DNA of 48,525 nucleotides, taken from positions 1 through 48,525 of the forward strand of contig CAKZNC010000198.1 of NCBI GenBank assembly GCA_937129385.1, read 5' to 3'. The stretch's first letter is position 1. Each line of letters starts with the position of its first letter. Both the position numbers and the translations under genes were made by a program. The notes beneath the pieces were generated by a model that worked only from the letters and a program-made list of their open reading frames with translations, was not told where the DNA came from and ran no database searches. This document shows, in pieces, positions 1 to 48,525 of this stretch. This DNA comes from an uncultured Bacteroidota bacterium (GTDB lineage: Bacteria > Bacteroidota > Bacteroidia > Bacteroidales > GCA-2748055).

Positions 1-2
1 GG

Positions 3-560
3 GAGAGGCGCGGGAATGAACGGAAGGTATACCTCCTGCTCAACAAGCCAAAAGACTATGTTACCACGGTAGACGATCCGCATGCAAAAAAAACAGTCAT
101 GGATCTGGTCGGACGCGCATGCAAGGAACGGATCTACCCGGTGGGCCGACTAGACCGGAATACCACCGGAGTACTGCTATTCACCAATGACGGGGATCTT
201 ACACGAAGGTTGACACATCCCTCTTTTAACAAGAAAAAGATCTACCATGTGTTCCTGGACCGGAATATGTCCCATGCAGATCTGAATACCATCGCTGAAG
301 GAATTGAGCTGGACGACGGGTTGATCAAGGTGGATGCCATTGCTTACGCAAGTAAAGAGAATAAGCGGGAGATCGGACTGGAGATCCATTCAGGAAAAAA
401 CAGGGTCGTGAGAAGAATCTTCGAAAAAATGGGATACAATGTCACCAAACTGGACCGCGTCTATTTTGCAGGTATGACCAAGAAAAACCTTCCTCGCGGC
501 AGGTGGAGATTCCTGACAGACAATGAGATCAGGATGTTAAAATCAAACGCTTTTGAATAA
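3..560 (+). CDS. rluB: RluB-type 23S rRNA pseudouridine synthase (5'-truncated)
   Basis: The reading frame is open from base 3 to the TAA at 558-560, so the gene begins before the window and 185 C-terminal residues are visible. The frame opens with a basic, Gly/Arg-containing stretch, then VYLLLNKPKDYVTT, the usual entry to the RsuA/RluB catalytic domain. The catalytic motif GRLDRNTTGVLLFTNDGDL carries the nucleophilic Asp (codon 153-155), and KNRVVRRIFEKMGY is the conserved C-terminal helix. The family isomerises uridine to pseudouridine in 23S rRNA (RluB) or 16S rRNA (RsuA); the context favours RluB, but the missing S4-like N-terminus prevents a firm choice. The stop overlaps the next gene, era, by 8 bases, indicating translational coupling in a ribosome-biogenesis operon. 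Confidence 0.9.
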   Translation, partial: ERRGNERKVYLLLNKPKDYVTTVDDPHAKKTVMDLVGRACKERIYPVGRLDRNTTGVLLFTNDGDLTRRLTHPSFNKKKIYHVFLDRNMSHADLNTIAEGIELDDGLIKVDAIAYASKENKREIGLEIHSGKNRVVRRIFEKMGYNVTKLDRVYFAGMTKKNLPRGRWRFLTDNEIRMLKSNAFE

Positions 561-1443
561 GACAGCAGTACATAAGGCAGGTTTTGTCAATATCCTTGGC
601 AAACCCAATGTTGGCAAATCCACATTGATGAACCAGCTCGTTGGGGAGAAGTTGTCGATCATTACCTCCAAGGCACAGACAACCAGGCACAGGATCCAGG
701 GAATCGTCAATGATGATGATTACCAGGTGGTCTTTTCCGACACACCCGGAATACTGGACCCCAACTACAAGCTTCAGGAAATTATGCTCAAAAGTGCCCG
801 GGGTGCACTTGCTGATGCAGATGTGTTCATTTATATCACAGAAATTGGGGAACAGCCCGGAAAGGGTAACGTTATCCTTGATGCACTCCGAACTACCAGT
901 TTACCTGTGTTGCTCCTGATCAACAAGATCGACCTGTCGGACCAGGAGACACTGGAGAAACGCGTTGCAGCATGGCAGGAACAACTGCCCGGGGCGGAAA
1001 TACTTCCCATCAGCGCTTTGAAGAAATTCAATGTCATTTACCTGTTCAAGCGGATCCTGGAATTACTGCCCGAATCTCCGCCATTCTTTCCAAAAGACAT
1101 GCTCACGGATAAATCCGAAAGGTTCCTTGTGGGCGAGATCATCAGGGAAAAGATCCTCATGCATTACAAACAGGAGATCCCCTATTCCGTGGAGGTGGAG
1201 GTCGAATCCTTCAGCGAGGAGCAGGAGATCATCCGCATGCGGGCCCTGATCTATGTTGAGAAAGAGAGCCAGAAGGGAATCCTCATAGGCCACAAAGGTG
1301 AAGCACTCAAGCGAGTAGGCAAAGAATCCAGGATAGAGATGGAGACTTTTTTCAACAAAAAAGTATTTTTGGAGATGTATGTGAAAGTACAGAAGGACTG
1401 GCGCAATAACGAAAGAAAACTGAAAAATTTCGGATACAGGTAA
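553..1443 (+). CDS. era: GTPase Era, 30S subunit assembly factor
   Basis: A 296-residue protein with the full Era plan. The GTPase domain (about 1-175) has G1 GKPNVGKST, switch region [10 protein letters not shown]3 DTPG and G4 NKID. The C-terminal type-II KH domain (about 200-290) includes [16 protein letters not shown]. Era binds the 3' end of 16S rRNA and acts late in 30S maturation at the membrane/cytosol interface. The start is TTG at 553: an in-frame stop lies at 538-540 and no ATG or GTG occurs before the P-loop, so TTG is the only workable start. It overlaps the end of rluB by 8 bases and is followed 10 bases later by der, so the three genes are almost certainly co-transcribed. Length is normal for the family. 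Confidence 0.96.
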
Positions 1444-1453
1444 TCAAAAAAAC

Positions 1454-2761
1454 ATGGGGAATATCGTTGCAATCGTTGGACGTCCGAATGTTGGTAAATC
1501 AACTTTCTTCAACAGGCTCACAGAGACCAGGCAGGCCATCGTGGATGAAACCAGTGGGGTGACTCGTGATCGCCATTATGGAGATGTCATCTGGAATGGC
1601 CGAAACTTCAAGGTCATTGATACAGGTGGATACATCACAAATTCTGAGGATGTCTTCGAAGAGGAGATCAGGAAACAGGTCCTTCTCGCAATCGATGAAG
1701 CGGATGTAATCGTATTCATGGTGGATGTGGTCAACGGAATCACCGACCTCGATGAAGCCATTGCCAGGATGCTCAGGAAAATCAATAAACCGGTATTCCT
1801 TGTGGCCAATAAAGCCGACAATTCGTCCAGGATGATGGAGGCTCCTCTGTTTTATGCACTCGGACTTGGAGATGTATATGCTGTTTCCTCCATTAACGGT
1901 AGTGGAACAGGAGACCTGCTGGATCAACTGGTTGAAAGTTTTGAAAGGTCAGAAAAGGATGAGCAGGAAGATGAACTGCCGCGTATTGCAGTGGTGGGCC
2001 GGCCAAATGTTGGAAAATCATCGCTGATCAATGCCCTGATCGGCGTAGAACGCAATATTGTCACGGAGATTTCCGGGACTACCCGGGATTCGATCCACAC
2101 ACGATATTCCAAGTACAACCACGATTTTTTCCTGGTTGACACTGCCGGGATCCGTAAGAAATCAAAAGTAAAGGAAGATCTTGAGTTCTATTCTGTCATG
2201 CGCTCTGTAAGAGCCATCGAACATGCCGATGTCTGCATGCTGCTCATTGATGCCACCATTGGTATTGAGAGCCAGGACGTTAATATCTTTCACCTGGTGG
2301 AACGAAGCAGGAAGGGGATTGTGGTCCTGATCAATAAGTGGGACCTCGTTGAAAAAGAGACCGGTACCATGAAGGATTACGAGCAAATGGTAAGAAAAAA
2401 GCTGGCACCATTTAATGATATCCCTGTGATCTTTATTTCTGCACTTACCCGTCAGAGGATCCACAAAGCGCTGGAGGAGACAATCAGGGTATTTGAGAAC
2501 AGAAAAAGAAAAATCACCACTTCGAAGTTGAATGAAGTGATGCAGGAAGCCATTGAAGCCTACCATCCACCGGCGATAAAAGGCAAATACGTACGGATCA
2601 AGTATGTTACACAATTACCAACTTACACACCCGCATTTGCATTTTACTGCAATTTACCCCAGTACGTAAAGGATCCATATAAAAGGTATCTTGAGAACAA
2701 GATCAGGGAAAATTTTGAATTCACCGGTGTACCAATTCAGGTCTTCATGCGAAAAAAATAG
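1454..2761 (+). CDS. der: GTPase Der (EngA), 50S subunit assembly factor
   Basis: A 435-residue protein with two tandem GTPase domains, the hallmark of Der. Domain 1 (about 1-165) has [13 protein letters not shown] and NKAD; domain 2 (about 175-345) has [13 protein letters not shown] and NKWD. A KH-like C-terminal domain follows (about 350-435, with the usual conserved [13 protein letters not shown]). Der is an essential factor in 50S subunit maturation. The ATG at 1454 lies 10 bases after the era stop and places the first P-loop near residue 8, as expected. Together with rluB and era it forms a compact rRNA-modification and ribosome-assembly operon. Nothing is missing or unusual in the motifs. 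Confidence 0.97.
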
Positions 2762-2788
2762 GCAGGATTTTTGCTGTAATTCTCAGAG

Positions 2789-3301
2789 ATGAAAAAATTG
2801 ATTTTTATACTGATCATTTTACCACTGACACTCCACCAGTGCAGGGAGCAGCCTGTATATCCGGATGTCCCGCTCATCGACTACGAAAGCTTTTATCTCT
2901 ACATCAGCGTTAACAGCCTTGAACAGGAGGTGCTCACCGGGAAACTGAACTTCAGTTTTACAGATGGTGATGGCAACGTTGGATTCGAACCCTGGCCAGA
3001 TTCTATCGCTGCCGGGATGCCTGATACACAGCGCTACAACCTTTTCCTGCACCTGCATGATTACCAGGATGGCGAATTTAAGGAGATCACGGGTGAAGAT
3101 GGCGGGATCCTGAAGTACAACATACCTTATCTTGATAAGCAGCCGCTTTCAGGAACAGTTTCTGTTACAATTGAATACCCGATCATCAGGTATGATACGA
3201 TCTTTTATACTTTTTACCTGTACGACCGTGAATTCAACAGGAGTAACACAGATACAACCGATGTACAGATCCTTTCCGGCATTGAGTTGAACGCCGATTG
3301 A
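2789..3301 (+). CDS. Small putative lipoprotein, function unknown
   Basis: A 170-residue protein that begins with a charged start (MKK) and a hydrophobic run ending in LTLHQC, a possible though non-canonical lipobox with Cys17. The mature part is acidic and rich in Tyr, Asp and Phe, with SFTDGDGNVGF and several alternating hydrophobic stretches that suggest an all-beta fold. I recognise no named domain. It starts 27 bases after der and may ride on the same transcript. Its stop lies only 5 bases from the stop of the convergent receptor gene on the other strand. Export to the periplasm or outer membrane is an inference from the N-terminus. Confidence 0.75.
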   Translation: MKKLIFILIILPLTLHQCREQPVYPDVPLIDYESFYLYISVNSLEQEVLTGKLNFSFTDGDGNVGFEPWPDSIAAGMPDTQRYNLFLHLHDYQDGEFKEITGEDGGILKYNIPYLDKQPLSGTVSVTIEYPIIRYDTIFYTFYLYDREFNRSNTDTTDVQILSGIELNAD

Positions 3302-3306
3302 AGTGA

Positions 3307-6300
3307 TCAGATCTTGATTCCCATAAAGAGCACATCATCAACCTGCTCAAGATCCTCTTTCCACAGGAAGAAGTTACTTTTCACATAATTATGCTGTTCC
3401 TCCATGGGTTTATCATGAATATCCCTGAGAAGGTTTTTCAGTCTGACCATCTTGAATTTCCGTCCGAGCGGACCGCCAAACTGATCGGGATACCCATCTG
3501 AGAACATATAGATGATATCCCCCTTACTAAGCTGGAACTCTTCATTGCTGAATTCTTTTTCAATAACTGTATCATCCAGCTGTCCGCCTATAGAGCTCCT
3601 GCTTCCTTTGACATACAGCTGTTCTCCACCCTTGTAAAGGATCACAGGTCTCATCGCTGAGCTTACAACGAACTTATTGGTTTTTAGATTGATCTCGGCA
3701 ACGATAATATCCATACCGTCATTGGAGCCGTCGGTCTCCTTGTTTTGGTGAAGAGCCTCACGCACCTCTTCATCGAGTGTTTTGAGAACCTCCGAAGGGG
3801 TAGTGACATTTTCCCGCAGGCAAATATCCTTGATCAGTGTAGTGCCTATCATGGACATGAAAGCACCAGGGACCCCATGACCGGTTGAATCGGCACAAAC
3901 GATCATGAACCGATCATCATCTAATTTATCATACCAGTAGAAATCACCACTGACAATATCTCTCGGCTGATAGAAGACGAAGGAGCCGTCAAAGGTATCA
4001 TGTAGTCGTTGCACCGAAGGGAGAATGCTTGCCTGGATGCGCTGGGCATAGTTAATACTATCGGTAATATCCCTGTTCTTGATCTCGATCTCCTCCTTCT
4101 GGTGAATCACCTCCCTTGTGCGCTCATCAAGTTGCTGTTCCAGGTATTCCTGGAGGGCTTTCTGGTTTCTTTCCCTGATCTTTATGATCAGGAATACACT
4201 TACAATGGCAATGATTACCAGCGAGACGATAAACCACCAGGTTTTCCAGATGGGGATCTTCACCGAAATATTGATCATCGCTATCTCCCCCGTGCAATTC
4301 CCGTTACCGTCACATGCGGAAAGCATGAATGTATAATCACCGTCTTCAATCCTGCTGTACTTGGCAAATGTCTCCCTGGTCGGTTCCGACCAGTCATCAA
4401 ACCCATCAAGTTTATATCGATAGGTGACCTGGTCGGGGTTACTCAGGTTGATGCCAATATATTCGAATCTGACCTTATACACCCCGTAAGGCAACATGAT
4501 CGGCGAGTTGGTCGAATAGATCGAATCCGAAATGTTCAGCTCCGTGATATTGAGCCTCGGAGGTACAGTATCAGTTTTTGACTGGTAGGTATCATAGACG
4601 ATCACGCCTTCGTTCGTCCCAAAAAGGACCAGGCCTGCATCACCAACATCCACCGCACGATACATTACATCTGAGGTAAATCCCATCTGCTGATCATAGA
4701 TGGTGATGTTTCCACCATCGGGATCAATTCTGCTGAGGCCGAGTCGGTGTCCGACCCAAACATATCCATCCGGATCAATCTCAACCGCATAGGTATATTT
4801 CTCTTTTAGTCCGGCTTCAAGCGAATATACAGCAAGTGTGTCCTCATCGAATTTGAACACACCGTCCTCCGCTGTTCCTGCCCAGATCTGGCCATTTTCA
4901 TCTTCAGCCAGGCTGACAAATTCAAGTTTTGGATTCCCCTGGATGGTATATTTCAGGTCACCCTCTTCATCGTCTACACAATAGATACCACTACCACGTG
5001 TAGCGATCCAGGTCCGGCCATTCTGATCGATCAGCACATCATTGATCACATTATGCGGCAACCCGGTGAGGGTGGTCTGGTGTCCCATTTGACCTGTCAG
5101 CAGATTAATACTGTAGATACCATCGTTTGTTGCAATCCAGATTGTATCCTCATCACCGGTCAGTGCATTCACAGTGTTGCCCAGATCATTGTCTGCCGTA
5201 AATGACCTGTAGCAATGAGAGGCCCCTTTGTCGAGCTTATAGACTCCGTTGCCGTTCGTACCAATATAAAGGTCACCTTCATAAGTTTTCCACAATGCTG
5301 AAACAGGAGTTCCCGGCAAACCATTCGATGTGTTGAATTCTTCATAGTCTCCCTGGGATGACCCAAGTGTCCTGTAGAGCTTGCCTTCCCTGCTTCCGAG
5401 CCAGTACTCATCTCCATCGATATATATGGCTGTGATCGCCGGAACCTTCTCGCCACCAGCCACATGATAAAACGTAAATGCCTGGTCACGCAGGACCGCA
5501 AGACCGTTGCCCTGGGAAGCAAACCAGATATTCCCTTCGTCATCCTTTAGCAGCCCTTTGATATAGGCTTCAGGCAGACCGCCAGCCACATCAAAAACTG
5601 TTTTACCTGACAATTCTGAAATTTCATTGACCCTGAACCTGACCACCCCTACCCCGTAATCACTGACCCAGAGATAGCCGTTCTTATCTACAAGGATCGA
5701 ATTTATACTGCTGTATTCCAGCCCCATGTCTGCACCTGCGCGAACGACTGAAAAGTCCTCTGCACTACTGCCATGACCATTGATCCGGTACAATCCTTCA
5801 TCTTCAGTACCTACCCAGTAGGCTCCGGCTTGCATCGCCGGTCTGATTGTCTGGATCCTTGTAAATGGGAGTCCCTCGATCGCACCGGCATTCCGGTAAT
5901 TTCCTGGTCCGTCCGAAGTCGTGAAGAGTGTGGCACCATTAAATCCGCCGACGATGAGTGAACCCTCAGGGGTAAGTAAAAATGACGATGCAAACAAACC
6001 CTCAAAAGGTTCTGTGATATAGTCCAATGATAGGTCCTTTTCAATAGTGATCAAACCGCTCCGCTGTGTCATGGCCAGGATTTGCCCATTCATTGATTCT
6101 GCAAACCCGACAATGGTGGAGATCTTCGCATCCTCTTGTGGCAAAACATTGAAAATCCCGTCCTCCAGCATTGCAATCTGTCCGTCCATATATCCAAACC
6201 ATACCCGGTCCCTGCTGTCCCTGAAAGTGATTGAAGCAATGGTCCCAGGGAGGGTGTCCCCCTGAAATTCTGAAACGAAATGCTTGCCATCCATCCGGCA

Positions 6301-6474
6301 CAGCCCCTGGCTGGTGGTTGCCCAGATAAAACCATCGCTGTCCTGGATTACGGAGTAAGTGGCATCATGACAAAGTCCGTCCTCTATTCCATATTGCATG
6401 ATCTGAAAGGACTGACCGCCAACCATTGCATTGAAGACAAATAAAATGACGACAGCGATCAGTGTTTTCTTCAT
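3307..6474 (-). CDS. Two-component-regulator-type propeller receptor with SpoIIE phosphatase output
   Basis: A 1055-residue membrane receptor. A signal peptide (about 1-20) is followed by roughly 12-14 Reg_prop repeats with signatures such as NGYLWVSD, NIWFASQGNGL and RTWIATRGSGIY (about 25-650), enough for two seven-bladed propellers outside the cytoplasm. A Y_Y_Y domain follows (about 665-735, YRYKLDGFDDW), then one membrane helix (about 745-768), a charged coiled coil (about 770-815) and a PP2C-like SpoIIE domain (about 820-1050). Metal-binding positions are visible in SGDFYW, ADSTGHGVPG and MFSDGYPDQ. In the family, propeller/Y_Y_Y modules usually feed a histidine kinase; here the output is a Ser/Thr phosphatase, which typically acts on STAS anti-anti-sigma partners. 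No such partner lies in the window. It starts 14 bases after the unknown gene upstream, so the two are likely co-transcribed. Confidence 0.92.
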   Translation of the reverse strand: MKKTLIAVVILFVFNAMVGGQSFQIMQYGIEDGLCHDATYSVIQDSDGFIWATTSQGLCRMDGKHFVSEFQGDTLPGTIASITFRDSRDRVWFGYMDGQIAMLEDGIFNVLPQEDAKISTIVGFAESMNGQILAMTQRSGLITIEKDLSLDYITEPFEGLFASSFLLTPEGSLIVGGFNGATLFTTSDGPGNYRNAGAIEGLPFTRIQTIRPAMQAGAYWVGTEDEGLYRINGHGSSAEDFSVVRAGADMGLEYSSINSILVDKNGYLWVSDYGVGVVRFRVNEISELSGKTVFDVAGGLPEAYIKGLLKDDEGNIWFASQGNGLAVLRDQAFTFYHVAGGEKVPAITAIYIDGDEYWLGSREGKLYRTLGSSQGDYEEFNTSNGLPGTPVSALWKTYEGDLYIGTNGNGVYKLDKGASHCYRSFTADNDLGNTVNALTGDEDTIWIATNDGIYSINLLTGQMGHQTTLTGLPHNVINDVLIDQNGRTWIATRGSGIYCVDDEEGDLKYTIQGNPKLEFVSLAEDENGQIWAGTAEDGVFKFDEDTLAVYSLEAGLKEKYTYAVEIDPDGYVWVGHRLGLSRIDPDGGNITIYDQQMGFTSDVMYRAVDVGDAGLVLFGTNEGVIVYDTYQSKTDTVPPRLNITELNISDSIYSTNSPIMLPYGVYKVRFEYIGINLSNPDQVTYRYKLDGFDDWSEPTRETFAKYSRIEDGDYTFMLSACDGNGNCTGEIAMINISVKIPIWKTWWFIVSLVIIAIVSVFLIIKIRERNQKALQEYLEQQLDERTREVIHQKEEIEIKNRDITDSINYAQRIQASILPSVQRLHDTFDGSFVFYQPRDIVSGDFYWYDKLDDDRFMIVCADSTGHGVPGAFMSMIGTTLIKDICLRENVTTPSEVLKTLDEEVREALHQNKETDGSNDGMDIIVAEINLKTNKFVVSSAMRPVILYKGGEQLYVKGSRSSIGGQLDDTVIEKEFSNEEFQLSKGDIIYMFSDGYPDQFGGPLGRKFKMVRLKNLLRDIHDKPMEEQHNYVKSNFFLWKEDLEQVDDVLFMGIKI

Positions 6475-6488
6475 ATGTCAGCAACTAA

Positions 6489-7502
6489 TTAATTCCCGGG
6501 TAATGACTTTGTCTTCTTTGGTTGAGTTGTCTTCTCTTTACCTATGCCATATTTATATTCGGGTACACCTCCGATGGGACTTGTATAAAATGGCATGGTT
6601 TCGTCAAACTGGTTCCGTACATTCACCACCACGTTGTTGTTAAGCACAGGTGCACCAAACTTCTTCTTCGGGAATTGGAAATCATAGGATCCTCCAACCT
6701 CACCATCAAGTACCGTGATTTGATCCCGGACCCAGTTTTCCTCGCCAGACACACTGAGGATCTCTCCCTGGCGTTCTGTTGACACCACCAGGATATCTCC
6801 GTCATTGTCCCAGTCAAAATTGGAAACCTTCACCGTAATAGTCCCCTCTGCTATATAGGGATAAATGTGTGAGACCTGTTTAGGATCGTTATGCATCCTG
6901 AATGAATATTCATAGGCGAAAGCATTTGCACCCTGGATAGATTTATTTCTATCCGCCTCGGTGCTCAGGTAATACCTGTACATATTCCCGTCATCCCCCG
7001 ATATCCCTTCACAGATCACTTTAAAGATGTATCCGTCAAACTCCTCTGCAAATTCCCCCTCCTCAGGACTGAAAGGGCCAAAGGTATACCAGCTTCCGTC
7101 ATAACGGGTATTCTCTCCGAAAATCTTCATATCCAGCAACGTGCCGCTTTTATAATTTCCAAATGGTGAGGTTTCCCGGGCATCATCTTCGGAATGACAT
7201 CCATCACCCCCATACACCTCGAACTGACATTGGGTGTCCCAGAAGCCCCTGATCTCGTCGATACCTCCCCCGATGTCCGGATCATATACCCGGATAAAAA
7301 CTTTTTGATCGAAATCTTTTGGAATCTTAAAGAAAAAAGCCTGGGAAAAGTCATCGTCACCCCAGCTGATCCCTGCTTCATTACCAAATGTCATTAAATA
7401 GGGAATGTTCTCCTCTGCACTTGGGACTGGCTGTGAGTAAGCCAATTGCAAAGCAAAAAGTGTATATATTATACTAATTAAAAATCTCATTCTCATGGTC
7501 AT
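6489..7502 (-). CDS. Secreted protein of unknown function
   Basis: A 337-residue protein with a clear signal peptide (hydrophobic core ISIIYTLFALQLAYS, probable cut before QPVPS). The start is ATG at 7502; in-frame ATGs at 7496 and 7490 are equally possible. The mature part is acidic and beta-rich, with two cysteines close together (FWDTQCQFEVYGGDGCHSED) that could form a disulphide, and a later stretch NFDWDNDGDILVV. The C-terminal 20 residues are lysine- and threonine-rich and look disordered. I recognise no domain. Its stop is 14 bases before the propeller-SpoIIE receptor on the same strand, suggesting a shared transcript and perhaps a shared job at the cell surface. The upstream 67 bases are very AT-rich and may hold a promoter. 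Confidence 0.8.
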   Translation of the reverse strand: MTMRMRFLISIIYTLFALQLAYSQPVPSAEENIPYLMTFGNEAGISWGDDDFSQAFFFKIPKDFDQKVFIRVYDPDIGGGIDEIRGFWDTQCQFEVYGGDGCHSEDDARETSPFGNYKSGTLLDMKIFGENTRYDGSWYTFGPFSPEEGEFAEEFDGYIFKVICEGISGDDGNMYRYYLSTEADRNKSIQGANAFAYEYSFRMHNDPKQVSHIYPYIAEGTITVKVSNFDWDNDGDILVVSTERQGEILSVSGEENWVRDQITVLDGEVGGSYDFQFPKKKFGAPVLNNNVVVNVRNQFDETMPFYTSPIGGVPEYKYGIGKEKTTQPKKTKSLPGN

Positions 7503-7569
7503 TACACAATTTTATAAAAATATACAAAATTCGTGCAATTTAAAATTTTCACCAAGATTATAACGACTC

Positions 7570-8994
7570 TCACTCACGGGGCAACACAGTTATTTTCTTA
7601 TAAACTGCAGCCTTTTCAGGCTCCCTGGATCTGTTCTCCTTGATTCCGAGAATGATGGTGTACTCTCCCGGTTCAGGGTACTGGTACCGGACATTTTTGC
7701 CCTGTGCCCAAACACCGTTCCCGAAATCCCAGTAATAATCCTCAATGCCCCTGTCCCACCTGTTCCAGTAAGTCTCATCTGCACTGAAAGTAATATTCTG
7801 ATCTACAAGAAGCGTATCTGGCGCAGTGATCACCGGTTGTTCGATCAATTGGAGATCAAGATCAAGATCAGCAACATTGTACCTCGTCGTATCTGTAAGC
7901 TTATTGGTAACATTAAAAACAACATGATACATTCCCGGTCCCGGAAAGCAATACTCGATCTCATGGCCCGCCATCCGCAGGGTATCATTGATTACCCATT
8001 CATAATAGAAGTTCTCATAATCGACCGTATCTAGAGTTCTTTCAAATAGCCTGTAGCAATACCAGTTCTCCTCGATGGGCCGTGGGTTCGGAAAAGATTC
8101 GTACTGCGGGTAGCTGAATTTCCATAGTGCATATTCACCATCTGCGGTTTTCCTTGAATAATGGCCTTCACTTAGCTCATCGTTAATGATCAATGAATAT
8201 TCGTCATTGAATGAGTTTATGGAAGGTACCGGCACAGGTGTCAACCATCTCCCCTCGTAATTCTTTGAAAAGAAAATATCAAAAGAGCCTCCGGAGGAAT
8301 TATGACCATTGCTGCTGAAATAAATCCTTCCGCTGTAGTGTTGAAATGGAAAGAATTCCACTGCATCCGAATTGATCGTACTCCCGAGATTCTCTGGCTG
8401 GCTCCATTTCCCCTGCACCAATTTTGAGACATAGATATCCCAACTGCCATAGGATCCTTCCATCATACTGTCGGCCGCAAAATAAAGGGTCATTCCGTCT
8501 GGGGATAAAAATGGAGTATTGTAATTCATTTCCGGATCGTTGTATTCAAATGGGACCAGTTCGCCCCATTTCCCGTTACGCCTGAAAGAGAAATACAAAC
8601 CATGATGACCATTGTCCGGCAACCCCAATCCCATGTACCCATTCTGCATGGCAACGCAGAGCATCGTATTTTTTTGTGCAAAGGTAACCGGACCCTCATC
8701 CCCGTCAGTTACAAACAGGGAATCAAAGATTACCGGCTTATCATATCCCCCGTCTTCCTGTATTTTTGAAAAGTACAGATCAAGGGTAGGTCTCCCATCG
8801 GGACCAATGGGGCGTCTAACCGATGGAGTGAGTATATTTGAGAGAAAAACGATCCCGTCATCATACAAAACTGGCGCCAGCTCCTTTTCTTCAGGGTTTG
8901 AAATCTCTTTTTGCTCGGAGGAAGAATACCGTTGCGCATGCAGACTTGCAAAGCCTGACAACAGGAGTATCGATATGTATACCCAGTTTTTCAT
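7570..8994 (-). CDS. Secreted PD40 beta-propeller / PKD-domain protein
   Basis: A 474-residue exported protein. The signal peptide (about 1-20) ends in SLHAQ. Residues about 30-290 contain PD40/TolB-like propeller units, recognisable in MTLYFAADS, SWDIYVSKL, RIYFSSNGHNSSGGSFDI. The C-terminal part (about 310-474) contains one or two PKD-like Ig folds, the last with YYWDFGNGVWAQGKNVRYQY and PGEYTIILG. PD40-PKD proteins in Bacteroidota often sit with PorP/SprF and in PorE form carry an OmpA peptidoglycan-binding tail; that tail is absent here. The gene begins at the base following the stop of the PorP/SprF gene, so it is translationally close-coupled and very likely part of the same surface complex. 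Confidence 0.85.
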   Translation of the reverse strand: MKNWVYISILLLSGFASLHAQRYSSSEQKEISNPEEKELAPVLYDDGIVFLSNILTPSVRRPIGPDGRPTLDLYFSKIQEDGGYDKPVIFDSLFVTDGDEGPVTFAQKNTMLCVAMQNGYMGLGLPDNGHHGLYFSFRRNGKWGELVPFEYNDPEMNYNTPFLSPDGMTLYFAADSMMEGSYGSWDIYVSKLVQGKWSQPENLGSTINSDAVEFFPFQHYSGRIYFSSNGHNSSGGSFDIFFSKNYEGRWLTPVPVPSINSFNDEYSLIINDELSEGHYSRKTADGEYALWKFSYPQYESFPNPRPIEENWYCYRLFERTLDTVDYENFYYEWVINDTLRMAGHEIEYCFPGPGMYHVVFNVTNKLTDTTRYNVADLDLDLQLIEQPVITAPDTLLVDQNITFSADETYWNRWDRGIEDYYWDFGNGVWAQGKNVRYQYPEPGEYTIILGIKENRSREPEKAAVYKKITVLPRE

Positions 8995-10029
8995 TTAAAA
9001 ATAAAATGGTGCTTTAGAGATTACCTTTGTAAGATTATCATATCGGAATATAATTTCAAATGCATTGTCAAAATATCCAGGGGTTGATGACAGGCTGAAA
9101 TCCCATGAGAGCCCCAAAAGTCCCTTACCGTCAAAAATCTCGAAATTGATGTTGACTGCAAGATCATTGGCAGATTTGTACGTTGTTCCCACCCAGAATT
9201 TCTCTTCTATCAATCCAAAGTTCAGGCTGACCATGTAATCCAGGTTGCGAAATCCGATCGCAGGGACATAACTTAGAAGACAGTTGGGATAGATGGTCAG
9301 ATGGTCAGTTTTAAATTTCTTTCCGACCGTATAGAGGAAATTGTAATTGGAGATGAAAGTACCCGTATCCAACGTATCCAGAGGCACCACCGGATCCTCA
9401 GCCACATCGGGGTCATAATTGTTCTTGTCGACCAGTACGCCGCCTGGAAGCAACCTGGGAACAGAAAGCCCGGTAAAAAATTCGTTGTCAAACGTATAAT
9501 ACAACACCCCGAAACTGAAATTACCAGTCAGCACCGGTTCAAAATCTGAAGCAAACCATGGATCTCCAGGCTGCCTGACATCAATCGAACTGTTGTCGGT
9601 TTTTTTCAAACCAAGAATACCAGACAATCCGAATGAGAGCCTCCCTCCACTCTTTAGTCTTACGCGGTGCGAATAATAACCCGAAAGGTTATGCCGGGAA
9701 AGCGGTATCGGCTCACTGAAGTTTATCCCAAGTGGTCCGAATCCCGGGAGTTTCTCATTGTAATAGGAGAATCCGAAAGCGTTGCTCTGTGAATTCGCGA
9801 AAGGGGAGTGCAAGGAAAACTGGATAAATTTCGGCGCTGGAAAGGTGGGATCCAGAATTGCATCATCTTTGGAGAAGAAAGAGAAGCTCATGACATCCCT
9901 GGATCCTGAAAAGGCCGGATTGAAGATCAGCCAGTTGTGCTGGTAATTGGTAAGATCAGGCAAAGCCCCATCCTGACCTCTTGCGAAGGTCAGTGCAAAC
10001 AGCAATATGAATATGGCCCTGATCCTCAT
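8995..10029 (-). CDS. PorP/SprF family type IX secretion-associated outer-membrane protein
   Basis: A 344-residue beta-barrel protein with an N-terminal signal peptide ending near FARGQ. The PorP/SprF signature is plain: YQHNWLIFNPAFSGSRD near the mature N-terminus, followed by alternating strands (FGFSYYNEKLPGFGPLG, SGYYSHRVRLKSGGRLSFG) and an aromatic C-terminus ending in F. SprF in Flavobacterium is needed to secrete and anchor the adhesin SprB, a type B T9SS cargo. Here the gene sits 3 bases after a giant type B cargo gene, which is the arrangement expected for a cargo-specific PorP/SprF partner. Several paralogues per genome are normal, so I give no symbol. Confidence 0.93.
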   Translation of the reverse strand: MRIRAIFILLFALTFARGQDGALPDLTNYQHNWLIFNPAFSGSRDVMSFSFFSKDDAILDPTFPAPKFIQFSLHSPFANSQSNAFGFSYYNEKLPGFGPLGINFSEPIPLSRHNLSGYYSHRVRLKSGGRLSFGLSGILGLKKTDNSSIDVRQPGDPWFASDFEPVLTGNFSFGVLYYTFDNEFFTGLSVPRLLPGGVLVDKNNYDPDVAEDPVVPLDTLDTGTFISNYNFLYTVGKKFKTDHLTIYPNCLLSYVPAIGFRNLDYMVSLNFGLIEEKFWVGTTYKSANDLAVNINFEIFDGKGLLGLSWDFSLSSTPGYFDNAFEIIFRYDNLTKVISKAPFYF

Positions 10030-10032
10030 TTG

Positions 10033-13000
10033 TTATCTTCTCAAAATGATATACCCCTGTTTAGTCTCTTCTTCGATGATCTCACCGTTCTTCCTGATAC
10101 CGAAATGGAGCGTATAATAATAGGTTCCCGCAGGAGCCACCGTCTCTTTTCCCCTCAGGGTCCCGTCCCAGATGATGTATTCCTCCTCATCCACCCCGTC
10201 AATCTCCACTGTGGAAATCACTGCCTCCTGATCTGTTATCTCATATACTTTTGTTCCCCAGCTGTTAAACAATGTGAAGGTGAAGAATACCCCTTCGTTA
10301 TTCAGTCCCGGGATCACAAACAGCTGGTTCAGCGGATCATTATCCGGTGAGAAACCATTATATTGCCTGAGATCATGCTGGATCACCACCAGTTCATCTT
10401 CATGCACCGCACATTCCACCCCATTCTCGATCGTCCAGGTATATACATGTTCCTGCTCAAGTTCAAAATCAGTTGCGATTGGAAGCGGGTCATCGGTAAA
10501 CCCTGCGCCTGAGTCGTCAACGTCCCAGTAAGAGATCCCCACCTTCAGTTCCGGCTCATCGGCGAACAGGTTATAGGTCTGGTCAAAATAAAATTCAGCC
10601 GTATCCTTCAAAAGAGACAATTCCTCCACCTCCTGGAAATGTGCCACGTGCACCCAGGCCGTATCTGAGCAACCGTTCAGACTTTCGTCGGTTAAAAGCT
10701 CGAATCCATAATAGATCTTCATGGTATCATTGTACCACTGATCCAGCAAGGCAGTGGTAACCATTTCTGTGGAGGTGAATGTAACTGTATCAGAACCGTC
10801 CAGCGCCACCTTCGCAGTTGAAGCAAACCATTTCCAGTCAATACCCCCTGTATTGCTGGCAGTGAGGGTAATTTCAATACCACAAACGCTTGTATCTGAG
10901 ACTGTCAGTGTAGCAACAGGTGATTCAAATACCAGGACTTCGGGCTGATTGGGATCCGGCGATTCAGAAACACACTGCCGGTTGTCCACGATGCTGTCAA
11001 GTGTGAAGAGATAGGTTTCTGCAGAATCGGCAGCCACATATACCGGAAGAACAGGATTCGCGGTCACATCGAGATCAAACACTTCGGAATCCGAATTATT
11101 TTCAGATATATAGCTCACATATGCTGAATAGGACTGCGCATTCGGATCCAGTTGAAGCGGATCCAACTGCAGGTTCACGGGCCACTCAGAGGCGCAGACG
11201 GTATCTTCCTGGGATGCAGCGAGAAGCAGTCGGCCCGCAGGCAACTCAATCGGTTCCACAAGCAGTACAGCGGTCGTATCATCACAAGCACCTGAGGAGA
11301 TGATTCGTCTCAAGTAGACAGTATTCCTGAAGTCGTTACTGCTGTAATCAAAATCAGCCTGGGTGGTCACTCCAGAAAAGTCAGATTCGCTGCTTGCCTC
11401 CCATACCGGACTGTAATTTCCATCCCCGCCTGACATCACAGCGCCTGATGTGGCTGCGACCAGGATATCTTCACCGGCACAGATTGAATCGAAGTCCGAA
11501 GAAAGTATCTCCCCGTTCAAACTGATCATCCGATTGTCCTGGATCGGCCCCTGTACCTTGATGATGACAGAGTCCTGCGCAATACTCGTACAAACCGAAT
11601 CCGTTTTTCGTGCCCACACCAATCTCCTGAAGTAAACTGTATCAGAAAGGGACCCGGAATACTTGTAGTCCCATGAAAAACCGCCTGCCGGTTCGGGCGC
11701 AGCCTGCCAGTTTCCAGGTACATCTTCATCCATCCTGTACTGCCATTCGATCCCAAGTTCATCAGAGCCACTTGATGCCACCGCACCGGTAAAGACAGCA
11801 GCAGTGGTGTCTCCAAAGCAATAGGTTTCATCCAAAGGGGTGATCGTGTTACCAGAGATCGCCTCAACAATATCAAGGGTGACAAATTCAGAGGTGTCTT
11901 TACAGACATCTGCTTTGCCTGAAAATACCACTCTTCTTATATAAAGGTCACCTGGGGTATCCAGGTCAACCTGGTCCGGCGCGAGGGTCTGGTCGGACGA
12001 TAATGCTGACCAGACCGAAAGGTCACTGCTCTCCTCCCAGGAATACCTGTAATTCCCATCCCCGTCCACTGGCAATGATCCAGTAAGACCATCCCCCTCA
12101 AGCAGGTCAAACTGACAAAGTGTGATCAGTGCATCTTCCAGGATCAGGTTGTTCCGGATGGTATCCAGCACCCTAACAATTTGAATTTCCGTTGTGTCAA
12201 CACAGGAACTGTCGGCTCCTGAATAGACCAGTCTCCTGAAAAAGTGAGTAGAATGAAAGACCGAATCGGTATAGTCGAGATCCTGATCTTCACCCATCGC
12301 GTCAATAAATGGTCCGGAGGATGAGAATGACTTTTCCCAAGCATAGTCATACGACCCATTGCCCCCTTCCGGCACACTGCCATCAAACAGTTCGGGTGAT
12401 TGTCCCCAGCAAAGTGTGTCTTTCGTCGATACCGTATTGTCGGTAATTGAGTCAAGCACGGTGATGGTGATCGTATCCGAAATGCTGGTACAAACCCCGG
12501 AATTCACCACTCTCCTGAAATGGGTATTTTCCATCAGCACTGGAAGGGAATAGTCACGCTCATCATTCACACCGGCGGCCGGAACCGGGGTTTCCCCGTT
12601 CACATTCCATTCCTGCCAGGCAAAGGTGGTGTCGGTGCTCACATGTGCACCACTCAGCGTATCTACAGGCTCCAGGTTGGTATAGGGATCGATTCCCTGG
12701 CATGCCAGCAAATCGTCGGTAGCGATGAGATTGCCCTGGATGGCGGGAAGAACATTATAGGTGACAGCTGTTGTCAGACTATCAGTCAACGCACCGATCT
12801 TCACCACGCGTGAATAGTGCATCGTAGAGTCCAATGGTGCTGTGAATTCATAATCCTCCTGGTCATTCACCCCCGGAGCCACCTCCCAGTTGATGGAGTC
12901 ACTGCTTTGTATCCAGGTGATCTCAGGTTCCGAACCATCTCCACCCTTTGGAGGAGCCGCATCGATCTTCGGAGGGATGATGTTTGAACATACCGTAATA

Positions 13001-14409
13001 TCATCAGGAAGAGAGTTGTAGACCAAACCGTTCAACGGAGCCGAAAGATCGTTAATGATCCCCGCTGAACTGCCAGATAAACTTCCCGGACCTTGAGCTT
13101 TTGTGGTGATGTCTGCATTCAATAGTGGACTTGTCTCCTGTAACCAGTATGCTCCACCACCCCCTGCGCCACCATCGCCGCCCTCGCCGCCTGCTGTTGT
13201 TGAATTACCCCCATTTCCCCCGATGGCCGATAAGGTTAGTGTATTCTCATATCCATTTACGGCAAGTACAATATTTCCACCAGCACCTCCGCCACCACTG
13301 GCACCATTGGTGGAATCTGACACAGATTCGCCGTTTGCATAGATTCCGCTCACCCCATCAGTCTCTATGGTATCCGCAATGATCACCACGATCCCGCCGC
13401 CATCTCCTCCCGCAGTGGCTGGATGGGTCGCATCCTGTGTTCCTGTTCCTCCGCCGCCGCCAAAGAATATGCGATTGGGGTAATTTTCCAGATTTATTCC
13501 TTCATAGTACCAGCTCTTAAAACCCATTCCTGCTTCCCCTCCAACAACTAGCGGGTAAGATTCACACCCACCGCGCTGACCGCCACCTCTTGATCCCTGA
13601 GAATAGTTTCCGCCACCTCCACCACCCGAAAACATGGCGTTTCCACCACCACCCCCAAGAATAAATTTTCCTTTTCCCCGTGTTTTCGTATAGGTAGTCT
13701 CAACCGGTCCTTCTCCTTTTCTTCCTGCCGAATCCATAGCTGAAGCTGGATAATAATTTTGCGTATATGCGTTGCTGACAGGATCATAGCAATCGCCATT
13801 ATAAACATCGCCTGCCGGATCCGCACCGGAAAACCCCTTTCCGTCCATATTGATATCGGCATTCAGGATCAACCTGTTCTTTACAAACAATACAAGTATC
13901 CCGCCATATCCATTAACGGAATCCCAACCCGGTGCAGTGAGCTCCCCGGTCACCCTGGCATTCTGATATACCGGCACTTTGATCAGCTGGGCCACCCATC
14001 CCTCACGCCGTCCGGGATCTGGTGCATCCGCAACATCTCTAAAGCCTGTTGCAGCATTGAATTCGATGGTATCGACCCTGATGGTGTCAACAATGAACAG
14101 GGCATAGTTCCCGGTATTTGATCTGTAACCTTCAAACTCGCCATTTGTTGTATCAAGTTTAAGTCCTTTCAGAATATAGATCATCACGTAATCGCCGATC
14201 GCAAATTTCTCCGGCTCCTCCACCACCACCCAGTCATGCTCGTCAGTGTGCGTAATGTCCCAGTCTGTAATATTGCTATAGGCATTATCTGAATTCCCTG
14301 AAATATTGACGGTCTGCCCCATAACCATCCCGCCCCCAAAACACATGAGAAGCAAAAAGGGCAAAAGCTTTGCCCCTTTGAAGCTAAAGAGATTATTGTA
14401 CGCCATCAT
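10033..14409 (-). CDS. Large T9SS type B (CHU_C) adhesin-like surface protein with six tandem repeats
   Basis: A 1458-residue secreted protein. The signal peptide is about 1-32 (LLPFLLLMCFGGGMVMGQ). Residues about 245-425 form a glycine-rich region with runs such as GGGGGNAMFSGGGGGGN. Residues about 464-1055 hold six consecutive repeats of about 95-105 residues, each with an early Cys, a central Trp and a late signature like YxRRxVxSG. The C-terminus (about 1360-1458) is the gliding-motility-associated/type B sorting domain, with FSPDNDPLN, LFNSWGTKVYE, IWDGT and APAGTYYYTL, ending GYIILRR. Such proteins are exported by T9SS and used in adhesion or gliding. The start could be either of two adjacent ATGs. 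The next gene is its probable PorP/SprF partner; 114 bases separate it from the kinase gene upstream. Confidence 0.92.
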   Translation of the reverse strand: MMAYNNLFSFKGAKLLPFLLLMCFGGGMVMGQTVNISGNSDNAYSNITDWDITHTDEHDWVVVEEPEKFAIGDYVMIYILKGLKLDTTNGEFEGYRSNTGNYALFIVDTIRVDTIEFNAATGFRDVADAPDPGRREGWVAQLIKVPVYQNARVTGELTAPGWDSVNGYGGILVLFVKNRLILNADINMDGKGFSGADPAGDVYNGDCYDPVSNAYTQNYYPASAMDSAGRKGEGPVETTYTKTRGKGKFILGGGGGNAMFSGGGGGGNYSQGSRGGGQRGGCESYPLVVGGEAGMGFKSWYYEGINLENYPNRIFFGGGGGTGTQDATHPATAGGDGGGIVVIIADTIETDGVSGIYANGESVSDSTNGASGGGGAGGNIVLAVNGYENTLTLSAIGGNGGNSTTAGGEGGDGGAGGGGAYWLQETSPLLNADITTKAQGPGSLSGSSAGIINDLSAPLNGLVYNSLPDDITVCSNIIPPKIDAAPPKGGDGSEPEITWIQSSDSINWEVAPGVNDQEDYEFTAPLDSTMHYSRVVKIGALTDSLTTAVTYNVLPAIQGNLIATDDLLACQGIDPYTNLEPVDTLSGAHVSTDTTFAWQEWNVNGETPVPAAGVNDERDYSLPVLMENTHFRRVVNSGVCTSISDTITITVLDSITDNTVSTKDTLCWGQSPELFDGSVPEGGNGSYDYAWEKSFSSSGPFIDAMGEDQDLDYTDSVFHSTHFFRRLVYSGADSSCVDTTEIQIVRVLDTIRNNLILEDALITLCQFDLLEGDGLTGSLPVDGDGNYRYSWEESSDLSVWSALSSDQTLAPDQVDLDTPGDLYIRRVVFSGKADVCKDTSEFVTLDIVEAISGNTITPLDETYCFGDTTAAVFTGAVASSGSDELGIEWQYRMDEDVPGNWQAAPEPAGGFSWDYKYSGSLSDTVYFRRLVWARKTDSVCTSIAQDSVIIKVQGPIQDNRMISLNGEILSSDFDSICAGEDILVAATSGAVMSGGDGNYSPVWEASSESDFSGVTTQADFDYSSNDFRNTVYLRRIISSGACDDTTAVLLVEPIELPAGRLLLAASQEDTVCASEWPVNLQLDPLQLDPNAQSYSAYVSYISENNSDSEVFDLDVTANPVLPVYVAADSAETYLFTLDSIVDNRQCVSESPDPNQPEVLVFESPVATLTVSDTSVCGIEITLTASNTGGIDWKWFASTAKVALDGSDTVTFTSTEMVTTALLDQWYNDTMKIYYGFELLTDESLNGCSDTAWVHVAHFQEVEELSLLKDTAEFYFDQTYNLFADEPELKVGISYWDVDDSGAGFTDDPLPIATDFELEQEHVYTWTIENGVECAVHEDELVVIQHDLRQYNGFSPDNDPLNQLFVIPGLNNEGVFFTFTLFNSWGTKVYEITDQEAVISTVEIDGVDEEEYIIWDGTLRGKETVAPAGTYYYTLHFGIRKNGEIIEEETKQGYIILRR

Positions 14410-14523
14410 ATTCGAAATCTAAGATAGAAAAAAAAATCATTGCAGGATCGCTATTTTATAAACGACCCGAGAATGATCTTGTTTGTTGCTTCGGGGGTGA
14501 TAAATCGATCAGAATCAAAATGA

Positions 14524-17500
14524 TCAGGTGACCAGCGGAAGTTTGATAAAAAACTCCGTACCCTCTCCCTCTTTTGTCCTGTACCATATATTGCCGCCCA
14601 TGGACTTTACAATATTTGCGGCAATCGCCAGTCCCATCCCCATCCCGCTGGTCTTCGTGGTGAAATTGGGCTGGAACAATTTGTCCTGGATCGATGTCGG
14701 AATGCCCCGGCCATTGTCAGATACCGTGATCAGCACTGTATCCTCCGGAGCCGGTTCAATCGAAATACGGACCTTCTTCTCCCTCCCCTCCGGAACCGAC
14801 TGGATGCCGTTTTTGACCAGGTTGATGATCACCCGTTGAAATTGCTCCGGATCACCATAACTCCTTGCCGTCTCCATGGTTCCCAGGTCCAGGGCCACCG
14901 AGACCCCCTCACTGTTGCCAAAAAGACTGACCACACTCTCCAGCCGCTTCAGCAGGTCAATCTGCTTGTTCCGTGCCTTCGGCATTTTTGCAAAATCAGA
15001 GAACTCATTCGCAATGGCAGTGAGTGAATCGATCTGATCGATCAGCATCTGGCTGACCCGGTTGACCTTCTCCTGGATATTGTCTGTATCCTCCCCGATC
15101 ATCCGCTGCATATGCTGTACATTCAATTTCATCGGCGTAAGCGGATTCTTGATCTCATGGGCAATCTGCTTGGCCATCTCACGCCAGGCCGATTCACGTT
15201 CCGACTGCGCGAGCAATTCCGCACTTTTCACCAACTCATCAACCATGTAATTGTACTCGTCCACCAATCCGGCGATCTCATCCCTCCCCCTGTAAACGAT
15301 CTTTTCGTTGATGTCACTCAGACTCAGCTGGGCGATCCTGCTCTGGATGAACCTCAGCGGCTGCGTGATCCGGTCGGCCAGGAACACACTCAGGAACAGG
15401 ATCAGCAACAACAGAATTACATAGGTGTTCAGGATCGCCACCACCAGGTTGCTCACCTCCTGGGCCAGGATCTCCGGCTGCGTAAAATAGGGCAGGTTCA
15501 GGTACGCCAGGAATTTGTTCTCGCTGTTCAACAGGGGAACATATGCCGATTGATAGGTCATTTTTCCGATCGATTCGGTATGGATGTATGCTGAATAATC
15601 AGCGCCGGAGAGCTTCTCGAAGGCTTCCCGGTCCATCCGGGCACTCAGCAGCTCCTGCTCAAAGATCTCCGACCGCGAGGTGGCCAGCAGCATCCCCTCT
15701 TCATCATACATGTTGATGTCGGTATAGAAGACATTGGAAAATTTGCGCAGCAACTCATTCAGATTGTAATAGCTCTCCGACGACCAGTTCCGCAGGTCCT
15801 CCTCGTATTCAACCTTGTGTACCAGCTCGATATACAATGATCGCATTGTATTCTGCAGGGTATCATGGTGTTTCATCTTGTACTGCTGAGTAATGAACCA
15901 GATTGTCCCTGAACAGATCACAAGAAATGTGAGGAATAGCACCCCGATCATGGAATACTGGATCTTGTTCTTGAAATCCCAGGTCACATTTGTCCGGATC
16001 TCCGATGCCGAAACCAGCAGGTAGGAAAGTGTGAACAATAAGAATATATAGGCGAACATGTAGGAAAGCGAGATCAGGTAATCCACTACGGAAACGACCG
16101 GGACACTGACTATCACGGTGTTCTCAGGATCAACATTGAAGATGGAATGGTCATATCCATCGGTCCTGACCTCCTCGAAAGTATACTCCTGCCGTGTGTA
16201 ATAATCGGGCGTCAACCGGTAATTATATACCCCACCGCTGGTAATGAGCTTCCCTCCATTATATTTGGCATATGAAAAAGGTTCCCCAGGTTCATCCTCC
16301 TGTTTCATCAGCAGCGAGGGGTAACCAAGTTCCTCGGAGATGATCTTTGAATTCAGTTCGAGAAACAATGTGATCTCATCCCCCTGCACATTGTATGGAA
16401 TTACCCCCAGGTAGGAGATCCTGCCATTCAGGTTGTTCAGAAAATAAAAGTCACTCTCCTCCACTTTGATCCCCTCCTGTATCACCAGCTCACCAAAGAA
16501 ATCATAACAGGGATACCACCGGTCAGAAGGCGTCTCAATGAATACACTATCGGGAGGACGGCACAGGGTGACCGCCATGTCATACTTGGTCCAGTAACCC
16601 GAAAAATATACGCGCTGGAGATACTCATAAATACGGTCCACATCGATGATCTCATAAGACAGTCTGCTGATCAGCAGACTGTCGGTCTGCAGGGTATCAG
16701 TAAGTGAGGAGAACAGCATCTCAGCCACCGCGTCATGCTGCGAGGAGAGTTTGGCCAGCTCGATCTCCCTGACCGAGTCCAGTTTTTCGGAAGTATGCTT
16801 TTGCAGATCAATGGTGATGAACACGGAAAAAAGCATGATCAATAAAAAATAACTGGAGAATTTCAGTTTCGACTTCCTGCTCCTCAGGTAGACAAGTGCG
16901 GCAGCAATGAAAATGAAAAACAGCGGGGTGACAGGCTCCAGGTGCCAGGCATCTGTGAAGAGAAAAACCACCTGTGCCAACAGTCCCGGTAAAAGAATAA
17001 TGAGTAGTTGCCTGGTCCTGAAAGGCGGTTCAAAATAATGCAGCGCCTTGTAGAAAAACAGTATGAACACCAGGCAGGCCATGAGGATGATCAACAGTCC
17101 GGAAAACGTGTACATACTCAGGCTATCAAGCTTATATGCCTCGAAAGAGATGGTAGAGTCAATCACCAGTGATTTGCTCACCTGGTGGGCGAAGACAAAC
17201 CACAACGATCCCGTAAGGATCATCCCTGCTGCAAGCGGTGTTCGAAAATTTTCGGGTATTCTCCTGCTCCTGTCGAAAAACCAGTAAAACTGGAGGACGA
17301 TCATCAAAACCAGCAATACGAAGATCCAGAGATGGCCCATCGACGAAAATGTCAGGCTGGCATAAATGCCCGGCCGGAAAAAGTCAGCCTCGAAGATAAT
17401 CCGTGGAACCTCCAGGTAAATGACGACAAAAGAGATCGCCAGCATCGCGATCGCACCTATGCTGAACCACCCGTTTCGCTGCGCAGGTTCCCGCGCTGCA

Positions 17501-18222
17501 TCCGTTTTCAGGATAAAAAATACAAAAAAAGCAACGATACCCAGCATGAACATCAGCAAGGAAAGTACAACAAGTGTATCATTCTGCCTGAGGTTGGAAT
17601 GGAGATCAAGTGAGAAGAGGTAGTCTCCATCCAAATTGTGCACATCCGACAGTGCGGGCCCGGTTTGCCGCTCCAGTCCGATCCTGTTATCCAGTAAAAA
17701 ATCTTCCTGGTAATCGCTTTCCAGGTATTTATTTTCAAACAGGTAATTGTTCCTGACCAGGATCAGTCCGTACAAAAGATCATCCCCAACAGGTTTTCTC
17801 ACCGCCACATAAGTGCCATTCAGCGTCTCATAAACCGGCGATTTCAGTCTGGCCGACCAACGTGGACGCAGGGGTACATTGTGATCCGACCAGTATTTCA
17901 GCCTGTTTTTTTCATAATAGAAGATATAGATCCCGTCATTTGCCAGCTTCCTGAATTCTTCACTGTTTTCGCCAAGTACAGCAAGCGGCGGATTTTCCTT
18001 AAATGCCCCGGCCAGCTTCTCAAAGGATTCAGAAATGACCTGCTCCTTGCCGTGGAGGACACGCTCAAACGCCTCCAGGTCGCGCTCCCCGTAAGTGTTC
18101 GAATAATACCGGTGCTGGAATACCAGGATCAGACCCAGCGCTATAAAAAACAATCCAAGCGCGATGATCCGGTAAATCCTGCTTGAGGTCAGGTTGAAAA
18201 TATGGTCAGCGGTCTTCTCCAT
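14524..18222 (-). CDS. Very large multi-pass sensor histidine kinase (NtrY-like output)
   Basis: A 1232-residue membrane kinase. The first helix lies at about 18-38, followed by a periplasmic loop, a block of about eight helices (about 210-490), another extracytoplasmic region (about 500-700), two more helices (about 710-770), a sensor region (about 780-920) and a final helix before a HAMP segment (about 930-985, DRITQPLRFIQSRI). The HisKA motif QIAHEIKNPLTPMK places the phosphorylated His at residue 1022; it is the form seen in NtrY-like kinases. The ATPase domain has NLVKNGIQSV (N box), DNGRGIP (G1) and SGMGMGLAIA (G2). No response regulator is adjacent. It starts 5 bases after rlmH, so it shares that transcript. 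The signal sensed is unknown. Confidence 0.9.
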   Translation of the reverse strand: MEKTADHIFNLTSSRIYRIIALGLFFIALGLILVFQHRYYSNTYGERDLEAFERVLHGKEQVISESFEKLAGAFKENPPLAVLGENSEEFRKLANDGIYIFYYEKNRLKYWSDHNVPLRPRWSARLKSPVYETLNGTYVAVRKPVGDDLLYGLILVRNNYLFENKYLESDYQEDFLLDNRIGLERQTGPALSDVHNLDGDYLFSLDLHSNLRQNDTLVVLSLLMFMLGIVAFFVFFILKTDAAREPAQRNGWFSIGAIAMLAISFVVIYLEVPRIIFEADFFRPGIYASLTFSSMGHLWIFVLLVLMIVLQFYWFFDRSRRIPENFRTPLAAGMILTGSLWFVFAHQVSKSLVIDSTISFEAYKLDSLSMYTFSGLLIILMACLVFILFFYKALHYFEPPFRTRQLLIILLPGLLAQVVFLFTDAWHLEPVTPLFFIFIAAALVYLRSRKSKLKFSSYFLLIMLFSVFITIDLQKHTSEKLDSVREIELAKLSSQHDAVAEMLFSSLTDTLQTDSLLISRLSYEIIDVDRIYEYLQRVYFSGYWTKYDMAVTLCRPPDSVFIETPSDRWYPCYDFFGELVIQEGIKVEESDFYFLNNLNGRISYLGVIPYNVQGDEITLFLELNSKIISEELGYPSLLMKQEDEPGEPFSYAKYNGGKLITSGGVYNYRLTPDYYTRQEYTFEEVRTDGYDHSIFNVDPENTVIVSVPVVSVVDYLISLSYMFAYIFLLFTLSYLLVSASEIRTNVTWDFKNKIQYSMIGVLFLTFLVICSGTIWFITQQYKMKHHDTLQNTMRSLYIELVHKVEYEEDLRNWSSESYYNLNELLRKFSNVFYTDINMYDEEGMLLATSRSEIFEQELLSARMDREAFEKLSGADYSAYIHTESIGKMTYQSAYVPLLNSENKFLAYLNLPYFTQPEILAQEVSNLVVAILNTYVILLLLILFLSVFLADRITQPLRFIQSRIAQLSLSDINEKIVYRGRDEIAGLVDEYNYMVDELVKSAELLAQSERESAWREMAKQIAHEIKNPLTPMKLNVQHMQRMIGEDTDNIQEKVNRVSQMLIDQIDSLTAIANEFSDFAKMPKARNKQIDLLKRLESVVSLFGNSEGVSVALDLGTMETARSYGDPEQFQRVIINLVKNGIQSVPEGREKKVRISIEPAPEDTVLITVSDNGRGIPTSIQDKLFQPNFTTKTSGMGMGLAIAANIVKSMGGNIWYRTKEGEGTEFFIKLPLVT

Positions 18223-18227
18223 AAGGT

Positions 18228-18698
18228 CTATTTGTGATGGTATGGCTCACCGTTCAGGATGGTATAAGCCCTGTAAAGCTGTTCTGCAAATATGAGTCTC
18301 ACCATCTGGTGGGAAAAGGTCATGTCTGAAATCGAAAGCTTTTCATCCGCACGCCGGTAGATCTCCTCCGCGAATCCATAGGCTCCTCCCGTAACAAAAA
18401 CCGTCTGCCCGGTCTTTCCTTCCAGTGAGGCAAGGTGCCTGGCAAATTGTACAGAGCTGTACCTCTTTCCTCCCTCGTCCAGCAGGACCACATGATCGGC
18501 CGGCTTGATCCGCTTCATGATCTGCGCCCCCTCCTGTCGCTTCACTTCCGGCTGTCCAGTCTTCTTTGAAACCCGTACATCGGGAATCACCACCACCTCC
18601 AACGGCACATACCTCCTGATCCTCTTCAGGTAATCACCAACCCCCTCTTCCAAATAGGAAAACCTGGTTTTTCCGGTATAAAGCAGTGTGATTTTCAT
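18228..18698 (-). CDS. rlmH: 23S rRNA (pseudouridine1915-N3)-methyltransferase RlmH
   Basis: A 156-residue SPOUT methyltransferase of the usual RlmH length (155 in E. coli). It starts MKITLLYTGKT, has the SAM-binding knot segment VFVTGGAYGFAEE and ends in the family tail RLIFAEQLYRAYTILNGEPYHHK. RlmH methylates pseudouridine 1915 in helix 69 of 23S rRNA on assembled 70S ribosomes. A good promoter candidate lies about 70 bases upstream at 18770-18802. The gene is followed after 5 bases by the large histidine kinase and is divergent from the DUF4783-nadC-pdxH group. Confidence 0.96.
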   Translation of the reverse strand: MKITLLYTGKTRFSYLEEGVGDYLKRIRRYVPLEVVVIPDVRVSKKTGQPEVKRQEGAQIMKRIKPADHVVLLDEGGKRYSSVQFARHLASLEGKTGQTVFVTGGAYGFAEEIYRRADEKLSISDMTFSHQMVRLIFAEQLYRAYTILNGEPYHHK

Positions 18699-18769
18699 AA
18701 TGACACAGATCCGGCTATTTTTTTTAACTTCGTGAGATCAGAATTGGTCTGATTATTGCTCTGTTTTTA

Positions 18770-18802
18770 CAAACTTAATTCAATCTCGGGATCAAACGCA
18801 AA
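18770..18802 (-). promoter_or_regulatory. Bacteroidota-type promoter for rlmH
   Basis: On the minus strand the exact -7 consensus TAnnTTTG is present as TAAGTTTG (18770-18777), with a TTTG box (18799-18802) 21 bases upstream. This spacing suits the primary sigma factor of Bacteroidota. It predicts a leader of about 65 bases before the rlmH ATG at 18698. Confidence 0.5.
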
Positions 18803-18836
18803 AACCCGGCCAAAAAGTATGAACAACAGCGGTTCC

Positions 18837-19217
18837 ATGAAAAAATACATACTCATATCAATCCTCCTGATCCTGCTGCCTTCCGGATTCGGTCAGCTGG
18901 TCCCGGGGGATATCATCCGCGCTTTTGAAACCGGTGATGCAAAGGAACTTGCGGAGTACTTCAACAGCAATATCGAACTCCAGTTGCCTGATAAAACGCA
19001 TGTGGCCAGCAAGACACAGGCAACACGGATCATGCAGGATTTCTTCAAAGAGAACCCGCCTCTGTCGTTCAAGCTTGAGTACGAGGGGACGAAACAGGAC
19101 TCCAAATATGGCCTTGGCACCCTGGAAACCCGCAAGGGATCCTTCCGCGTAAACCTCTATTTCATGGATGGGAAAAAAGAGAAGATCATCTATTTCCTGA
19201 GTATCGAAAAATCCTGA
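18837..19217 (+). CDS. DUF4783-type exported protein
   Basis: A 126-residue protein if started at the ATG at 18837, which gives a clean signal peptide (MKKYILISILLILLPSGFGQ); an ATG at 18819 would add six residues. The mature part begins DIIRAFETGDAKELAEYF, followed by NIELQLPDKTHVASKTQA and a C-terminal GSFRVNLYF, a cystatin/NTF2-like alpha-plus-beta pattern. This matches my memory of the DUF4783 family, small exported Bacteroidota proteins often found next to nadC, as here (4 bases upstream of nadC). The function is not known. The family name is from recognition of the pattern, not a search. Confidence 0.75.
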   Translation: MKKYILISILLILLPSGFGQLVPGDIIRAFETGDAKELAEYFNSNIELQLPDKTHVASKTQATRIMQDFFKENPPLSFKLEYEGTKQDSKYGLGTLETRKGSFRVNLYFMDGKKEKIIYFLSIEKS

Positions 19218-19221
19218 CCCT

Positions 19222-20067
19222 ATGCATACCCTCCTGCCCGATGAAATGATCGCACGCTGGTTCAGCGAAGATATCGGAAACGGCGACCACACCACCCTGA
19301 GTACCATCCCCAAAGACGCAATGGGAAGCGCAAAACTGCTGGTCAAGGAGAGCGGCATCCTGGCCGGAACCGCCATTGCCGAAAGGATCTTCAGCCATTT
19401 CGACAAAAGCCTCGGGATCACAATTCACATCAAGGACGGGGCAACAATCCATCCAGGTGATATTGTATTGTATGCTGAAGGGAGCGTGCAGTCCATCCTT
19501 CAGTCAGAACGACTGGTCCTGAATGTCATGCAAAGGATGAGCGGAATCGCAACCACCACATCCGTTTACGTGGACAGGATCAAGGGTACGGGGGCAAAGA
19601 TCCTCGATACGCGGAAAACCACGCCGGGGTTCAGGGCTTTGGAGAAAGAGGCGGTGCGCATTGGGGGCGGGGTGAATCACCGGACCGGTCTGTTCGATAT
19701 GATCCTGATCAAGGACAACCATATCGACTTTGCCGGGGGAATCAGGCAGGCCATTGAAAGCACCCATAAATACCTGTCTGACCACAAGCTGAAACTCAAA
19801 ATCGAAGTGGAAGTCCGCACGATTGCAGATATCCGGGAAGTGCTGCAAACCAGGCGGGTCGACCGGATCCTGCTGGACAACTTTTCACCGGAGCTGACCC
19901 GTGAAGCTGTTGAGCTGATCGACGGACAAACAGAAACTGAATCGTCAGGAGGGATCACACTGCAAACCATCAGGTCCTACGCTGAAACGGGCGTCGACTT
20001 CATCTCGGTCGGGGCACTGACACATCATATCAAGAGCCTTGACCTGAGCCTCAAAGCTGATTTCTGA
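19222..20067 (+). CDS. nadC: Nicotinate-nucleotide pyrophosphorylase (carboxylating)
   Basis: A 281-residue quinolinate phosphoribosyltransferase, normal length. The N-terminal EDIGNGDHTTLSTIP, the central RMSGIATTT, DTRKTTPGFR, and GGGVNHRTGLFDMILIKDNH are the family's substrate and PRPP-binding elements; the C-terminal ESSGGITLQTIRSYAETGVDFISVGALTH closes the barrel. It makes nicotinate mononucleotide from quinolinate and PRPP, the last dedicated step of de novo NAD synthesis. nadA and nadB are not in the window. It follows the DUF4783 gene by 4 bases and precedes pdxH by 42 bases. Confidence 0.97.
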   Translation: MHTLLPDEMIARWFSEDIGNGDHTTLSTIPKDAMGSAKLLVKESGILAGTAIAERIFSHFDKSLGITIHIKDGATIHPGDIVLYAEGSVQSILQSERLVLNVMQRMSGIATTTSVYVDRIKGTGAKILDTRKTTPGFRALEKEAVRIGGGVNHRTGLFDMILIKDNHIDFAGGIRQAIESTHKYLSDHKLKLKIEVEVRTIADIREVLQTRRVDRILLDNFSPELTREAVELIDGQTETESSGGITLQTIRSYAETGVDFISVGALTHHIKSLDLSLKADF

Positions 20068-20089
20068 TCATTTGAACATTCGGCCCTGA

Positions 20090-20114
20090 ATCATGTTGTA
20101 TTTCAAAACATGAT
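20090..20114 (+). promoter_or_regulatory. Perfect inverted repeat over the pdxH start
   Basis: ATCATGTT (20090-20097) and AACATGAT (20107-20114) are perfect 8-base arms with a 9-base loop. The right arm contains the ATG at 20110, the first candidate start of pdxH. It could be a protein-binding site or an mRNA hairpin that hides that start and favours the ATG at 20119. Confidence 0.35.
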
Positions 20115-20763
20115 ATCCATGTCGGATCCCTATTATTACAGGAATGAATATGGCCGTTCCAGGCTTCAAAAGACAGACCTTCCCGCAAACCCGGTGGAAC
20201 TGTTCGAGCAATGGCTGACCCAGGCTTTCGAGGAGGACCTGCCCGAACCCACTGCGATGACACTGGCAACGGCCGCCAAATCCGGACGGGTATCATCACG
20301 TATCATTCTTCTGAAAGGGTACGACACAGGCGGCTTCCAGTTCTACACCAATTATAACAGTAAAAAGGGTGAAGATCTCAATGAAAACCCCTATGCGGCC
20401 ATGAGTTTTTTCTGGCCTGAACTGGAACGGCAAGTCAGGATCGAGGGCCGGGTTGAGAAAATCCCCGCGCGCGATTCCGACCTCTACCATTCTGCACGGC
20501 CACGAAGTAACCAGCTTGGAGCATGGGCATCAGAACAGAGCAAACCAATTACCAACCGGGAGACGCTCGAATCCCAGTTTAATGCAGTAAGTGCGGCATA
20601 TAAAAATCAAAAGATGATCCCGCGGCCTCCCAACTGGGGTGGCTACAAGCTGATTCCCTCAGGTATCGAATTCTGGCAGGGTCGGGAAAACCGGCTCCAT
20701 GACCGGTTCTATTATGAAAGGGAATCGACCGGGAAATGGTCTGTACAACGCCTGAGCCCCTGA
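20110..20763 (+). CDS. pdxH: Pyridoxamine 5'-phosphate oxidase
   Basis: A 217-residue FMN enzyme that oxidises pyridoxine or pyridoxamine 5'-phosphate to PLP. The N-terminus RNEYGRSRL, the FMN-binding RIILLKGYDTGGFQFYTNY followed by SKKG, the segment ARPRSNQLGAWASEQS, and the C-terminal PPNWGGYKLIP, EFWQGRENRLHDR and RLSP are all diagnostic. Length matches the E. coli enzyme (218). The start may be 20110 or the ATG at 20119; the former lies in an inverted repeat. The gene is convergent with valS, the stops being 22 bases apart. Confidence 0.97.
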   Translation: MISMSDPYYYRNEYGRSRLQKTDLPANPVELFEQWLTQAFEEDLPEPTAMTLATAAKSGRVSSRIILLKGYDTGGFQFYTNYNSKKGEDLNENPYAAMSFFWPELERQVRIEGRVEKIPARDSDLYHSARPRSNQLGAWASEQSKPITNRETLESQFNAVSAAYKNQKMIPRPPNWGGYKLIPSGIEFWQGRENRLHDRFYYERESTGKWSVQRLSP

Positions 20764-20785
20764 GTCGTCTTCCGGGGAGCTTCTA

Positions 20786-23431
20786 TTAATCCGCACCCAA
20801 AGCATCGATCTGCTCCTGCAGGGTTCGGATCTTGTTCTCAGCATCTTCCAGCTTCTTTCGTTCAGCATCAACAACCGCTTCCGGGGCATTGCTGACAAAT
20901 CGTTCATTGCCCAGTTTTTTCTCGACGCTCGTTCTGAAACCATTCATATATTCCAGCTCCTTCTCAAGCTTAATGATCTCCTCTGCGGGATCGACCAGCC
21001 CTTCGAGCGGAATGTAATACTCCACATTTTTCACGATGAAGGAGACAGCGCCTTCCACCTTGTCATCTGTACGGGTGATCTCCGAGATGATCCCCATCTT
21101 TATCATGACCGGCTCAAGTGCCTGGGGATAAGTACCCTTTGAATCATTTCTGACCATCAAAATGAGTGCATCATTGCGTCCCAGGTTCTTCTCTTTCCGA
21201 ATACTTCGGACCTGTGTGATCACCTCCTTGACGATCTCAAAATCGGTCAGCATTGCTGCATCAGGCTTCTGCGGATCAGGCATCTCTGCGACCATGATGC
21301 TTTCTCCCGCTTCCCGCTTTTCGACCAGTTGCCACAACTCTTCGGTAATGAATGGCATGAAAGGATGAAGCACCCGGAGGAGCTGATCGAAGAAAGCCAG
21401 TGTGGCATCCATTGTGGGTCTGTCGATGGGCTGCTGGTAGGCAGGCTTGATCGTTTCCAGGTACCAGGATGAAAATTCATCCCAGAAGAGTTTATAGCTC
21501 ACCATCAATGCATCCGAGATCCGGTATTTTTTGAACTGATCTTCGATATTTGCAAGTGCCTGGTTGAATTTTGCATCGAACCACTCCACCGCCCTGGTTG
21601 ACGATTCAGGCTGTTCTATGGTGTCATCCACCTCCCATGAATTCACCAGGCGGAAAGCGTTCCATATCTTGTTGCTGAAATTCCTCCCCTGCTCGGTCAG
21701 CCCCTCATCGAACAGCAGGTCATTTCCTGCAGGCGAACAGAGCAGCATCCCCACGCGTACACCATCGGCACTGTACTTTTTCATCAGCTCAATGGGGTCA
21801 GGTGAGTTGCCCAGTGATTTCGACATTTTTCTGCGCTGACTGTCCCGAACGATGCCGGTGAGGTATACGTTCCTGAAGGGTTTTTCCTCGCGGTACTCAT
21901 ACCCGGCAATGATCATCCTGGCTACCCAGAAGAAGAGGATCTCGGGGGCGGTCACCAGGTCATTGGTGGGATAGTAATACGCCATGTCCTTGTTATCCGG
22001 ATTCCTGATGCCATCGAAAACAGAGATGGGCCACAACCAGGAAGAGAACCAGGTGTCGAGCACATCTTCATCCTGCCGGAGGTCATCCAGGCCCAGGTCA
22101 GGTCTCTTCGTCACCCTCCTTGCCTCTTCAAGGGCCTCTTCCGGCGTGAGTGCCACTACATAATCATTCGGACCGTCACCATAAAAAAATGCAGGAATGC
22201 GTTGTCCCCACCACAGTTGCCTCGAAATGCACCAATCCTTTACATTTTCCATCCAGTGCCGGTAGACATTCTTGAATTTCGCCGGTTGAAGCTTCACCTG
22301 GTCGTTGAGCACATTCTCAAGTGCAGGCTTTGACAGTTCATCCATCCTGAGAAACCACTGCAACGACAATTTCGGTTCGATCACGGCATCGGTTCGCTCC
22401 GAAAAACCCACTTTGTTGGTATAATCCTCCTGCTTTACCAGGTTACCTGCCTGCTCAAGCATGGGAATGATCTTCTTCCTGGCAACAAAACGGTCCTCCC
22501 CGATCAGTACACCGGCATCTTCATTCAACGTACCGTCCGGGTTGAATATATCTATACTTTCGAGGTTATGCTTGAGTCCGAGCTCATAGTCATTGATGTC
22601 GTGTGCCGGGGTAATCTTCAGCGCCCCGGTTCCGAACTCGCGGTCGACATATTCATCGACAATGATCGGAACTGCCCTGTCCACGAGGGGAACGATCACC
22701 CTCTTCCCGTGGAACCGGATGAAGCGCTCATCTTCGGGATGCACACATACCGCTGTATCGCCAAGGATCGTTTCAGGCCTTGTCGTGGCAATGGTAATGT
22801 GATCCTCTTCTCCTTCCACCCTGTAATCAAGGTAATAGAGTTTCGAGGAGACCTCCTTGTGATTGACCTCCTCATCGGAAACAGCTGTCTGCGCCTGCGG
22901 ATCCCAGTTGACCATGCGCACGCCGCGATAGATGTGTCCTTTTTTATAAAGATCCACGAAAACGCGGAGGACACTTTCCGACATCGCATCATCCATGGTG
23001 AATTTCGTTCGTGTCCAGTCACAACTGGCACCAAGTTTTTTCAGCTGATCGAGGATAATGCCGCCATGCTTCTCCTTCCACTCCCAGGCATGTTCGAGAA
23101 ACTTCTCCCGCGTAAGATCTGATTTTTGAATTCCCTTCTCACCGAGCATATTCACCACACGTGCCTCCGTGGCAATGGACGCGTGATCCGTTCCGGGTAC
23201 CCACAGCGCATTTTTCCCCTGCATGCGGGCCCGGCGCACAAGCACGTCCTGCAGTGTATTATTCAGCATATGTCCCATATGCAGCACTCCCGTTACATTG
23301 GGCGGGGGTATGACGATGCAATAGGGCTCGCGGTCATCTGGCGTGCTTTCAAAAAATTTATGCTCCATCCAGTAGTCGTACCATTTCCCCTCCACGCTGG
23401 CCGGGTCATATTTCGAAGGAATATTCGTCAT
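20786..23431 (-). CDS. valS: Valyl-tRNA synthetase
   Basis: An 881-residue class I synthetase that charges tRNA(Val). It has the HIGH-type motif [13 protein letters not shown] near residue 45, the tail of the editing domain, [16 protein letters not shown], and the KMSKS loop [14 protein letters not shown]. The C-terminal part has the anticodon-binding helices and the ValRS coiled-coil arm (about 815-881, [18 protein letters not shown]). The start is set at the ATG at 23431, giving [21 protein letters not shown], which aligns with the normal N-terminus; the frame stays open upstream to 23554 but encodes no family sequence there. A TAnnTTTG box precedes it at 23456-23463. Confidence 0.97.
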
Positions 23432-23455
23432 TTCGTATTTTATTGAATTGAACTG

Positions 23456-23463
23456 CAAAAGTA
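23456..23463 (-). promoter_or_regulatory. Possible -7 box for valS
   Basis: TACTTTTG on the minus strand matches TAnnTTTG exactly and sits 24 bases before the valS ATG. I see no good TTTG box about 20 bases further upstream, so only half of the promoter is supported. Confidence 0.3.
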
Positions 23464-23500
23464 GGAAAAATGCTGAAGATGGAGAAGACCCCGAAACCGC

Positions 23501-23508
23501 TAGTTTTG
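23501..23508 (+). promoter_or_regulatory. Possible -7 box for the hybrid kinase operon
   Basis: TAGTTTTG on the plus strand matches TAnnTTTG exactly, in the divergent valS/kinase intergenic region. It would give a leader of about 115 bases before the ATG at 23630. The upstream TTTG box is not evident. Confidence 0.25.
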
Positions 23509-23629
23509 AAAGATTGTGAGGCCACGGTACAGATATTATCCGGAAAATTTCCAAATCCGGAACAATTCGCTTATTTTAAGTCCCTTTAAGCCACCTCGAA
23601 AGCAATCATCAATCGAGCACACACGGATC

Positions 23630-25780
23630 ATGAAGTTACCCACAGGCACCCGGCAACCAGATGACAAGCAGCGACTCAATGAGCAGAACATCCTGCTCAG
23701 GGTGAGCCAGGCCATCATCAGCACCATGGATTACGAAGAGGTACTGCAGATCATCACTGACGGGGTGGCCGAACTCCTGGGGATCGAAACCGCCGCTATC
23801 TACATGGTTGAAAATCGGAAAGAAATTTTCCTGGGTGCCACCACACCGCCACTCGATCCCGGGATGCCTGATGAACTCAGGAGGGCCGCGATTCAGGACC
23901 ATCCTCATATCCGGACCGCGATTGAAAAAAAACATTTGCTGGTCATAGAGGACTTCAGTAATGCAAAACTCTCGGAGGCAGAAAAAAAAGTCCGCGACCT
24001 CCGCAACTTAAAAAGCATCATCTATTTCCCGATCATACAGAAAGAGGATGTACTTGGTGTACTGATCATGGGGACACAAACCTCTACGAGGGAGTTTTCA
24101 GATTATGAGCTCCACCTTGGTCAGAACGTTGCCAACCAGCTCTCCATCGGAATACAGAATGCCCGGCTACACAATGATCTTTCAGAAAAAAACCGTCAGC
24201 TCGAGGAAGAGATCAGCGAACGTAAAAAGATCGCGGAAGCACTTAAAACCAGTGAAACCCACCTCTCCAATGCGCTTCGGATCGCAGGCATTGGCCATTG
24301 GGAGTATGATGTAAAAAAAGATCTTTTCATTTTTACCGATGAGTTTTACGAGATATTCCATACAACTGCAGAAAAAGTGGGTGGTTATGAAATGAGTTCG
24401 GAGCGTTATGCTGAACAGTTCGTCCATCCCGAAGACCGGCAAATGGTGAGTCAGGAGATCCGGAAAGCACTTGAAAGCAAGGATCCGGATTTCAGCAATG
24501 CCATTGAGCACAGGTTCCTTTATGCCGACAGGGCCATAGGGTACATGATTGTCCGAAGCAGGATCAATAAGAACGAAGCAGGCGATACAGTCAGGATCTT
24601 CGGAGCCAACCAGGACATCACTGCTACCAAGGTATCCGAAAAAATGTTGCTCCGTGCAGTTGATAAGGCCGAGGAGAGCGACCGGCTCAAATCTGCCTTC
24701 CTGGCCAACCTGAGCCATGAGATACGGACACCGATGAATGCGATCCTCGGATTCTCCGGTTTGTTGAAGGAAAAAGACCTTACTGAGGCGGAAAGGGAAA
24801 ACTACCTGGACCATATTCAATCAGGCGGACAGCGACTCCTGAGGATCATCTCCGATATCGTGGATATTTCAAAGTTTGATGCCAACATTTTAAAACTCAC
24901 TTCTGAAAGAATTAACCTGAATAAGCTGCTTGACGACCTGGTCAGGCAATTTTCCCTCCGGCTTCCCGGAGAGCAGGTTGAACTCCGGGCAGTAAAACCC
25001 CTGCCTGATGAAGAGAGTTTCATTTTTACAGATTATACCAGGCTTTCTCAGATCTTTTCGAACCTGTTGGAAAATGCGATCAAATTCACCCGGAAGGGAG
25101 TGATCAAAGTCGGATACAAAATGGATGATGGAGATCCGGTCCTGTTTGTAATGGATACAGGGATCGGGATCAATAAAAAAAACCATGAATTGATCTTTGA
25201 GCGATTCAGGAAACTGGAAACAGGGCAGGAAATGATCAATACAGGTACAGGCCTCGGACTGTCCATCGTCAGATCGATCATTGACCTCATGGAAGGAGAG
25301 ATCAAGCTGGAATCAGAGCCGGGCAATGGCACTGCGTTTTACATCAGGATACCCGGACTGGCGGACAGGTCTGATGAAAAACCAGTTGCCATGAAATCAG
25401 TAAAACGAATTGCCGGAAAGGACCTGACGATCCTGGTTGCTGAAGACGAGGTGACCAATTACCTCTATCTTGAGGCGCTGTTCATGAAGCATGAATTCAG
25501 AATCATCCACGCAAAAAATGGCCGGGAAGCAGTTGAAAAATTCAGGAAGCATCCCGACGTTGACCTGGTATTGATGGATATCAAAATGCCCGTAATGAAT
25601 GGAATTGATGCCACCAGGGAGATCAGGGATATAGACCCTGCAGTTCCCATCATCGCACAATCGGCCTATGCCATGGCTGAAGACAAGCGGGAAGCCCTGG
25701 ATGCGGGTTGCAATGATTACCTCACCAAGCCTATTACGATTGAACGTATTTCCGATTCCCTGAACAAATTTACTGTCTGA
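23630..25780 (+). CDS. GAF-PAS hybrid sensor histidine kinase/response regulator
   Basis: A 716-residue soluble hybrid kinase from the ATG at 23630; the frame is open upstream to a GTG at 23516, but that extension lacks domain-like sequence. Order: GAF domain (about 15-185), short coiled coil (about 185-210), PAS domain with PAC tail (about 210-340), HisKA with NLSHEIRTPMNAIL (His363), HATPase_c with NLLENAIKFT, DTGIGI and GTGLGLSIVRSI (about 470-590), and a C-terminal receiver (about 600-716) with LMDIKMPVMNG (Asp650) and the Lys of YLTKP. There is no membrane helix, so the signal is probably cytoplasmic. The receiver has no DNA-binding output, so the phosphoryl group must pass to another protein. 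The next gene starts 16 bases downstream. Confidence 0.92.
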   Translation: MKLPTGTRQPDDKQRLNEQNILLRVSQAIISTMDYEEVLQIITDGVAELLGIETAAIYMVENRKEIFLGATTPPLDPGMPDELRRAAIQDHPHIRTAIEKKHLLVIEDFSNAKLSEAEKKVRDLRNLKSIIYFPIIQKEDVLGVLIMGTQTSTREFSDYELHLGQNVANQLSIGIQNARLHNDLSEKNRQLEEEISERKKIAEALKTSETHLSNALRIAGIGHWEYDVKKDLFIFTDEFYEIFHTTAEKVGGYEMSSERYAEQFVHPEDRQMVSQEIRKALESKDPDFSNAIEHRFLYADRAIGYMIVRSRINKNEAGDTVRIFGANQDITATKVSEKMLLRAVDKAEESDRLKSAFLANLSHEIRTPMNAILGFSGLLKEKDLTEAERENYLDHIQSGGQRLLRIISDIVDISKFDANILKLTSERINLNKLLDDLVRQFSLRLPGEQVELRAVKPLPDEESFIFTDYTRLSQIFSNLLENAIKFTRKGVIKVGYKMDDGDPVLFVMDTGIGINKKNHELIFERFRKLETGQEMINTGTGLGLSIVRSIIDLMEGEIKLESEPGNGTAFYIRIPGLADRSDEKPVAMKSVKRIAGKDLTILVAEDEVTNYLYLEALFMKHEFRIIHAKNGREAVEKFRKHPDVDLVLMDIKMPVMNGIDATREIRDIDPAVPIIAQSAYAMAEDKREALDAGCNDYLTKPITIERISDSLNKFTV

Positions 25781-25796
25781 CACCTTCCCTATAGAA

Positions 25797-26837
25797 ATGA
25801 ACATGAGAAAAAGCAACCAGGAGATCACGGATAAAAAACTGCTTATTGCGATCCTGGAGAGCGCAACCATATGCAGGGTCGCGATGGTGGATGAAGGCAA
25901 GCCCTACCTTCTGCCCTTTAATTACGGGTATTCCAATGGTGCGATCTACATTCATTGTGCAAGCGAGGGTCGGAAACTTGACATCATCCGGACCAACCCT
26001 GAAGCATGGTTCGAGGTTGAAGATACCGCAGAGCTGATTCCGGCGGATCAACCCTGCAAATGGACTACCTTTTACCGTTCCGTTATGGGATCGGGCACAA
26101 TTCAGATCATCGATGACCCTGCCGTGAAGAGATACGGACTTGAGGTGATCATGAGGCAGCATGGTGCTGAAGGGGAAATGGTGTTTGAGGACAGGGAGGT
26201 GAAGAACATGCTGATCCTGAAGCTGGAGATCGGCCATTTGTCAGGCAAACAGTCGGGCAACTGGCAGCGCATCGTAGACCGGAACCGGGTAGAGATGGAG
26301 TCTGCACGTTTGAGGATGGAAGAAGTTTCGGAGGCCGACCTTGAGCAGATCCACCAACTGCATTCGATCCCCGAAGTGGATGAGTTCAATACGCTCGGTA
26401 TCCCGCGTAACATTCAGCATACAACCCGCGTAACATTGCCTGTGCTGAAGGCCAGGCATTCGCATCCGCGAAGCAGGTACGAGTGGAAGATCATCCTGAA
26501 GGAGACGGACAAATTCATCGGACTGGCCGGGATGACCCTTTCAAATGACAAATTCAGACTCGGTGAGATCTACTACAAATTGCATCCTGATCAATGGGGC
26601 AAAGGTTTTGCGACCGAGGTGGCGAGGCAGTTGATCATCACCGGTTTCGAAAAGTTTGGATTGCATAAAGTCGAGGCGGGTGTGGCCACGGGAAATGAAA
26701 GATCGATCCGTGTGCTGGAAAAATGCGGCATGACCCGGGAGGGGCTGCAGCGGAAGATCCTTCCCATCCGTGGGGAATGGATCGACAACTACCACTATGC
26801 CATCGTGGAGACGGATCCACGCCCCGACAACCACTGA
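25797..26837 (+). CDS. Fusion of a NimA-like flavin-binding domain and a GNAT acetyltransferase
   Basis: A 346-residue two-domain protein. Residues about 1-155 resemble the pyridoxamine-phosphate-oxidase-like split barrel of the NimA type, with ICRVAMVDEGKPYLLPFNYGY, AIYIHCASEGRKLDII, FEVEDT and YRSVMGSGTIQII. Residues about 170-342 are a RimJ/RimL-type GNAT domain with the acetyl-CoA-binding loop QWGKGFATE and the C-terminal NERSIRVLEKCGMTREG. Each family is common alone; the first binds FMN or haem and is linked to nitroimidazole reduction in some members, the second transfers acetyl groups to amines or protein N-termini. The combined activity is unknown. It lies 16 bases after the hybrid kinase and about 100 bases before a TetR gene. 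Confidence 0.85.
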   Translation: MNMRKSNQEITDKKLLIAILESATICRVAMVDEGKPYLLPFNYGYSNGAIYIHCASEGRKLDIIRTNPEAWFEVEDTAELIPADQPCKWTTFYRSVMGSGTIQIIDDPAVKRYGLEVIMRQHGAEGEMVFEDREVKNMLILKLEIGHLSGKQSGNWQRIVDRNRVEMESARLRMEEVSEADLEQIHQLHSIPEVDEFNTLGIPRNIQHTTRVTLPVLKARHSHPRSRYEWKIILKETDKFIGLAGMTLSNDKFRLGEIYYKLHPDQWGKGFATEVARQLIITGFEKFGLHKVEAGVATGNERSIRVLEKCGMTREGLQRKILPIRGEWIDNYHYAIVETDPRPDNH

Positions 26838-26862
26838 CCCCCCGAAATTCTACCGTTCACCG

Positions 26863-26877
26863 ATTTTCCGGGAAAAT
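26863..26877 (+). promoter_or_regulatory. Palindrome upstream of tetR, possible operator
   Basis: ATTTTCC-G-GGAAAAT is a perfect 7-1-7 palindrome, 61 bases before the TetR start, and it directly abuts a TTTG box (26877-26880). A one-base loop rules out a hairpin terminator, so a repressor site is more likely. TetR-type proteins usually bind such palindromes in their own promoter. Confidence 0.4.
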
Positions 26878-26938
26878 TTGCGCAGAAAACTGTAAAAACC
26901 ATAAAAGTTTTCTTATTATTGCAGCTCATTTGTCAAAA

Positions 26939-27550
26939 ATGGAGATACAGGAGCGCATTATTACGGAAGCAGGCAGTCTGTTTGCCCGTTACGGGATCAG
27001 GAGCATCACCATGGATGCCCTGGCCGTGGAGATGGGTATTTCGAAGCGGACAATCTATGAAAATTTTCGTGACAAGGACACGCTGCTGAAAGAGGTGATC
27101 ACCTTTTACAAGATGCAGCAGCTGAAAGATGCCAACGAGATCATCCGGAATTCCGAGAATGTAGTGATCGCACTTTTCAGTCTTCTGAACAGGATGATCA
27201 ACATGATGAAGCAGGTGAACCCGGTCTTCTTCCAGGACATCAAGAGGTATCATGCAAAAATATTCAGGGAATTGCAGGAAGAGGGAGATTTCAGGGATCA
27301 TTCCATCACCCGGAAGATCCTAAGCAATGGGACAGAACAGGGCATTTTCAGGCAGGACCTCAACATGGAGATCGTCAACCAAACCCTGCACGAGTTGTTC
27401 GAGCTTTTCAGTCCGGACAGCAAGATGACTTCTGAAGGGTACCACAGGGGTGAATTGTTCAACAACATCATCATCCCCTACCTTCGCGGCATCGCCACTG
27501 AAAAAGGTATTGCGCTGATAGATGAACAGGGAAAGATCAATTATGAATAG
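26939..27550 (+). CDS. TetR/AcrR family repressor of the efflux operon
   Basis: A 203-residue regulator from the ATG at 26939. The N-terminal helix-turn-helix (about 8-50) reads ITMDALAVEMGISKRTIYENF, typical of TetR; the rest is helical and variable as expected for a ligand pocket. The frame continues upstream to 26723 inside the previous gene, but the family N-terminus begins at MEIQERIITEAG. It overlaps the start region of the TolC gene and heads a TetR-TolC-adaptor-RND operon, so it most likely represses the pump and is released by a pump substrate. A palindrome at 26863-26877 is the obvious candidate operator. Confidence 0.9.
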   Translation: MEIQERIITEAGSLFARYGIRSITMDALAVEMGISKRTIYENFRDKDTLLKEVITFYKMQQLKDANEIIRNSENVVIALFSLLNRMINMMKQVNPVFFQDIKRYHAKIFRELQEEGDFRDHSITRKILSNGTEQGIFRQDLNMEIVNQTLHELFELFSPDSKMTSEGYHRGELFNNIIIPYLRGIATEKGIALIDEQGKINYE

Positions 27551-27566
27551 TCAAAACAAGGAATAT

Positions 27567-29024
27567 ATGAAAAGGTGTATCACAGGAATAGCTTTTATTT
27601 TCATCATGGTCACGGGGCTTTTTGCGCAGGATGCTTCGGGAGCATTGGAGCTGGATCTGCAGAAAGCAATCAGCTATGCGATGGAACATAATAAAGAGTT
27701 GAAGAATGCGCGCCAGGAGCTGGTGAAGTCTGACCGCAGCATATGGGAATCAATCAGTCAGGGCTTACCACAGGCCGATCTGCTGATGGATTACATGACC
27801 TATTTTAATTATGAGCTGGAGTTTTCCTTTGGAGGTGATATGGGGACTCCTACAGCGGGTGAGATTGCGAATGCATTTTCGGCCACCCAGGAAGCTTTCC
27901 CGGGTACTTCTGTGGCGGAAATAAATCAGGGAATAAATTATCACAACATTGGCAGTACCTTTCAAGGTGCTCTTTCTGAAGAACAGGGAGGCTCAACTAT
28001 CCTGATGTCGGATCAGCTTACTGCAAAGATGCAGGTGTCGCAGCTGGTATTCAGCGGACAGTATATTGTAGGGATCCAGACGGCAAAGCTTGGGAAGATC
28101 ATTGCAAGGCAGGCACTGGACAACAGTGAAGTGGGAACGAAAGAATCGGTGATCAACGCCTATTACCTGGTGTTGATCTCAGAACGCTCCCTGGATTTTG
28201 TTGACCGGAACCTGGAGAACCTGGAGAAGATCTTTATACAGACCAAGAGGATGGTGGAAGCCGGCATGGCGGAGAAGATCGATGCCGACCAGTTCCAGAT
28301 CACAGTCAACCAGCTTGAAAATACAAAGCGGATGATGGAGCGGAACCTGGAGCTGAATTACAACATGTTGCGCTTTACGCTCGGGCTGCCGGCAGAGACG
28401 GAAATCAGTCTGACCGATAACCTGGACAACCTGTTCAGCGAGATGGCTGCAGTGAACCTCCTGATGGAGGAGTTTGATCCCGAGGAGAACATCACCTACC
28501 AGATCATGGATTCTCAGGCAGAGATCAATAAGAAATTATGGAGCATGGAGAAATGGAATTACGGACCGACACTGGCAGGATTTTACAACTACAACTTTAA
28601 GATCCTGACCACGGGTTTCGATATGACCCCGACCCACCTGCTGGGATTCTCGCTGACAATGCCGGTTTTTTCAAGCGGATTGCGTGATGCGAAGGTGGAC
28701 CAGGCGCGGATCGAATATGAGATTTCAGCACGTAACGCCGAGATCATGGCCGACCAGCTGGAACTGCAGAACAGGCAGCTGAAATATAACCTGCAAAGCA
28801 GCCTTGAAAATTACGAAACACAGAAGGAGAACGTGGAAGTGGCCGGTGATGTACTTGACAATTACCGTCGGAAATATGAGAACGGAATGGCCTCCAGTCT
28901 GGATGTCACCCAGTCAAACAGCAATTACCTGGATGCACAGAGCACCTATCTGAATGCCATGTTCGAGGTAATGAGCGCACGCATTCAACTCGAAAAACTA
29001 ATGAATAACTTAAGCACACTTTAA
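27567..29024 (+). CDS. TolC family outer-membrane efflux channel
   Basis: A 485-residue protein from the ATG at 27567, which gives a compact signal peptide (MKRCITGIAFIFIMVTGLFAQ) and has a GGA about 5 bases upstream. An ATG at 27543, overlapping the tetR stop, is a real alternative. The mature protein has the two OEP repeats: LDLQKAISYAMEHNKELKNAR near the start and a second long helix with ENYETQKENVEVAGDVLDNYRRKYENGMAS near the end, flanking a glycine/aromatic strand region. The extended loop at about 75-165, rich in Gly, Ser and Thr, is longer than in many TolC proteins. It forms the outer-membrane exit for the RND pump encoded downstream. Confidence 0.92.
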   Translation: MKRCITGIAFIFIMVTGLFAQDASGALELDLQKAISYAMEHNKELKNARQELVKSDRSIWESISQGLPQADLLMDYMTYFNYELEFSFGGDMGTPTAGEIANAFSATQEAFPGTSVAEINQGINYHNIGSTFQGALSEEQGGSTILMSDQLTAKMQVSQLVFSGQYIVGIQTAKLGKIIARQALDNSEVGTKESVINAYYLVLISERSLDFVDRNLENLEKIFIQTKRMVEAGMAEKIDADQFQITVNQLENTKRMMERNLELNYNMLRFTLGLPAETEISLTDNLDNLFSEMAAVNLLMEEFDPEENITYQIMDSQAEINKKLWSMEKWNYGPTLAGFYNYNFKILTTGFDMTPTHLLGFSLTMPVFSSGLRDAKVDQARIEYEISARNAEIMADQLELQNRQLKYNLQSSLENYETQKENVEVAGDVLDNYRRKYENGMASSLDVTQSNSNYLDAQSTYLNAMFEVMSARIQLEKLMNNLSTL

Positions 29025-29035
29025 ATATCTGAACA

Positions 29036-30094
29036 ATGAAAAAAGTATTGATATTCGCGATAACAACCCTCATGGCTGCAGGCCTGTTTTCCTGCAACGA
29101 AGAACCGGCCGGGGAAAATACGCAGTCAACCGCCGACTCTTCCATGGTGATCCGGCCGGTGAAGGTCATGGCGGTGGAATCCAATACCATCAGTCGGGCA
29201 GCTGAAGTAACTGCCACTATGGTGGCCGAGGAGGAGACTTACCTGGCCCCGGGGATCTCCGGAAAAATCCGTTCCATTAAGGTAGATGTGAATGACAGGG
29301 TCCGCAAAGGTGAGGTCCTCGTGCAGATGGACCGTACACAGCTTGCGCAGACCAGGGTGCAGTATGCCAACCTGAAAAAAGATCTTGCCAGGATGGACAC
29401 TTTGCTGCAGTATGGATCGGTAACGCAACAGGCTTATGACCAGATGGAAACACAGGTCAGGGTAACAGGCGTAGTACTGGAAAACCTGGAAGAGAACACA
29501 ACATTGCGTGCACCATATAATGGGGTAATCACCGGCAAATATTTCAATGACGGCGAGCTCTTTTCACCTGCTCCGAATACCCAGGCAGGCAAATCTGCGA
29601 TAGTAAGTATTGTGAAAATGGACGTTCTGAAAGTCTTTATCAATCTTTCTGAAACCTATCTGCCACTAGTGAAAAAAGGACAGTTTGCCAGCCTCGTAAC
29701 AGATGTATATCCGGCCGACACGTTCCAGGCGAAAGTGTTCCGGATCCATCCGACCATAAATCCTGGCACGCGGACCTTTACAGTGGAACTGCGGCTGGAC
29801 AATCCCGAATATAAGCTGAGACCAGGGATGTTCAGCACGGTGTCACTCGTCATGGGAGACAGGGAAGCGCTGCTCGTACCAGCCATAGCTGTCCTCAAAC
29901 AGGCCGGAACCAATAACCGGTATGTATTTGTCTATGACAATGGCATTGCCAGGAAGGTGTCCGTTCATATTGGTGAGCGGTTGGACGACAGACTGGAATT
30001 GTTAAAGAACGGATTGAAGGAGGGAGCAAAACTTATCTATGCCGGACACGTGAACCTGATGGACGGCGATGAGGTGAAGCTTGTAAATGAATAA
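29036..30094 (+). CDS. RND efflux periplasmic adaptor (membrane fusion) lipoprotein
   Basis: A 352-residue adaptor with a lipoprotein signal (hydrophobic core then LFSC, Cys20). The lipoyl-like half motifs are clear: YLAPGISGKIRSIKVDVNDRVRKGEVLVQMD and NTTLRAPYNGVITGKYFNDGE, separated by a short hairpin (about 95-135). The beta-barrel and membrane-proximal domains follow (FQAKVFRIHPTINPGTRTF, LRPGMFSTVSLVMGDREALLVP). It links the TolC channel to the RND pump. It lies 11 bases after the TolC gene and 22 bases before the pump gene. Confidence 0.95.
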   Translation: MKKVLIFAITTLMAAGLFSCNEEPAGENTQSTADSSMVIRPVKVMAVESNTISRAAEVTATMVAEEETYLAPGISGKIRSIKVDVNDRVRKGEVLVQMDRTQLAQTRVQYANLKKDLARMDTLLQYGSVTQQAYDQMETQVRVTGVVLENLEENTTLRAPYNGVITGKYFNDGELFSPAPNTQAGKSAIVSIVKMDVLKVFINLSETYLPLVKKGQFASLVTDVYPADTFQAKVFRIHPTINPGTRTFTVELRLDNPEYKLRPGMFSTVSLVMGDREALLVPAIAVLKQAGTNNRYVFVYDNGIARKVSVHIGERLDDRLELLKNGLKEGAKLIYAGHVNLMDGDEVKLVNE

Positions 30095-30116
30095 AAACTG
30101 ATTAAAGAGATCAATC

Positions 30117-33100
30117 ATGAGTATATATGGAAGTGCGGTAAAAAGACCGGTGACCACCATCATGCTGTTCGTGGCAGTGGTGGTACTCGGGGGGTATGCG
30201 CTCAGGCAGCTGCCCATCGATTTTTACCCCGAACTTGAATTTCCTGCCATATCGGTGATGACGATGTATGACGGGGCAAGTGCGTCGGACATAGAGACCA
30301 ATGTCACCGACCTGATAGAGAGCAATCTGAATACGGTCAGCGACCTGAAAGAGATCACCTCGGTTTCGAGGGACAACATGTCGGTGGTGGTGCTGGAATT
30401 TGAATTCGGTAAAGACCTCGATGAGGCAACCAATGAGATTCGGGATGCCATGAACTTCGTGGAGCCGTTCCTTCCGGAAGAGGTTTCGAAGCCTGCCATT
30501 TTCAAATTTAACTCCTCGATGATGCCGATCCTTTACTATTCGGTTACAGCCGAAGAGAGCTACCCGGCATTGGAGCAGATCCTGGATGAGAAGATCGTCA
30601 ACCCTCTCAACCGGATCGATGGTGTGGGGGCAGTGGGGATCAACGGGGCTCCCGGAAGGGAGATCCAGATCGACATCGACCCGCAGAAACTGGAGGGATA
30701 CAGTCTGACCGTTGAGATGGTCGCGGCTGTCCTGAACGCAGAGAACATGAACCTGCCGGCGGGGAACATTGAAATGGGGCTGATGGATTATCCGATCAGG
30801 ATCCAGGGTGAATTCAAAGAGAGTGAAGAGATCAGGAACATTGTACTGTCGAGTTACAACGGGCAGACCGTATACCTGAGTGACATTGCCACAGTGAAGG
30901 ACACCATCCGTGACATGACCTTTGACGAAAAGATCAACGGAAAGACCGGTCTCAGGGTGGTGATCCAGAAGCAATCGGGTGCAAATACAGTAAAGATCTC
31001 AGACGACATCAAGGAGTTGATGCCAAAACTGCTGGAGACACTGCCCCCCGATGTGGAGATCAGCCTGTTTTTCGATTCATCCGATTTCATCCGGGGTTCG
31101 ATCAACAACCTGACAAAATCTTTGCTTTTCGCAGCGATCTTCGTAGTTCTCGTGGTACTGTTCTTCCTGGGCAGGTGGCGGGCAACCTTTATTGTGATCC
31201 TGACCATCCCGATCTCGCTGATCGTCTCATTTGTCTACCTGTTCATTACCGACAACTCGATCAATATCATCTCGCTCTCCTCCCTGTCCATTGCGATCGG
31301 GATGGTGGTGGACGATGCGATCGTTGTCCTGGAAAATATCACCAAGCACGTAGAGCGGGGAAGCAGTCCGCGCGAAGCTGCCATCTATGCCACGAATGAA
31401 GTCTGGCTGGCGGTCATCGTCACCACCCTTACTGTGCTTGCAGTTTTCCTTCCTCTTACACTGATACCGGGTCTTACGGGAATGCTTTTCAAGCAGCTTG
31501 GCTTCGTGGTTTCCATCACCGTGGTGACATCCACCATTGCCGCCATAACGCTTACTCCAATGCTTGCATCAAAACTGCTCAAACTTCGTGAGCGGACAAA
31601 GAAGGCGGGACGATTCTCATATTCCAGGACCATAGACAGGTTCCTGAACTGGTTGAACGAGGCGTATGCCGGAACTCTGCGCAGGGCATTGAAGGTAAGA
31701 TGGGCCGTGATCATCGGCGCATTTCTGATCTTCTTTCTCTCCATCGGACTGGTCAAAAATATCGGGTTCGTGGTCTTCCCTGAAGCAGATGAGGGACAGT
31801 TTACCGCGATGATCGAACTTCCCACAGGCACAAGGGTGGATGAATCCTCACGTATTGCCAGGAAAATCGACCACTTCCTGACAGACAGCTATCCGGAGAT
31901 TGACCTGCTGAGCACCTCCACGGGTGCAGATGACCAGGGCGGTATCACTTCCCTGTTCATGGAATCCGGAACACATATCATCAATATCTCTGCGAGCCTG
32001 GTGGACCAGGAGGAGCGTGAACGTGATGTATGGGAGATCAGCAACGACCTGAGGGAATATCTTGCGACCATCCCGGAGATCGTTACCTATAACGTTGTCC
32101 CCAATGGGGGGATGGGAGCAATGATGGACAACAATATCGCAGTTGATATATTCGGATACGATTTCTCGAAGACATCACGAGTGGCCGAGGAGCTGGCAGA
32201 CAGCCTGCGACTGGTTGAGGGTGCCACCAACGTATCCGTCAGCCGGGATCCGATCAAACCGGAGTTGCAGATCATACCCGACAGGGAAAAAATGGCAATG
32301 CACGGTCTGAACACCTACACCCTTGCCAATGCTGTAAGGAACAGGATCGAAGGTCCGTTCATGAGAAAATACCGTGAAGAGGGGAACGAATATGACATCG
32401 TCATCAGGTTTGAAGAGGAGGATCGCAACTCAATTTCGGACATCTATAACATCCAGCTCACCAACCAGCAGGGCCAGTCTGTAAGACTCAGGGAGGTGGC
32501 AACCATTGAGGAGTACTGGGTGCCACCGAACATTGAGCATAAAAGCAGACAGCGAATCGTATCTGTGACAACCACCCCTTACAAGGTGCCTGTCAATGTT
32601 TTGTCGGCCCAACTCGACAGGATCATCGGCAATATCGATGTTCCACAGGATGTGTATATCGAATCAGGTGGTGCCGTTGAAGATATGGCCGACACCTTCA
32701 GGGACCTCGGTCTCCTGCTGCTGATGGCCGTGGTGCTGGTATATATCGTGATGGCATCACAGTTTGAATCCTTTAAAATGCCATTTATCATCATGTTCTC
32801 CATCCCGTTTGCCTTTACCGGGGTGATACTGGCACACCTGTTCACAGGGATTACCATGAGTACCATCTCACTCGTTGGAGGTGTCATGCTGATCGGTATC
32901 GTGGTGAAGAATGCCATCGTGCTGGTGGATTACATCAACCTGATGCGCGACCGCGGATATGAACTGAAGGAGGCGATCATCCTTTCGGGAAAATCCAGGC
33001 TGCGGCCTGTTCTGATGACCTCATTCACCACGATGCTGGGGATGTTGCCACTGGCATTGAGCACAGGTGACGGCTCCGAGATATGGAGCCCGATGGGGAT

Positions 33101-33245
33101 CGCGGTCATAGGCGGACTCATTTTTTCAACATTCATTACGCTGATCCTGGTCCCGGTAGTCTACAGCTGGTTCGTTGGAACCAAGTCGAGAAAAAGGATC
33201 AAGCGCTATGAATTTCTTAACGGAGACAATATTGCTGAAGCATAA
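30117..33245 (+). CDS. RND efflux pump, HAE1/AcrB-like inner-membrane transporter
   Basis: A 1042-residue transporter with the standard twelve-helix RND plan: one helix after the N-terminus, a large periplasmic loop, six helices (about 335-545), a second loop and a final helix group (about 860-1030). The proton-relay motif GMVVDDAIVVLENI carries Asp399 and Asp400, and the matching Lys is in IGIVVKNAIVLVDYIN. These are the hydrophobic-drug (HAE) form rather than the heavy-metal form. The specific substrate cannot be read from sequence. The gene ends the TetR-led operon and is followed by a strong hairpin at 33252-33281. Confidence 0.96.
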   Translation: MSIYGSAVKRPVTTIMLFVAVVVLGGYALRQLPIDFYPELEFPAISVMTMYDGASASDIETNVTDLIESNLNTVSDLKEITSVSRDNMSVVVLEFEFGKDLDEATNEIRDAMNFVEPFLPEEVSKPAIFKFNSSMMPILYYSVTAEESYPALEQILDEKIVNPLNRIDGVGAVGINGAPGREIQIDIDPQKLEGYSLTVEMVAAVLNAENMNLPAGNIEMGLMDYPIRIQGEFKESEEIRNIVLSSYNGQTVYLSDIATVKDTIRDMTFDEKINGKTGLRVVIQKQSGANTVKISDDIKELMPKLLETLPPDVEISLFFDSSDFIRGSINNLTKSLLFAAIFVVLVVLFFLGRWRATFIVILTIPISLIVSFVYLFITDNSINIISLSSLSIAIGMVVDDAIVVLENITKHVERGSSPREAAIYATNEVWLAVIVTTLTVLAVFLPLTLIPGLTGMLFKQLGFVVSITVVTSTIAAITLTPMLASKLLKLRERTKKAGRFSYSRTIDRFLNWLNEAYAGTLRRALKVRWAVIIGAFLIFFLSIGLVKNIGFVVFPEADEGQFTAMIELPTGTRVDESSRIARKIDHFLTDSYPEIDLLSTSTGADDQGGITSLFMESGTHIINISASLVDQEERERDVWEISNDLREYLATIPEIVTYNVVPNGGMGAMMDNNIAVDIFGYDFSKTSRVAEELADSLRLVEGATNVSVSRDPIKPELQIIPDREKMAMHGLNTYTLANAVRNRIEGPFMRKYREEGNEYDIVIRFEEEDRNSISDIYNIQLTNQQGQSVRLREVATIEEYWVPPNIEHKSRQRIVSVTTTPYKVPVNVLSAQLDRIIGNIDVPQDVYIESGGAVEDMADTFRDLGLLLLMAVVLVYIVMASQFESFKMPFIIMFSIPFAFTGVILAHLFTGITMSTISLVGGVMLIGIVVKNAIVLVDYINLMRDRGYELKEAIILSGKSRLRPVLMTSFTTMLGMLPLALSTGDGSEIWSPMGIAVIGGLIFSTFITLILVPVVYSWFVGTKSRKRIKRYEFLNGDNIAEA

Positions 33246-33251
33246 CGGTGC

Positions 33252-33281
33252 TCATCCCCCGGTGAAATTTCCGGGGGATGA
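33252..33281 (+). terminator. Strong hairpin terminator after the efflux operon
   Basis: An 11-base perfect stem (TCATCCCCCGG, 33252-33262, with CCGGGGGATGA, 33271-33281) encloses an 8-base loop, 6 bases after the pump stop. The following bases are AT-rich but not a clean T run, so termination may be partial. Confidence 0.7.
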
Positions 33282-33345
33282 TTCCATAATACTTTAATTA
33301 AACCTGCACCTGTCTGCACACAACAATTAAGATAAAACAAAGACC

Positions 33346-33639
33346 ATGAAAGCAGTTTTCATCGTATATAACCAGGCACACACCGAAAAGGTAGAGTATA
33401 TTTTCGAAAAACTGGCCATCCGTGGATTCACCAGGTGGACCGATCTGACCGGGCGCGGAAGCGTTAGCGGAGATCCCCATTTGAATACCCACACCTGGCC
33501 TGAACAGAATACAGCAAGGCTCACGATCGTTGAGGACATTATGGTACCAAAATTCCTCGACGCTGTAAAAAAAATGGACGAGATCAACAAGGATGTGGGG
33601 GTCCGGGCATTCGTATGGAATATTGAACAGGCCTACTAA
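33346..33639 (+). CDS. Small PII-like protein behind the RND operon
   Basis: A 97-residue cytoplasmic protein. The pattern is ferredoxin-like beta-alpha-beta: MKAVFIVYNQAHTEKVEYIF, GIRGFTRWTDL-like strand, then GRGSVSGDPHLNTHTWP (a T-loop-like segment), LTIVEDIMVPKFLDAVKKMDE and a last strand VRAFVWNIEQAY. This fits the PII-like superfamily, and the described PII-NG group is known to be encoded beside RND-type efflux genes. The nucleotide-binding residues of classical GlnB are not evident. It is separated from the pump gene by the hairpin terminator, so it may be expressed by read-through or alone. Family placement is by pattern and context. Confidence 0.75.
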   Translation: MKAVFIVYNQAHTEKVEYIFEKLAIRGFTRWTDLTGRGSVSGDPHLNTHTWPEQNTARLTIVEDIMVPKFLDAVKKMDEINKDVGVRAFVWNIEQAY

Positions 33640-33677
33640 AGAGGACCCGGGACAATCATGCCTTGATGGTGAAATGT

Positions 33678-33739
33678 GAACCGATAGTGTCTGCTTCCTG
33701 TTTCTGCGTTACCGTAACAAATCGCACTATCGCTGGTTC
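33678..33739 (+). other. Structured intergenic element
   Basis: In the 194-base gap before the DUF1573 gene, CGATAGTG (33682-33689) pairs with CACTATCG (33725-33732); an outer GAAC/GTTC pair (33678-33681 with 33736-33739) extends the stem across a 3-base bulge. A smaller palindrome, GTTACCGTAAC (33708-33718), lies inside. It could be a terminator-like or regulatory RNA fold; no gene is seen in this gap. Confidence 0.35.
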
Positions 33740-33833
33740 GTTTAAAACACCTGTATCTGTCGTTAAACAAATCAGATTGTAGAGCTTCCTTCTGCTTTTT
33801 CTGTTAAATTTACACTCCGAAAAAGATGATGAT

Positions 33834-34256
33834 ATGAAAAGAATTCTTATCAGCCTCGTGGGATTCCTGCTGATCTCATCATGTGTCAGCAAGACCGAAC
33901 AAAAGGCCAAAAGTGCGGGCCAGGAGATCTGGTTCAGTGAATCGACCTATAATTACGGGGAGATCGAACAGGGAAGTGATGGTCTGTACACAATTGATTT
34001 CAAGAACATTGGGGAAGAAGCGATCGTGATCAACAGGGTCAGGAGCTCATGTGGCTGTACGGTGCCCTCATGGCCACGAAAACCCATCGAACCAGGTGCT
34101 ACCGGTGAGATAAAGGTGAAATACAATACCGAACTCACAGGGTCATTCATGAAGTCGGTAACCGTCTATTCAACTGCTGAAAATTCACCGGTCAAACTGA
34201 CCATCAGGGGGAAGGTTTTACCGACAGAAACATCTGAAAATGAAGAGGAACAATAG
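33834..34256 (+). CDS. DUF1573 lipoprotein
   Basis: A 140-residue lipoprotein with a signal peptide and lipobox ISSC (Cys17). The mature part has the DUF1573 Ig-like fold: FSESTYNYGEIEQGSDG, IDFKNIGEEAIVINRVRSSCGCT, then IEPGATGEIKVKYNTE and a C-terminal strand VKLTIRGKVL. The SCGCT pair of cysteines is typical of the family. These small periplasmic proteins are abundant in Bacteroidota and resemble the ASH/MSP fold; a precise role is not established. It stands 35 bases before the aminotransferase gene, possibly on one transcript. Confidence 0.88.
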   Translation: MKRILISLVGFLLISSCVSKTEQKAKSAGQEIWFSESTYNYGEIEQGSDGLYTIDFKNIGEEAIVINRVRSSCGCTVPSWPRKPIEPGATGEIKVKYNTELTGSFMKSVTVYSTAENSPVKLTIRGKVLPTETSENEEEQ

Positions 34257-34291
34257 CTGTCAATTTGAGTTGCTCATAAAATAATTAAACC

Positions 34292-35488
34292 ATGCCCGGA
34301 ATATCCGAAAAAGGGATGGCCATGCCGGCCTCCCCCATCCGAAAACTTGTCCCTTTTGCCGAAGCTGCGAAAAGTAAAGGGAGAAAGGTCTACCACCTTA
34401 ACATCGGTCAGCCCGACATCGTCACACCAAAAGTGGCCCTGGATGCAGTCAGGAACATGAAAGAGGTGGTGATCGAATATAGTCATTCAGCAGGTATAGA
34501 AAGCTACAGGAGAAAGCTTGCAGACCACTACAGGAAGATCAACATCGATGTGGATCATACAGAGATCATGGTCACAACCGGGGGCTCTGAAGCGATCAGT
34601 TTTGCCCTGATGTCAACGGTTAATCCGGGTGAAGAGGTGATCTGCCCCGAACCCTTCTATGCCAATTACAATGGATTTTCAACCGCTGCGGGTGTGAAGG
34701 TTGTCCCCATCACATCCTCCATAGATGATGGGTTTGCTCTTCCCGGGATCAGCGAGTTTGAAAAAGTGATCACTCCTAAAACAAGGGGCATCATCATCTG
34801 TAATCCGAACAACCCCACCGGGTATCTCTATTCGGAAGAGGAGATCAGGCAACTGGGTGAAATTGTAAAGAAGCATGACCTCTACCTCTATTCGGATGAG
34901 GTGTACAGGGAATTCTGTTACGACGGTAAAAACCATTTTTCGGCCATGTACCTGGAGGGACTCGAAGGGCATGTAATCATGATGGATTCTGTCTCCAAAA
35001 GATACAGCATGTGCGGTGCACGCGTTGGTGCATTGGTGACAAAAAACCGGGCTGTGCTTGATACAGCCATGAAATTTGCACAGGCAAGACTGAGTCCGCC
35101 CTCCTTCGGTCAAATTGCCGGGGAGGCCGCACTGGATACGCCGGACACCTACTTCGAATCGGTTTACAACGAATACATTGAAAGGCGTGACTACATGGTC
35201 GGTGCACTGAATGAAATGCCAGGTGTAAAGTGTCCGACACCTGGTGGTGCATTTTATACAGTGGTTGAGCTCCCGGTTGACGATGCCGATCGCTTTGCCG
35301 AATGGATCCTGAGCGAGTTTGATCATGACAACCAAACGGTCATGATGGCACCTGCAAGTGGGTTCTATTCAACGCCGGGACTCGGAAAGAAGGAGGTGCG
35401 TATTGCATATGTCCTGAAAAAAGAGGACCTCGAAAAAGCAATGGAAACACTTGCTGAAGCGCTGAAGGCATATCCCGGCCGGGAATAA
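34292..35488 (+). CDS. PLP-dependent aminotransferase, class I/II
   Basis: A 398-residue fold-type I aminotransferase. Visible elements are LNIGQPDIVTP near the start, the cofactor-contact TTGGSEAISFALM, the NPNNPTGYLYSEEE loop, YSDEVYREF, and SVSKRYSMCGARVG, where Lys236 should form the Schiff base with PLP. The C-terminal KKEVRIAYVLKKEDLEKAMETL is usual for aspartate-type enzymes. The substrate pair is not determined by sequence alone; aspartate or aromatic/branched-chain amino acids are likely choices. The length is normal. PLP comes from the PdxH reaction, but no functional link is implied by position. Confidence 0.93.
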   Translation: MPGISEKGMAMPASPIRKLVPFAEAAKSKGRKVYHLNIGQPDIVTPKVALDAVRNMKEVVIEYSHSAGIESYRRKLADHYRKINIDVDHTEIMVTTGGSEAISFALMSTVNPGEEVICPEPFYANYNGFSTAAGVKVVPITSSIDDGFALPGISEFEKVITPKTRGIIICNPNNPTGYLYSEEEIRQLGEIVKKHDLYLYSDEVYREFCYDGKNHFSAMYLEGLEGHVIMMDSVSKRYSMCGARVGALVTKNRAVLDTAMKFAQARLSPPSFGQIAGEAALDTPDTYFESVYNEYIERRDYMVGALNEMPGVKCPTPGGAFYTVVELPVDDADRFAEWILSEFDHDNQTVMMAPASGFYSTPGLGKKEVRIAYVLKKEDLEKAMETLAEALKAYPGRE

Positions 35489-35517
35489 CAAGTTGCAACA
35501 AACAATCGTTACTCGTT

Positions 35518-35537
35518 TGCGTTTTACATGAAACGCA
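35518..35537 (+). promoter_or_regulatory. Hairpin just before the CDGSH gene
   Basis: TGCGTTT (35518-35524) and AAACGCA (35531-35537) are perfect 7-base arms with a 6-base loop, ending 4 bases before the ATG at 35542. It could be an operator or a translation-modulating hairpin. Confidence 0.3.
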
Positions 35538-35541
35538 CATT

Positions 35542-35808
35542 ATGACTATGGCACCGAAAGACAAACCTGTTATTGCAGGTCAGCGTTCCATTAAACTGGA
35601 GATGAAACCAGGCACCTATTTCTGGTGTGCCTGCGGAAGGAGTAGCAATCAACCCTTCTGCGACGGTTCTCATTCAGCTACGGATATCCTGCCGTTGCGT
35701 GTGGATATACAGGAAGAACAACGGGTAAAATGGTGCAGTTGCAAAATGACCAAAACGCCTCCCTATTGTGACAATACACACCGGGAGCTGCCCGGGTATG
35801 AGGGATAG
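35542..35808 (+). CDS. Double CDGSH iron-sulphur protein
   Basis: An 88-residue protein with two CDGSH-type motifs. The first, CACGRSSNQPFCDGSH (about 33-48), is a complete C-x-C-x8-CDGSH site with the three Cys and one His that bind a 2Fe-2S cluster. The second, CSCKMTKTPPYCDNTH (about 68-83), keeps all four ligands with N-T in place of G-S. This is the bacterial tandem form, related to mitochondrial MiNT-like proteins, and is thought to act in electron transfer or cluster handling. The start may be 35542 or the ATG at 35548. It lies just upstream of a heptamer tandem repeat. Confidence 0.92.
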   Translation: MTMAPKDKPVIAGQRSIKLEMKPGTYFWCACGRSSNQPFCDGSHSATDILPLRVDIQEEQRVKWCSCKMTKTPPYCDNTHRELPGYEG

Positions 35809-35812
35809 TTTC

Positions 35813-35889
35813 CAGTCGGCAGTGGGCAGTCGGCAGTGGGCAGTCGGCAGTCGGCAGTGGGCAGTCGGCAGTCGGCAGTCAGCAGTCAT
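35813..35889. repeat. Tandem heptamer repeat
   Basis: Eleven consecutive 7-base units, nine reading CAGTCGG or CAGTGGG and the last two degenerate (CAGTCAG, CAGTCAT), begin 5 bases after the CDGSH gene. The array lies in the convergent gap between that gene and the SRPBCC gene and has no spacers. Confidence 0.95.
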
Positions 35890-35970
35890 GCGACCGGAGG
35901 AAGACTGGTCCCGATGAGCGACATTTGGAGCGCTTCGGGCCGGCGCTGCCCTGAGCTGTCAGAAGGGCTG

Positions 35971-36441
35971 TCAGGAGACGAAGGTTCCGAACTTCTTTTC
36001 AAGCGCTGCAAACCTGTAATCAAAGATCTCTTTCAATTGTCGTCTGATGAGCATCCTGTTGGCAATCACTCCGAGAAAACCGAAGGGAGGTCTGTAGGAT
36101 ACAATATCCTTCATCAGTACCCCGCCATCCACCGGTTCTATGAAATGTGCATGGTGCCACATGGCATACGGACCGCTTCGCTGTTCATCAACGAAGTAGC
36201 GACCTTCACTGACATGCGTGATCTCTGTGACCCAGTTCATCCGGATGCCAAAAAGTGGCTTGACCCGGTATGAGATGATCATGCCGGGGTACATTTTTCC
36301 TGGCAGGTCACCGGAGGTTATATCGAAACCCATATAGGAAGGCGTGATCTTCTTCAAATTGGCTGGTGAAGAGATAAAATCCCAGACCTCTGCCATGGAG
36401 GCTGGAATTCTCTGTTCTGTCTTTAACTGGTAAAATGCCAT
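35971..36441 (-). CDS. SRPBCC family ligand-binding protein
   Basis: A 156-residue protein from the ATG at 36441 (MAFYQLKTEQRIPAS). The helix-grip pattern is clear: RIPASMAEVWDFISSPANLKKITP at the start, then GMIISYRVKPLFGIRMNWVTEI and a long C-terminal helix RRQLKEIFDYRFAALEKKF. It resembles the COG4276-type ligand-binding SRPBCC group, cytoplasmic proteins with a hydrophobic pocket whose ligand is usually unknown. The frame is open upstream to 36492, but that part is a hairpin rather than protein-like sequence. It sits alone between the heptamer repeat and the glycosidase cluster on the same strand. Confidence 0.85.
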   Translation of the reverse strand: MAFYQLKTEQRIPASMAEVWDFISSPANLKKITPSYMGFDITSGDLPGKMYPGMIISYRVKPLFGIRMNWVTEITHVSEGRYFVDEQRSGPYAMWHHAHFIEPVDGGVLMKDIVSYRPPFGFLGVIANRMLIRRQLKEIFDYRFAALEKKFGTFVS

Positions 36442-36457
36442 ATTCTTTACGATTAAA

Positions 36458-36489
36458 AAGCGGGTGAACGCCTCTGCACTCACCCGCTT
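36458..36489 (-). terminator. Terminator-like hairpin before the SRPBCC gene
   Basis: AAGCGGGTGA and TCACCCGCTT are perfect 10-base arms around a 12-base loop. On the minus strand the right arm runs straight into TTTAATC, giving five T in a row. It is either the terminator of the GH9 gene, which ends 145 bases upstream, or an attenuator 16 bases before the SRPBCC start. Confidence 0.55.
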
Positions 36490-36507
36490 CACCTAACCCA
36501 AATCATG

Positions 36508-36579
36508 AACGCTTATGAAACAAAGGTCATTATACTTTTTGTTTAACTTTGACCTTTATATGTTAAACAGAAAAGCGTT
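36508..36579. other. Nested inverted repeat in the GH9/SRPBCC gap
   Basis: Outer arms AACGCTT (36508-36514) and AAGCGTT (36573-36579) enclose inner arms AAAGGTCA (36522-36529) and TGACCTTT (36550-36557). The element lies in the 192-base AT-rich gap with no gene. It could hold a promoter and operator for the SRPBCC gene or be a remnant of a small mobile palindrome. Confidence 0.4.
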
Positions 36580-36633
36580 GTATTTGTTCACAAAAGCAAG
36601 AAAAAAATAAAAATCTGGAAAAATGCCTGTTGA

Positions 36634-39600
36634 TTACCTGGGGAGTACCTTATAGGTATGCGGTAATAGCTGCGGATGTGATACTCTAACAATATAGAGT
36701 CCGGTGCCTGGCTGAAAGGGCAATTCAACCTGGTTCGAGCTACCGGATACTTCCTTTTTAAAACACAGGGCTCCTCCGGCAGAATAGATTTCTATTGATG
36801 TTCCTCCGGGGAGTTTTCTTGAGAACCTGACAACAGGACCCTCAAGCGGCACAGGATAGATCCTGGTTTCTTGGAAGTAATTAACCGGGACAGTATTTGT
36901 CTCTTCAAGTACTTCCACGATGAGTGATGCACTGAGTTCGTTGTCCTGGTTACTTGTGAAGCTGATCTCCGTGATTCCTGTAGCATATGCCGCCACCATA
37001 CCTGTCTGGGTTACCGCTGCGATTTCAGCAACCGACGATGTCCATGCACCCGATTTATCAGCTGCATCTGAAGGAACAAAGGTAACGTGCAGCAACTTGT
37101 AATCCCCTGGATAAAGCTTTACTGTGTCATATTCAAAATCCAGGCTTTCAAGCAATACAGGATCAGGGGCCCTCTGAAAAAGGAGGTAATTAATGTTGAA
37201 TCCGGAATTGACAACAGAAAAGTTAAATACAGAATCATCCGGGGTCAGATGAATGATCTCGTCCAGTTCCTGATCACGCCAGGTGATCCAGCCACCGGTG
37301 CTGGAAGCAAGTGAAGAGACGCTCCTATCCCCAACAATGATCTTATATAATCCCTGCGTAGAGGGAGCAGCAATGTTGGCTGTCACAATGTAATCTGCCT
37401 CTTCCTGTACATCAATGCTGTAATTTGCCCAGTCTCCCTCACCCAGCCATCCAAGATATTCTGTTCCGTCAAATTCAGTATCCCCTGTCCGGATACGCCC
37501 GGAAGAACTCACATCAAGGGAGCTGATGTAGTGCTCCATCTCTACCTTCCCCGGGATCACATTTTCAGATGCGACGACGATCACTACTGTATCGGCAACA
37601 CCATTGCTTCCTTTGGCTACAGCGAAGGTGATACCCTGGCTCCCGGATCTGACCTGCCCATATTCATCGAGTGCCAGGATAGCGGTGTTTTCCGTCTGCC
37701 ATACAAGCTTCTTGTCAGATGCATTTACCGGATCAAACAGGACCTGGAGGGAAATTTCTTCATTGGGATCCAATCTGATGGTATCTTTTACCTCCCCGGA
37801 ACCTGTTTCAACGATCTCGATTCCAAGGAGCTCAAAAAAAGGGAGCACTTTGACAAATAGTGTATCTGCTGCATCTGATTCGGCTGCACTTACAACAATA
37901 CTGGTTTCGCCCTCCCCGGCACCTGTAATGATCCCCCGCTCATCCACTATGGCAATGTCGGTATCCAGGCTGGACCATGTAATATTTTGATTCGATGCAT
38001 TGAAGGGAAAGACATTGACATGCACCGAATCTGACAATCGATCAGAGATGGTGATGCTGTCCCTCTCCAGTAAAATATTCTCCAATTGTACGCTGGCTAC
38101 GTCTTCCCAAAGAGAAAGATACCCGTAGGTCGCTGTTGCAGGCCCCATTGTCTGATGCACCGTAAACTCATTTGTTTCGACACAACCACCCCAGTCAAAA
38201 TAAACTTCGTGTGCAGGCCACAGGACAGGTTTTCCAAATACACTGTATGGGTACAAAGAGTTTTGCTGCATTGCATTGGTTCCCGTCCATGCCACATTGA
38301 TCGATACCCCGTATACGATAGTGCCTGGTATGGAAGTTCCTTCAGCATCCGGGTTCAGCTCCTTGATGGCTTTTGTATCCGTCGCCAGCAGTTGCTGTGC
38401 TGCATCCTCCGCACCTATGGATTCAGCACCCGTGATCCACGTAAGATTCATCGGATTTCCTCCATTGTAATAGTCTGCCGTGGTATACAGGTAATCAAGG
38501 ATCTCCGGGTCCCTGGTAAGGTAATGTGCCATGATCACATCAAGCAGGACGGGAGCGGATGATTCACCCAGCCACAGGCGATCTGTATTATTCCTGATAA
38601 CCCGTGTTGCGTTGTTTTCTACGCCAGACAGACCGGAATTCTCAGCCCAGTTGATCACCGCCTGTTTCTGCATCTCTTTCAGTTCAAAATCCATGTTTGA
38701 ACGGTTGGTGGTCACATACAGCCAGGTGGCATAACTTTGAGAATTTCCTGCATTCGGCTCATCTACGTAGGTGTGCAGTTTGTAATCGTCCAGGTATTGT
38801 TTCTCCCCGGTAAGTTTAAAAAGCGCCGCCGCTGCATATGCTCTTTCAAGATGTAACGAATCGGCATTCACTGCCCACTCGTAATGTGCCTTGGCTGAAT
38901 TAGTCAATGTATCCACCTCTTCCATCCGATCGATTAGCGTCAGGCAGTAGGCAAGATGCGCTTCACCACCAGCAAGCAGGTAGGTGGGCTGTGCCTCTTC
39001 TCCATAGGCATACCATTGGTCGTATCGCTCCTCGTCCCACGAAGGACTTCCGTTGTGACCTGTGGTCTCCAGTCCACCGCAGGCACCCCCGGTGGGTCCG
39101 CCGAGGTTGCGATAAAAATCAATTACCCAGCGCGCCTCATCCAGGAAGTCCGGGATTCCGTTTCCGCTTTCCGGGATATTGTATTCATCGTCTTTAAAAC
39201 TTCCGGGAGCCAGTTCAAACACCTGCAACATGTTTCGGGCGATCCTGAAATGGTTTGGGTTTTTGTCATAATCGCCTGCATCAAAATATCCACCGACTCC
39301 CCAGTCGTCATTCATCCATGGTTGCCGGTTGTTGGGCATGTTCCATTCCGTGGCGTTTGCCGGCAGGTCAGAGAATGCATTTTTTCCCCTGGAATACAAC
39401 CGGGTACTGTAGGTTACTGAATAGTTACCACCATTGGTCACCCCGGGAATGTGATCTGCAGGCTTGATCCAGTCGGTATGCTCCAGCGTACGCTCCGGTC
39501 CGCTCCTGTAATGATACAATCCGCGCGAGGTCAAACGCACCAGGTCTTTATATACATTACGATCCACCCTGAAAACGTCGGAAGTGCCAATTCCATCAAT

Positions 39601-40281
39601 AACCAGCCGGAAGACCCCCTCCTGTGAAAAGTCAGAAAAATCACATTCCCACACCGGGGAGCCATACAGTCCCTCCGGCATCACCTGGTCTTTTGAGTCC
39701 CTGGCATTATTGGTTTCCTTCTCCATTCTGAATGCTACGGTTCCCGTATATACCACCTGCTCACTCACCGTGTCGATGAGATGGAATTCAGCCCCTTCAT
39801 AGGTCGTCATATCTGCCGCTCCCAGGGTTCCCATCCATTGGTGCAGGTAGGCATATTTCTTCCGTGCATCGGGATTGTAGCCGATATGGTTCAGGTGGAT
39901 TGATTCGGAGTTGACCTTCTCCTCTTCGAAAACAAATGTAAAGCCATCCCCGGAGGCCAGAGAAGGATAGGTAACAGTGTAGGTGCTCCCCGGATTCAAT
40001 GAATGGGGCAACTCAAGGTACATCCAGTACTTGGTGCTGTTTCTCCATTTCTTGGATTTCCTGCCAACAGCCAGGGGAGGTTGCGCTGCAGAATAGTCGG
40101 GATCGTCCGGACTTGAAATTTCATACGTGCTTGCCTGTTCAGCAGTACTCACGCTGATCCCCTCAAACCATAAAAGAAGATATTCAGAATTTACGGTACT
40201 GTATTCCAGTAAGCTGCCAGCTTTTACATGCGTGTTGAATATAATCAGCAGGACAAGGATCAATAGTCTTCTCATTTTCAA
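36634..40281 (-). CDS. Glycoside hydrolase family 9 enzyme with CBM6 and T9SS type A tail
   Basis: A 1215-residue secreted enzyme. A signal peptide (about 1-21) is followed by an N-terminal Ig-like domain of the CelD type (about 120-250, ESIHLNHIGYNPDARKKYAY) and a GH9 (alpha/alpha)6 catalytic domain (about 255-725). FDAGDYDKNPNHFR carries the expected base pair Asp334/Asp337, and TNEFTVHQTMG carries the probable acid Glu705. Next come two BIG2-like Ig domains (about 740-900), a CBM6 module (about 910-1040, starting KVEMEHY), a third BIG2 domain (about 1045-1120) and a type A T9SS sorting domain (about 1135-1215, IYPVP ... GLYIVRV). GH9 enzymes cut beta-1,4-glucans; the exact polymer is inferred only. 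It is the last gene of the glycosidase cluster and has its own promoter candidate. Confidence 0.92.
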   Translation of the reverse strand: MKMRRLLILVLLIIFNTHVKAGSLLEYSTVNSEYLLLWFEGISVSTAEQASTYEISSPDDPDYSAAQPPLAVGRKSKKWRNSTKYWMYLELPHSLNPGSTYTVTYPSLASGDGFTFVFEEEKVNSESIHLNHIGYNPDARKKYAYLHQWMGTLGAADMTTYEGAEFHLIDTVSEQVVYTGTVAFRMEKETNNARDSKDQVMPEGLYGSPVWECDFSDFSQEGVFRLVIDGIGTSDVFRVDRNVYKDLVRLTSRGLYHYRSGPERTLEHTDWIKPADHIPGVTNGGNYSVTYSTRLYSRGKNAFSDLPANATEWNMPNNRQPWMNDDWGVGGYFDAGDYDKNPNHFRIARNMLQVFELAPGSFKDDEYNIPESGNGIPDFLDEARWVIDFYRNLGGPTGGACGGLETTGHNGSPSWDEERYDQWYAYGEEAQPTYLLAGGEAHLAYCLTLIDRMEEVDTLTNSAKAHYEWAVNADSLHLERAYAAAALFKLTGEKQYLDDYKLHTYVDEPNAGNSQSYATWLYVTTNRSNMDFELKEMQKQAVINWAENSGLSGVENNATRVIRNNTDRLWLGESSAPVLLDVIMAHYLTRDPEILDYLYTTADYYNGGNPMNLTWITGAESIGAEDAAQQLLATDTKAIKELNPDAEGTSIPGTIVYGVSINVAWTGTNAMQQNSLYPYSVFGKPVLWPAHEVYFDWGGCVETNEFTVHQTMGPATATYGYLSLWEDVASVQLENILLERDSITISDRLSDSVHVNVFPFNASNQNITWSSLDTDIAIVDERGIITGAGEGETSIVVSAAESDAADTLFVKVLPFFELLGIEIVETGSGEVKDTIRLDPNEEISLQVLFDPVNASDKKLVWQTENTAILALDEYGQVRSGSQGITFAVAKGSNGVADTVVIVVASENVIPGKVEMEHYISSLDVSSSGRIRTGDTEFDGTEYLGWLGEGDWANYSIDVQEEADYIVTANIAAPSTQGLYKIIVGDRSVSSLASSTGGWITWRDQELDEIIHLTPDDSVFNFSVVNSGFNINYLLFQRAPDPVLLESLDFEYDTVKLYPGDYKLLHVTFVPSDAADKSGAWTSSVAEIAAVTQTGMVAAYATGITEISFTSNQDNELSASLIVEVLEETNTVPVNYFQETRIYPVPLEGPVVRFSRKLPGGTSIEIYSAGGALCFKKEVSGSSNQVELPFQPGTGLYIVRVSHPQLLPHTYKVLPR

Positions 40282-40300
40282 ACTTTTATTAAAAGCGCTG

Positions 40301-40331
40301 TAAATCTACTCTTTTGACAATAAGAATACAA
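40301..40331 (-). promoter_or_regulatory. Promoter candidate for the GH9 gene
   Basis: On the minus strand, TAGATTTA (40301-40308; one mismatch to TAnnTTTG) has a TTG (40329-40331) 20 bases upstream. It predicts a short leader before the ATG at 40281. Confidence 0.35.
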
Positions 40332-40373
40332 GGCAGGTCTCACCAATCCTCCATATTTTAAATGGGTCAAAAC

Positions 40374-40389
40374 AGGGCAGAATTGCCCT
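40374..40389 (-). terminator. Small terminator-like hairpin after the Tat-exported glycosidase gene
   Basis: AGGGCA and TGCCCT form a 6-base stem with a 4-base loop, 26 bases past the stop at 40416, followed on the minus strand by GTTTTG. It would partly separate the GH9 gene from the three genes upstream. Confidence 0.45.
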
Positions 40390-40415
40390 TTCCGGCCATC
40401 ATCCTCACCGGAGTG

Positions 40416-43016
40416 TCAGGCCGTCACAGCAACGATGCGGTGTGCCAGAGATCCCTTCACCGTAAATGTGATGTAGTCGGATTTTTCGACAGACTTTCTC
40501 TGCACATCCACAGGATGATCATCAATTGTCACCTCTGTAATGGTCTTTCCTTTCGGTACCGGGAGCTCCACGCGGGTTTCTTCACCGCTTCCCGTAAAAT
40601 CAATGACCAGTCGTTTCCCTTTCCACTGGTACTCATAGCTGAGATACCCGCCTGATGCTTCGTATTTGGCATGTACCTTCACCGCTTTTACACCGGCTGC
40701 ATTCCAGCGCGGTGCAAGCCTGGCCTTGTTGAAAGCAACCCCGGCATCCCTTACACCGGCAAGACCTTCCATCAATCCATACATACATTCAGCTGCTGCC
40801 CAGTGCTGCGGGATCGTGGACAGGATATTGGGTTTAAAATAGACCTCCTTATCCGACAGTGTCAGTCCGAGGATCATCCATTTCGAATGATCTTTCTGCG
40901 CCTCAAAACGAAGATCTTTTACCACCTTTCCCGGTTCCGGGTTGTTCATCCCATAGATCACGACGCCAACCTTTGGCGATTGGTTGTTCGCTCCGATCCA
41001 GGCAGTATGCAGGTATTGCATATCTTTTTTTGACAAAGACACTTCGGGCAGCCACCAATTCTTTACTGATACAGGAAGACCACTGCCACCCACCGAGGAG
41101 ATGTATTTTGTCACGGAAGACCCGTCGGCATAGTTCCAGGTCATGCTGCCTGCAATGGCCCCGCCACCCATACAATGCAGGAAATAGAGGGAACCTGCCT
41201 TCCTGTTGATGCCGATCACTGCATCTTTTCGATATCCTTCAACTCCCGAGATCGCCAGCACAGATCTCCGTCCATTGCTTACCGGATCCACAATATCGAA
41301 TGGAATATCTTTAAACACCTGGTTCCCTGTCGGGAATTCATGCAGGTCATTGTCCCCTTCATTGGTCCATCCCATGACTCCTTCGGGTTTTTTACCTGTG
41401 CCAACAATGTCGGCATTTGCCAGCTCCCTGAGATCAAGCTTTTCAAAGGTCCGCTCCGGTGCCTCTTCAATGGCCCCCTTGTAGCAGCCGTGTAAAATCC
41501 GGTCTGTTTTGATGGCAAGTTCACGGATCCTCCGCAGGATATCCACGCCATACACTTCGAACCCGTGTTCGAAACAGGCCAGTGCCAGTTCCCCTGCCGC
41601 AATGGGTGACACGCCCCCATTCATATAGTTCCATTTTTTGGCCGACCACCCTTTTTCAAATGGTGGATAGCAGCAGTACCACTCCCCCGGTGAGCTCTTC
41701 GGCATTTCACCCCTGATCCGCTGATACGTCTGAATGATCGATTTCACCTGCTCATGCCCCATCAAACCCCTGTTCAGGATCCATGCATTTGACATGGTCA
41801 CCTGCTTTGTTTCATCCGTCCCCCCAAAATCACGCTCCACCTCCGGCTCCTCGGGAACCCAGTGGCGATAGAATTCGCCATTCCACGACAGGTCATCGAT
41901 CCGCTGTTTGATCTGCTTTGCCACCTCTCTCGCCTTCCCGGCTTGCTCATTCCATTGTGCATAATCCAGCATCTCCGCAAGATAATTGCAACTTTGTGCA
42001 AATCGCACGTTATCGGCATACAGGATCCCGAAATGTGATTTATCCAGGTACACACGCATCGTATCCCCGGAGATCTTCGTGTCATAATCGGACTGGAAAT
42101 CCCAGATATCGATCGTGTACCCCCGCTTTGTCAGGTTGAATTTCTCGCTCCAGCGATAGGGATCGGTAAGCGTGTAGTTCATTGCCCTGAGCATGCTGTC
42201 CAGCTTTGTCATCATCCACCTGTCGTCACCCGTTGCTTTCCAGGTGTGGTACACCGCCTCCATGTATGTAAACTCGGCCATGTTTTCAACGGGTACACGT
42301 ACAAACAGACTGCTCGAGTCGGGATCTTCGGGAACCGTCACGAAATTCCCGTAATCGAACCTCCGTACCCAGGGACCTCTCGGATCCCGGGGATGCTTGT
42401 AATTGTCATGGATCATGCCATCCTCGCGCTGCCCTTCAGTATACAGGTCCACCCCCGATTTCAATTCCGGTTCAAAATAGCGCATGCCCAGCATGGCATA
42501 CATATGGTCCTGGAACCAGCTTGAGAACTGGAGGTAGTGATCTCCATTCATCCTTTTAAGTGCTCCCCTGTTGTAGCTGGACCCCATCAATGTATATTTC
42601 AGGATCTCCATCAGGTCGGAAAACTCCCCACCATCATCCTCGATCCCGGTCCTGCAATTCACCGGGAATGTTGCCATATCGACGGGATTGCCCCACCTGT
42701 TCTCGAATACCACCTGGTGGATCCCCAGCACTCCGGCGGCCTTGAACCTGATGAATGCTGTTGCTTCTGTCCTGAAATACTCGTTGAAGGCCCCGTCATA
42801 GACAATGATGGTTCCGTTTTCCGGGGATGAGATGGATACCGTCTCCAGCGGCTCAAAATAGCTGCCCGACGAGGGCGGGGTGAGCCGGATCTCATCGCCG
42901 TCCTTCGGACCCTCCATCATTTTCCCGCGATCAATGCCCAGGAGTCCGTTTGCTCCCACAGTGGCAAATCCCCCTGCAATCAATGACTTTTTCAAAAACT
43001 CTCTCCTGTTGTCCAT
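40416..43016 (-). CDS. Twin-arginine-exported six-hairpin glycosidase-like protein, family unassigned
   Basis: An 866-residue protein. It starts MDNRREFLKKSLIAGG, a textbook twin-arginine signal, so it is probably exported folded. An Ig-like beta domain (about 40-130) precedes an alpha-helical region (about 140-600) with helix repeats typical of (alpha/alpha)6 glycosidases, for example YMEAVYHTWKATGDDRWM, NYLAEMLDYAQW and WNYMNGGVSPIAAGELALACFEHG. A C-terminal beta-domain (about 620-866) ends with PVPKGKTITEVTIDDHPVD. I cannot name its GH family or its catalytic residues. It follows another six-hairpin protein by 19 bases and a GH172 gene before that, so a role in polysaccharide breakdown is likely. 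Confidence 0.82.
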   Translation of the reverse strand: MDNRREFLKKSLIAGGFATVGANGLLGIDRGKMMEGPKDGDEIRLTPPSSGSYFEPLETVSISSPENGTIIVYDGAFNEYFRTEATAFIRFKAAGVLGIHQVVFENRWGNPVDMATFPVNCRTGIEDDGGEFSDLMEILKYTLMGSSYNRGALKRMNGDHYLQFSSWFQDHMYAMLGMRYFEPELKSGVDLYTEGQREDGMIHDNYKHPRDPRGPWVRRFDYGNFVTVPEDPDSSSLFVRVPVENMAEFTYMEAVYHTWKATGDDRWMMTKLDSMLRAMNYTLTDPYRWSEKFNLTKRGYTIDIWDFQSDYDTKISGDTMRVYLDKSHFGILYADNVRFAQSCNYLAEMLDYAQWNEQAGKAREVAKQIKQRIDDLSWNGEFYRHWVPEEPEVERDFGGTDETKQVTMSNAWILNRGLMGHEQVKSIIQTYQRIRGEMPKSSPGEWYCCYPPFEKGWSAKKWNYMNGGVSPIAAGELALACFEHGFEVYGVDILRRIRELAIKTDRILHGCYKGAIEEAPERTFEKLDLRELANADIVGTGKKPEGVMGWTNEGDNDLHEFPTGNQVFKDIPFDIVDPVSNGRRSVLAISGVEGYRKDAVIGINRKAGSLYFLHCMGGGAIAGSMTWNYADGSSVTKYISSVGGSGLPVSVKNWWLPEVSLSKKDMQYLHTAWIGANNQSPKVGVVIYGMNNPEPGKVVKDLRFEAQKDHSKWMILGLTLSDKEVYFKPNILSTIPQHWAAAECMYGLMEGLAGVRDAGVAFNKARLAPRWNAAGVKAVKVHAKYEASGGYLSYEYQWKGKRLVIDFTGSGEETRVELPVPKGKTITEVTIDDHPVDVQRKSVEKSDYITFTVKGSLAHRIVAVTA

Positions 43017-43035
43017 AGTCAGTTTGTAATTTTAG

Positions 43036-45432
43036 TTATTTGACGTCCTCAATTTCAGCATGCACAATAAAATCCCCGGTACATTCCACCAGGAGTTGAT
43101 GCATTGCAGTCCCGGGCAGTTTTGTTATGCTGAATGGTATTTCGTCTCCTCCGGGAGTGCGAATTTTCACCGAAGCACGATCCGGGTTTTCAAACACCAG
43201 CTCAGCACTTACAGGGCTCGACATCCTGAAGATCACCTCACCGGGATTCTCTTCCACATCCAGCAGCCTGGCAGATGAACTGTACAGCCTGAATCCATCC
43301 TGCTTAGCGGTGCGTGAGACCACGATCTCATTCCTTCCAAAACGCATTTTGCTATCGGGAATCTGCAACGAATAGGGAATATGCGCTCCATTGAGGGTAA
43401 AGCTTTCCACTACGTCACCCTTGCCGGAGGCGAAGATATCAAATGAAGAAAGCCTGAACCTGAAATCCAGTAATGTATCCACATTTTCGCTGGCCCTTAC
43501 CCCAATCCCCATGGGCATACTCTGCATCGCCTGGGCCACGGTGGAGAAAAAGAAACTGCTGGCCGAGAACGGGAGTCCCCGCCAGGATTCAACAGCAGTG
43601 TAATATTCAGTCAGCGCACCCTTCATGGGGTATTTCTGTGATAAAACCATCGCTTCCTCAACCTCATCCGACAACATCTCCAGGTAGTCATCCGACGACA
43701 TCCCGTATTCATAAAGGACCCTGGAAAGTGTGTTCCACGGACAGTATCCATACGTTCTTATGCCCGGCCACTTTTGGACAGTCAGCCTGGCGGAATTCAG
43801 CTGCAGATCGGGCACAGGAAAGAAAGGACCCGTTGAGACGGCCCATGCATATTCCCAGTAATCAGCCCCCGTGGCAAAGGGTTGCCAGTATACCGAACCA
43901 TCTTCAAATTCCTGGTACTCGGCATACAAAGTATGATCTGAGGTCGCATACTTTTCAAGGAGCGTCTGCCTGATTGCATTTTCAATGAGCGCATATCTTT
44001 CACTTCGTTCGTGATCAGCATCGGGTCTGCGCGCGAGCATGATCCTTGCCATCTTCAGCAAGTTAAATGTATTCACCTGGTTGTAAAGACTGCCTGCAAC
44101 ACTTAATACCTTGTCGTTATCCTGGAGGTGATGGTTGTTGATCTCAAAATTGCCATTGACCACATCATAGCCAAAATAGGGATTGCTCTTAAGCGGGGTC
44201 TCCCCCCTGGTATCACTTAGAACCATCTGCTTATCTTCATCCCAAACATCCTCCAGGTAATGATCAATCACTTCGAGCAGCAGGTCAAACTCCGGACCTT
44301 TTACCAGGTCGGTATTCCCCGTAGTCTCCAGGTATGTGAACATTGAGAGGGTGGCATAGTAAACCCCGTCATCTTCATTCTTTGTCCAGCGTGTCCCGAC
44401 AATCTGTTGAAAACCCGGTATCTTTTCCCCGTTCTCCTTTGTGAGGATGTTGGGATTGTTGAGCAGAAACCTGGTCCATATCCTGATCAATTCCGGATTA
44501 CCGGCCCTGGCCATCTGTGCGCTTGTCATTGATCCGTCCCTGACCCAGATCAGGTAATAGATCCGGTTGATCGCACCGAAACATGCTCCTCCTTCATCGA
44601 TACCGGAATAGATGATCCGGCGATTCAGGTCCAGGATCTCCTGGATATCCGGCTCATTGAATTTTAGCCGACTGGTCTGTGTGAATGGCGCAATGATCTT
44701 TTCATTCCTTTCAAGCAGCGACCGGAAATCCATTTCCCCAAGTTTCCCGATTACCCGGTTTACCTGCATCCTGTTCTCTTCTCCACCGAATAAAAGCACT
44801 TCGTTTTCGAAGACCTGTAACACATAGTCCCCGGATGCAGTCACGCGAAACCGGTTCTCCTCGAATCCCTTGAAGCTGACAAATGAGACGATCTCCTCTC
44901 CCCTGTCAATAAATTTCTCGGTGAGCAATCCGTCTTCAACGATAAAATCATTGTGCGGTCTGATGGTAATCAGTATCGGGGCCCTCGAAACCAGTGCGAA
45001 GGCATTTTCATCTGCAATGTTGATCATTTTGATGCTCCCCTTTGCTTCCCAGGGGGTCTTGAATCCCAGTTGAGTGAAAAACGGATCATAGTTCCATTCA
45101 TTGATATACTCCACTTTCAGCTGCGGAAGGCTAAACTCCGGGAATAGCACAGTATAATTGTCCCTGTTGGAAAAATTCCTTGCCTTGTAGTCTTTGCGAC
45201 GAAAGGCATTGGGTTTATAAACAACCTCTATGTCCGCCCTGTCTTCAAAGAAGAGCATTGTGGCCCGGTTCCCGCACCTGTTCTGCAGGATGATATTCCG
45301 GGGAGCCTCCTCTACCATTGGTTTTGTATAAGGTCCGCCCATGGAACCACCGGTGTTCTTTTGCTGTCCGTCCAGACCGAAAGCAAATAACAAGAGTAGT
45401 ACCTGTAACAGGATTATCCGCTTTGTATTCAT
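43036..45432 (-). CDS. Secreted six-hairpin glycosidase-like protein, family unassigned
   Basis: A 798-residue exported protein with a Sec signal peptide (about 1-22, LLLLFAFGLDGQ). Residues about 40-230 are beta-rich; about 255-640 are helical with YYLIWVRDGSMTSAQMARAG, GVYYATLSMFTYLETTG and NHHLQDNDKVLSVAGSLYNQ, a GH15/GH63-like six-hairpin layout in which acidic residues of WVRDGS are candidates for the active site. A C-terminal beta domain follows (about 660-798). I cannot assign a CAZy family. It lies 70 bases after the GH172 gene and 19 bases before the Tat-exported paralogue-like protein, so the three are likely co-transcribed and act on one glycan. Confidence 0.82.
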   Translation of the reverse strand: MNTKRIILLQVLLLLFAFGLDGQQKNTGGSMGGPYTKPMVEEAPRNIILQNRCGNRATMLFFEDRADIEVVYKPNAFRRKDYKARNFSNRDNYTVLFPEFSLPQLKVEYINEWNYDPFFTQLGFKTPWEAKGSIKMINIADENAFALVSRAPILITIRPHNDFIVEDGLLTEKFIDRGEEIVSFVSFKGFEENRFRVTASGDYVLQVFENEVLLFGGEENRMQVNRVIGKLGEMDFRSLLERNEKIIAPFTQTSRLKFNEPDIQEILDLNRRIIYSGIDEGGACFGAINRIYYLIWVRDGSMTSAQMARAGNPELIRIWTRFLLNNPNILTKENGEKIPGFQQIVGTRWTKNEDDGVYYATLSMFTYLETTGNTDLVKGPEFDLLLEVIDHYLEDVWDEDKQMVLSDTRGETPLKSNPYFGYDVVNGNFEINNHHLQDNDKVLSVAGSLYNQVNTFNLLKMARIMLARRPDADHERSERYALIENAIRQTLLEKYATSDHTLYAEYQEFEDGSVYWQPFATGADYWEYAWAVSTGPFFPVPDLQLNSARLTVQKWPGIRTYGYCPWNTLSRVLYEYGMSSDDYLEMLSDEVEEAMVLSQKYPMKGALTEYYTAVESWRGLPFSASSFFFSTVAQAMQSMPMGIGVRASENVDTLLDFRFRLSSFDIFASGKGDVVESFTLNGAHIPYSLQIPDSKMRFGRNEIVVSRTAKQDGFRLYSSSARLLDVEENPGEVIFRMSSPVSAELVFENPDRASVKIRTPGGDEIPFSITKLPGTAMHQLLVECTGDFIVHAEIEDVK

Positions 45433-45502
45433 TATTTCAGTGTATTATGATATCAAATATGAGGTAAACCAGCTGAATCATACCTTGTATCTCATCAACT
45501 CA

Positions 45503-46702
45503 TTACTCATCTTCGATCCGCTCATTCCCCCACGGATTGCTCTCCTGACCCGCATTTTTTCTCCATTCATGCCGCCAGCGGTGAATATCGATCATATTGA
45601 TCACCGGCATTGGTTGACGCTCCTCTTTTGAGGGTATCGGCGCAAGCTTAACAGGTTCATCCTGGTACCAGTAGGCTACACTGGCGAGCTCCAGGGTCAG
45701 GTAATTGTAATGCCCGTGCTCGATGGTGAACCGGATGGACTCATCAAAGAAGATGGGATCTTCGATATGGAACCTGTATACATGCGTTCTTCCCATCCAT
45801 CCAAGCTGATCGGGGACCCGTCCGTAACCGAAATAGGGATGCTGGTAGATCTCGTTGGGACACCAGCTGGTGTTAAAATAATCCTCTGTTCCCGTGCCGT
45901 GAAGGGTAGATTTTTCATCACCATCAATAAAGAACATGTCATCACCCTCTCCGTACCAGATCGGTGTGGGACAGTTCACAAAATAATTCACTCCTACATA
46001 GTGTCCCTTCCCTTCTGTTTCCATAAAGAGATAATTCCGTTCCCCTTTTGGGTTTTTTCCGGGGGGCGAATCCAGGATGTCCCATTCATTCTCCCCTTCC
46101 TCAGCCGCTTCCGTGACCTGGTGGTTGTACCAGGCATGGAAATAGGCCAGGTCATCGGCAGGTTTTTTCAACTCAACATAATCGATGTAGTAATAGAAAG
46201 CGCTGATCTCTGCATCGGCCTGGTTTTCAATTTCAATCCTCGCCCCTTTTGCAAAGGGCATTTTGAAATAACTCACCAGTGCATTTCCTTTTACAGGTGC
46301 TGCTGCCAGGGGCATGGATACATACTTGTAGGTCTCGTCCCAACCCTGTCCGAAGAACGGTCCGATGGGACTTTCCACCGATGGATATTCATTGCCATCC
46401 CAGTACATCCGCAAAATGATGTCCGACCTGTTGAGTTTCGGTGCCTCAGGGGCAATGGTGATCCATATATGGTTGATCATTCCGGCCCCCTTGATATCAC
46501 AAAGCGTCAGCTTTTCCCCCGGGGCGATGTGTTCAACCCTGTCGTTGTTGCCCCCCGACCGGTCGTAGCTGCTGATCCTTTTGCTTTTGACATCCTGCTT
46601 GATTGTTGCCAGGTTTTCCATGTTAGACTGACCTGCAACGGAGAGGCTGAAGATGCAACCTGTCACCACCATCACAGCCAGGCTAAAAAAATGCTTTTTC
46701 AT
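45503..46702 (-). CDS. DUF2961 / glycoside hydrolase family 172 enzyme
   Basis: A 399-residue exported enzyme with signal peptide (about 1-24, ending SVAGQ). DUF2961 features are clear: RISSYDRSGGNNDR near the mature N-terminus, GAGMINHIWITI, LRMYWDGNEYPSVESPIGPFFG, and the HGTGTEDYFNTSW segment. DUF2961 is now GH172, whose known members act on fructofuranose- or D-arabinofuranose-containing glycans and assemble into hexamers. The length is typical. A promoter candidate at 46740-46771 makes it the first gene of the glycosidase operon. The actual substrate here is not decided by sequence. Confidence 0.92.
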   Translation of the reverse strand: MKKHFFSLAVMVVTGCIFSLSVAGQSNMENLATIKQDVKSKRISSYDRSGGNNDRVEHIAPGEKLTLCDIKGAGMINHIWITIAPEAPKLNRSDIILRMYWDGNEYPSVESPIGPFFGQGWDETYKYVSMPLAAAPVKGNALVSYFKMPFAKGARIEIENQADAEISAFYYYIDYVELKKPADDLAYFHAWYNHQVTEAAEEGENEWDILDSPPGKNPKGERNYLFMETEGKGHYVGVNYFVNCPTPIWYGEGDDMFFIDGDEKSTLHGTGTEDYFNTSWCPNEIYQHPYFGYGRVPDQLGWMGRTHVYRFHIEDPIFFDESIRFTIEHGHYNYLTLELASVAYWYQDEPVKLAPIPSKEERQPMPVINMIDIHRWRHEWRKNAGQESNPWGNERIEDE

Positions 46703-46739
46703 GTCATATAAGTTTAGTTAGTTGGCTAAAAACTGAACC

Positions 46740-46771
46740 GAAAGATACTAAAATGTACAGGCATATTCAAT
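46740..46771 (-). promoter_or_regulatory. Promoter candidate for the glycosidase operon
   Basis: On the minus strand, TATCTTTC (46740-46747; one mismatch to TAnnTTTG) has ATTG (46768-46771) 20 bases upstream, predicting a leader of about 30 bases before the GH172 ATG. The rest of the 204-base gap (46703-46906) holds a run of nine T on the minus strand, perhaps ending the upstream gene, and no gene. Confidence 0.45.
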
Positions 46772-46906
46772 TGATATCACCCTGAACATACGGGCTGATG
46801 TACCCTGGCCTGTCTTCAAGACACGCCACTTACGGGGCATTTCATGGTACGAACCGGGTTGACCAGGCTCAAAAAAAAACTTCTTGTAAGATTGGCGAAG
46901 GGAATA

Positions 46907-47497
46907 TCAGAACAGGTGTGCAAACCGGAGAACCGCTCCGCCCGGCACCAATCCCAGGTGCATGTCACCCAGGAAATCCAGCCGGTTGTCTCTCTGTATA
47001 AAATACATGACTCCGTCAAAAAGAAATAAAAATCCACCCTGCAGGACCAGGGAGCTCCCGTATCCTTTGAGCATATCAGGCCTTTTTTTATTGGCGGCGG
47101 AGAGGTGACGCAGCAGGAAGCCTGTGCCCACATATGCTACATCCAGACCGGCATTGATCAGGAATAGTTTCTCGTAAAGCATGTGCTGGTCCATCAGTTC
47201 CTGGGGAGACATCCGCAGGGGCTCCATCTGTGAAAATGCATAGAAACTGTATCCGGCGATCCCCAGGTTGACCGTATTCCAGAAGAAATTCATCTGGTGA
47301 AAGTATTTTGCGGAGCCATCAGCTTTCGCCCATCCGGTGGCACCGGTAGCCAGGTTCGCCAGGGCCCATCCTCCCAAAACATACATGCCGGTTCGGTTGG
47401 TGGACATGCTCTCATTAAAGAATTGCTGAAATCCTCCCTGTGCATGGATTGGAATGAGTATCGCCAGGAAAATAATCAGTATGTATGCTCTTTTCAT
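46907..47497 (-). CDS. Small multi-pass membrane protein, function unknown
   Basis: A 196-residue protein from the ATG at 47497 (an ATG at 47506 is equally possible; the frame is open to 47554). A signal-like first segment (AYILIIFLAILIPIHAQ) is followed by four hydrophobic stretches: MYVLGGWALANLATGATGW, FFWNTVNLGIAGYSFYAF, FLINAGLDVAYVGTGFLL and SLVLQGGFLFLFDGVMYFI. It resembles a conserved Bacteroidota membrane family that I recall as DUF6992, but this name is uncertain. It lies 152 bases after the NamZ gene on the same strand. No role can be read from the sequence. Confidence 0.75.
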   Translation of the reverse strand: MKRAYILIIFLAILIPIHAQGGFQQFFNESMSTNRTGMYVLGGWALANLATGATGWAKADGSAKYFHQMNFFWNTVNLGIAGYSFYAFSQMEPLRMSPQELMDQHMLYEKLFLINAGLDVAYVGTGFLLRHLSAANKKRPDMLKGYGSSLVLQGGFLFLFDGVMYFIQRDNRLDFLGDMHLGLVPGGAVLRFAHLF

Positions 47498-47649
47498 GGG
47501 TGTCATCTTAACGTTAGAATGGATAACAAAAAAGCAGGTCAGGTTGTTTGCCACGGATTATCTCCTCAGTGACCAACATGATGCCAGTCTAAGCACAATC
47601 AGTTGGGCGGACGACAAACGGACATGCACAATTCAAAATACACAAGCCA

Positions 47650-48525
47650 CTAATCTGCATACAACAGGTACTTTTCCCTCATCTGTTTATAAGATGCAAG
47701 GTCTGACTGCCATGACCGGCGTATCTCCTGTTCGGACCAGCCATTAATGATCTGCTTCTTGAGTGCATCCGTTCCGGCAAGGAGATCAAAGAATGGTTTG
47801 AAAAACTGTTGTTTATCAGGAAATGCTGCATAGGCCTCCAGCAGCCATTTCAGCTCGATCTGGTTCCACCCTGCATCGGGTACGTAGTTCCTCAGGTCTT
47901 TCCCATAGCAGGTATCCCCTTTGAATTTGGGGTGCATTTCCATTCCTTCGATGCTCCTGGGGACAAATGAATAATCTCCTGGCAGATCGGGATGACCGAA
48001 CACCTCGAATGGATGCAAGGTCCCCCTGCCTTCACTGATCACTGTTCCTTCAAAAAAACAGGTAGAGGGATAGATCCGGATGGTATGGTCATTGGGCAGG
48101 TTTGGAGAGGGTTTCACCGGGAGTGCATAGTTGTCGGCATGCGTATAATTTTTACAGGGAATCACGGTAACATCACACTGCACTTCGTCTCTGAGCCATT
48201 TTTCTCCATTGATCATCCCTGCGAGCTCTCCCATGGTAAGTCCGTGTACCACCGGAATCGGGTGCATCCCCACAAACGAAGAAAAGGCAGGCTCCAGTAT
48301 GGGTCCGTCCACATAGTTCCCGTTCGGATTGGGACGATCGAGGATGATCAGCGGGATACCGTTCTCAGCACAGGCCTCCATCACGTAGTGCATTGTAGAT
48401 ATGAAGGTGTAGAACCTGGCACCCACATCCTGTATGTCAAATATGACCACATCAATATCCTGTAGCTGGGCGGCCGAAGGTTTCTTGTTGCGTCCATACA
48501 CCGAAACGCTCGGAATTCCTGTCCG
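47650..48525 (-). CDS. namZ: NamZ-type exo-beta-N-acetylmuramidase (DUF1343, GH171), 5'-truncated
   Basis: The frame is open to the window edge, so about 291 C-terminal residues are visible and the N-terminal part is missing. The visible start RTGIPSVSVYGRNKKPSAAQ and the core DVVIFDIQDVGARFYTFI are the DUF1343 signature, followed by ILDRPNPNGNYVDGP, GLTMGELAGMI, PSPNLP, FFEGTVISEGRGT and a C-terminal domain with WNQIELKWLLEAY. NamZ removes N-acetylmuramic acid from the non-reducing end of peptidoglycan fragments and is involved in cell-wall recycling in several bacteria. It is adjacent to, but probably not part of, the GH172-led cluster. Confidence 0.93.
   Translation of the reverse strand, partial: RTGIPSVSVYGRNKKPSAAQLQDIDVVIFDIQDVGARFYTFISTMHYVMEACAENGIPLIILDRPNPNGNYVDGPILEPAFSSFVGMHPIPVVHGLTMGELAGMINGEKWLRDEVQCDVTVIPCKNYTHADNYALPVKPSPNLPNDHTIRIYPSTCFFEGTVISEGRGTLHPFEVFGHPDLPGDYSFVPRSIEGMEMHPKFKGDTCYGKDLRNYVPDAGWNQIELKWLLEAYAAFPDKQQFFKPFFDLLAGTDALKKQIINGWSEQEIRRSWQSDLASYKQMREKYLLYAD

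Follow-up and report, generated by a model that had tools for sequence, protein, structure and literature searches.

We have identified two adjacent genes, P0001 and P0002, whose products we take to represent two uncharacterised glycosidase-like families, ordinary in kind and new in lineage as judged by Pfam, NCBIfam and solved structures. In the reading that we consider fairly probable, P0001 is an exo-acting, inverting hydrolase of the clan GH-L type, P0002 is a second glycosidase of the same superfamily, and the two are co-transcribed and act on one glycan. We are more hesitant, and slightly inclined to doubt, that the proteins found two separate new families, in which the P0001 family would be a new lineage with clan GH-L machinery whose two deep clades keep one pocket, an R-N-F-S-N-R-D block of P0001 reaches the active site from the N-terminal beta-sandwich, and an insert of P0002 sits at the loop of the catalytic base and forms part of the active site. 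Throughout, a new family means one without a match in Pfam or NCBIfam and without a close solved relative.

The gene pair and searches for known families

The window spans its entire contig (48525 bases). Both genes lie on its minus strand, separated by exactly 19 bases as had been predicted; the pair and its neighbours are as follows:

43036..45432, minus strand: P0001, 798 aa, ATG start, predicted six-hairpin glycosidase-like protein with a Sec-type leader
40416..43016, minus strand: P0002, 866 aa, ATG start, six-hairpin-superfamily protein as judged by profiles
45503..46702, minus strand: neighbouring DUF2961 (GH172) protein, PF11175 at 4.8e-82, upstream of the pair
36634..40281, minus strand: neighbouring divergent GH9-like protein, PF00759 at 46.9 bits (cut-off 27.7), downstream of the pair
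47650-48525: NamZ exo-beta-N-acetylmuramidase-like gene, truncated by the contig end

The GH9-like neighbour also carries CelD_N and two Big_2 domains, and its type IX secretion system (T9SS) sorting tail falls just below the cut-off (TIGR04183, 22.7 bits against 23). Farther upstream on the same strand, DUF6992 and NamZ proteins are encoded, and the contig ends within the NamZ gene, truncating the gene cluster there. Elsewhere in the window (8995-14409), a PorP/SprF-like protein adjoins one of 1458 aa that bears a CHU_C type IX secretion signal. P0001 and P0002 would probably be transcribed together and act on one glycan, a shared substrate that we infer. The same genome also encodes a B-type paralog of P0001 (L005; the clades are described below) and a second P0002-type protein (L018).

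Neither protein reached the cut-off of any Pfam or NCBIfam model. This bears out the original prediction that neither fits a family that can be named, and no strong match to a characterised glycoside hydrolase family was found for either protein in these two collections. For P0001, NCBIfam returned nothing, and the Pfam matches were all under threshold and due to chance (LGFP, 17.3 bits, cut-off 22); for P0002, Pfam gave CE2_N below threshold (12.1 bits, cut-off 27.9) and NCBIfam only a weak Tat model. Single-sequence searches of solved structures (PDB) with either protein returned chance matches only, viral contigs held no relative of either, and PHROGs gave no meaningful match. When 25 members of the P0001 family were scanned singly against Pfam at E 0.1, no glycosidase catalytic model was reported; six families were hit, in one member each, including BetaGal_dom2 at 0.062. 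Neither P0001 nor any of the 25 members matched the models of GH15 (PF00723), GH65 (PF03632) or GH94 (PF17167), and the best matches of P0001-family profiles to solved structures had E values of 0.29 (1h54) and 0.51. The corresponding scan of 17 P0002-family members at E 0.1 found MGH1-like_GH (PF22422) in three, at best 4.9e-6, with no match in P0002 itself. GH127 (0.028, below cut-off), GH94 (0.055) and Bac_rhamnosid6H (0.091) appeared in one member each, and the GH116 model PF04685 matched neither P0002 nor any of the 17.

Families are added to CAZy yearly, new beta-1,2-glucanase families in 2025 among them, and one or both proteins might belong to an existing CAZy family that lacks a representative in Pfam, NCBIfam or PDB. 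We regard this as unlikely, though it is the strongest of the alternatives: no curated model and no close solved relative was found even with profiles of 25 and 17 rows, and a search of the open-licence literature, by text and not by sequence, retrieved no paper plainly describing P0001 or P0002.

Probable placement of P0002 in the six-hairpin superfamily

The following features of P0002 are referred to below:

42933..43016, minus strand: Tat-like leader, residues 1-28, with NRREFLKK and a hydrophobic stretch
42504..42518, minus strand: W167-F-Q-D170-H, counterpart of W-x-R-D, with W167 and D170 in 17/17 rows
42099..42110, minus strand: D303-I-W-D306, predicted general-acid segment, with D303 and D306 in 17/17 rows
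40818..41480, minus strand: inserted region, residues 513-733, an insert of roughly 200 residues absent from short relatives

The alignment used for P0002 (A5) comprises 17 rows, from which duplicates, fragments and a number of relatives (e.g. L008, L010, L011, L015-L017 and L019) were excluded. The expected division of one Sec and one Tat signal between the two proteins was recovered: P0001 has a hydrophobic, Sec-type leader, and the Tat-like leader of P0002, which scores 11.3 bits against the Tat model TIGR01409 (cut-off 16.7), has a motif (RRxFLK, RRxFIK or RRxFLR) that recurs in its three closest relatives in A5 (L018, L009 and L007). Three other relatives in the same alignment have no Tat-type leader and are otherwise alike.

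Structure prediction of P0002 from three sequences gave a pLDDT of 38.6 and a pTM of 0.28, and its superfamily assignment comes from profile comparison. With hhalign, the P0002 family matched MGH1-like at 94.2% (218 columns) and GH116 at 95.5% (122 columns; the GH116 comparison set comprised eight of nine chosen loci), as against 4.5% for GH125, 2.8% for GH65 and 1.2% for GH15. The short forms alone gave 94.8% for MGH1-like (321 columns), 94.6% for GH116 and 21.3% for GH125. Against solved structures, the only chain below E 0.1 for the family profile was ExoMA2 (8ic6/8ic7) at 3.3e-6; the profile of the short forms alone found ExoMA2 at 1.4e-4, followed by caspase-3 rows attributable to chance and, below these, a pair of entries with E values of 0.56 and 0.93. 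These comparisons make a second glycosidase of the six-hairpin superfamily, nearer to the MGH1/GH63-like and GH116 enzymes, the most likely reading of P0002.

The original prediction held that P0002 has no obvious equivalent of the WVRDGS segment of P0001, but a W-x-[R/Q/L]-D motif is present, and the residue before D170 is R in 10 rows, L in four and Q in three, P0002 itself having Q. Seven positions are identical in all 17 rows, namely W167, D170, D303, D306, D335, E487 and E750. The general acid would lie within the invariant D303-x-W-D306 segment. In the profile alignment D303 pairs with E411 of P0001, the predicted acid of that protein, and D306 with the Asp of the GH116 TYDIEF motif, which we take to be the GH116 acid/base. 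We discarded an assignment of D303 as the residue aligned to the GH116 Asp, the profile alignment giving D306 instead; D303 and D306 both stay acid candidates. Of the region 513-733, at least seven of nine short forms have no more than two small patches. Since the region lies ahead of the last conserved helix (WAAAECMYGLMEGLAG), we infer that it occupies the loop leading into helix alpha12, the site of the base in GH15 and GH65.

P0002 might instead be a very divergent retaining enzyme of the GH116 line, perhaps a beta-furanosidase working with the neighbouring GH172 protein. The GH116 hhalign score, the pairing of D306 with the TYDIEF Asp and the profile match to ExoMA2 speak for this, and in the available portion of PMC10509167 ExoMA2 works beside a GH172 enzyme. 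However, the match spans only 116-137 columns of the barrel, no member of the family matches the GH116 Pfam model, the MGH1-like link is as strong (94.2-94.8%), and no ORF in loci L001-L082 other than the GH172 gene of the window is related to that GH172 protein. We consider a retaining enzyme of the GH116 line rather improbable. A D-arabinan substrate, considered on account of the GH172 neighbour, was not adopted, given the same lack of GH172 relatives in L001-L082 and the truncation of the cluster by the contig end.

Fold and predicted active site of P0001

In the predicted structure of P0001 and in the family alignments, the following elements were delimited:

44779..45300, minus strand: N-terminal beta-sandwich, strands within residues 45-218 of the model
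45160..45180, minus strand: R85-N-F-S-N-R-D91, the most conserved block of the family, within the N-terminal beta-sandwich
43537..44652, minus strand: twelve-helix (alpha/alpha)6 barrel, residues 261-632 of the model
44536..44559, minus strand: Y292-Y-L-I-W-V-R-D299, loop alpha1-alpha2 into helix alpha2, predicted subsite -1
44200..44202, minus strand: E411, predicted general acid, loop alpha5-alpha6
43606..43608, minus strand: E609, predicted general base, loop alpha11-alpha12
43039..43527, minus strand: C-terminal beta domains, residues 636-798, with strands to residue 794

The model, built from a 25-row alignment, has a pLDDT of 88.6 and a pTM of 0.89, and two linker helices (residues 221-251) join the sandwich to the barrel. 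Twelve helices and glycosidase neighbours in structure space indicate that, in this model, P0001 has the six-hairpin (alpha/alpha)6 glycosidase fold. The prediction of such a core in both proteins thus stands for P0001, where the model is confident, and is made probable for P0002 by profile comparison; the flanking beta-domains that had been proposed are seen in the P0001 model. Foldseek placed GH94 cellobiose phosphorylase first (E 5.0e-18) and GH95 next, with GH15 (1ug9, 1lf6), GH92, GH63 and GH121 lower in the list. With VIA, GH94 8hob (Z 21.9 over 596 residues, 12% identity) and the GH65 alpha-1,2-glucosidase 7fe3 (Z 21.7 over 544) were tied within 1 Z, and human PGGHG 9sd4 followed at Z 20.5 over 553. 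Structural comparison hardly reaches beyond about residue 709, and the top matches include phosphorylases as well as hydrolases.

The putative acid and base of P0001 were assigned from helix counting and conservation. By helix count, loop alpha5-alpha6 comprises residues 397-448 and loop alpha11-alpha12 residues 595-620, and these hold E411 and E609, respectively. The loop around E411 is modelled less certainly (pLDDT 74 for residues 411-420, then 58 and 56 in the next two blocks). In the available portion of PMC8626586, the acid and base of the GH65 hydrolase FjGH65A and of the GH15 glucoamylase TtGA lie on these same two loops, and TtGA Tyr337 and Asp344, seven residues apart, contact the base and the sugar. 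Y292 and D299 of P0001 have the same spacing of seven, and the Asp is preceded by Arg, as in clan GH-L. Conservation was counted over 28 rows, comprising the 25-row alignment A3 (which omits L002, identical to L068, as well as L003, L005 and the fragment L081) with L002, L003 and L005 added, so that the identical L002 and L068 are both counted. E609 is present in all 28 rows, and E411, Y292, R298 and D299 in 27 each, the sole exception being L003, where E411 is replaced by D.

The resemblance of WVRDGS to GH15 active sites, noted in the original prediction, extends to a column-by-column alignment with GH15 W-I-R-D, in which hhalign pairs Y292, W296, R298 and D299 with GH15 Y, W, R and D. The match itself is weak and local (34%, E 4.4e-4, 48 columns; 48%, E 1.8e-4 in another run). 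An end-to-end profile alignment of P0001 with GH15 was discarded, one form covering 27 columns and the other being smeared over 315. Links to other single families were likewise weak, hhalign giving 76% for MGH1, 75% for GH125, 4% for GH65 and 0.4% for GH116. For comparison, families that are all related gave, at similar alignment depth, 1.4% for GH15-GH65 (same clan), 4.4% for GH125-GH15, 0.3% for GH125-GH116, 1.5% for GH65-GH116 and 61.7% for MGH1-GH116. E353 (NEDDG segment) was also considered as the acid of P0001, but L072 and L074 have Q and L003 has D at this position, which lies on loop alpha3-alpha4, and E411 is preferred.

The conservation of the active site and the positions of the loops fit an inverting hydrolase without being proof of one. 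The most likely identity of P0001 is that of an inverting exo-glycosidase with clan GH-L-type machinery, representing a new family. E411 would protonate the glycosidic oxygen, E609 would activate water, Y292 would hold the base, and R298 and D299 would grip the sugar at subsite -1; catalysis by P0001, its anomeric outcome and the division of acid and base roles between these residues are proposed on this footing.

GH94 phosphorylases top both structural lists and share an identical domain plan with P0001, which would suit an inverting glycoside phosphorylase like the enzymes of GH94 and most of those of bacterial GH65. Yet E609, present in every row, lies on the loop that carries the base of GH65 hydrolases, where, in the available portion of PMC8626586, GH65 phosphorylases have their phosphate site. 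P0001 also has a secretion leader in this genome, and phosphate-dependent catabolism would be less usual at that location. A phosphorylase is thus quite improbable, and an inverting hydrolase is preferred. The six-hairpin fold also serves activities other than glycosidase. That one of the two proteins is such a lyase or epimerase, or a non-catalytic binding protein, is nonetheless very improbable, since P0001 finds its best counterparts, in either list, among glycosidases and glycoside phosphorylases, and a Glu is kept at each of the two expected loops, in all 28 rows at one and in 27 at the other.

Within the R85-D91 block, R85, N86, S88, N89 and D91 are identical in all 28 rows and F87 and R90 in 27, in a region modelled with lower confidence (pLDDT 60 for residues 81-90 and 81 for 91-100). 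The block is distant in sequence from the predicted acid and base.

Distribution, gene neighbourhoods and comparison with known enzymes

Relatives of P0001 were found in 4 of 100 related genomes (its own counted, and one weak) and in 4 of 395 genomes of the phylum, three being weak and local. P0002 has relatives in 12 of the 100 related genomes, in 27 of the 395 genomes of the phylum and in 18 of 295 of the order, many of these phylum and order matches being weak and local. A contig scan of genomes yielded 25 P0001-family loci. The tree of 27 different sequences separates clade A (12, including P0001) from clade B (15) with support of 100/100. The family occurs in Bacteroidota, Planctomycetota, Verrucomicrobiota, Lentisphaerota, Kiritimatiellota and Chloroflexota, with Tengunoibacter among the organisms of the tree. 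Several relatives of P0001 start without a hydrophobic leader (e.g. L064, L065, L066, L072 and L074); together with the three P0002 relatives that have no Tat-type leader, this indicates that the place of action varies. In one full-length relative of P0001 (L003, 711-3080, minus strand), eight positions that hardly vary elsewhere have all been lost (Y292, W296, R298, D299, D355, E411, which is D, D423 and W530), and the sequence suggests that this relative is probably a decayed, inactive natural variant.

Among A-type loci (25 neighbours at 11 loci), glycoside hydrolases occur in five (L059, L060, L066, L067 and L068), and four of the 11 carry rhamnose-linked genes:

L058, 5866-7092, plus strand: RhaA-like
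L059, 303-3605: GH106
L067, 11391-13769: GH78
L068, 4407-7913: GH106

B-type loci (20 neighbours at 10 loci) have hydrolases in four (L076, L077, L080 and L082). A GH9 association in L080 was rejected, the protein having Big_2 and sorting domains and no GH9 domain; a neighbour in L077 does carry GH9. The remaining scanned neighbours encode regulators, transporters or housekeeping functions, or have no match. P0002-type proteins occur at 2 of the 25 P0001-family loci, as a short form in L067 and a long form in L082. These neighbourhoods support a general role in glycan breakdown and an association of the two families, and point to no single substrate; the rhamnose signal near A-type loci is only a lead.

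Should they prove active, the two proteins would each serve as the reference for a family that is at present unannotated, with members in at least six bacterial phyla. The fold is close enough to known enzymes that the catalytic residues could be tested with few mutants. The two deep clades of P0001 with one pocket, and the long and short forms of P0002, would offer a natural series for a change of substrate range on one barrel.

The domain plan of P0001 (beta-sandwich, linker, (alpha/alpha)6 barrel and beta domain) is that of GH65, GH94 and bacterial GH15 enzymes. FjGH65A (7fe3) and human PGGHG (9sd4) share this plan and the barrel, and Glu on loops alpha5-alpha6 and alpha11-alpha12 as placed in P0001 by helix count, but identity to these GH65 enzymes is 10% and the GH65 profile score is the low one given above. 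With GH15 glucoamylase and glucodextranase (1ug9, 1lf6), P0001 has in common the Y-x6-D spacing, the W-x-R-D alignment and the fold, whereas it has no GH15 Pfam match and aligns over 48 columns only. GH94 cellobiose phosphorylase is its best structural match, at 10-12% identity; unlike GH94, P0001 carries a Glu, conserved in all 28 rows, where the base is presumed to lie. For P0002, the match to ExoMA2, a GH116 exo-beta-D-arabinofuranosidase, is local over the barrel only. A GH172 enzyme is encoded beside ExoMA2, according to the available portion of PMC10509167, and a GH172 gene lies beside the P0001/P0002 pair as well. The MGH1-like/GH63-type enzymes (PF22422) match the P0002-family profile at 94-95% over 218-321 columns, and P0002 differs from them by the insert at residues 513-733.
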